Below are positions 1 to 30,476 of a DNA stretch of 30,476 bases, piece after piece. How positions within the stretch are numbered: the stretch's first letter is position 1; each line of letters begins with the position of its first letter. Under the pieces are notes generated by a model. That model was not told the DNA's origin, searched no databases, and saw only the letters and a program-made list of their open reading frames with translations. The stretch lies in the IMG/VR virus record IMGVR_UViG_3300046463_000479, positions 1-30,476 of that record, one strand, 5' to 3'. Both the position numbers and the translations under genes were made by a program. Source of the stretch: a virus.

Positions 1-2
1 AC

Positions 3-425
3 GGCTCGCCTCGCTCCGTTCACCGTTGCGAGTCCTATGTAGACGCCAAGCCGCATCTGCGGTTGAAAGCGTTTACCGCACTCATCGGCAAGGATGACGG
101 CACCGAGTTGGAAGCCTTCGTCGCCATGTATCAGAGCCTGACTTGCATCGCGGACGTACTACAGAACCCGACCACTGCAAGGCTTCCTTCGCAGCGTTCG
201 GAAATGTACGCGGTCGCAACGGCGCTCGGCAGACTGGCAGACAAGAAAAACTTTGCAAACATCATCACGTATGCAAAGCGCCTCGGCCAGCTTCATCGGG
301 ATATGGAAGTCGTCACCGTTACCGACGCAACCGACCGCGACGGCAAGCTCTGTGAGTGCGCCGCCTATACGCAATGGGCGCTCGCCAATCAGGACGTGAC
401 GTTGCGGCATTTCGAAATCGCTTAA
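3..425 (+). CDS. Probable C-terminal part of a MoxR-type AAA+ ATPase (5' end outside window)
   Basis: The reading frame is open to the left edge of the window with no stop, so this is the end of a longer gene; a TTG at 63 is the first possible internal start but need not be used. The visible 140 or so residues contain no Walker motifs. The closing part (VVTVTDATDRDGKL, then a motif ending in YTQWALANQDV) resembles, from memory, the C-terminal tail of phage AAA+ ATPases encoded next to VWA-domain proteins. The next gene, 25 nt downstream, is exactly such a VWA protein, as in RavA/ViaA-like pairs. The assignment rests on this context and the tail motif; the nucleotide-binding core would lie upstream of the window. 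Confidence 0.55.
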   Translation, partial: GSPRSVHRCESYVDAKPHLRLKAFTALIGKDDGTELEAFVAMYQSLTCIADVLQNPTTARLPSQRSEMYAVATALGRLADKKNFANIITYAKRLGQLHRDMEVVTVTDATDRDGKLCECAAYTQWALANQDVTLRHFEIA

Positions 426-450
426 CTTAACTCAAACAATGGAGACATCG

Positions 451-1809
451 ATGAAGATGATGACCCGGCAGGAAATGGAGCGGGCGGCAGCGGCGATTGT
501 CCGCAAGGCCCGCTTCGAAATCCTCGCCAAGCATAAGTTCTACGCGGTGCTGCTGTCGCAGACGACAGACGTTGCCCGGTGGGATATTCCCACGATGGCA
601 ACCGATAGCGTCACCCATTTCTACAATCCGCAGTTTGTTCTCGATCAGAGTTTTAGAAAAATCGTAGGGACAAACATTCACGAAGCAGAACATGATGCTC
701 GCCATCATTCGACACGGCGCAAGGGTCGCGACCCATTGCTGTGGAACTACTCATGTGACTACTCGATCAACCCCGACATCATTGATGAGGGCTACGAACT
801 GCCGGATGGCATTCTTCTTCGCGATGACCTGCGCGGTCTAGGCGCTGAGGAAATTCACCGCATTCTTCGCAGCGAACAAGACCAGAAGCGGCAAGAGGAG
901 CAGAAGGATGAAGGCCAGGAAGACAAGGACGGTGACGAGCAACAAGAAGGCAGTTCGCAAGGCGATGAGCAAGGCGACCAGTCCGAAGGCCAAGGCCAGA
1001 GCGAAGAAGGAACAGGCTCTGATGCAGAAGCTGATGCGGGAACTGGCGATGGCGCTACCGAGGCCGAGGGCGCAGGCGCTGGCGGTGATATTCCCTCATC
1101 GTGTGGAGCCGGTAGGTGCGGCGAAGTTCTCGACGCGCCTGGAGATGAGGCGGAGCAGGCGGACCTCGACGCGCGTTGGGAAGTGACAACGCGCCAAGCG
1201 GTCAGCATGGCGAAGAAGGCCGGGACGCTTCCCGGTCATTGGGCGGCGGAAATCGAACGCCGCCACACGCCGACGCAAAACTGGAAAGAGGTTTTGCGCG
1301 AATACATCGACTCGTTTGCTGATCGAGTGCAAACGTGGAACCGAGTAAACCGCCGCTTTGTATCTTCGGGAATCACGCTCCCAAGCTATCAGCGCGACGG
1401 CGTGAACAAGGTTTGCTTCATCATCGACGCTTCCGGCTCGATGGGCGGTCAGCACGTCAAGATCGCAAACGAGCTACAGGCGGCGCTCGATGATGGGTCG
1501 ATCACCGATGCGGTCTTTATTTACTGTGACACAGAGGTCTATCACACCGACCGTTTCACAGGCGGCGACCGCATAACACTGGCACCGATCCGCTTGGGCG
1601 GCACCGACATGAAGCCAGCCTTTGCACAGATCGAACAGGACGATGGCGATGCTTCGCTTATCATCTGCTTGACCGATCTTTACATCGGCGACCCAGGACC
1701 GGAGCCGCAGCAACAAGTGCTGTGGATGGCCTACGGCGATCCGCGATCAATTGAGCATGAAGGCTCCCTGCTTCCTTGGGGCCGAGTGCTGGACGTGGAC
1801 ACCGAATAG
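451..1809 (+). CDS. HExxH metallopeptidase-like / VWA domain protein (DUF2201-type)
   Basis: A 452-residue protein in three parts. Residues about 1-140 form a putative metallopeptidase-like domain with HEAEH at 77-81 and the following GRDPLLWNYSCDYSIN signature of the VWA-like peptidase family. Residues about 142-215 are a low-complexity Glu/Gln/Asp/Gly linker. The C-terminal third is a von Willebrand A domain with the MIDAS motif DASGS at 326-330. The ATG at 451 is preferred over the one at 439 because GGAGA sits 5 nt upstream, matching the GGAGACGACA leaders of the following genes. Family knowledge: VWA proteins of this class partner with MoxR AAA+ ATPases as metal- or protein-remodelling chaperones, and the upstream gene fits that partner. 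Whether the HExxH is catalytic, and what the phage uses the pair for, is unknown. Confidence 0.8.
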   Translation: MKMMTRQEMERAAAAIVRKARFEILAKHKFYAVLLSQTTDVARWDIPTMATDSVTHFYNPQFVLDQSFRKIVGTNIHEAEHDARHHSTRRKGRDPLLWNYSCDYSINPDIIDEGYELPDGILLRDDLRGLGAEEIHRILRSEQDQKRQEEQKDEGQEDKDGDEQQEGSSQGDEQGDQSEGQGQSEEGTGSDAEADAGTGDGATEAEGAGAGGDIPSSCGAGRCGEVLDAPGDEAEQADLDARWEVTTRQAVSMAKKAGTLPGHWAAEIERRHTPTQNWKEVLREYIDSFADRVQTWNRVNRRFVSSGITLPSYQRDGVNKVCFIIDASGSMGGQHVKIANELQAALDDGSITDAVFIYCDTEVYHTDRFTGGDRITLAPIRLGGTDMKPAFAQIEQDDGDASLIICLTDLYIGDPGPEPQQQVLWMAYGDPRSIEHEGSLLPWGRVLDVDTE

Positions 1810-1834
1810 GAGGGCGAAAGCCCTCCACTTTCTT
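1809..1834 (+). terminator. Hairpin with GAAA tetraloop after the VWA gene, possible intrinsic terminator
   Basis: GGAGGGC at 1809-1815 pairs perfectly with GCCCTCC at 1820-1826 around a GAAA loop, followed by ACTTTCTT. The stem begins on the last base of the stop codon. The T tract is interrupted, so it may attenuate rather than fully terminate, or protect the mRNA 3' end. Confidence 0.55.
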
Positions 1835-1871
1835 AACCCGCGCCGATGACGCTAACCAACGGAGAATGACG
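1834..1871 (+). repeat. Leader repeat copy 1 (hairpin plus Shine-Dalgarno)
   Basis: First copy of a roughly 38-nt intergenic element beginning TAACCCGCGCC and ending in GGAGAATGACG just before the ATG at 1872. It contains the arms GCGCC and GACGC around GAT, one mismatch from a perfect 5-bp hairpin. Copies 2 and 3 lie at 2109 and 2317. Confidence 0.75.
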
Positions 1872-2111
1872 ATGCCACGCGAAACATTAGATACATTGAT
1901 AAGCCGCGATCCATTCGCGCGCACGGAATTACATCGGTTCAACTCGCGCCACCTTGGACAAGGACTGACCTGTGATTGGTGTGGCTCAAAGGGCCGACAG
2001 CTAAAATTCGATTGGCTGCTGTACCGCTACACCACAGAAACGGATGGTGGTTCGATGGTTCATGATGGCGTATTCTGCTGCAAATCTTGTCACGATAGTT
2101 ATCACAGCTAA
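1872..2111 (+). CDS. Small two-CxxC zinc-ribbon-like protein
   Basis: A 79-residue protein starting MPRETLDTL. Two cysteine pairs, CDWC near residue 35 and CKSC near residue 72, are spaced like a small treble-clef or zinc-ribbon fold. The start at 1872 is chosen over an in-frame ATG at 1776 because it directly follows a GGAGAATGACG leader and the upstream extension runs through the hairpin. No family recognised; such proteins in phage early clusters are often host-takeover ORFans, but nothing in the sequence gives a specific function. Confidence 0.7.
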   Translation: MPRETLDTLISRDPFARTELHRFNSRHLGQGLTCDWCGSKGRQLKFDWLLYRYTTETDGGSMVHDGVFCCKSCHDSYHS

Positions 2112-2146
2112 CCCGCGCCAATGGCGCTAACTGATGGGGAATGACG
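2109..2146 (+). repeat. Leader repeat copy 2 (perfect hairpin)
   Basis: TAACCCGCGCCAATGGCGC continues into CTAACTGATGGGGAATGACG before the ATG at 2147. GCGCC (2115-2119) and GGCGC (2123-2127) form a perfect 5-bp stem with an AAT loop. The first TAA of the repeat is the stop codon of the preceding gene. Confidence 0.8.
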
Positions 2147-2314
2147 ATGGTTCGCCAAGATGAAAACTTTCTTCAATGGTTGGCGACCGTGGAGAAAGAG
2201 ATAACCGCCTCCAAACGACGCATCGTGTCATTGCGGTATTGGCGGGTTTCCTTCGATAAGGGCCGCACACCTTATGAGGCCGCACGGCATTATTTTCCAA
2301 CAACGGAGAAGTGA
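2147..2314 (+). CDS. Hypothetical small basic protein
   Basis: A 55-residue ORF beginning MVRQDENFLQWLATVEKEI and ending HYFPTTEK. The start directly follows leader repeat copy 2 with a GGGGAATGACG ribosome-binding region. The N-terminal half is predicted helical and charged; there are no cysteines or membrane segments. It lies on the same strand and in the same spacing pattern as its neighbours, which is the main support that it is a gene. No homologue recognised. Confidence 0.6.
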   Translation: MVRQDENFLQWLATVEKEITASKRRIVSLRYWRVSFDKGRTPYEAARHYFPTTEK

Positions 2315-2316
2315 CG

Positions 2317-2352
2317 TAACCCGCGCTACTGGCGCTAACTGAGGAGACGACA
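2317..2352 (+). repeat. Leader repeat copy 3
   Basis: TAACCCGCGCTACTGGCGC then CTAACTGAGGAGACGACA before the ATG at 2353. The hairpin is retained with a T-G wobble at the loop-closing position (GCGCT with GGCGC). The Shine-Dalgarno half has switched to the GGAGACGACA type. Confidence 0.75.
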
Positions 2353-2724
2353 ATGAAGTGCAGAGTTATAGAGCTTGTGGCCGATGTGACAAACCCGGCC
2401 GCAGATCGCCGATCTAGGGACTGGAACAAGACTCCACTGCTCAAGAAGGGGCAGCGGTTCACGGTGCACGAGGGTAAGGATTTTGAGTTTCTCTACTCTT
2501 GCGACCATAGATACTCACACGAAATCGCGCATAGCGATTTGGGCAAGGCCATTCTTGCTAACTCTGTCACGGCAGAGGCGGCGACTGTGACCGAGCTTGC
2601 CCGCGTACACGATTGCGATTTTAGCGGCGACGAAATCTTACGGATACTCGTCAAGCTTGGTCGCGTCGATGATACGGACTTCGCCGCAGTTGGCGAGGCC
2701 CTTGCTGCCGACGAAAGCCTTTAA
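2353..2724 (+). CDS. Hypothetical protein
   Basis: A 123-residue acidic protein starting MKCRVIELVADVTNP. The first 50 residues look beta-rich (a KKGQRFTVHEGKDFEFLYSC stretch), and the C-terminal half looks helical. It has a clear GGAGACGACA ribosome-binding site 5-6 nt before ATG and sits between two small Cys-rich or ORFan genes of the same cluster. No domain recognised. Confidence 0.7.
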   Translation: MKCRVIELVADVTNPAADRRSRDWNKTPLLKKGQRFTVHEGKDFEFLYSCDHRYSHEIAHSDLGKAILANSVTAEAATVTELARVHDCDFSGDEILRILVKLGRVDDTDFAAVGEALAADESL

Positions 2725-2738
2725 CCCAGGAGACGACA
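2722..2738 (+). repeat. Partial leader repeat (4th copy, hairpin lost)
   Basis: TAACCCAGGAGACGACA before the ATG at 2739 keeps the two ends of the repeat but lacks the central hairpin. The TAA is the stop of the preceding gene. It looks like a deletion derivative of copy 3. Confidence 0.5.
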
Positions 2739-2912
2739 ATGAAATATCGTTTTTATCTGGAATGCCCACGCTGCAGTCATGAGGCCGAGTTCGTGACGGA
2801 CAATTACTGGCAGAAGCCGCGCTTCCAGTGCGGCGACTGCCTGATGGACCGCGTTGAAATCGTGGAAATGAAAGTGGTGACATCGGAGCAGTTGCCCACT
2901 TTCTCACAATAG
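2739..2912 (+). CDS. Small zinc-ribbon-like protein
   Basis: A 57-residue ORF starting MKYRFYLECPRCSHEAEFV. CPRC at residues 9-12 and CGDC near residues 31-34 form a classic two-knuckle zinc ribbon. It is preceded by AGGAGACGACA, and its stop overlaps the next gene's AGGAGACTAAA ribosome-binding region. Zinc ribbons of this size usually bind nucleic acid or a protein partner; the specific role is unknown. Confidence 0.65.
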   Translation: MKYRFYLECPRCSHEAEFVTDNYWQKPRFQCGDCLMDRVEIVEMKVVTSEQLPTFSQ

Positions 2913-2921
2913 GAGACTAAA

Positions 2922-3107
2922 ATGGAATACCACTATAGCGATCTGAACAGCCTTGCCGACTCCTTCGAGAACGAAGCGCGCAAGCTGCGCGCTTCAATGT
3001 CGGGGAAGCCGGGTAGCAAGAAACTGAAAGACATCGAATTGCGCGAGCGGGCGGCGGCCTTTGAGTCGGTTGCCTACACCATTCGGCACACAAAGCTTGG
3101 AGGGTGA
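2922..3107 (+). CDS. Hypothetical helical protein
   Basis: A 61-residue, charged, probably all-helical protein starting MEYHYSDLNSLADSFENEA. AGGAGACTAAA directly precedes the ATG. No cysteines or membrane segment and no family recognised. The gene is kept because its ribosome-binding site and spacing match the cluster. Confidence 0.65.
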   Translation: MEYHYSDLNSLADSFENEARKLRASMSGKPGSKKLKDIELRERAAAFESVAYTIRHTKLGG

Positions 3108-3108
3108 T

Positions 3109-3366
3109 ATGTGGAAGCTCTTTTGTCTCGTAGTCGTCGCGCCGATGTCGTTCATCCTTACCGATGTGATGATGCCGTATCACCCGCCGCTCACTTTCGA
3201 GCAGCGGTGGGAGGCGGTGCCGCAGTCCAATGTCGGCGTTAAGAAGGGCGATAGGCTCGACCGCAAGGTTGCGCCAGCGCCTAAGCCACAGCAGCGGCAG
3301 CCGACAATGGTGCCGATGCGAATTCGCGTTGCTGGCGGGTGCATATCGTTCTGTGATTATCCATGA
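3109..3366 (+). CDS. Small membrane-anchored or exported protein
   Basis: An 85-residue protein with a hydrophobic N-terminus (MWKLFCLVVVAPMSFILTDV), then a Pro/Gln/Lys-rich tail. The start at 3109 is chosen because GGAGGGTGAT precedes it; an in-frame extension back to 3061 would run through the previous gene. The N-terminus could be a signal peptide or an anchor. No lipobox is present. Function unknown; it is the only membrane-type protein in this early cluster. Confidence 0.65.
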   Translation: MWKLFCLVVVAPMSFILTDVMMPYHPPLTFEQRWEAVPQSNVGVKKGDRLDRKVAPAPKPQQRQPTMVPMRIRVAGGCISFCDYP

Positions 3367-3378
3367 TGGAGGTGGAAA

Positions 3379-3558
3379 ATGGCAAATACCAAACAGGCGC
3401 ATATCATTAACATGATGAACGCTCTTCAAGACTACGTTGACGAGCGTATTTTCCACCATATCGCCCGTTACGAGCATGGACACGACCCGGATTGCGATAG
3501 ATTGCTGAAGACGGCAAGCGATCTGGAAACAACGATAGAGAAGCTAATGGAGTCGTGA
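3379..3558 (+). CDS. Hypothetical small helical protein
   Basis: A 59-residue ORF starting MANTKQAHIINMMNAL, with His/Cys/Asp residues in the middle (HGHDPDCDR) that could bind metal, and a C-terminal amphipathic helix. GGAGGTGGAAA precedes the ATG. It is the last gene before the strong terminator at 3593-3625. Confidence 0.65.
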   Translation: MANTKQAHIINMMNALQDYVDERIFHHIARYEHGHDPDCDRLLKTASDLETTIEKLMES

Positions 3559-3592
3559 CTGCGGCCTGCTGCGCCAGTGCAAGAGGAGAGGA

Positions 3593-3625
3593 GGGCCGCC
3601 CCTCGCGGGGCGGCCCCCTTTTTTT
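3593..3625 (+). terminator. Strong rho-independent terminator
   Basis: GGGCCGCCCC at 3593-3602 pairs perfectly with GGGGCGGCCC at 3607-3616 around a TCGC loop, followed by CC and seven T residues. It ends the rightward early cluster. It also lies just beyond the stop of the convergent leftward operon, where the same hairpin (without a clean T tract on that strand) could weakly terminate it. Confidence 0.93.
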
Positions 3626-3629
3626 GCTT

Positions 3630-4148
3630 TCACTCAGGCACCCAGCCGTTTGCAAAGGCCGCAGCAGAACCGCGCTCGATCATTCCGCCCGTATCCTGAA
3701 GGCGGTCCACTTCTTCGTCTTCCATCCCTAGCCGCCGCATAATCTCCTCCGCTGGAATTTTCATTTCATGCGCCAGCGTGCGCACAATATCCGCCATCTT
3801 TAAGACGCCATGATTTCCGCGCGCCCGATTATGCCGGATGGTAGACATCATCTGGTGCGCCGCATCGCCGGGTCGCAATCGGACTACCGGGACCAGCCCC
3901 TTAGTTAAAGCCTTTACGTCCTTGTCGGCCGAAGCGAGCACCCATCTATGAAAGCCATCTACGAGCTCACCGTCCTGGCGGGCGACTAGCGGCTGAGTCC
4001 AGCCGTCCTCTAGCAGCGACACCTTGAGCAATTCTAGTTCGGGCGGCGCAACGTGATTAGGATTATAGTTGTTGGCGCGGAGCGTGTCGGGCTTGACCCA
4101 CTCGACCGCGCTGATCGGTTGCTTCTTTAGGCCCGGAATATCCACCAT
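3630..4148 (-). CDS. ParB/sulfiredoxin-fold protein, IbrB-like
   Basis: A 172-residue protein. Residues about 14-60 carry a ParB-N type core (SLLEDGWTQPLVA, then the DGFHR box near residues 63-67), followed by IRHNRARG and a helical segment ending in LGMEDEEVDRL that may be helix-turn-helix-like. This combination matches the IbrB-type ParB proteins that pair with a DUF3440/IbrA PAPS-reductase-like protein, which is exactly the gene upstream (49-nt gap). The start is ATG at 4148; the ribosome-binding site is weak. A TATAAT box lies in the gap, though without a convincing -35 partner. ParB-fold proteins can bind DNA, hydrolyse CTP or have nuclease activity; which applies here is not shown. Confidence 0.8.
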   Translation of the reverse strand: MVDIPGLKKQPISAVEWVKPDTLRANNYNPNHVAPPELELLKVSLLEDGWTQPLVARQDGELVDGFHRWVLASADKDVKALTKGLVPVVRLRPGDAAHQMMSTIRHNRARGNHGVLKMADIVRTLAHEMKIPAEEIMRRLGMEDEEVDRLQDTGGMIERGSAAAFANGWVPE

Positions 4149-4197
4149 AGCTGCACCATTATAACCGCGAGGAGAATCAAGACCGGCCAGGGTTCTC

Positions 4198-5448
4198 TCA
4201 CGTAGCGAGTTCTTTACGGTAATGCTCCCACGCTTTTTTCATCTCTGCCTCTTGCCGGAATGGCCGAACTGGTTGCTTACGGCCTTTATAGTCGCCGCGC
4301 ATTGCAATCATCAACAGGAACCGCCAGGAAACACCCGTATCCGGATGCGGCACCGTTGGCGCTATAGGGTCCGAGGTCTTACCGTAGTGATTACGAACCC
4401 AGTTCTGCACCCGGCTGGCAATCTGCGAGCGGTACGGCTGTGGATGCTTAGCGATCCAGTACCGGACCCAATTAGGCCACGTAAAATTACCCGGCTTGGA
4501 TGGTAGAGCGCTGAAAGCATAAAGTTCAGTCGTAGAGTAGCGCGCCGCCGTTGCGCTACCGGGAACCCGGTTACTCATCTTGTCCCAGATGTCGGGAAAA
4601 CACACCGAATACATCCACAGGTTTTGCATCGGTTCCTCGCCGTAAGGTGGCGCGCAACGCTGCGCGTTGCGGGAGACACCGGCCATTTCCATCGCATCAT
4701 AGGCGCGGTTGTAATCGAGCTTGAACTGCTTGGGGTAGGTCCAGACGTCAGCCGTTGACCAGTCGTAGATCGGATAGACCTTCCAGAGATTATCCGCCCA
4801 AGGCCGCACATAGGGTCGGGTGTCCCGATGCCGATGGAGGACAGCGCGAGTCCGCGCGAGGCTCTCATTGGCCCGTATACCCATAACCATCCCTACCCGG
4901 CCGTAGTCCAAGGCATCGAATATAAGAGGTACGCTTTCGGGCATCGTAGGGCGGGCCGCGGTAGCCCTTGGGAACCCCGGCACGGCCCCTGCCGTAATAG
5001 CCTCCGGGGGTAGGGGCCTAACCCATTTGGCCTCTACCTCCGGCCCCCAGGGATACCAGAAGGGTTCCCGCCTGGAACAGCCGTTTCGATGCTGAATGGG
5101 TAGGCAATACCAGCGTACTTCTACCCCCGGTAGCACAGTGCAGCGGCGCACGTAATGCTCTGTATCGTAGGGAATAGCCTCCTCGTCATAGAAAAACGCT
5201 ATAACCCGCTGCCCCCGCGCGCGGGCTACCTCAAGGGTCAGGTGTAGACAAACCGTCGAATCCTTGCCCCCGCTAAATGAGACTGCGAGCGTATCGAATA
5301 GCTTGTAGCAATCGTTTAGCCGTTCAAGCGCTAGGTCGAGCACGCTACGGTCAACAAGCTTTTTCTTGGCGTAGACTCCTGTCGATAGCGACTTGCTCGA
5401 CTTACTATCTTGGACCAGATCATCGCCGCTGTAGCCTTCGTCGCTCAC
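4198..5448 (-). CDS. PAPS-reductase-like PP-loop protein (DUF3440 / IbrA-like)
   Basis: A 416-residue protein with the PP-loop SGGKDST at residues 59-65, which binds ATP or an adenylylated substrate in the PAPS reductase / ATP pyrophosphatase superfamily. Further signatures are MGIRANESLARTR near the middle and a C-terminal region (GEEPMQNLWMY, then WDKMSNRVPGS) that I recognise from the DUF3440 family rather than from true CysH. It starts at GTG, whose GTGA overlaps the cupin stop codon by 4 nt, so translation is probably coupled. The ParB-like partner follows. The superfamily includes CysH and the DNA phosphorothioation protein DndC, but the substrate of DUF3440 members is not established. 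It is unlikely to be an assimilatory enzyme given its location in a phage early operon. Confidence 0.87.
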   Translation of the reverse strand: MSDEGYSGDDLVQDSKSSKSLSTGVYAKKKLVDRSVLDLALERLNDCYKLFDTLAVSFSGGKDSTVCLHLTLEVARARGQRVIAFFYDEEAIPYDTEHYVRRCTVLPGVEVRWYCLPIQHRNGCSRREPFWYPWGPEVEAKWVRPLPPEAITAGAVPGFPRATAARPTMPESVPLIFDALDYGRVGMVMGIRANESLARTRAVLHRHRDTRPYVRPWADNLWKVYPIYDWSTADVWTYPKQFKLDYNRAYDAMEMAGVSRNAQRCAPPYGEEPMQNLWMYSVCFPDIWDKMSNRVPGSATAARYSTTELYAFSALPSKPGNFTWPNWVRYWIAKHPQPYRSQIASRVQNWVRNHYGKTSDPIAPTVPHPDTGVSWRFLLMIAMRGDYKGRKQPVRPFRQEAEMKKAWEHYRKELAT

Positions 5449-6170
5449 GTTATTTCCTGCGTCCTGATACGGTCTATGTTCTTGGCCGAGACGCCGCCAA
5501 CGAGAGTGCGGTTTAGCATCGGGTGTTCTTCATGCGTCGGGCCGAAGTCGGAATCCGGATGAAAGACGGTAAGCTGCATCGCACTATCGGTTGTCTCGAA
5601 AGCGTGCACGGCGTCCGGGGCCAGGATGAACATACTACCCGCGTCTAGGCTCTCGGTGCCGTCCTCTGTATGGCACAGGCCATGACCAGTGTGGATCATG
5701 CCGATACGCACGCTAGGGTGCGTATGTTTGGTCTGTGAAATACCGACCGGAAAGTGCAGGAAATTAAAGCATGGCTCGCCGCGTAGCGGCGGCGAGATTA
5801 ACAGCGTGTCCGAACAGCCGTCGATATATTTCAGCCGCCCTTTGTCTTCCAGAAACCGGCCGACAATATTAAGGCCGAAGTAGTCATTGCGAAATGCAAT
5901 AAAGCCCTTGCTCCCCTCCGAGGCAAGGATCTTGGAGCGATTGTTCTGTGGGATTGAAAAGTAGGAGTGATCGAACAACACCCGATCAAAGCGACCGTCA
6001 ACCATCACCCACGTTTGTCCTTCATGCAGATAACCGAACAGCGTACCCTTGCCATGTATCTCCAAGGATTCCATGTCACTGTTTATGCCGTAGGCGCGGC
6101 ACGGAAATTCCGCATCATCGAACGCGGCCATTAGGCCATGCCGCACTGGCTCGATAGTGGCTGGCTTCAT
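5445..6170 (-). CDS. Cupin-domain protein
   Basis: A 241-residue protein. The C-terminal domain (about 145-215) has a cupin signature: HTHPSVRIGMIHTGHG for motif 1 (HxH retained, the usual Glu not seen) and GSMFILAPDAVHAF for motif 2 with P and H in place. The N-terminal 110 residues could be a degenerate second cupin barrel. The ATG overlaps the stop of the ParB-like gene (ATGA), and its own stop overlaps the PP-loop gene (GTGA), so it sits inside a translationally coupled cassette. Cupins range from metal-dependent dioxygenases and isomerases to sensors; a metal site is plausible from the histidines. The substrate is unknown. Confidence 0.75.
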   Translation of the reverse strand: MKPATIEPVRHGLMAAFDDAEFPCRAYGINSDMESLEIHGKGTLFGYLHEGQTWVMVDGRFDRVLFDHSYFSIPQNNRSKILASEGSKGFIAFRNDYFGLNIVGRFLEDKGRLKYIDGCSDTLLISPPLRGEPCFNFLHFPVGISQTKHTHPSVRIGMIHTGHGLCHTEDGTESLDAGSMFILAPDAVHAFETTDSAMQLTVFHPDSDFGPTHEEHPMLNRTLVGGVSAKNIDRIRTQEIT

Positions 6171-6838
6171 GTTTTCCTCTTTGTATTTTTTGCCATTCCG
6201 ATTAGCGCCTCCGCAGTCGTGCGCAGCTTTAGCTTGTCACGCTCCCCGGATAGCCATGTAACTACGATGTCTCGATCCTCCGGCATCATATCAAAGCGAA
6301 GCTGTACCCCGCGCGTCCCCGGCATGACCGCGCTACTCTGCGTCACGCTTTCAGGCTCGATCATGTCGCCCATGAAACTGCTAAGCTTGAAGCCCTCTAG
6401 CTCCTGATCGCCGAACCCTAGAAGCGGCAGATCAAAGCCAGCTATCTCAAGGTCGCGCAATTCTGCGGTAAGCTTTGGAATGTCCCACTCAGCTAATCGA
6501 CCCAGTTGGTTGTCCGCCACGCGGTAGGCGCTCTTTTCCTCCACCGTCCAGCCTACCGCTACTGCTACCGGGAAGGATGCAAGACCGAGACGTTGCGCCG
6601 CTAAGAGGCGGCCATGCCCATAGATCAACACTCCATCCTCATCGACTAGCACCGGCGCAGTCACGCCGAACCGTCGCATACTTTCTGCTAGTTGCTTGAC
6701 CTGTGCATCAGTATGGCGCAGCGGGTTGCGCTCGTAGGGCTTAATCTTCTCTATAGGCCAGCGCTCGATCTTATCGACCGGCCAATCCCTAAGCGGCCCC
6801 GAATCCTTGGTCTTGATCTTGGTCGCACTCTTCGCCAT
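6167..6838 (-). CDS. ParB N-terminal domain protein
   Basis: A 223-residue protein with a typical phage ParB-N domain: IEKIKPYERNP at about 29-39, LAESMRRFG, the GHGR box at 74-77 and the RVADNQL segment near 106-112, followed by WDIPKLTAELRDL and a GFGDQELEGF tail. In many phages this domain is fused or adjacent to a DNA methyltransferase, and a methyltransferase-like gene lies upstream in this operon at 8879. The ATG at 6838 lies 50 nt inside the upstream small ORF, with only a weak GGATGG ribosome-binding site. It is coupled to the cupin gene by ATGA. A role in DNA modification or nicking is inference. Confidence 0.82.
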   Translation of the reverse strand: MAKSATKIKTKDSGPLRDWPVDKIERWPIEKIKPYERNPLRHTDAQVKQLAESMRRFGVTAPVLVDEDGVLIYGHGRLLAAQRLGLASFPVAVAVGWTVEEKSAYRVADNQLGRLAEWDIPKLTAELRDLEIAGFDLPLLGFGDQELEGFKLSSFMGDMIEPESVTQSSAVMPGTRGVQLRFDMMPEDRDIVVTWLSGERDKLKLRTTAEALIGMAKNTKRKT

Positions 6839-7013
6839 TGGGCCATCCGAGTCTGCTTACCCGAACGTAATCATAGCGCCTATATTCCCCCTGGCCTAGA
6901 TACACGCGAATATTTGCATATCCCTGCTGCGGGAAACTTAAAATCTGCGCCGGGACATCGTCGCCGTCTGCCAGACTATAGATAACCGCATCACCGATTC
7001 CGGGTACACTCAT
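6789..7013 (-). CDS. Hypothetical small beta-rich protein
   Basis: A 74-residue ORF starting MSVPGIGDAVIYSLADGDDV, with a pattern like a small SH3-type barrel (alternating hydrophobics, VPAQIL, IRVYLG) and a polar Asp/Gln-rich tail. GGGAGA lies about 7 nt upstream of ATG. Its 3' end overlaps the ParB-like gene by 50 nt and its start overlaps the upstream gene by 23 nt, a density seen elsewhere in this operon. No family recognised; the long overlap lowers confidence. Confidence 0.55.
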   Translation of the reverse strand: MSVPGIGDAVIYSLADGDDVPAQILSFPQQGYANIRVYLGQGEYRRYDYVRVSRLGWPNGEECDQDQDQGFGAA

Positions 7014-7191
7014 CGAGGCTCTCCCTTAATAGCTTGCGTAAGTGAGCGCGCTCCCTGCGCTTTTGCATGGGCGTGCGATAGTGCGGGCAGATATGCCCGC
7101 TCATGGTCTTGGGGAATTGCTCAAGCTGTTTGAACACGTAGGCGAGCGATTCCGCCTGCTTACCATCGGTCATATTACGAACGTTGCTCAT
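6991..7191 (-). CDS. Hypothetical small basic protein
   Basis: A 66-residue ORF starting MSNVRNMTDGKQAESLAYVF, helical and Arg/Lys-rich towards the C-terminus (KRRERAHLRKLLRESL), with one Cys/His cluster (GHICPHYRTP). GAGGTATTTGA precedes the ATG. It overlaps both neighbours by about 20 nt. No family recognised. Confidence 0.55.
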   Translation of the reverse strand: MSNVRNMTDGKQAESLAYVFKQLEQFPKTMSGHICPHYRTPMQKRRERAHLRKLLRESLDECTRNR

Positions 7192-7576
7192 TCAAATACC
7201 TCATACCGGCAGCGGTGATCCAATGAACCTGCTGAGAAGCACCCTTGCTCCACTTGCGCCTTACAGGATGCCCGTTAGCGCCGTCCCTATACTCAAGAAA
7301 CCCGAAGTCGTGCAGCGGCGCGAAACGCGGGCCGATGCTATCGACATTCCCGATAGTAGGATCATCGCGGAGCAAATAATCCCACACCTCGCCTTTAGTC
7401 GATCCGCTTTCTCTGCGGCTTGGTAGCCCACAACACTTGAGAACCTTCAGTTGCAGGGCATCGCACTTGACCAGCCTCGCTGCATCGTGGCTTGTCTGCG
7501 GATCACTACTGCGCGCTAGCGCACGCGCCGGATAGTTGAATAGCGTCTCGCCTAGCGAATCTTTCATCCCGCCCAT
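7175..7576 (-). CDS. Winged-helix DNA-binding-like protein
   Basis: A 133-residue protein. Residues about 25-110 read SSDPQTSHDAARLV, then a helix, then KGEVWDYLLRDDPTIGNVDS and a wing-like LHDFGFLEYRDG. This is the layout of small phage winged-helix proteins. The ATG at 7576 makes a TGATG junction with the upstream stop; a GTG at 7579 would make a 4-nt overlap and is an alternative. The upstream GGAGG serves either. Probably a regulator or replication accessory of the early operon; no operator target is visible. Confidence 0.65.
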   Translation of the reverse strand: MGGMKDSLGETLFNYPARALARSSDPQTSHDAARLVKCDALQLKVLKCCGLPSRRESGSTKGEVWDYLLRDDPTIGNVDSIGPRFAPLHDFGFLEYRDGANGHPVRRKWSKGASQQVHWITAAGMRYLNEQRS

Positions 7577-8208
7577 CACACGCCCCCTCCATTGCTAGCT
7601 TTAGCTTCCTGCTCTCGCTTGCCGTAGTAAGCCCGTAGCTCGGCATCACTTGGTGACTTCCACCCGCCGACCTTTGCACCGTGGGTATTTAAGCGAACGA
7701 AGATATAGAGCGCCACCCAAATGCCCGGTCTGTTGTTTGCATCCTCCATGTAATCGCGCGTATCGGCCTCGTCAGTTTCCGACCACGCCCTAACAATCGC
7801 ATACTGCGGCGCTTCAGCGTGGACGAAGACGTTACACCGGCATCCTGGGTAACTGTCTCGCGCTGGTATCGCTAACTTTGCCTTGCGCGATTGATGTGCC
7901 GCCTTAGCGACACGATCGCGATGCAGCGTTTCTTCGTCAAACGCCTCGCTTATCTCTTGCAGAGTCGGCGGCCACTTATAGCGTAACTGTAAGCAGTTCC
8001 AGTTGCGAACGTCCGTTAGATGCTCCACGACCGCAATATCATACTTCTCGAATAGCACCGCGCATTGTAGCGCGAACCCGTCAGAGTCGGCGAACTGATC
8101 TATCCTGTATCCCGAGCAAAGAGCCTTGCCCGCTCTCGCTATTCTCACCTGCTTCGACAGCCCTTGATAGCTTGTCCCATGCCTCGAAGATTCCGACTTT
8201 CCGACCAT
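7576..8208 (-). CDS. Hypothetical phage early protein
   Basis: A 210-residue protein when started at the ATG at 8208, which has GGAGG 6 nt upstream; a longer in-frame start at 8232 has no such site. Middle sequences (FALQCAVLFEKYDIAVVEHL, LRYKWPPTLQEISEAFDEE) resemble a recurring phage early-protein pattern whose function I do not know. The first 128 nt overlap the 3' end of the replication-protein gene in another frame, an unusually long overlap. Either both ends are real or this protein starts further in. Confidence 0.6.
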   Translation of the reverse strand: MVGKSESSRHGTSYQGLSKQVRIARAGKALCSGYRIDQFADSDGFALQCAVLFEKYDIAVVEHLTDVRNWNCLQLRYKWPPTLQEISEAFDEETLHRDRVAKAAHQSRKAKLAIPARDSYPGCRCNVFVHAEAPQYAIVRAWSETDEADTRDYMEDANNRPGIWVALYIFVRLNTHGAKVGGWKSPSDAELRAYYGKREQEAKASNGGGV

Positions 8209-8875
8209 TATAGCCTCCGTTGCGTTGACCATTGCGGTAGGCGAACTGCGCCGCCCGATCTACCCACGTTCGCCACGTCGCGTGCAGATCGGCAATCATC
8301 GTACCCTTGCTCTGGTGATAATTCCGGCAGGCGCTTGCCATGCGCTCGACCTCGCCATGACCATGACCGGCCCGATGTGCATAGGCCCGGTCCTGTTCGT
8401 CTGGATACCAATCAGCAGGCATAGGATGGCGAGTTTTACGACGACGCCCTACTGTGACTCTTTCTGAATCTTCCTTACTTGGTAGACTCTTCTTAGAGTC
8501 AGAGTCTAAGAAAGAGTCTATATAGGTCGTGTTCAGGGGTTTTAATTCCGGCTCTATAGTTTTCAACGGGTTAGCACCGTCGCCGGTTAACTGGCCGAGA
8601 TTCCGGCGCTTTTCTTTTTGAAGCCGTTTCTGGCTAACTTTCTCGTCCCGTTCGATCAGTAGCGCGCGAATGGTCGGTGCTATCTTACGCCAGCGATCCA
8701 ACGTCATTCTGGTAGCGTGGGAAAGGTAGCGGTCGTCCCCCGCGAGCCATCCATCCGCTGATCGCCACATAGCAATTAGTAAAAGCAAATAGGCCCCGTT
8801 CTCTGTAGTCGTCAGGTGCCCGGTATCGGCTAGGTAGGCATCGGTGTCGAGGCACAACTTGCTAAGTACGGCCAT
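8081..8875 (-). CDS. DUF1376-type phage replication protein
   Basis: A 264-residue protein. Residues about 8-75 fit the DUF1376 pattern (DTDAYLADTGHLTTTENGAY, then LLLLIAMWRSADGWLAGDD). A basic, low-complexity middle follows, then a second domain ADWYPDEQDRAYAHRAG...NYHQSKGTM...TWRTWVDRA, which is typical of phage replisome-organiser-type proteins that bind the origin or help load the helicase. GGGAG lies 6-7 nt before the ATG, and the methyltransferase stop is 3 nt upstream. Proteins of this type often carry the origin within their own gene, but no iterons were recognised here. The last 40 codons overlap the next gene. Confidence 0.75.
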   Translation of the reverse strand: MAVLSKLCLDTDAYLADTGHLTTTENGAYLLLLIAMWRSADGWLAGDDRYLSHATRMTLDRWRKIAPTIRALLIERDEKVSQKRLQKEKRRNLGQLTGDGANPLKTIEPELKPLNTTYIDSFLDSDSKKSLPSKEDSERVTVGRRRKTRHPMPADWYPDEQDRAYAHRAGHGHGEVERMASACRNYHQSKGTMIADLHATWRTWVDRAAQFAYRNGQRNGGYNGRKVGIFEAWDKLSRAVEAGENSESGQGSLLGIQDRSVRRL

Positions 8876-8878
8876 AAG

Positions 8879-9454
8879 CTACTCCCATGAAATACGATTG
8901 ATTATCGTCGAGCCTTCATGCTCGGCATCCCAAACAAACCATGCATAAGCGGTAGAGCTAGGAGCGCGCGGGCCGGTCCAGCCGTCGCGGTGCATCATCG
9001 GCAGCCGATTGCGAAAGACGTGAACGCGAGATAGCGCGCCTTCTAAAATATCGCTGCGCCCGGTAGCTTCGAGGAACGCCAACCGCAGCAGCATCACTAC
9101 CTTTGGGCAGAGCGTTAGCGCGTGGCGCACAAATTCGTTGGCAAGCTTAAACGGCGGGTTAGTAATAATTGCGCTGCAATGCGGTGGCGCTCGTGTCTCC
9201 ATAAGAAAATCGACGCCGCCTTCGTCGGGGGTAAAACCGCCGTAAGTAACGAGGTCGGTTGACCAGACACCAAACCCGGCTTGCCGTAGAACGTAGGAGA
9301 TTGCGCCGCGACCACACGCTGGTTCCCAAATATTTAGCGGGAACGTCTCGACCTGCAGCAAGGCGCGGGTAGCTTCGGGCGGCGTCTCGTACAGATCGTC
9401 CTTACGATCCGCTAAGACGTGATGACCGGCTTGTACCGATTGTTTGTTTGACAC
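8879..9454 (-). CDS. DNA adenine methyltransferase-like protein
   Basis: A 191-residue protein when started at the GTG at 9454; a TTG at 9511 would add 19 residues but overlap the RusA gene. It has an SAM-binding motif I-like EPACGRG at 44-50, DLYETPPEATRALL at the N-terminus as in phage Dam-like enzymes, and a catalytic NPPF at 99-102. These point to an amino-methyltransferase, most likely N6-adenine. No restriction partner is seen. It may protect phage DNA, or act with the ParB-like cassette downstream in the same operon. It is short, and no target-recognition domain is evident. Confidence 0.78.
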   Translation of the reverse strand: MSNKQSVQAGHHVLADRKDDLYETPPEATRALLQVETFPLNIWEPACGRGAISYVLRQAGFGVWSTDLVTYGGFTPDEGGVDFLMETRAPPHCSAIITNPPFKLANEFVRHALTLCPKVVMLLRLAFLEATGRSDILEGALSRVHVFRNRLPMMHRDGWTGPRAPSSTAYAWFVWDAEHEGSTIINRISWE

Positions 9455-9479
9455 TGCGCAGACCCCGAAAAGAATCGCG

Positions 9480-9926
9480 CTATAATAAGCCCGGTAATAG
9501 GGTGGACTCAAGTTCTGCTACTATCACCTGCAATGTCGGTGTTTGTCCGTAAACTTTTCGGAAGCGTGAGGCGACGACTTGCGAATCATCGCGCCATACG
9601 ACCCCCTTGATCGCGTCCGCAACCATCTTCTCTATATTATCAAAATCAGGTTTGGTTACTGGATAGAGATAGCCGGTCAGTGCGTTGTTGCGTTTCTTAA
9701 TCGGCCAGCTTTTCGGCACCGGGAACGTCGCGGTTATCAACAACTCTACCGGGCCACCAAACAACCCTATGTGTCCCATCGCGTCCTTAGCTACCGCCCG
9801 TAGTTCTTTTTCGTAGGCGCGCGTCGGCGCTGGCGTATATCCCCAGGTTTTACCGCCGTGACTTACAATTTGTGCGCGAGCCTTGCCGCGCGGCTTTCCG
9901 TCCAAGCTGAAGGATACGGAGGTCAA
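9480..9926 (-). CDS. rusA: RusA-family Holliday junction resolvase
   Basis: A 148-residue protein, normal size for RusA. The N-terminus has the strand FSLDGKPRGKARAQI, and the active-site block KPDFDNIEKMVADAIKG (92-108) plus VVWRDDSQV gives acidic residues at 94, 96, 104 and 113-114. The enzyme cleaves Holliday junctions formed in phage replication and recombination, complementing the RecE/RecT genes on the other strand. The start is TTG at 9926, whose TTGA overlaps the stop of the upstream RHH-like gene; this unusual start is supported by the overlap and the alignment of the first beta strand. Confidence 0.92.
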   Translation of the reverse strand: MTSVSFSLDGKPRGKARAQIVSHGGKTWGYTPAPTRAYEKELRAVAKDAMGHIGLFGGPVELLITATFPVPKSWPIKKRNNALTGYLYPVTKPDFDNIEKMVADAIKGVVWRDDSQVVASRFRKVYGQTPTLQVIVAELESTLLPGLL

Positions 9927-10093
9927 TGCAGCGCCGCGCTATGCGTAGACTCGTCATCGAGCATGATATGAAAGAGCAGACTAGCGGCGACATCGCCGGG
10001 TTTCATACCCATGCGCGCCGCCAGCTTGAGCAGCCATTCGGCGGTGCGCTCATCGAGTTCTACGAGGTCAGTATTGGTGTCACGATTTTTCAT
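9923..10093 (-). CDS. Small ribbon-helix-helix-like protein
   Basis: A 56-residue ORF: a short polar N-terminus, a strand-like TDLVELDE, then two helices TAEWLLKLAARMGM and PGDVAASLLFHIML. That order and length fit a CopG/Arc-type DNA-binding fold, but no specific family is recognised. It sits between the HTH gene and rusA, and its TGA overlaps the rusA TTG start by 4 nt. The opposite-strand ORF here is a shadow. It could co-regulate the early operon. Confidence 0.6.
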   Translation of the reverse strand: MKNRDTNTDLVELDERTAEWLLKLAARMGMKPGDVAASLLFHIMLDDESTHSAALH

Positions 10094-10119
10094 GACGGGC
10101 GGCCTTAAGTGATTCGCGG

Positions 10120-10347
10120 CTAAATGTCAGTCGGCCAAGCCACGTTTTCCGGCCAATATTTGTGAAACGCCATCTCAAGTTCGTCATACTTGCGCAGCGT
10201 GATTGATACTTGTCCCTTTCTAAACTTGGGCAGGAAGTCGCGATGTCCGTATAGCTTGGCGCTTGCTTGTCCTAGAGTAAGCCGCGTTGCCTTACAGTAA
10301 ATTCTGGCAAGGTTTAGTAGGCGCTCGCGTGCTTCGGCTTCGATCAT
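10120..10347 (-). CDS. Small HTH transcriptional regulator
   Basis: A 75-residue protein: helix ARERLLNLARIYCKATRL, then TLGQASAKLYGHRDFLPKFR and GQVSITLRKYDELEMAF. This is the arrangement of the short Cro/CI-like regulators common in alphaproteobacterial phages, where the recognition helix falls around the GHRDF segment. It is the first gene of the leftward operon and directly abuts the divergent control region, so autoregulation and repression of the rightward RecE promoter are likely. Whether it acts as a lysogeny repressor or only a Cro-like switch cannot be told; no integrase is in the window. Confidence 0.7.
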   Translation of the reverse strand: MIEAEARERLLNLARIYCKATRLTLGQASAKLYGHRDFLPKFRKGQVSITLRKYDELEMAFHKYWPENVAWPTDI

Positions 10348-10359
10348 GTGAATTTCTCT

Positions 10360-10388
10360 TTGCGTTCAGCATAAAAAAATACTATAAA
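10360..10388 (+). promoter_or_regulatory. Sigma70-type promoter for the rightward recE-recT operon
   Basis: TTGCGT at 10360-10365 and TATAAA at 10383-10388 are separated by exactly 17 bp. The expected transcription start, near 10395, lies about 29 nt before the recE-like ATG at 10424. Confidence 0.7.
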
Positions 10389-10404
10389 TTAGATTCGTCG
10401 TCAA
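10376..10404 (-). promoter_or_regulatory. Possible sigma70-type promoter for the leftward early operon
   Basis: On the minus strand TTGACG (10404-10399) and TATTTT (10381-10376) are 17 bp apart, reading towards the HTH gene at 10347. It overlaps the rightward promoter, so the two could not be occupied at once. The -10 match is modest. Confidence 0.45.
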
Positions 10405-10414
10405 TCCTACTAGG
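10392..10414. promoter_or_regulatory. Candidate operator with two small palindromes
   Basis: GATT-7nt-AATC at 10392-10406, immediately followed by CCTACTAGG (10406-10414). Both lie over the predicted rightward transcription start and the leftward -35 box, where the adjacent HTH or RHH-like regulator could act. Confidence 0.35.
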
Positions 10415-10423
10415 GGCTGCAAA

Positions 10424-11365
10424 ATGAAACCTGTACGATGGGATGGCACGCTACCAATAAAACGGCCCGGTATTTATGCCGGGGTGCCGATGTCCGTCTA
10501 TCACAGCCAGGATATTTGTCCGGGGCCGAGTATCAGTAGCGGTGGCCTCCGTAGGATGTTCAAGGAATCGCCCGCGCACTTTTTTGCTAAGTGGGATGGC
10601 AACCCGAACCGTAAGCCGGAAGAAACGCCGCGCCACTTCATCTTAGGACAAGCCCTCCATCATTTGCTGCTAGGCGAGCCGGGGTTCGCCAAGTTCTTTG
10701 CTATCCAGCCCGCCGAGTATGAAAACAAAAAGGGTGAGGTAAAGCCGTGGAGCAATAACGCTACTGATTGCAAAGAGTGGCACGAGGCGCGCAAGGCGGA
10801 AGGCCGCAAGGTTTTGTTAGCGAGCGAAGTCGAAGACATACGCGGCATGGCTGAGAGCCTTGGCAGGCACCCTATTATCAAAGCCGGTGCGCTAAACGGT
10901 CAGATAGAACGCTCGATCATCTGGCAAGATAAAGAGACGGGCATTTGGCTCAAGTCTCGACCCGATACCATCCCCGGTGATAGCGCCGACTTTGTTGATC
11001 TGAAGTCAATCTTCAGCGTGCAATATAATGACGTAGTAAAACGCATGGGGGATTCTTCCTACCAGATGCAGGCGGCGTTAGGGCGGCGCGCAGCGCGCGA
11101 AGTTCTCGGCTTACGCGCTATCACATGGTCGTTGGTGTTCGTAGAAAAATCCACGCCCTATTGCGTGCGGGTATTCACGCTAAAGGATAACGACCTTGAT
11201 CGCGGCGAGAAGCAGATACAGGCGGCGATTCATGCCTTTGTGCGATGCCTAAAGTCTAAACACTGGCCGGGGCCGGGGGGGGAGAGCCGCGATGCAGAAT
11301 ATATTGAACTAAGTGAGCGTGAGCAGAAAGCCATAGATGACAAGCTTGCAATGATGGAGAGCTAA
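10424..11365 (+). CDS. RecE-like PD-(D/E)XK exonuclease
   Basis: A 313-residue protein matching the C-terminal nuclease part of RecE / exonuclease VIII. It has GLRRMFKESPAHF near 41-53, FILGQALHHLLL at 72-83 (histidine 80), then the acidic active-site set E162, D181 (SRPD) and D192-L-K194. It would resect double-stranded ends 5' to 3' for the annealing protein encoded 2 nt downstream. AGGGG lies about 8 nt before the ATG. It is the first gene of the rightward operon under the 10360 promoter. The alternative, a generic RecB-like nuclease, is disfavoured by the RecT neighbour. Confidence 0.87.
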   Translation: MKPVRWDGTLPIKRPGIYAGVPMSVYHSQDICPGPSISSGGLRRMFKESPAHFFAKWDGNPNRKPEETPRHFILGQALHHLLLGEPGFAKFFAIQPAEYENKKGEVKPWSNNATDCKEWHEARKAEGRKVLLASEVEDIRGMAESLGRHPIIKAGALNGQIERSIIWQDKETGIWLKSRPDTIPGDSADFVDLKSIFSVQYNDVVKRMGDSSYQMQAALGRRAAREVLGLRAITWSLVFVEKSTPYCVRVFTLKDNDLDRGEKQIQAAIHAFVRCLKSKHWPGPGGESRDAEYIELSEREQKAIDDKLAMMES

Positions 11366-11367
11366 CT

Positions 11368-12456
11368 ATGAGCGACCTAGAATATATGCCGAGCAACCAA
11401 CAACAGAAGCCGATGACCAAGCGAGACTTGGCAACCTTCGGCATGGAAGCGCTGGATAAGACCCGCGCGGGACAAGTAGCCGTAACGCGCGCCGCTGGCG
11501 GCGTTTCGTTTGCTAGCGCGCTTGAGGTAATGGAGTTCGCAAAGCTAATGGCCGTTGCCGACAAAGCGGTGCCGAGGCATTTACGAAACAATGCCGGTGC
11601 CTGTCTGCGTATCGTCTTCCAGGCAGTCGAGTGGCAGATGTCACCGTGGGCGGTCGCGGACAAAAGCTACGAAGTAAACGACCGCATCGCCTATGAGAGC
11701 CAACTAATTCATGCCGTGATCGAAGCCCGCGCGCCGCTGCGCGAGCGGTTGATATGCGAGTACGCTGGCGAGGGGGCCGAGCGCGAATGTCGAGTAGTCG
11801 GCAAATTCCTTGACGGTACGGAGCGCGATTACACGACGCCGCAAATAGGAAAGATACGGGTCAAGAATAGCCCGCTCTGGAAAGACGACCCGGACCAGCA
11901 GCTATTCTATGCGGGCAGTCGTAGTTGGGCGCGCAAGTGGTGTCCTGATGTTCTGATGGGACTCTATACCAAAGACGAACTAGCACGCGATCCTACCTTG
12001 GGCCGTGACGAGTCCGAACTGCCGGGGCCGGGGCTACATGCGCGGCTCGTTAGCGGCAACGTAGATCGAGAGGAAGGACATAGGGAGGGCTATGTTGAAA
12101 CAGAACTTGGACCTGAAAAAGATAACGCAAGTGTGGATGACGCAGAACCACGGGGTGATGATACTACTGCCCCGGCGACTAGCACTGTTCGCAAGGGCAA
12201 GCGTAGCAGAAAAACTAAGCCAGTCGAAGCTATCGCGCCGTCGCCCTCGCTCAAAGCCGAAGATATAAAGAACGCAAAGCAGTGGGCAATCTATTGCGCG
12301 GCATGGCTAAGGGAATCTATCAGCGCTGACGATATTCGCAAGCGATGGGATGCAGAGCGCAAGCTGCGTAACAACGCTGGCGTTACCGCCGACGAGCGAG
12401 TGCCGGTGCAGAACTACATGGTAGATCGCTGCAAGGAATTGGGAGAACCCCAATGA
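11368..12456 (+). CDS. recT: RecT-family single-strand annealing protein
   Basis: A 362-residue protein. Residues about 50-205 contain the RecT signature blocks: AGACLRIVFQAVEWQMSPW, IAYESQLIHAVIEARAPL, SPLWKDDPDQQLFYAGSR and the CPDVLMGLYTKDEL end. The C-terminal 140 residues are variable, with a Lys/Arg-rich stretch (RKGKRSRKTKP) and a last helical segment like other long alphaproteobacterial phage RecT proteins. It pairs with the RecE-like nuclease for recombination-dependent replication. GGAGAG precedes the ATG. The stop overlaps the next gene by ATGA. Confidence 0.92.
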   Translation: MSDLEYMPSNQQQKPMTKRDLATFGMEALDKTRAGQVAVTRAAGGVSFASALEVMEFAKLMAVADKAVPRHLRNNAGACLRIVFQAVEWQMSPWAVADKSYEVNDRIAYESQLIHAVIEARAPLRERLICEYAGEGAERECRVVGKFLDGTERDYTTPQIGKIRVKNSPLWKDDPDQQLFYAGSRSWARKWCPDVLMGLYTKDELARDPTLGRDESELPGPGLHARLVSGNVDREEGHREGYVETELGPEKDNASVDDAEPRGDDTTAPATSTVRKGKRSRKTKPVEAIAPSPSLKAEDIKNAKQWAIYCAAWLRESISADDIRKRWDAERKLRNNAGVTADERVPVQNYMVDRCKELGEPQ

Positions 12457-13157
12457 AGAAGGACAGGGCAGAGGAAGCATACGCCGCCATGAAGACAATC
12501 GGGCGACCAGTGACCATGCCAGAGTTGGCGGACCATACCAAAATCCCGATTGGGTCAATCGGCGCAGCCCTCAGACGCTTTGTAAAGCATGGCGTCGCTG
12601 CCGAGGTCGGCGTCAAAAAGATGACGAATGGACATCTGGCTAAAACGTTCAAGCTGAACGGCACCCTACTACTGTCAGGGCGCAGCGGCAGGCAACTTTC
12701 CATCACGCTAGATGATGTCCGCCAAAACCGGCATCTTAATCGAAGTCAATTAAGAGTGAAATTCAATGCTCGTAATTGGCGGACAGTCGATCTAGCCGTT
12801 TGTTTGGTCAGCTTGTTAGAGAACCCGTACCTATCAAATGAACAGCGTTCTGTCGTTGCTGAATCAGAGCAACGATTCAAGATAGGCCAAGTTGAAAGGG
12901 CGAGGAAGCTGATAGACCCGATCCGGCGCAAGGCTTGGGGTAATAGCAAACAGTACGGTTCGCCCGAACATCTTGCAAATCGCCGACGTGTTGATCTTGA
13001 AAAGCCAATCGACGTTATATGCGTGGTGGCCGACAGGCTCTCCACCATAGAGGTTCCGCTGCTAGGGGAGGCCGACAGGGTTGCCTTCGCGCATCGGATT
13101 AACGACGCCTGTAAGCAGTTGATACAACTGCGGCGGCGTATCAATAGAGGAGGATGA
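12453..13157 (+). CDS. Winged-helix N-terminal protein of unknown function
   Basis: A 234-residue protein. Residues about 5-60 (AYAAMKTIGRPVTMPELADH, then IPIGSIGAALRRFVKHG) form a probable winged-helix domain. The rest is helical and basic with no recognised fold. It is translationally coupled to recT (ATGA) and has GGGAGA 6 nt upstream. The position suggests a role with recombination or a regulator of this operon; neither is demonstrated. Confidence 0.65.
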   Translation: MKKDRAEEAYAAMKTIGRPVTMPELADHTKIPIGSIGAALRRFVKHGVAAEVGVKKMTNGHLAKTFKLNGTLLLSGRSGRQLSITLDDVRQNRHLNRSQLRVKFNARNWRTVDLAVCLVSLLENPYLSNEQRSVVAESEQRFKIGQVERARKLIDPIRRKAWGNSKQYGSPEHLANRRRVDLEKPIDVICVVADRLSTIEVPLLGEADRVAFAHRINDACKQLIQLRRRINRGG

Positions 13158-13158
13158 A

Positions 13159-13971
13159 ATGACGACGACTCACTTTCCAGACAAGCAGAAGATCACTTGG
13201 ATTTCGGTCAAATACATCTCGGTGATCTGGCCGAATGCACAGCGACCGTTCCGACCAGAAAAGGCCAAACGGATTGCTGACAATCTCGACCCCGACATGC
13301 TAGGGGAGATTCTTGTGACCAAGCCGAACGGCAAGGGAATCTATCACAACATCGATGGTCAGCACCGCGTTGCCGCCGTCCGCTTGTTGTGGGGACCAGA
13401 TGAGCAGGTGCCGTGCGTGGTCAAGGACGCCGAAGCCGTTGACGAGAAGCGCGCCGCAAAACTATTCGACGGCATCAACAGCACGCAGTCGCGCACACCG
13501 CCGAACCAGCTTGAGACTTTCAGGGTACGGCTAACGGCTGAAGAAGCAGATGAGGTCGAGGTAGACAGGATCGTGCGCTTTTACGGCTTCCGCGTCGGCT
13601 ACAGTGACAAGAGTGGTCGCAATATCAGTGCCTGCGGCACGCTGTTGAGCATTTTGCGTCGGTATAACGCGGACATTCTGAAGGCTACGCTAGTCACTGT
13701 TAGGACGACTTGGGGCTTCGATCCAGCGGCGGTGAACGGCACTATGCTAGCAGGTTACGCAATGTTCTTGCGGGAGTTCGGACACCGTTGCGATCATAAG
13801 CGGCTAATCAGGGTCATGGAGAAGAAATATACTCCTGGCCGTCTGCTCGCCGCCATCAAGGCAATGAAGGAATCCAACTTCGCACCCAACGGACCCGCCG
13901 CCTTAGTAGACATCATCCTGATGAACTATAATCAGCGTTTGGCCGCTGATGCGGTCTTGAAGCGCAAGTGA
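13159..13971 (+). CDS. ParB-like protein of the DUF6551 type
   Basis: A 270-residue protein with a ParB/sulfiredoxin-like N-terminus: WPNAQRPFRPEKAKRIADNL, DPDMLGEILVTKP and IDGQHR at 65-70, then KLFDGINSTQSRTPP. The C-terminal half is helical. This is the third ParB-fold protein in the window and is clearly different from the other two. GAGGAGGATGAA precedes the ATG. It is coupled to the next gene by a GTGA overlap. In phages this family often precedes an HNH-like gene, as here; its activity is not known. Confidence 0.75.
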   Translation: MTTTHFPDKQKITWISVKYISVIWPNAQRPFRPEKAKRIADNLDPDMLGEILVTKPNGKGIYHNIDGQHRVAAVRLLWGPDEQVPCVVKDAEAVDEKRAAKLFDGINSTQSRTPPNQLETFRVRLTAEEADEVEVDRIVRFYGFRVGYSDKSGRNISACGTLLSILRRYNADILKATLVTVRTTWGFDPAAVNGTMLAGYAMFLREFGHRCDHKRLIRVMEKKYTPGRLLAAIKAMKESNFAPNGPAALVDIILMNYNQRLAADAVLKRK

Positions 13972-14483
13972 AACTCCCTCGACCATACATACCGCTCCGC
14001 GTCCGAGTTGTGGTCGCGGAGCGGAAAGCTACGGCGGCAGGGGTTTATCCCCGCGCCAGTATTTCAACGTGGCCCTACGGGGCGCAGCTACGAGAACTAC
14101 TTTATGTTCTATTTGGTGATGAAAAAGTTGAACTGCACCACCGGCCTGCACTCTGCAATCGGCAGCGATCAGCCACGGTGAAGGGAATCGTTTATGATCC
14201 GCCAGCAAACGATCCTGATTATCTAGTCTATCTGCCCGCCGATGAACACGACATCGAAACTCGCGTGCGCGGACAGCACGGACAGCACAGCGACCTAGCT
14301 CTAGCGCGGAAGCGCAAACGGGCTGAGAAAAAAGCAAACAAACAACGAATTAAGGCAGTCGGTTATTTTCTCGCATGGAAGCGACGGCAGCAGCAAAAAG
14401 CAAAGCGCTTGAAAACTCATTGGCCTAAACGTAAATTGCGCTCTGCAAACAGATGGCCGAAGAAAAAGCTAAGAGGAGATTGA
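13968..14483 (+). CDS. Probable HNH-like phage protein
   Basis: A 171-residue very basic protein. The segment VELHHRPALCNR (about 55-66), the YDPPANDPDYLVYLP block and the EHDIETRVRG segment followed by HSD resemble a phage family annotated as HNH endonuclease, where an LDHxPAL motif supplies the first metal/catalytic residues. The C-terminal 70 residues are almost entirely Lys/Arg/Gln and may bind nucleic acid or be disordered. The GTG start overlaps the DUF6551 stop by 4 nt. Some catalytic positions look diverged, so nuclease activity is uncertain. Confidence 0.6.
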   Translation: MKLPRPYIPLRVRVVVAERKATAAGVYPRASISTWPYGAQLRELLYVLFGDEKVELHHRPALCNRQRSATVKGIVYDPPANDPDYLVYLPADEHDIETRVRGQHGQHSDLALARKRKRAEKKANKQRIKAVGYFLAWKRRQQQKAKRLKTHWPKRKLRSANRWPKKKLRGD

Positions 14484-14487
14484 CGCG

Positions 14488-14769
14488 ATGCTTTACAAGC
14501 CGACCTGGAATAAGACTCCGAGTTGCGCCGGTTTAATTGCTTGGCTCGAAACGCAAGACCCGGAGCGCACCTATGATTGGCTCGCCATGAAAGGGTGTCT
14601 GATCTGCGCCTATTATGACGCTCTTGGGATCAATGATTTTAGCGACGTTAATCGACCCATGTACAAGGAGACATTTAGTTTGGCGGAACAATACTATGAG
14701 GTTTGCATGACAAAACCTTGGACTTTCGGCGCGGCGCTGGCTCGCGCTCGTTTGTTGAGGGGAGATTAA
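14488..14769 (+). CDS. Hypothetical protein
   Basis: A 93-residue protein starting MLYKPTWNKTPSCAGLIAWL, mostly helical with three cysteines in no clear zinc pattern. AGGAGATTGACGCG precedes the ATG. It is the first of a run of short genes after the HNH-like gene. No family recognised. Confidence 0.65.
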   Translation: MLYKPTWNKTPSCAGLIAWLETQDPERTYDWLAMKGCLICAYYDALGINDFSDVNRPMYKETFSLAEQYYEVCMTKPWTFGAALARARLLRGD

Positions 14770-14771
14770 CG

Positions 14772-14945
14772 ATGCCCGATCTTTTTGAGCATCGCCAAGA
14801 GCGCCTAAAGGCGGCTGTCCGTGCGGCGTGTTGCGAGGCGTGCGACTGGCCTGACTGCGGCTGTGAGACAACCGCCAATATTGTCCGCAAGGCTATCGTA
14901 GCTTGGGACGATTTTGGCACCGATTCATCGGTCATGAAGGATTAA
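14772..14945 (+). CDS. Small Cys-rich protein
   Basis: A 57-residue protein starting MPDLFEHRQERLKAAVRA, with five cysteines in CCEACDWPDCGC and a helical tail. The start at 14772 follows GGGGAGATTAACG, the leader type of this cluster; an in-frame ATG at 14703 lies inside the previous gene. The Cys cluster could bind a metal. No family recognised. Confidence 0.6.
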   Translation: MPDLFEHRQERLKAAVRAACCEACDWPDCGCETTANIVRKAIVAWDDFGTDSSVMKD

Positions 14946-14947
14946 CA

Positions 14948-15106
14948 ATGGCGCGATCCAGAAAAGCGATTGAGGCGTGCGCGGCATGGCTCGCCTATTG
15001 CCTCAAGATCGGATGGAAGAAATCAAGTCTAGATGAGTTGGAGACACTTTGGTGGACACACCACGATGACCACGGGAAGCTAATGCAGCTTCCGCGTCGG
15101 TCATAG
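14948..15106 (+). CDS. Hypothetical small basic protein
   Basis: A 52-residue ORF starting MARSRKAIEACAAWLAYCLK, helical and basic, ending in a His/Asp-rich stretch (WWTHHDDHGK). AAGGATTAACA precedes the ATG. No family recognised. Confidence 0.55.
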   Translation: MARSRKAIEACAAWLAYCLKIGWKKSSLDELETLWWTHHDDHGKLMQLPRRS

Positions 15107-15115
15107 AGGATAACG

Positions 15116-15358
15116 ATGACGCACGACTTCGTATTATTGCCGCTTGGCACCTATATGCCGACCAGTTTTTCCTCTGACGCGCTAGACGGCCCCTGCACGA
15201 TATGTGGCAAGCCAGCGAGGGAGCATCGTGTCGGCGGTCCCGGCCCTTCATGCCCAACGCAGCGTACGCGATGGGATTTAGCAAAACTCGACTTAGGCCC
15301 CGCAATCGTTTTCATCGCGGGCTTTCTGTGCGGTGTGTTTGTTCCGTTCTGGCACTAA
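15116..15358 (+). CDS. Small protein with zinc knuckle and C-terminal membrane segment
   Basis: An 80-residue protein. CTICGKPAREH near residues 27-37 is a CxxC...H metal-binding type motif. The last 20 residues (LGPAIVFIAGFLCGVFVPFW) are a probable transmembrane helix. GAGGATAACG precedes the ATG. The topology suggests a tail-anchored inner-membrane protein with a cytoplasmic metal-binding head. Function unknown. Confidence 0.6.
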   Translation: MTHDFVLLPLGTYMPTSFSSDALDGPCTICGKPAREHRVGGPGPSCPTQRTRWDLAKLDLGPAIVFIAGFLCGVFVPFWH

Positions 15359-15375
15359 TAGGAAATGTGAAAGCA

Positions 15376-15534
15376 ATGGCGAAGAAGCGGGCTCAGATAA
15401 TCAAAGTCAAAGACTACGGCGACCATTGGATAAACCGGCTCGCCGTCATTCTAGACACGCTCGCCAAGATGGAGCCGAGGGAACGAGAGGTGTCGCTTGA
15501 GTTCATCGTCGCGAAGTACCTCAAGCGTTCATGA
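15376..15534 (+). CDS. Hypothetical small protein
   Basis: A 52-residue protein starting MAKKRAQIIKVKDYG, with a helical C-terminus. The ATG at 15376 is preferred, but a GTG at 15367 is possible; the AGGAA site is closer to ideal spacing for the ATG. The longer frame back to 15202 is out of phase within the preceding gene and is rejected. No family recognised. Confidence 0.5.
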   Translation: MAKKRAQIIKVKDYGDHWINRLAVILDTLAKMEPREREVSLEFIVAKYLKRS

Positions 15535-15545
15535 AGGGATTAACG

Positions 15546-15749
15546 ATGGAGCAGGTCGAGAATTGCAAAGTCGATGATTGCCAAAAGCGCGTATTGCTGG
15601 CGCACTTAAAGCAAGCACTTCGGCAATGGCATATGTATGCCGAAATGGTCGAAAACCCCAATGACTGTGATCTGATAACTGAGCAAACGCCAGAAGGCGA
15701 AATGTATCGTGAGGCCGTCGCCTTTGTTGCTGCAATGGAAGCACACTAA
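15546..15749 (+). CDS. Hypothetical helical protein
   Basis: A 67-residue protein starting MEQVENCKVDDCQKRVLLAH, probably two or three helices with two N-terminal cysteines. The start at 15546 follows AAGGGATTAACG; an upstream in-frame ATG at 15531 lies inside that leader. No family recognised. Confidence 0.6.
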   Translation: MEQVENCKVDDCQKRVLLAHLKQALRQWHMYAEMVENPNDCDLITEQTPEGEMYREAVAFVAAMEAH

Positions 15750-15762
15750 TAGGGAATTAACG

Positions 15763-15888
15763 ATGGGAGAGCGGCGTGAAGATGCCTGGAGATTTAGTCA
15801 GACACGCAGCGAAGGGACCGTGGGTGTCATCCCTCAGTCAGGACACCTAGAGCGGGCGTGGCGACCCGCCTCTCCCGCCAATCGCTGA
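15763..15888 (+). CDS. Doubtful 41-codon ORF, possibly overlying a structured RNA
   Basis: A short ORF (MGERREDAWRFSQTRSEGT...) that follows the cluster's usual AGGGAATTAACG leader and ATG, so translation is plausible. Its Arg/Gly/Ser-rich product looks unlike its neighbours. The same bases form extensive inverted repeats (see the entry at 15765-15876). Either reading is possible. Confidence 0.35.
   Translation: MGERREDAWRFSQTRSEGTVGVIPQSGHLERAWRPASPANR
15765..15876 (+). other. Candidate structured RNA element with long closing stem
   Basis: GGGAGAGCGG at 15765-15774 pairs with CCGCCTCTCCC at 15866-15876 with one bulged C. Inside are GGTGTC/GACACC, AGGGA/TCCCT and a GCGGG/CCCGC helix directly next to the closing stem, followed by GCCA. 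The layout recalls a tRNA acceptor and T arm, but the 112-nt length, the lack of a TTCRA loop and the missing D-loop GG rule out an ordinary tRNA. Confidence 0.3.
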
Positions 15889-15901
15889 TGAAGGATTAAC
15901 G

Positions 15902-16096
15902 ATGAAGCTGGATTGCAGAGTTACGAAAGTGTCCAACTCGGGGGATACCATAACGATTGGGCTGAGCGGCAAACAACCGCATGATGCTTTCTGGCGGCCA
16001 GATGGCGATCACACAATCGAGGTTGCTTGCACTGACAAAGCGCGCCGCGCCTTTTGGCTTGGTCGTAAGGTAGTTGTTACGATTGAACCCCGTTAA
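15902..16096 (+). CDS. Hypothetical small beta-rich protein
   Basis: A 64-residue protein starting MKLDCRVTKVSNSGDTITIG and ending LGRKVVVTIEPR, with the strand pattern of a small OB- or SH3-like barrel. A canonical AAGGATTAACG leader precedes the ATG. No family recognised. Confidence 0.65.
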   Translation: MKLDCRVTKVSNSGDTITIGLSGKQPHDAFWRPDGDHTIEVACTDKARRAFWLGRKVVVTIEPR

Positions 16097-16109
16097 TGAT
16101 GAATGAACG

Positions 16110-16337
16110 ATGAGTGCAGAAAATCCAACACTTGAAGATTTTGGCTTCGACTCCACGGCCCTCATGATTGAGGTTCAGCGCGAAACAATGGGTAAGCTCA
16201 TAAAGGCGGAAGCCAAGATCGCAAAGCTGCGGGCGGCGCTTAAAAAGGCTGGCGTGATGCTATCGCAGGGCTTCTCTAAAGAAACGGTAGCAGAACATAT
16301 TCAGGCGGCGCTCACTAATGAGCAGGAGGGGGAATGA
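16110..16337 (+). CDS. Hypothetical coiled-coil protein
   Basis: A 75-residue protein with a coiled-coil-like middle (MGKLIKAEAKIAKLRAALKK) and an acidic end. The ribosome-binding site is weak (TGATGAATGAACG). It overlaps the next gene by ATGA, suggesting the two short coiled-coil proteins are made together and may interact. Confidence 0.6.
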   Translation: MSAENPTLEDFGFDSTALMIEVQRETMGKLIKAEAKIAKLRAALKKAGVMLSQGFSKETVAEHIQAALTNEQEGE

Positions 16338-16519
16338 GCAGTAGCACGATAACCATGAAACTTGAGAAATTTACCGCATTGAAAGCCGAGAACGAACGTC
16401 TGCGCGCGGCGCTTAGCCGATACGGATTGCACGAAAAGGGCTGCGGCGCATTTGACCACCATGCTCAGTGCACTTGTGGATTTGATGCCGTGAATGATGA
16501 CAAGCAGGATGGGCTTTAA
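16334..16519 (+). CDS. Short leucine-zipper / Cys-His protein
   Basis: A 61-residue protein: a heptad-like helix (LEKFTALKAENERLRAALSR), then a Cys/His cluster KGCGAFDHHAQCTCGF that could bind zinc. AGGAGGGGGA precedes the ATG. This two-part architecture recurs in short phage proteins of unknown role. Its stop overlaps the convergent late-operon stop by 2 nt, with no clear terminator between the opposing operons. Confidence 0.65.
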   Translation: MSSSTITMKLEKFTALKAENERLRAALSRYGLHEKGCGAFDHHAQCTCGFDAVNDDKQDGL

Positions 16520-17439
16520 GCCTTAGTTAAATGAGTGCGATGATGGTGAGCGTAATGCTTCCGATGATGCAAGTGCTCGGCGAGCCGATGGTGATGCGAC
16601 TTGCTATAGTGCTCGGCGTATCGTTCTTCGTCGGCTACTCTTTCCGCTAGATAGATAATCGGCGGCAGCGGCGACTCTTTGGTCGCGGTAATCGCTGCAC
16701 CTGACGGCCCGACATGGAGGAAGGCATGCTCGAAATTGTTGATGGCCCCTTTGAACTGTTCCCATTTGTCGTGGAGAACAACGACACAGCCCGCGCTCGC
16801 AAGATGGCGGCTGGCATGAATTTCTATACCTTCACGGTCGCGCCCAAGTTGGGGGTCTGGTATAGTATCGCCGTTAAGCCCAATGGCACCGTGGCGTTTA
16901 CCCCAATGCCCAACGGAGTCATCTATCGGGTACGTTCCATAAGGAATGCTCCACCCGCTCCCGCCCGACGCAAACGCAAACGCTAGCTCCCCGATCCGCA
17001 ACGTTCCGGTCAGATGCCGGGGCCTTCGGGCGACGACAGGCGGTCGAGGCATAGCCATGCCGTCAGCGAAGCCCTCGAAGGACGCCCCGATAGCCCCCAA
17101 AACGGCAGGGATAGGGTCTAGGTGCGGTTTAGGCTCCGGCTGGTGTGGGACAGCGGGCGGCTCTACGGCCTCCCTGTAGGCGGTTCGTCGCCCGTCCTGG
17201 GCGTGTCGGGTATGCCGAGTCCGTCCCTCGGCATGGTGTCGATTGCCATGAACAGGCACGCGATGAGCATGACGAACATGACGAGTCCGATAGCGGCGAA
17301 CGGGTTCATTACTAGCCTCCGATTTGTAAGCGACTTGTGCTGCTGGTTCGAAATAGCCGTTACTGGTAGGCGTAGGATGCCTCGCCGCCAGCGCGGGCGT
17401 TGCGATGATGCATAGCGTAACGGTGACGATGTTTCTCAC
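16516..17439 (-). CDS. Secreted L,D-transpeptidase-like (YkuD/Tlde1-type) protein with His-rich segments
   Basis: 307 residues from the GTG at 17439, chosen because GGAGG lies 5 nt upstream and it yields a clean signal peptide (RNIVTVTLCIIATPALAA). Residues about 145-225 carry IPYGTYPI, a Gly/Asn-rich strand block, IHASRHLA and SAGC (215-218, catalytic-type Cys). This is the His...SxGC arrangement of L,D-transpeptidases and related DUF2778 proteins, which act on peptidoglycan in the periplasm. The segments at 50-82 and the last 30 residues are unusually rich in His and Arg. It is the last gene of the late operon and could modify or cleave wall cross-links at lysis. Activity is inferred from motif only. 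Confidence 0.65.
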   Translation of the reverse strand: MRNIVTVTLCIIATPALAARHPTPTSNGYFEPAAQVAYKSEASNEPVRRYRTRHVRHAHRVPVHGNRHHAEGRTRHTRHAQDGRRTAYREAVEPPAVPHQPEPKPHLDPIPAVLGAIGASFEGFADGMAMPRPPVVARRPRHLTGTLRIGELAFAFASGGSGWSIPYGTYPIDDSVGHWGKRHGAIGLNGDTIPDPQLGRDREGIEIHASRHLASAGCVVVLHDKWEQFKGAINNFEHAFLHVGPSGAAITATKESPLPPIIYLAERVADEERYAEHYSKSHHHRLAEHLHHRKHYAHHHRTHLTKA

Positions 17440-17854
17440 GTCTGCCTCCACTGCGTTGACCGCAGGCGGTACTGCCTCCGGCTTCAAAATGTCCGTAGTC
17501 TGAGGCGCACCAATCGCCTCCGCTGAACAGATTATGTTTGTGAGCTAAATCGCTAACAGCGCGGCGAGCAGGAAGATGGCAACGGCTGTCAACACGCCCA
17601 CGCCCCAACTGACAAATATCAAGAGCAAGTCCACACGGATGCTTGGACGACGACCCGCAATGACCGCGCCGGATGCCGCCCATGAACCGTATCTGCGCAC
17701 CCCCGGACTCAAGGTCGTTAATGAGCGCTTGGAAGCTCGCAGCATAGCGTGTCCCCACGGTTGCGGTTGCGCCGAATTTTGAATGAAGATTGGATGCCGA
17801 GACTGGCGAGGAAAGGAAACAACAAATCGTCAACGCTGCAATACAGGTTCGCAC
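17360..17854 (-). CDS. Secreted M15-type (VanY/DD-carboxypeptidase-like) peptidase
   Basis: 164 residues from a GTG with a G-rich upstream site. It starts with a signal peptide (MRTCIAALTICCFLSSPVSA). Zinc-ligand motifs of family M15 are visible: SKHPCGLALDI (His72, Asp79) and ASDYGHFE (His122). The protein would be exported and cleave peptidoglycan stem peptides. The C-terminal 35 residues are low-complexity and overlap the L,D-transpeptidase-like gene by 80 nt. Six cysteines suggest disulfides. A second out-of-frame ORF with a membrane helix lies inside this gene. Confidence 0.72.
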   Translation of the reverse strand: MRTCIAALTICCFLSSPVSASNLHSKFGATATVGTRYAASFQALINDLESGGAQIRFMGGIRRGHCGSSSKHPCGLALDICQLGRGRVDSRCHLPARRAVSDLAHKHNLFSGGDWCASDYGHFEAGGSTACGQRSGGRREKHRHRYAMHHRNARAGGEASYAYQ

Positions 17855-17892
17855 AACAACACCCCCGCCCCGTTGAACTATAAAAATATTAA

Positions 17893-18105
17893 CTATTTTT
17901 CATGAAGTGTAAACCCCTTATTTTGCTGAAGCGATTGTAGGTAGTCAAAATCTAATTGCCAGCGCTGCAGTTCCCTCTCCTGTCGAGCAATGTCGTTGCG
18001 AATGATGCGCATTGAAATAAAGAAAGTCCCGGCTGATACGGAAATCGCAGTCGCTAACGCAATCACGTCCCAGTCGAATGTCGATAGATCGCCGTCGAAG
18101 ACCAT
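17893..18105 (-). CDS. Small membrane protein with cytoplasmic-type coiled coil (holin- or spanin-like)
   Basis: A 70-residue protein with one hydrophobic segment near residues 14-33 (VIALATAISVSAGTFFISM), followed by a charged helix (RNDIARQERELQRWQ). AGGGACTAGGCCCCC precedes the ATG. Size, topology and location among lysis genes would fit an inner-membrane spanin or an accessory holin, but no diagnostic sequence is present. Confidence 0.6.
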   Translation of the reverse strand: MVFDGDLSTFDWDVIALATAISVSAGTFFISMRIIRNDIARQERELQRWQLDFDYLQSLQQNKGFTLHEK

Positions 18106-18111
18106 GGGGGC

Positions 18112-18525
18112 CTAGTCCCTTAGCGCATATCGCAGCACCGCTATTGTATGACCGATAGACGCCAACACTGCTGGCGCTTGGTCAGAGATGATAAACGCGC
18201 GCGACCGTTCAACGCCATCTGCGAAATGAGCCACTTCCATCGCGTGCGCTGCGCCGACAGCGGATATTACCAGAAGGAATTGCTGCGGCAGCATCAACGA
18301 AACGCCAACTAATCTGCCGCGACACTTGAAGGCACACAATGCCATGACAGCAGCAACAAAACAAATTGGCGCAGTAAAATTACCAAACGATCGATACAAC
18401 GCGCCGAGTGCCGTACCGCCTGCCGCGCTGGTATCAGCGAGCATACACAATCCCCATGTGATGTGCAGCGCCACCGCGTAGACAATCATAATAGACGCAG
18501 CGTGCGGCAGGATACGGCGCATCAT
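18112..18525 (-). CDS. Multi-pass membrane protein, unknown
   Basis: A 137-residue protein beginning MMRRILPHAASIMIVYAVAL with three to four predicted membrane helices (ASIMIVYAVALHITWGLCML, APICFVAAVMALCAF, LPQQFLLVISAVGAAHAM, and a C-terminal one). The ATG at 18525 overlaps the upstream stop (ATGA), and AAGGGA lies just before it. A long in-frame extension to 18639 was rejected because it lies wholly inside the upstream gene. It may be a holin or a superinfection-related membrane protein. Confidence 0.62.
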   Translation of the reverse strand: MMRRILPHAASIMIVYAVALHITWGLCMLADTSAAGGTALGALYRSFGNFTAPICFVAAVMALCAFKCRGRLVGVSLMLPQQFLLVISAVGAAHAMEVAHFADGVERSRAFIISDQAPAVLASIGHTIAVLRYALRD

Positions 18526-18980
18526 CGTCCCTTGCTGTCCTGCGCCACGGTTAGATTCAATTGCAGCGGGTTTTGATTCTTGGCGACGGCGAGCGCCATG
18601 ATAAGGCACGCTCCGTAGGAAACCTTGCAGGGGATGCAAACGATATTAACCAGATCGTCGCCAAATTCCTGTTCAATAACCAGCATCAAAGTCGCATCGC
18701 TTTGACTATTTTGCTTTGAATACCAAAGCTGAAGCCTCTCCTTAACGCCATCCAAGGCACGTAGCGCATCATCCGGAATTTGTAGCGGGCTGTTTTTGGT
18801 CGCGCCTCCGGTTTGCACAATCTCGGTCATGGCTCTCCTCATCTGAAAGCCCCACATGGTATCGACTTTTAGTTCCAGCGCACCAAAACGCATCGACACC
18901 TTGACCACAAAGGCTAAGAAGAAAATCCATGACGTAAGCGACATGCCGATGGAAACCAGCGATGTCGTGTCAATTTGCAT
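18522..18980 (-). CDS. Membrane-anchored protein, unknown
   Basis: A 152-residue protein: a membrane segment at about 9-28 (VSIGMSLTSWIFFLAFVVKV), then a soluble, mostly helical domain (RAMTEIVQTGG, ALDGVKERLQLWY) and a second hydrophobic stretch near the C-terminus (YGACLIMALAVA). AAGGGTCC precedes the ATG. It is coupled to the next membrane gene by ATGA. No family recognised. Confidence 0.6.
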   Translation of the reverse strand: MQIDTTSLVSIGMSLTSWIFFLAFVVKVSMRFGALELKVDTMWGFQMRRAMTEIVQTGGATKNSPLQIPDDALRALDGVKERLQLWYSKQNSQSDATLMLVIEQEFGDDLVNIVCIPCKVSYGACLIMALAVAKNQNPLQLNLTVAQDSKGR

Positions 18981-18992
18981 TGCCCGGACCCT

Positions 18993-19253
18993 TTAGTCCA
19001 ACTTCCTAAGATGGACGAAATAGTCCCGTCCTCTAACCTGCGTTCCAAGGTATTGCATCGTGCAGGAACAATCCGGAATAACCTTGGTGCCGCCTGGTGC
19101 CATGCCCTCGCGCTGCTCAATCATCTGCACAAAGCTGTCCCGGCTCATCGACCAAGCAATACGCGCCGCCATGACGACAATCACGAACGTTATTAGCCCA
19201 AGCAAAAGATAGGCAATCTCGATAACGCGGGTGATGGAGCAAATGCGCGTCAT
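18993..19253 (-). CDS. Small membrane protein, unknown
   Basis: An 86-residue protein with a hydrophobic N-terminal segment (VIEIAYLLLGLITFVIVVMA) and a soluble C-terminus containing CSC. GAGGTCCGC precedes the ATG, which overlaps the stop of the papain-like gene (ATGA). It resembles a signal-anchored periplasmic protein. A role in lysis is suggested only by position. Confidence 0.6.
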   Translation of the reverse strand: MTRICSITRVIEIAYLLLGLITFVIVVMAARIAWSMSRDSFVQMIEQREGMAPGGTKVIPDCSCTMQYLGTQVRGRDYFVHLRKLD

Positions 19254-20059
19254 GCGGACCTCAGCGAACCGAGAAATTCCATAAGCTGTTCGTAGTCAAA
19301 TCCCTCCGGGGATTTTTGGTTCACTAGGTTTTCTTGCGTGACGTACACGATTGCTTCATCGCAATAGCTCGACCCGATGCCGCCCTTGCCGCGCTTCACG
19401 CGAATCCGTTTGCCCCAACTGATGACGTAATCCCATTGTTTGCTGTGATGCGTGAACGGCGTGTAATGCCCGGTGCCTGTGTCCTGGCCGGTGAAGTCCC
19501 ACGGCTTTCCTTCCGCGAATTGCTCATCGGCAATGCTCGGAAGCCGCCAGCCAATACCGACCGCCATGCCGAGATAGACGGCATAGAACAGATTGGTCAT
19601 GTTTCCTGGGTCCAATTCCATGTAAGCGGCGATCTTGTGACGCTTGCCGTAGGCGTCACTCAATCCTGTTTTGCGGCTGTAATCTGCCGCTTCAACAACG
19701 GTCGTTCCCCTGTCAGTCGCCGGGTGTCCCGGCTTGTAGCCGGTGACGGTGCCGTAATCATCCACGGTCGTCACGGTGCCGAACGGAACGTCGATGCCGC
19801 GCGCCTTATTGAAGATCATTGTTTCGTGCGCGCGGCCAGCGAAGACACAGCATCCACAACCGTGATTATAAGGAGGTCGCACAGTAGGATCGGAACCGTT
19901 TCCGAGCATCCCCCATTTATCATCCTCGATGAAATAATCGTGACCGAACGCCTCCGGCAACGGCGGCAATTCCGTTGGGTTGATAAGGTCGTCGAATTTT
20001 AGTTCTACCGGGACGGCCGGAAGCTTGCCGCGCTTGAGGTCCGTTATGGCGTCCTCCAT
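19250..20059 (-). CDS. Papain-like cysteine peptidase-like protein
   Basis: A 269-residue protein with no signal peptide. GCGCCVFAGRAHE around Cys71 matches the Cys block of papain-like folds. GTGHYTPF (His198) and YVISWGKR (213-216, the counterpart of the NSWG motif) match the His and Asn-type blocks, in canonical order and spacing. Family knowledge makes a peptidase or transamidase fold likely; the asparagine of NSWG is replaced by Ile-Ser, so activity is not assured. The start overlaps the lipoprotein gene by 16 nt. Its substrate could be a virion protein, host protein or wall peptide. Confidence 0.55.
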   Translation of the reverse strand: MEDAITDLKRGKLPAVPVELKFDDLINPTELPPLPEAFGHDYFIEDDKWGMLGNGSDPTVRPPYNHGCGCCVFAGRAHETMIFNKARGIDVPFGTVTTVDDYGTVTGYKPGHPATDRGTTVVEAADYSRKTGLSDAYGKRHKIAAYMELDPGNMTNLFYAVYLGMAVGIGWRLPSIADEQFAEGKPWDFTGQDTGTGHYTPFTHHSKQWDYVISWGKRIRVKRGKGGIGSSYCDEAIVYVTQENLVNQKSPEGFDYEQLMEFLGSLRSA

Positions 20060-20373
20060 CCGTTGATCGGGATGGTGCCAATGTTGCCGGTCGTCACTGC
20101 GGGGCCAGCGCCGTACCGAGGCAGCGCACTAAACTTCGCTGACGCTGGCGGCGGGACCGATGCACAGATGGCCGTGGCGAGGCCGCCTACCGTTGTCGCG
20201 ATACCTGCATTGAAAAGGCTTAGGATCGTGGCGATGGTCGGCACGAACTTGCAAGCCTGCGCCGTGAACGCCTGGACCTCGCCGAGAAAGGTCGAGGTCG
20301 AGTTATTGAGCGTGCTGCAACTCGCCAAGCCAATGCTTAGGGCGGCAACACTGACGAGTAGCATCTTGCGCAT
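20044..20373 (-). CDS. Small lipoprotein
   Basis: A 109-residue protein with a signal peptide ending in a lipobox, GLASC (Cys19), then a Ser/Thr/Ala-rich mature part with a hydrophobic middle (ATTVGGLATAICASVP). GGAG lies about 9 nt before the ATG. It is probably anchored to the outer membrane, where it could act as an outer-membrane spanin or a superinfection-exclusion lipoprotein; the mature length is long for a typical o-spanin. Confidence 0.7.
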   Translation of the reverse strand: MRKMLLVSVAALSIGLASCSTLNNSTSTFLGEVQAFTAQACKFVPTIATILSLFNAGIATTVGGLATAICASVPPPASAKFSALPRYGAGPAVTTGNIGTIPINGWRTP

Positions 20374-20375
20374 TT

Positions 20376-20894
20376 TCAGAACTCCATGATGTTTTCTAGG
20401 CTTAGAAACGGGTTCAGGTGAATCAGCAGTGTGTTTGGGGATACAGTATCCTTCGGCGTTATCAAAGGATAGGGGAACAATCCAGCCTGCTCGATGGCCC
20501 GCAAGGCGAATTCGCTACAGAACCACTTGTCAGGATCGCGCCACACCCGCCCTATTTTGAGCAGCCCCGCACGGTCGCGCAGGAACGCATAGAGCGCGGC
20601 GTTGTCAAACGGGGCACCGATCTGATGCCTGCCCCAATCCACCGCCTTGTGCGCTACCTCGTCCGGGCAGTGTACCTTGGCTGTCTTAGGGGGGTACAGG
20701 TACGGCCAGCTATTGAAAGGTCGGATGCGAACGCCGCCGAGGTCGTTGATGCTTTTGTCTACACCGCTGACGCCCAGCAAACCCTCACCGGGCAAGATGA
20801 TGTCAACGTGTGAAAACAAGCTCTGCGTCAAGCGCCGGATGACGGCGCTCGACCAAGCGGTCGAGGTCGAGAACTGGAAACACAGTTCGGCCAT
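20376..20894 (-). CDS. YiiX-like permuted NlpC/P60-type peptidase
   Basis: A 172-residue protein. An early histidine block (LFSHVDIILPGEGLLGV, His29) precedes a late cysteine block (DKWFCSEFALRAIEQAGLF, Cys126). This is the circularly permuted order of YiiX/YaeF-like members of the NlpC/P60 superfamily, and it ends with a typical SPNTLL segment. It starts right after the holin-like gene's stop. No signal peptide, so it acts in the cytoplasm or depends on the holin for access. It could cleave peptide or acyl bonds; the substrate is unknown. Confidence 0.7.
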   Translation of the reverse strand: MAELCFQFSTSTAWSSAVIRRLTQSLFSHVDIILPGEGLLGVSGVDKSINDLGGVRIRPFNSWPYLYPPKTAKVHCPDEVAHKAVDWGRHQIGAPFDNAALYAFLRDRAGLLKIGRVWRDPDKWFCSEFALRAIEQAGLFPYPLITPKDTVSPNTLLIHLNPFLSLENIMEF

Positions 20895-21125
20895 TCACGA
20901 TCTAGTTGCCGTGACCTGTTTGGTTGCTCTCACACGGCCGTAGACGACCGTGAGCAGGCCACCGAACGCCAGAACGGAATCCAGCATCTGCTGAAACGAA
21001 CTGAAAAAGTTGTTCAGCGATGACGGGTCAACATGGAAGCCGAAACCCGGCAGGACGATTCCGACAAACGTAGCAACGGCACCCCACAGGGTGACGGATG
21101 CCCAAAACGGTTTAGTGTCGTTCAT
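20895..21125 (-). CDS. Holin-like small membrane protein
   Basis: A 76-residue protein beginning MNDTKPFWASVTLWGAVATF, with two hydrophobic segments (TLWGAVATFVGIVLPGFGF and LDSVLAFGGLLTVVYGRV) and a basic C-terminus. The size, two-helix topology and the KPFWxSxTxWG start are typical of alphaproteobacterial phage holin-like proteins. It overlaps the upstream stop by ATGA. It would permeabilise the inner membrane for the GH108 lysozyme encoded about 1 kb upstream. Confidence 0.68.
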   Translation of the reverse strand: MNDTKPFWASVTLWGAVATFVGIVLPGFGFHVDPSSLNNFFSSFQQMLDSVLAFGGLLTVVYGRVRATKQVTATRS

Positions 21126-21343
21126 TTCCTTCTCCTTCTAAGTCTCGCCGCCGATGGCGGCGGTTGTGCAGCACGATAAGCCTCAACAGCATCAATGACA
21201 GCCTTAGCTCCCGCACCAGACGCCATCGGTATTTTGTCCATCGGGATAAAACTTCTCTCAAACTGAGGAACTTGACCGATGTACGTGTAAATCAGATGCA
21301 GCAGAGCATTTGCGCCAGCCGTATAGTCACCTTGGCTTGCCAT
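21122..21343 (-). CDS. Hypothetical helical protein
   Basis: 73 residues from the ATG at 21343, which forms a TGATG junction with the upstream stop and has GGAGG 8 nt before it; an upstream in-frame start at 21394 is less likely. The sequence is helical with a Pro-rich, then Arg-rich end (PPPSAARLRRRRK). No family recognised. Confidence 0.6.
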   Translation of the reverse strand: MASQGDYTAGANALLHLIYTYIGQVPQFERSFIPMDKIPMASGAGAKAVIDAVEAYRAAQPPPSAARLRRRRK

Positions 21344-21606
21344 CACCTGTGCCTCCAACAAGTGTGATCGTAGTTGTGTATGCGCTGGCACCAATCGCGG
21401 TGCTCATTCTCAATCGTTGCACCGATAATGCCAGCGGCGATCAGCGTACAGCCGGAAAACATTAGCGCCATAAACAGGATCAAAATAGTAATCACGACGA
21501 CTTTCACGAAATCCCTCTCTTGCCTGTTATAAGGTTTCAATGCATCGCGCGGATCATTTGGATTGCCGAGCGGATCAGCGCCAAGCGGCCAAGAGCCATT
21601 TTTCAT
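21343..21606 (-). CDS. Small membrane protein with possible internal lipobox
   Basis: An 87-residue protein: a 35-residue polar N-terminus, a hydrophobic segment (VVVITILILFMALMFSGC), then a short soluble tail with two more cysteines. The cysteine after the segment looks like a lipobox, but the long leading region is atypical for a lipoprotein signal, so a plain membrane anchor is at least as likely. AGGACGATAAC precedes the ATG, one base after the upstream stop. Confidence 0.58.
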   Translation of the reverse strand: MKNGSWPLGADPLGNPNDPRDALKPYNRQERDFVKVVVITILILFMALMFSGCTLIAAGIIGATIENEHRDWCQRIHNYDHTCWRHR

Positions 21607-21607
21607 G

Positions 21608-22162
21608 TTATCGTCCTGGGTTCGCGATGATGCGTTTTATTTCCGCGATAAACATATTTTGATCGCCTACGTCATAGTCGCCTGGATGCGGAATATGGTG
21701 CGGCGTCCGGTGATAGCTGGCCGGGTTCATCGTACCGACGCGCCAGAGATACGCGCCGAGTCCTGGGAACGGTATCGGGTTGTATGAAAAAATTAGATGG
21801 GCAAATCGAACGTTGCTGGTCAGCGACGAGTGAGCGCCGTAAATGCTGGCCTGAAAGCCCAAGGCGCCGTCGATGGCGTGTTTGGTGTAGCCGCAAGCGA
21901 TAGGGGTATTATTTGCGCCGAGCGAAACACCCTGAACGAACACTAAATCCATCGCTGGCAATTTATCAATTATCGCCGCAATTTGCCCTGCCTGCTGATC
22001 CTGATACGGCGAGTCGTGCGCGTTGATGCCGGGAATGGATTGTTTGACGCGAGCGGTAAAATAGTCCTCGCCGGGATCAGTCGTGTGGCCGCCCATACCG
22101 TACATGCCGAAGAAATGCACCGGCCGTGCGCCAGTCTCTATCTCATATTTCGCTCGACTCAT
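21608..22162 (-). CDS. Alpha/beta-hydrolase-like protein
   Basis: A 184-residue protein. HFFGMYGMGGH near the start fits an oxyanion-hole loop, and VFVQGVSLGAN gives a GxSxG nucleophile elbow with Ser80. A distal histidine could be one of several in PASYHRTPHHIPHPGD. There is no signal peptide. It lies between the GH108 endolysin (ATGA overlap) and small membrane proteins. A lipid- or ester-cleaving lysis accessory is possible by analogy to LysB enzymes of other phages, but similarity to LysB is not evident and the host type differs. Function unknown. Confidence 0.6.
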   Translation of the reverse strand: MSRAKYEIETGARPVHFFGMYGMGGHTTDPGEDYFTARVKQSIPGINAHDSPYQDQQAGQIAAIIDKLPAMDLVFVQGVSLGANNTPIACGYTKHAIDGALGFQASIYGAHSSLTSNVRFAHLIFSYNPIPFPGLGAYLWRVGTMNPASYHRTPHHIPHPGDYDVGDQNMFIAEIKRIIANPGR

Positions 22163-22779
22163 GGCCCCTCACCATACGCCTTAGCGAACGCTCTTGGTAT
22201 ACGCATAAGTTTCAGGGCAGGACGAAGCTTGCCCTGCAAGCGTTTTGGCTCCCGAAGGGCAATACAATAGGCCATAAGATCGTTGACGCGCGCCTGCCAC
22301 CCGCGCCCAAACCTCCGCCATATCGACAAGCCTTTCATGAAATCTAAACGGTCATGACAAAGCCGGTTAATAAAATCGGCGGGAGGATACGCATTTATCG
22401 CCCGCAAGGTCAGCGGGCCAAGCACGCCATCGACAGCAACCCCGACTATGCGTTGCGCGTATTTGACCGCTCGCGACGGCCCGGAGTTCACGCCGAAGTC
22501 AAACACCACACAATCGCTTCCGACCACCAGATCCTGAAAGCCGCACGCGGTCGCATATTTTTTATCGTAGATTTCGTCAGCTTCGGACAACGGCATCGCC
22601 TGGACGATAGGTGCCCATCGCGCCATAGAGTCCATAACCTCGTGACGATGTTCCGCAAGATCGTAACAGGTGATTCCATATTTGGTCGGCCCGCCAGGAT
22701 CGCTCTTGTCCCAACCGTAGCCGCCCTCGTACCGCGAAATCATACGCTCAACGAAAGGCTGGTAGTCGGCGAAAGTCAT
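22159..22779 (-). CDS. GH108 endolysin (N-acetylmuramidase) with peptidoglycan-binding domain
   Basis: 206 residues from the ATG at 22779, which overlaps the upstream stop (ATGA); the TTG at 22791 is rejected. The N-terminus has the GH108 signature RYEGGYGWDKSDPGG, with catalytic-type Glu18, then TKYGIT. The middle has VFDFGVNSGPSRAVKYAQRI and DGVLGPLT, typical of the PG_binding_3 part. It cleaves the glycan chain of peptidoglycan to release progeny. There is no signal peptide, so it depends on a holin; the holin-like gene at 20895 is in the same operon. Confidence 0.9.
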   Translation of the reverse strand: MTFADYQPFVERMISRYEGGYGWDKSDPGGPTKYGITCYDLAEHRHEVMDSMARWAPIVQAMPLSEADEIYDKKYATACGFQDLVVGSDCVVFDFGVNSGPSRAVKYAQRIVGVAVDGVLGPLTLRAINAYPPADFINRLCHDRLDFMKGLSIWRRFGRGWQARVNDLMAYCIALREPKRLQGKLRPALKLMRIPRAFAKAYGEGP

Positions 22780-23243
22780 GCCGTCACCCAAGACCCTGTA
22801 CTCAGATTTGAAAAAAGCAACAAACGACCGTAGGCCGATGCTGTAGAAGTGTTGATTAACACGAAAGTTGAAGTACGAATATTCTCCGTGCTGGTCGCCG
22901 TGTTTACGGTAATATTGAATGTGGTGCTGTTCCCCGCGCCATCGAGAATCAGCAATCTTTGTCCCTGCGGAAAAGACGCCAACGCAGGTAACGTCACAGT
23001 TCGCGCTGCCGTTTTTGCCGTGTACATCACGATGGTGTCGGTAGGGAGTACCGTATAATTCACGTCATTAACTAGCGTCAGTCCTGCACGCTCCTGCGGC
23101 CAGCCGCCCTCCGTCACACCATCGTGCAACACCGTGCGCATGTAGGACAGATCAACAGCAATTTCACCCGGCGCTCCTACGAACTGAGCCATTATCGTCG
23201 TAGCGCCGCGTCTTACTTGAAGTTGAATAGCGCCTGCGCCCAT
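22776..23243 (-). CDS. Fibre/decoration-like protein with Mtd-N-like start, paralogue C
   Basis: A 155-residue protein. The first 50 residues (IQLQVRRGATTIMAQFVGAP, GEIAVDLSYMR, DGVTEGGWP) resemble the N-terminal domain of phage major tropism determinants and hyaluronate-lyase-type fibre proteins (RRGT..., GE...D...DG.T). The rest is beta-rich with a TVTLPALASFPQGQRLLI block shared with the next two genes. GGGAAAGAGC precedes the ATG. It is probably a trimeric tail-fibre or receptor-binding protein. It is coupled to the endolysin by ATGA. Confidence 0.65.
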   Translation of the reverse strand: MGAGAIQLQVRRGATTIMAQFVGAPGEIAVDLSYMRTVLHDGVTEGGWPQERAGLTLVNDVNYTVLPTDTIVMYTAKTAARTVTLPALASFPQGQRLLILDGAGNSTTFNITVNTATSTENIRTSTFVLINTSTASAYGRLLLFSNLSTGSWVTA

Positions 23244-23252
23244 GCTCTTTCC

Positions 23253-23738
23253 CTAAACCCAAAACGCCCAAGCTGATGCGGTAGACATGGGCGTAAAAAC
23301 ATAACAAAAACCATTGAGGTTTATCACAATAGAGGTTGAATTCGTGATCGCTCCGGCATGAGATTGGCCGATCAGCTTTTCAGAAGCAGATGCGGTTTTT
23401 ATAGTGACGTTGCTCAACCCTGAGTTTATGGATGAGTCCGCGATTACTAATTTTTGCCCGCTAGGAAAGTTGGCTACGGACGGCAAGGTCGCTACGCGAG
23501 AATTGCTATTGCCCAACTCTACTACGGCATCAGTATTATTTACGGTGACTGCGGTCGAAAACGAAAGATTCGTCGTCGCCAGCGCGCTAAACCACCCGCC
23601 TGCGGTCACGCCATCAGCAACCGAAAAACGCATATAGGTCATATCCGCGCACACTTCGCCGGTCGAACCAACAAAGGCATTCAACTGCACGAAAGTCGTT
23701 CGTCTGCGCTGATGTTGAACACCGGAGATTTCAGCCAT
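23253..23738 (-). CDS. Fibre/decoration-like protein, paralogue B
   Basis: A 161-residue protein with the same layout as its two neighbours: EISGVQHQRRRTTFVQLNAF, GEVCADMTYMR, DGVTAGGW, then a beta-rich half with VATLPSVANFPSGQKLVI. It differs from the others mainly in the loops and in the C-terminus (FCYVFTPMSTASAWAFWV). GAGAGAGAATC precedes the ATG. It is one of three tandem copies next to the tail tip, so probably a receptor-binding subunit. Confidence 0.65.
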   Translation of the reverse strand: MAEISGVQHQRRRTTFVQLNAFVGSTGEVCADMTYMRFSVADGVTAGGWFSALATTNLSFSTAVTVNNTDAVVELGNSNSRVATLPSVANFPSGQKLVIADSSINSGLSNVTIKTASASEKLIGQSHAGAITNSTSIVINLNGFCYVFTPMSTASAWAFWV

Positions 23739-23747
23739 GATTCTCTC

Positions 23748-24212
23748 TCATGTCGAATAGGCAATGTAGCCGGTTGAGCCGTTCGTTATCAGACCTCTAC
23801 CCGTTCCGCCCGCTGAAAAAGAGATGCTCGTGGAAGCGTTAATGGTATCAGTTGAGGATGCGGCAGCAATGACGATTGTGCCAGCAACCGTAGTGCCATT
23901 CTGAATGCGAAGCTCCTGACCAATCGGATATGCATTTGCGGCTGGCAAAGTAACAGTGTGCGTAATGGCGGTCATCGTGGTGAAAACAATAACCACGTCA
24001 GTGACAAGTGCCGTGTAAGTAGCGGCGTCTTGGAGAGTTTTAAGCTGCGCCCGCCCGACAGGGAATCCGCCAGCCGTATCTCCGTCGCCAACCACCTCGC
24101 GGTAGCTCGTCATATCGGCAACGACCTCACCCTGCGCTGGCGTGAACGCGGCGACCTGGGCGGCAGTGCCGCGCCTCGCCTGGAAAATAAACGGAACCTT
24201 GTTGGTCGTCAT
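23748..24212 (-). CDS. Fibre/decoration-like protein, paralogue A
   Basis: A 154-residue protein starting MTTNKVPFIFQARRGTAAQV, with GEVVADMTSYR, DGDTAGGFP and TVTLPAANAYPIGQELRI. It is the copy closest to the tail-tip gene, one base after its stop codon, and has the most canonical RRGTAAQVAAF start. Predicted to be a beta-rich trimer-forming fibre protein. The three copies probably arose by tandem duplication and divergence. Confidence 0.68.
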   Translation of the reverse strand: MTTNKVPFIFQARRGTAAQVAAFTPAQGEVVADMTSYREVVGDGDTAGGFPVGRAQLKTLQDAATYTALVTDVVIVFTTMTAITHTVTLPAANAYPIGQELRIQNGTTVAGTIVIAAASSTDTINASTSISFSAGGTGRGLITNGSTGYIAYST

Positions 24213-24213
24213 T

Positions 24214-27213
24214 TTATGGATAATCCTGTGACTGATTAGTGCTCGTCATTCCGCCGAAGCAGTTATAATTATTGTTCTCGCCAGAAATGTCCGAGCCTAA
24301 AAGCAAATTACCAGTCGAGTTTGTAAGCGCATTGAAGAAGGTCAACTGAGCATCAATTTGACCAATAAATCCCTGACCTGAAGAACCTGTAAATTGGACT
24401 GGGAATCCGGGCGTGCCACTCATAAACATGGTCGAAGTCAACTGCGCGGTGCCTATTACGCTTGAACCAACGATAGATTTATAATCGTCGATGTAATAGT
24501 ACACCGCTATCTGACCAGAAAAATAATTGAAGGTCGAGGCGATGCCGGGGCCACCCAACGTTATTGCACCGGACAGTCCCCCAAGGGTTGATCTGCTGCC
24601 GCCAGTTGACCAGTCAAGAGCAACGCCAGTAAGCGTTGACGGCATTATAGACGCGGAATTGCTCAACGTGACGCCATCTTGAATCAGTCTGATCTTATCG
24701 GAAGAAGTCGGATTGAACGTGCTTGTATTCATCGTCCACAAGACTTGATGCCAAGAGGACGTATCAGCAATCGCAATCGTGCTGGTGATGTGCGCTATCG
24801 TCGTGCCGCCAACCATCCATTGAAAATGCAGAAAATTGGACGCATCGAATCTAATGACAACATAGGTGGCCGTGCTGACATAACTTCCCCACAACATCTC
24901 ACTATCGCCGAGCGCGGATCGCTTGAACCAGAGTGATGCCCCTTCGTGAAGAACGCCTTGTTGAGCACTGACGCCGCCACTAGTCGGCACCGTAAAGCTT
25001 AAATATTGACTGCTGGCCTGCACGAACGACAGGCTAAATGATGACACAAGTTGTTGCATATCCACGGCTTGCGGGAAGTAGTAGGCGGTCGCCCCGGAGA
25101 CTGTCGCCACGATGAACCCATAATCCTCAAACACGTTTGCGATTGTTGTTACGCTGCCGAGGTCTTGATAGACGCCGACGTTGATCGCTTGCGCTAGCGG
25201 GTGAACCATGCCTAGCCCACCGGGGATGAATTGATAAGCTGTCGCGGTACTCAAATCTTGAAGACCGTCGCCGTAGAGATTGAAGGATTGCAGTTTCACG
25301 AAAACGGTCTGATTGATATATTGCGGAGGCAGCACATACTTGAAAATCGCGTTATCTAATCTCGTAAAGTTCGCGCCAGTTAAATGTCCGTTTGGCAACG
25401 TGCCGTACAGCCCGCGATAGAGCACCGTCAGATTGTACATATTCGCGGCGGTAAGCGTGGCCGTTTGAAACGATAACAATTCGCTATCGACCAAACAAAG
25501 AGTATGACCTAGCGCGGCGTCAAGCGCCGAGCCGCTCTGAAGCGTTCCAAGACTCGTCGTAAGATCGACCGACAACGTATCTGTGTTGTCTGGATTGCTG
25601 CCGGTATAGTTTGAGCATCCCACCGTCAGCGTTCCCTGCCGCGCAGCACCGATGATTTGTCCGACCAGAGTATAATTAGTGTTGTCGAGACTCAGCCAAA
25701 CGTTTGCCCCGCCCCACGTCACATCAGTGGATGAAGCGCCAATCCAAATCTGCGGCGGGCCGCCCTGCGCAAATACTGCGGAAGGCGGCTCGATAATGAT
25801 TGGCGTATTAACATTGCCAGCGACAGTGGCAGGGTTTGAGTTATAGGGAACATGGGTACTGAAATTATAGAGCGGTGCCGACCCGGTTCCGGACAAGACT
25901 TCTTCCGCCGTGAAAGAGAACGTACCATCGTCGTTCTCCTGAATCCCGGTAATCCTGACAAGTTGGTTGCTCAGTCCTAGATTTGTGTCTGTCAGGGACA
26001 CAATATCCATAGGGTCGAGCAGGACGTATCGCGCATCCAAATCGAATTGATAGGTGTTGGAAACCCTCTGACGTCGAAGTTGAAGTCGAGTTGAAAGATT
26101 TGCTGCTGTTCCGTCACAGAACAAGTGAAACTGTTGTGATCCATTGGTGCGCGTCCCGTAGAGGTCAATCAGGGCTTGGTCGTTGGCGTAGGCAATGGCA
26201 GGCGCGTAATTCGCAGCGCGGTTAAGATACTCGACCTTAATGCTATTGATCTTGTCGCTAGGCCGTTTGCGAATCATCACCACCGGCCCCGACGCCCCGC
26301 CGAGACTTCCCGCCGATTGCGGGCTTGGCAAAAAATCATTATCACCGAGCGCGTATATCGGCGTCAGACTTGGCGTAAAAGTCTTGCCGTTCCCCGATAT
26401 AGTCGTGTCGCCATAGGACACCATTGTCAGTACGCCGCTCGACCAGACCGGCGCGCTGTTAGTTGCCATAGCTAATTCCGTGATGATGTCGGCCCCGGTG
26501 CGCTGCGTATCGTAGGCGGGCGACACTAGAAGCCCGGTAGCAAAGCAATAATTCTGCCATGCCGACAGGTCGCCAATACGCGCAGACGGGAAGCCAAGAC
26601 CGTAATGAGTATTTGTTAGAATGTCTGTCAGGATTTGGGACGGATCAGCATCGAAGACGGCGGTGCTACCGACCGAAGTGCTGAGGATTCCTTTGACCTC
26701 GAATTGAAGGTTGGGGATCGACGTGTTGTTGCCAAGATTAAAGCTTGCATCAGCCACGTAGGCAATTCCGTTGTAGCCAAGCGGGGCGGCGGTGCCGCTA
26801 ATAGTGCTACCGGACGCGTCTTTGTATTTCCACGAAACGCTCGTGCCCCACGCCGACTGCGGATAGGTGCCGGTAAATAGCGTGAAGCCTTCCTGCGCGA
26901 GCGTCTTTAGTTTTTTATCTTTCCAAACCGTGCCGATACCGTTGATCGGTCCTTCGCCGAGCGCAAAAGCAAACGCCGCGCTGTAATTGTACGACTGACT
27001 TCCAGCGTTCGATGGCGAGAACAATCCGCCCTTGCCGCTGCCTTGCCCTTGATTAACTAGAGCCGCATTAAAATTACCGTAGAGAAGCATGTTTCCCGAC
27101 ACGCGCGTGGTGCCGTAGATAATGGCGACGGGCTTGCCGTAGACGCTGGTTTGCAGCGTTATGCCAGCCGCCCGCGTCGGAACCTTGTTGTTTGATTTGA
27201 ACAGCCAGCCCAT
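24214..27213 (-). CDS. Tail-tip / host-specificity protein with C-terminal lectin-like domain
   Basis: 999 residues from the ATG at 27213 (a GTG at 27216 is an alternative). The N-terminus (ITLQTSVYGKPVAIIYGTTR), the FAFALGEGPINGI block and the DPSQILTDILTNTHYGLGFP region are typical of GTA/siphovirus tail-tip proteins at the position of lambda gpJ. The middle (about 200-430) reads like a Phage-tail_3 type hub, followed by beta-sandwich repeats. Residues about 720-915 form a LamG/concanavalin-like domain (YLSFTVPTSG, ASLWFKR, WHQVLWTMN, IRLIQDGV), which could bind a host surface polysaccharide. It is coupled to the NlpC/P60 gene upstream and to the fibre genes downstream. Confidence 0.85.
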   Translation of the reverse strand: MGWLFKSNNKVPTRAAGITLQTSVYGKPVAIIYGTTRVSGNMLLYGNFNAALVNQGQGSGKGGLFSPSNAGSQSYNYSAAFAFALGEGPINGIGTVWKDKKLKTLAQEGFTLFTGTYPQSAWGTSVSWKYKDASGSTISGTAAPLGYNGIAYVADASFNLGNNTSIPNLQFEVKGILSTSVGSTAVFDADPSQILTDILTNTHYGLGFPSARIGDLSAWQNYCFATGLLVSPAYDTQRTGADIITELAMATNSAPVWSSGVLTMVSYGDTTISGNGKTFTPSLTPIYALGDNDFLPSPQSAGSLGGASGPVVMIRKRPSDKINSIKVEYLNRAANYAPAIAYANDQALIDLYGTRTNGSQQFHLFCDGTAANLSTRLQLRRQRVSNTYQFDLDARYVLLDPMDIVSLTDTNLGLSNQLVRITGIQENDDGTFSFTAEEVLSGTGSAPLYNFSTHVPYNSNPATVAGNVNTPIIIEPPSAVFAQGGPPQIWIGASSTDVTWGGANVWLSLDNTNYTLVGQIIGAARQGTLTVGCSNYTGSNPDNTDTLSVDLTTSLGTLQSGSALDAALGHTLCLVDSELLSFQTATLTAANMYNLTVLYRGLYGTLPNGHLTGANFTRLDNAIFKYVLPPQYINQTVFVKLQSFNLYGDGLQDLSTATAYQFIPGGLGMVHPLAQAINVGVYQDLGSVTTIANVFEDYGFIVATVSGATAYYFPQAVDMQQLVSSFSLSFVQASSQYLSFTVPTSGGVSAQQGVLHEGASLWFKRSALGDSEMLWGSYVSTATYVVIRFDASNFLHFQWMVGGTTIAHITSTIAIADTSSWHQVLWTMNTSTFNPTSSDKIRLIQDGVTLSNSASIMPSTLTGVALDWSTGGSRSTLGGLSGAITLGGPGIASTFNYFSGQIAVYYYIDDYKSIVGSSVIGTAQLTSTMFMSGTPGFPVQFTGSSGQGFIGQIDAQLTFFNALTNSTGNLLLGSDISGENNNYNCFGGMTSTNQSQDYP

Positions 27214-27671
27214 CACCGTCCCCAGAACGAAAACAGCTTCATTGGCCTTGGCGTGTTCTCATCGAATTTGAGCCACATGGTCTTCTCAACATCATCCGTC
27301 GCAACCTTGCGATTCATGACGGCATGAACAACCTGCGGCCACTCTACCACTATGGCGGCGTGAGAGTAGGTTCTGCCAATCTTCCAGATAGCGATGTCGC
27401 CGGTTATGGCGGGCGACTCTATCTCCCTGCAGTGCTGATTTAGAATCTCTAGGTAAAGCTCCTCGCTGCGGTGGAGCATCCATTGCGGCGAATATTCCGG
27501 TAGCTTGATTTCATCAATTAGCCCCGCCTCATGCCCTGCAACTACGAGCAGCGTTGCGCAATCGACGCCTACGCCTTTGATACGGCCAGCATGATGATAG
27601 GGCGTGCCGAGGAAGGACAGCGCCGCCCCCACAAATCGACCGCGTTCATAAGACTCCTGCGCGCTGGTCAT
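27213..27671 (-). CDS. Tail-associated NlpC/P60 peptidase
   Basis: 152 residues from the ATG at 27671, which overlaps the DUF2163 stop (ATGA); a 61-residue in-frame extension to 27854 is out-of-frame sequence of the upstream gene and is rejected. The NlpC/P60 active-site blocks are clear: LGTPYHHAGRIKGVGVDCAT with Cys38, GDIAIWKIG and TYSHAAIVV with His104. It corresponds to the GTA gp14-type tail peptidase, which opens peptidoglycan locally during DNA entry. It lies immediately upstream of the tail-tip gene, as in GTAs. Confidence 0.88.
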   Translation of the reverse strand: MTSAQESYERGRFVGAALSFLGTPYHHAGRIKGVGVDCATLLVVAGHEAGLIDEIKLPEYSPQWMLHRSEELYLEILNQHCREIESPAITGDIAIWKIGRTYSHAAIVVEWPQVVHAVMNRKVATDDVEKTMWLKFDENTPRPMKLFSFWGR

Positions 27672-28552
27672 ATCGCCTGCCCCGGATCGGGGATATACGG
27701 CATGCCACGAAAGTTGGCGATGTTGCTGAACTTGGAGCATCCACCGCTCCCCGTCGAAAGATCGCAGCCGGGATTGACAGTAATCTGGTCGCTCGCAACC
27801 GGCGCGTAAGGAGTCGGAGCTACTAGCGTCAACGTGTTCGTTCCCAGATTCCATGAACTAATCGCAAACATCAGCCCATTGTTTTGACCGCTGGTAAATA
27901 AAAGCTTGCCGTTGTCGAAGTAGCCCGACGCCTGCGCTAGCGTGCTGGTGACGATGAAGGTATTGCTCGACCCGGCCGCAACCGTGGCGGTGGATTGGAA
28001 ATTGGAACTGATGAGAGTGCAACTGGCGTCATAGAGGTTGTTCTGACAGTTGGCCGCATAGAGCCAGCGCGGCATCTGCTGATTGAGTAATTCCCTATAA
28101 TCGTTGATCGAGAATGTAATAATGGCGCGGTCAGCGTTTACCTCAGCCACGCGACCCTTAAACAGCATCGGTGCGCACCCGCTCTGCACCACATAGGCGG
28201 CGGTCGAATAGGCGCGATCAAGCTCAAAGTCTGCGCCGTCAAACAGACCAAGCCGAACTGCATTCCACCAACTAAAAGTGCTGACGAGTGCGCTACCCGG
28301 CAATACGTCAATGACCAGCGTGTCGGTGCCAACGCCGAGATTCCAAACTACTTTTGCCCGGTTGTCCTTGCGGTCGAAATAAGGGCCGGTCAAACCGCCA
28401 GCCGAGAACGTGCTTCCGCCGAAAACGATGTTTTGTTGTCCGGAACAAAAGCGCAGCGTGCTGCCGTTTTGCAGCGTGAAGGTAATCAGATCGGCGTTGA
28501 AGAACTGCCGCCCTGCCAGAATGGCGTTAAGTGTCGCATTGGTGGGCTTCAT
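27668..28552 (-). CDS. Tail protein, DUF2163 / phage BR0599 family (GTA gp13-like)
   Basis: A 294-residue protein with the family's N-terminal adhesin-like start (MKPTNATLNAIL), the FDRKDNRAKVVWNLGVGTD and LFKGRVAEVNADRAIITF strand blocks, and the characteristic Cys-containing end NPGCDLSTGSGGC, then NFRGMPYIPDP. It forms part of the distal tail / baseplate hub. The start ATG overlaps the upstream TAA by one base (TAATG), and its stop overlaps the NlpC/P60 start. Confidence 0.9.
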   Translation of the reverse strand: MKPTNATLNAILAGRQFFNADLITFTLQNGSTLRFCSGQQNIVFGGSTFSAGGLTGPYFDRKDNRAKVVWNLGVGTDTLVIDVLPGSALVSTFSWWNAVRLGLFDGADFELDRAYSTAAYVVQSGCAPMLFKGRVAEVNADRAIITFSINDYRELLNQQMPRWLYAANCQNNLYDASCTLISSNFQSTATVAAGSSNTFIVTSTLAQASGYFDNGKLLFTSGQNNGLMFAISSWNLGTNTLTLVAPTPYAPVASDQITVNPGCDLSTGSGGCSKFSNIANFRGMPYIPDPGQAI

Positions 28553-29193
28553 TAGATCACCGATGTGAACGACATCTTCTTGATTTCATACCAGCCGAAG
28601 CCGAAGCGGTCTAATTGCAGGTCGTCACTGTCCCAACGGACAGGCCAATAATAGGAGAACGTAGTGACCAATGACGCGCTGCTTCCTGGGCTGAATGTGC
28701 TTGGCAAAATAGTTCCTGGCGCGCTCGACCCCCAATAGTTGACCGTGACGCCGATAGTGCTAGCAGAACTTTGTCCGCTGCTGTTTACGGCGAACACCAG
28801 AAGCGCGGCGGTCGAGGGCGCGTATATAGGATCGTATGTCGTGGAATTACCGACCGCCCGCTGCAACTGAAAGACAGATGGCGCTGACGAAACAAACGAA
28901 AGCGTGCTTAACGCCGTGACGTTATCTTCAGGGTCGAGCCATTGGAAGGTGTCGAAGCTGCCGCCGACTGTATTGAACAGAGCAGCAAAGTTGCTGAACT
29001 CCAATGATGTGCTCACGCTCGCACGTAGGAAGTTGAACTTCATGTCCCACGTATAGCGCGCGATGGTGCGAAGACTTACGCGAGTCTCCTTGCCAGATAC
29101 GTTCTCCTGCGTCCTCGTTAGAAACGTCGCCTTGCGATTGATGGCGATGTCTATTCCAATGAAGGTAGTGCTGGTCAGCACTTGTGTAGACAT
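28552..29193 (-). CDS. Tail protein, DUF2460 family (GTA gp12-like)
   Basis: A 213-residue beta-rich protein at the fixed GTA-like position between the tape measure and DUF2163 genes. Family-type segments include VSGKETRVSLRTIARYTWDM and, at the end, WDSDDLQLDRFGFGWYEIKK. It probably forms the distal tail ring that connects the tube to the hub. A TGATG junction joins it to the tape measure stop. The middle (85-190) is Ser/Thr-rich and longer than usual, possibly an inserted sandwich domain. Confidence 0.85.
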   Translation of the reverse strand: MSTQVLTSTTFIGIDIAINRKATFLTRTQENVSGKETRVSLRTIARYTWDMKFNFLRASVSTSLEFSNFAALFNTVGGSFDTFQWLDPEDNVTALSTLSFVSSAPSVFQLQRAVGNSTTYDPIYAPSTAALLVFAVNSSGQSSASTIGVTVNYWGSSAPGTILPSTFSPGSSASLVTTFSYYWPVRWDSDDLQLDRFGFGWYEIKKMSFTSVI

Positions 29194-30476
29194 CAGACCG
29201 ACCCCACCAAGCGCGAGACATTGGACGGGTTGTTACGAGCAAGCAGATTAAGCATTTGCTGCATGAAAGCGCGATTGTTGAAGAACATATTAGCGACCGA
29301 TCTGCCGTCCATCGCGCTAACGTTTAGAGACAGGCTTTGATTTCCGAAGTTGGTTGTGTTCTGTGCCGCTGGTACGACGCGCTCGCCCTGGTGCAGCATC
29401 GCGAGCATGTCTTGAGGCACGTAATCGGTGCCAACCGCAAACTTGGGGACGTTTACTAATTGCGCTTCAACAGCCGCTTGTGCTGCTGCCGCAGGACCGG
29501 CTGCCGCAGGACCGAGTTCGGGGGCCATATTGGCAAACACGCCGCCGAAGACCAGTGCGGCGTCCGCGTTCAATCTCGACACAAACGACGCCGCCGCTGC
29601 CGCCGCCATCCCCTTTCCAGCCGTTGCCATGAAAACCATATTAACGGCCCACTCGACTCCGAGCTTGACGATTTCTGAAATCATACTCTCGATCAGACTC
29701 ACCGCGATATTCTTCATCGCTTGCGCCCAAGTAGTCGTCCCCGACAATAGGCCGTGAAGCTGAGAGTTGAACGCGCCAGCGATGGTGTCCGCCGCCTGCG
29801 TCCATATTTTCTGTTCGGCCTCTAGCTCTCTGGTAACAAGCTTTGTTCTATCCTCAGTCGCCTTGGCTTTTATCAACGTGATTTGATCTTCATATTTTTT
29901 ATACTCAAGCGGGTTTGACTTGTTGGCATCACGCGCCTTTGCCAACGCCGCCACTTCCATGTCCTCGCGTTTTTGTAATTCGGTCAGTAGTATGTCGGTC
30001 TTCTGTTTCTCTGACATGCCGAACAAAGTGGCTGCACTGTTTATTAGAGTTTCTTCTGTTTTGTAGGCTGCCTGTATTCGTTTGACCCAATTTTCCGCTT
30101 CCGCGCCTATCAGCTTTCCAGACTGATCGCCAAGACCGAGATTGAGCGGCTTAACTGTTATTGTCTGAAGCTTGACGGCTGCCTGATACAGATCGTCGGC
30201 CTGCTTCATGATCGCATTTAATTTGTCCGACGCCGCTTCCTCAGTCATACCCTTAAGCAAAACCTGAATCGAATACTGAAGCGCTCTTACTGCGTACTCA
30301 CCAAGCAGACCAGCACTCGCGAGCTTGGCGATTGCGCCAGCCGACTTACCTATCGCCTCGACAAGTTCGCCAAACGGAGTCGCTATCAAATCCAAAAGGG
30401 CAGCGCCCATATTAGTGATCGCCGCCTTCGCCATCGTCATCTTCTGCTCTAGTTCGGCCAGCGACTTAACGATCTT
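29193..30476 (-). CDS. Tail tape measure protein, C-terminal part (5' end beyond window)
   Basis: The frame is open to the right edge, where it reads KIVKSLAELEQK before the first Met at 30440, so the gene continues beyond it. The visible 427 residues are mainly helical: a hydrophobic segment, a charged coiled coil (KREDMEVAALAKARDAN, KKYEDQITLIKAKATED) and an Ala-rich stretch (AAAGPAAAAQAAVEAQ). They end with the typical tape-measure closing pattern: FAVGTDYVPQD, LAMLHQGERVVPA, then ANMFFNNRAFMQQML. The protein sets tail length and is injected during entry. Confidence 0.9.
   Translation of the reverse strand, partial: KIVKSLAELEQKMTMAKAAITNMGAALLDLIATPFGELVEAIGKSAGAIAKLASAGLLGEYAVRALQYSIQVLLKGMTEEAASDKLNAIMKQADDLYQAAVKLQTITVKPLNLGLGDQSGKLIGAEAENWVKRIQAAYKTEETLINSAATLFGMSEKQKTDILLTELQKREDMEVAALAKARDANKSNPLEYKKYEDQITLIKAKATEDRTKLVTRELEAEQKIWTQAADTIAGAFNSQLHGLLSGTTTWAQAMKNIAVSLIESMISEIVKLGVEWAVNMVFMATAGKGMAAAAAASFVSRLNADAALVFGGVFANMAPELGPAAAGPAAAAQAAVEAQLVNVPKFAVGTDYVPQDMLAMLHQGERVVPAAQNTTNFGNQSLSLNVSAMDGRSVANMFFNNRAFMQQMLNLLARNNPSNVSRLVGSV

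Follow-up and report, generated by a model that had tools for sequence, protein, structure and literature searches.

A conserved ParB/cupin/PP-loop/ParB unit of uncultured bacterial viruses in which one position is exchanged among metabolite genes

Why would a virus couple two ParB-like proteins to a cupin and a PP-loop protein? The locus that raises this question lies in a viral stretch of 30,476 nucleotides (the window; IMG/VR record IMGVR_UViG_3300046463_000479). Its four genes run on the minus strand from 6838 to 3630 in the order ParB1, bicupin, PP-loop, ParB2, and all four open frames were confirmed. ParB1 (6838-6167; 223 amino acids, ATG start) has a ParB/Srx fold and a GHGR motif. The bicupin gene (6170-5445; 241 amino acids, ATG start) carries HTHP and PDAVH motifs and is followed by a PP-loop ATP-pyrophosphatase of the PAPS_reduct/DUF3440 class (5448-4198; 416 amino acids, GTG start, SGGKDST motif). 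ParB2 (4148-3630; 172 amino acids, ATG start) is IbrB-like, again of the ParB/Srx fold, with DGFHR and HNRARG motifs. ParB1 and the cupin gene share an ATGA overlap at 6170-6167, the cupin and PP-loop genes share a GTGA overlap at 5448-5445, and 49 bp separate the PP-loop gene from the start of ParB2. The genes, motifs (GHGR, HxH, P-x-x-x-H, SGGKDST and DGFHR) and overlaps given in a preliminary description of this locus are all present as placed.

We found 103 non-redundant viral relatives, 66 of them with adequate flanks. Genes were counted by six-frame profile searches, as gene calling undercounts the cupin on GC-rich contigs. Among the 66 well-flanked relatives, ParB2 was present in 66, ParB1 in 63 and the cupin in 54. 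The same linkage is seen again in viral contigs that encode proteins only 28-73% identical to those of the window, indicating that it is not due to chance. Packing is tight: in 55 of 64 ParB1-cupin pairs, a possible start codon lies no more than 20 bp from the stop before it. The unit usually lies 0.4-3.4 kb upstream of a large terminase gene, and these terminases belong to at least three unrelated, Pfam-confirmed types. A tyrosine integrase scored over the cut-off in 4 of 48 unit-bearing records. These data indicate that the cassette is a widespread, conserved four-gene unit of many uncultured bacterial viruses. The preliminary description had proposed a dedicated four-part phage unit without prior description and a co-occurrence count of all four genes; the conserved linkage in the 66 relatives bears the proposal out, and we found no description of such a unit in the literature searched.

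The arrangement also varies. The cupin gene follows ParB2 in 10 loci and precedes ParB1 in one (L028), and a second PP-loop gene and a class-II glutamine amidotransferase gene occur as optional extras.

What occupies the cupin position when the cupin is missing? We restricted this count to relatives seeded by the PP-loop protein alone, without reference to the cupin. The cupin was present at 32 of these loci, an alternative gene at 11, neither at one and both at none. The alternatives are a sodium symporter (SSF), a TctC receptor (TctC), a different small cupin, alone or with an aldehyde dehydrogenase (Aldedh), and an aminotransferase with an inositol-phosphate synthase (DegT and Inos-1-P_synth); they converge on no single metabolite. 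On the PP-loop tree, at least seven changes between cupin and alternative are required. Sister pairs include L017 (cupin) versus L018 and L041 (symporter), L072 and L172 (cupin) versus L081 and L083 (TctC), and L022 (cupin) versus L047 (small cupin). The associated p-value of 1.6e-9 is post hoc, since the alternatives were catalogued after inspecting the loci that lack the cupin, and the complete absence of loci carrying both cupin and alternative is the sturdier part of the evidence. Thus one position, mostly filled by the cupin, has repeatedly been taken over by unrelated genes for the synthesis or import of small molecules. This is our main new finding, and it goes beyond what the preliminary description could see. 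Swaps among metabolite genes suggest that the unit may couple interchangeable chemical groups to the viral DNA.

Solved structures searched by sequence gave superfamily matches only. The PP-loop protein matches PAPS_reduct (6.9e-13) and DUF3440 (PF11922; 3.9e-11, 43.5 bits against a cut-off of 25), both over the Pfam cut-off, and phrog_2302 in PHROGs (6.5e-80). Its structure model is similar to APS/PAPS reductases, ATP sulfurylase and FAD synthase, of which the last two are adenylylating enzymes. Residues S59, G61, K62, D63 and S64 are invariant across 65 sequences, and C115 and C124 are kept in at least 90% of them. The preliminary description called the protein PAPS-reductase-like. This holds for family and PP-loop fold and fails for catalysis: the C-terminal ECGLH motif of PAPS/APS reductases is missing here, and occurs in 0 of the unit's 103 PP-loop proteins. 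Matches to the protein extend to 215 GenBank phage records and 585 plasmid records; among the matches listed, plasmid DUF3440 proteins are no more than 34% identical to it.

The two ParB proteins score slightly below the Pfam cut-off for ParB_N (E = 1.8e-5 for ParB1 and 1.9e-4 for ParB2). PHROGs firms up both calls, with ParB1 matching phrog_620 (3.9e-45), as well as the ParB part of ParB-methyltransferases (phrog_498, 3.4e-42), and ParB2 matching phrog_2159 (1.7e-61). The DGFHR and HNRARG motifs of ParB2 are invariant in 16 sequences. Conserved linkage and conserved active residues both run counter to the refuting outcomes that the preliminary description had named and that could be computed. 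Canonical plasmid partition (ParABS) was rejected: with TIGR00180, ParB1 reached 18.7 bits where 58.45 are required, and ParB2 had no hit. For ParB/Srx proteins, which bind ATP, GTP or CTP, a role as nucleotide-directed effectors has been proposed (PMC12704722, PMC10853773).

The cupin has AraC_binding as its best Pfam match (3.7e-8), followed by Cupin_2 (7.2e-6). In an alignment of 81 sequences, its three-histidine site (H149, H151 and H189) is invariant, as are many further polar residues and R155, which replaces the usual cupin glutamate. The structure model (pLDDT 95.9) matches bicupins, with TM scores up to 0.61 and 9-18% identity among the 50 matches listed. No NCBIfam model matched over its cut-off, so that the cupin matches no named family among the known bicupin enzymes (ureidoglycine aminohydrolase, BacB, AerE and quercetinase). 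Searching the viral library by fold returned nothing informative. The cupin had no match in 50,697 GenBank phage records (tblastn with the window cupin and a distant relative), and the plasmids searched gave a sole match, on a Paraburkholderia replicon. A pattern search for relatives took the best 80 of at least 600 stretches. Among 80 bacterial homologues of the cupin listed, 46 have an asparagine-synthetase-like protein, an SGGIDST PP-loop protein or the unit within 4.5 kb, the neighbors being asparagine-synthetase-like at 31 loci, SGGIDST PP-loop at 14 and the unit at 4. The idea of a phage-only gene was rejected, as 76 of the 80 bacterial loci listed lack the rest of the unit. In Mycobacterium phage Gaia, gp104 is an ectoine-synthase-like cupin fused to ParB2, and a DUF3440 protein adjoins it. 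Gaia gp103-104 and Arthrobacter phage Shrooms gp5-8 are relatives of two or three genes in cultured phages.

At a probability of roughly 45%, we favor a system in which ParB proteins guide an adenylating PP-loop enzyme, and this enzyme couples a metabolite that varies between phages to the phage's nucleic acid ahead of packaging. Two NTP-dependent, DNA-handling ParB/Srx-fold proteins would recruit the PP-loop enzyme to the DNA of the phage at a late stage of infection. With ATP, this enzyme would adenylate a carbonyl, carboxylate or phosphate group, either of the DNA or of a metabolite, and the small molecule would then be joined to the DNA as the presumed target. The cupin may make or reshape that molecule. 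In other phages, the same group or an equivalent one could come from the transporter, from the other cupin (alone or with aldehyde dehydrogenase) or from the aminotransferase and inositol-phosphate synthase. The second PP-loop protein and class-II glutamine amidotransferase, where present, may add an ammonia-dependent step. The benefit would presumably be protection from host nucleases.

Several observations lead us to prefer ParB-guided conjugation. Linkage and gene order are conserved, the slot is exchanged, and the catalytic residues of the PP-loop protein and cupin are invariant. The PP-loop model resembles adenylylating enzymes, the bacterial cupin adjoins asparagine-synthetase-like and PP-loop genes, and cupin and ParB2 are fused in Gaia. 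The unit sits a short way upstream of terminase genes, as does the modification operon of phage CaiB, and DndB/DndC, DpdB/DpdA and CmoY provide precedents. Other observations count against it. No dedicated base-marking enzyme is regular in the unit-bearing records: a C5-methyltransferase (PF00145) occurs in only 3 of 48 and thymidylate synthase/hydroxymethylase (PF00303) in 0 of 48, although records may be fragments. Routes through either enzyme are disfavored. In addition, the sole named relatives, IbrA/IbrB, are named for gene activation. A bolder version is possible but doubtful: a new hypermodification class in which the PP-loop enzyme activates a base carbonyl or phosphate of ordinary DNA and joins phage-specific metabolites set by one swappable gene, be they cupin-made, imported by symporter or TctC, or built by aminotransferase and inositol-phosphate synthase. 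Serratia phage eta, with a ParB gene and a reported hypermodified guanine, was considered as a lead and dropped; its paper finds no modified base.

An IbrA/IbrB-like regulatory switch is unlikely. Here the ParB proteins would bind NTP as well as DNA, a nucleotide or adenylate signal would come from the PP-loop protein, the cupin would sense or make the ligand, and the unit would turn on late phage genes in response to a small molecule. The position upstream of late genes fits such a switch, as do the AraC-type ligand-binding match of the cupin and the homology of the PP-loop/ParB2 pair to IbrA/IbrB, annotated as a co-activator of prophage gene expression. However, the cupin is an enzyme-like bicupin by its invariant three-histidine site and many other invariant polar residues, and the transporters, aldehyde dehydrogenase, inositol-phosphate synthase and amidotransferase suit metabolism better than sensing.

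We consider it improbable that the unit serves anti-defense or host takeover, with the PP-loop and ParB proteins modifying or destroying a nucleotide signal or host factor and the slot gene giving a cofactor. The proposed nucleotide-directed role of ParB/Srx proteins and the scarcity of tyrosine integrases are consistent with this, but neither proximity to packaging genes nor swaps with metabolite genes require such a role, and PADLOC found no defense-system partner among the four proteins, giving remote DndC and BrxP matches only. Sulfur-dependent modification (phosphorothioate-like or thiolation), which the preliminary description had raised and in which the PP-loop protein would transfer sulfur through C115 and C124, is quite improbable. 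Conservation of both cysteines, PAPS_reduct similarity and remote DndC similarity are compatible with it, whereas ECGLH is missing, the full-length DndC equivalog model TIGR03183 gave 32.3 bits over about 66 residues against a cut-off of 290.4, no recognized slot gene is sulfur-related, and the HRNxC motif is not common to IbrA-type relatives. Least probable is a cargo hot spot, where ParB1 and PP-loop/ParB2 merely flank a landing place for auxiliary metabolic genes of no common function: the biochemical diversity of the alternatives and the variable cupin placement fit this, but complementary presence, repeated replacement on the tree, tight packing, the Gaia fusion and bacterial cupin/PP-loop linkage argue against it.

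Phages and plasmids commonly carry DUF3440/ParB pairs, for which our literature searches turned up no chemistry. The swap pattern opens this question to testing and predicts a core enzyme acting with a small molecule. Natural substitutions, such as cupin versus symporter beside the same core, are comparisons that could reveal the attached group. If the unit does modify DNA, uncultured viruses would have a new way of protecting their genomes. The analysis also links a bacterial cupin family that has no name to asparagine-synthetase-like enzymes.

How does the unit compare with known systems? In the CmoA/CmoX/CmoY 5-carboxymethylcytosine system of phages, the asparagine-synthetase-like CmoY, an AMP-forming ATP-dependent ligase, joins glycine to carboxymethylcytosine, often near ParB genes (PMC12783734). 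Joining of metabolite to DNA is established there, and nearby ParB-domain genes are shared with our unit, which differs in having no regular CmoX-type C5-methyltransferase (3/48), a PAPS/DUF3440 rather than an asparagine synthetase protein, and a cupin/transporter slot. ParB-fold DndB works with PP-loop DndC in phosphorothioation (PMC10853773), and ParB-like DpdB works with base-exchange DpdA in the deazaguanine system (PMC12839542). Both partner a ParB-like NTPase with a DNA-modifying enzyme, as the unit may do, and in DndC this enzyme is also a PP-loop protein; unlike DndC, the PP-loop protein here falls far under the DndC cut-off and is accompanied by metabolite genes. Phage CaiB has an overlapping ParB/TET-JBP/pyrophosphorylase hypermodification operon directly before its terminase (PMC9302106). 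Overlapping ParB and neighboring genes and the pre-terminase position are alike, whereas the enzymes are unrelated and the thymidylate synthase family is absent from the 48 unit-bearing records.

The closest comparison is with IbrA/IbrB (E. coli YbdN/YbdM), the pairing to which the preliminary description pointed. A homologous DUF3440 PP-loop protein lies beside a homologous ParB in both: YbdN scores 196 bits against the unit's PP-loop profile, YbdM scores 156 bits against the ParB2 profile, and ParB2 accompanies the PP-loop gene in all 66 loci. In contrast, IbrA/IbrB comprises two genes, without ParB1 and cupin. Motifs also differ (DWEAQ versus DEEAIP, and HRNxC, which IbrA-type relatives lack), and GenBank phage members of the IbrA type are no more than 36% identical to the PP-loop protein among the matches listed. 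On the PP-loop tree, a branch separates the 11 IbrA/YbdN reference proteins from the unit, but it carries no support. The homology to IbrA/IbrB stands, while the unit's PP-loop proteins, with motifs of their own, look like a distinct subfamily.

The four-gene cassette occupies the minus strand of the window from 6838 to 3630 and encodes ParB1 (6838-6167), a cupin (6170-5445), a PP-loop protein (5448-4198) and ParB2 (4148-3630). The preliminary description is correct on all four frames, on both overlaps and on the motifs. The window is one entire IMG/VR virus record (30,476 bases), and a second, longer IMG/VR contig (36,019 bases) carries the four proteins at 99.8-100% identity. Pfam assigns ParB_N twice, cupin and PAPS_reduct/DUF3440; PHROGs assigns phrog_620, phrog_2302 and phrog_2159 within the cassette and returned no family for the cupin. 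Primosome-like, DNA methyltransferase-like and RusA-like resolvase genes lie upstream on the same strand, and beyond them PHROGs identifies a RecE-like exonuclease and a RecT-like annealing protein on the plus strand (10424-12456). Judged by these neighbors, the cassette belongs to the DNA-metabolism region of a tailed phage. Elsewhere, the plus-strand frame at 439-1809 is an HNH endonuclease by PHROGs (phrog_1314) but carries DUF2201 metallopeptidase-like and VWA-like domains by Pfam.

We collected IMG/VR relatives by querying with individual proteins and with PP-loop and cupin alignments. In the first-round set, at 28-73% identity to the window, the four genes adjoin one another. Six-frame profile searches over all loci, with PP-loop loci at least 90% alike removed, left 103, of which 66 had enough flank. 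ParB2 was present in 66/66, ParB1 in 63, the cupin in 54 and all three together in 53, bearing out the earlier proposal of a conserved linked unit. One locus lacking ParB1 by profile (L180) has a divergent DGHQR frame, putatively ParB-like, at the ParB1 place. By a loose measure that takes the nearest candidate start codon, a possible start is no more than 20 bp from the stop codon before it in 55/64 ParB1-cupin, 46/55 cupin-PP and 75/97 PP-ParB2 neighbors. In most loci a large terminase follows 0.4-3.4 kb beyond ParB2, and no fewer than three unrelated Pfam types occur among these terminases (GpA, Terminase_6 and TerL_ATPase/TerL_nuclease). Because each scan contributed its best 80 loci, closer relatives are over-represented. 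Many of the contigs are fragmentary.

Loci without the cupin carry another gene in its slot, which in most cases separates ParB1 from the PP-loop gene. The alternatives are a sodium:solute symporter (PF00474; L018, L019, L020, L041, L076, L026), a TctC receptor (PF03401; L081, L083), a different small cupin with or without aldehyde dehydrogenase (L024, L025, L062, L050, L046 and others), and a DegT aminotransferase with inositol-1-phosphate synthase (L049, L056). The small cupin sits after ParB2 in L047, L055, L061 and L064, as does the cupin proper in L022, L092, L097 and others. Among loci found via the PP-loop protein, with cupin-seeded loci left out, 32 had the cupin, 11 an alternative, one neither and none both (Fisher p=1.6e-9, post hoc, because alternatives were chosen after inspecting loci without the cupin). 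The zero co-occurrence is independent of that choice. The locus with neither (L057) has a 244-aa frame in the slot with HxH and PxxxSH motifs and no Pfam match. Slot state changes at least seven times on a quick maximum-likelihood PP-loop tree with many weakly supported branches, including between close sister pairs; shared neighbors in related phages do not count as independent observations, which the tree count corrects for in part. The pattern suggests that one function has repeatedly been exchanged for another, and we keep as a rival that the slot is a hot spot for unrelated cargo.

A second small PAPS-type PP-loop gene (18/66 loci) and a class-II glutamine amidotransferase gene (5/66) occur with either slot state. 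The two adjoin, like a split asparagine synthetase, at L157:2173-3475 and L180:8497-9919. The symporter is near full length on a virus contig, within a modification-like cassette (L018:8596-10032; also L040, L076).

Eight cupin residues are invariant across 81 sequences (H149, H151, R155, H189, Y115, Q146, H204, H216). The AlphaFold2 model (pLDDT 95.9) matches the bicupins ureidoglycine aminohydrolase, BacB, AerE and quercetinase at TM 0.61 or less. These residues and predicted fold matches make the cupin an enzyme-like bicupin whose family is unnamed. Both ParB2 motifs, DGFHR and HNRARG, are unchanged across 16 sequences. In the PP-loop protein, S59, G61, K62, D63 and S64 are invariant (65 sequences) and C115 and C124 nearly so; its model (pLDDT 90.4) is closest to PAPS/APS reductases, ATP sulfurylase and FAD synthase. 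The PAPS-reductase motif ECGLH was found in none of 103 PP-loop proteins. Sulfur chemistry is kept as a rival activity of the unit.

Among the best 80 bacterial cupin homologues, 76 lack the phage unit, and 46 have an asparagine-synthetase-like protein (31 loci), a member of the LWSGGIDST family (14) or the unit itself (4; L187, L188, L201, L202) no more than 4.5 kb away. The LWSGGIDST family is profile-related to asparagine synthetase (E=2.5e-9). These neighborhoods indicate that the cupin repeatedly accompanies ATP-pyrophosphatase (PP-loop) enzymes from separate families. Further bacterial cupins stand, on sequence reading, beside nonribosomal-synthetase-like frames or sugar-acid genes.

LWSGGIDST proteins (~358 aa, no Pfam match; L213:8925-10001, L241:10648-11712, L260) adjoin the cupin in Lewinella and others. 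Planctomycetes, Verrucomicrobia, Methylococcales and others share a cluster of cupin, asparagine-synthetase-like protein (~580 aa) and zinc-ribbon-like protein (~330 aa, no Pfam match), the latter two each in 31 of the best 80 loci (L255, L217, L234, L241 and others in L181-L260).

Among named phages, Mycobacterium phage Gaia gp104 (L267:5341-6240) fuses ParB2 to a cupin resembling ectoine synthase (NCBIfam 118 bits, narrowly below the cut-off of 128) and adjoins a DUF3440 protein. Arthrobacter phage Shrooms (L268:3310-8352) and Bacillus phage 035JT001 (L270:3347-6636) cluster ParB, PP-loop, ParB and a small methyltransferase-annotated gene with no Pfam match; the Shrooms cluster directly precedes terminase. 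Microbacterium phage Rasputia gp151-156 (L269), annotated as three glycosyltransferase genes, one acetyltransferase gene and one methyltransferase gene followed by a PAPS-like PP-loop gene, resembles a DNA-decoration cluster.

The unit is most economically read as a ParB-guided adenylating enzyme. In this proposed chemistry, the ParB proteins would guide the PP-loop enzyme, which would adenylate, and the slot gene would supply a small molecule as second substrate. We infer nucleic acid as the candidate target from the ParB proteins, the place upstream of packaging genes and precedents: a known modification operon occupies a like position (PMC9302106), ParB-fold proteins act alongside modification enzymes (PMC10853773, PMC12839542), and an asparagine-synthetase-like ligase attaches glycine to phage DNA (PMC12783734). 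Gene regulation and anti-defence are kept as rival roles for the unit.

Compared with known systems, the cassette ParB proteins fall far under the cut-off for canonical ParB, and the PP-loop protein far under that for DndC. Among 48 unit-bearing records, which may be fragments, none has a thymidylate-synthase family member, three have a C5-methyltransferase and four a tyrosine integrase over cut-off. In the literature searched, two papers name DUF3440, neither of which concerns phage modification judging by its abstract, and a 2025 ParB-fold survey mentions neither PAPS reductase nor cupin. The only named relatives are IbrA/IbrB, a DUF3440 PP-loop protein paired with a ParB protein; however, IbrA-type relatives do not keep the HRNxC motif of the unit's PP-loop proteins.
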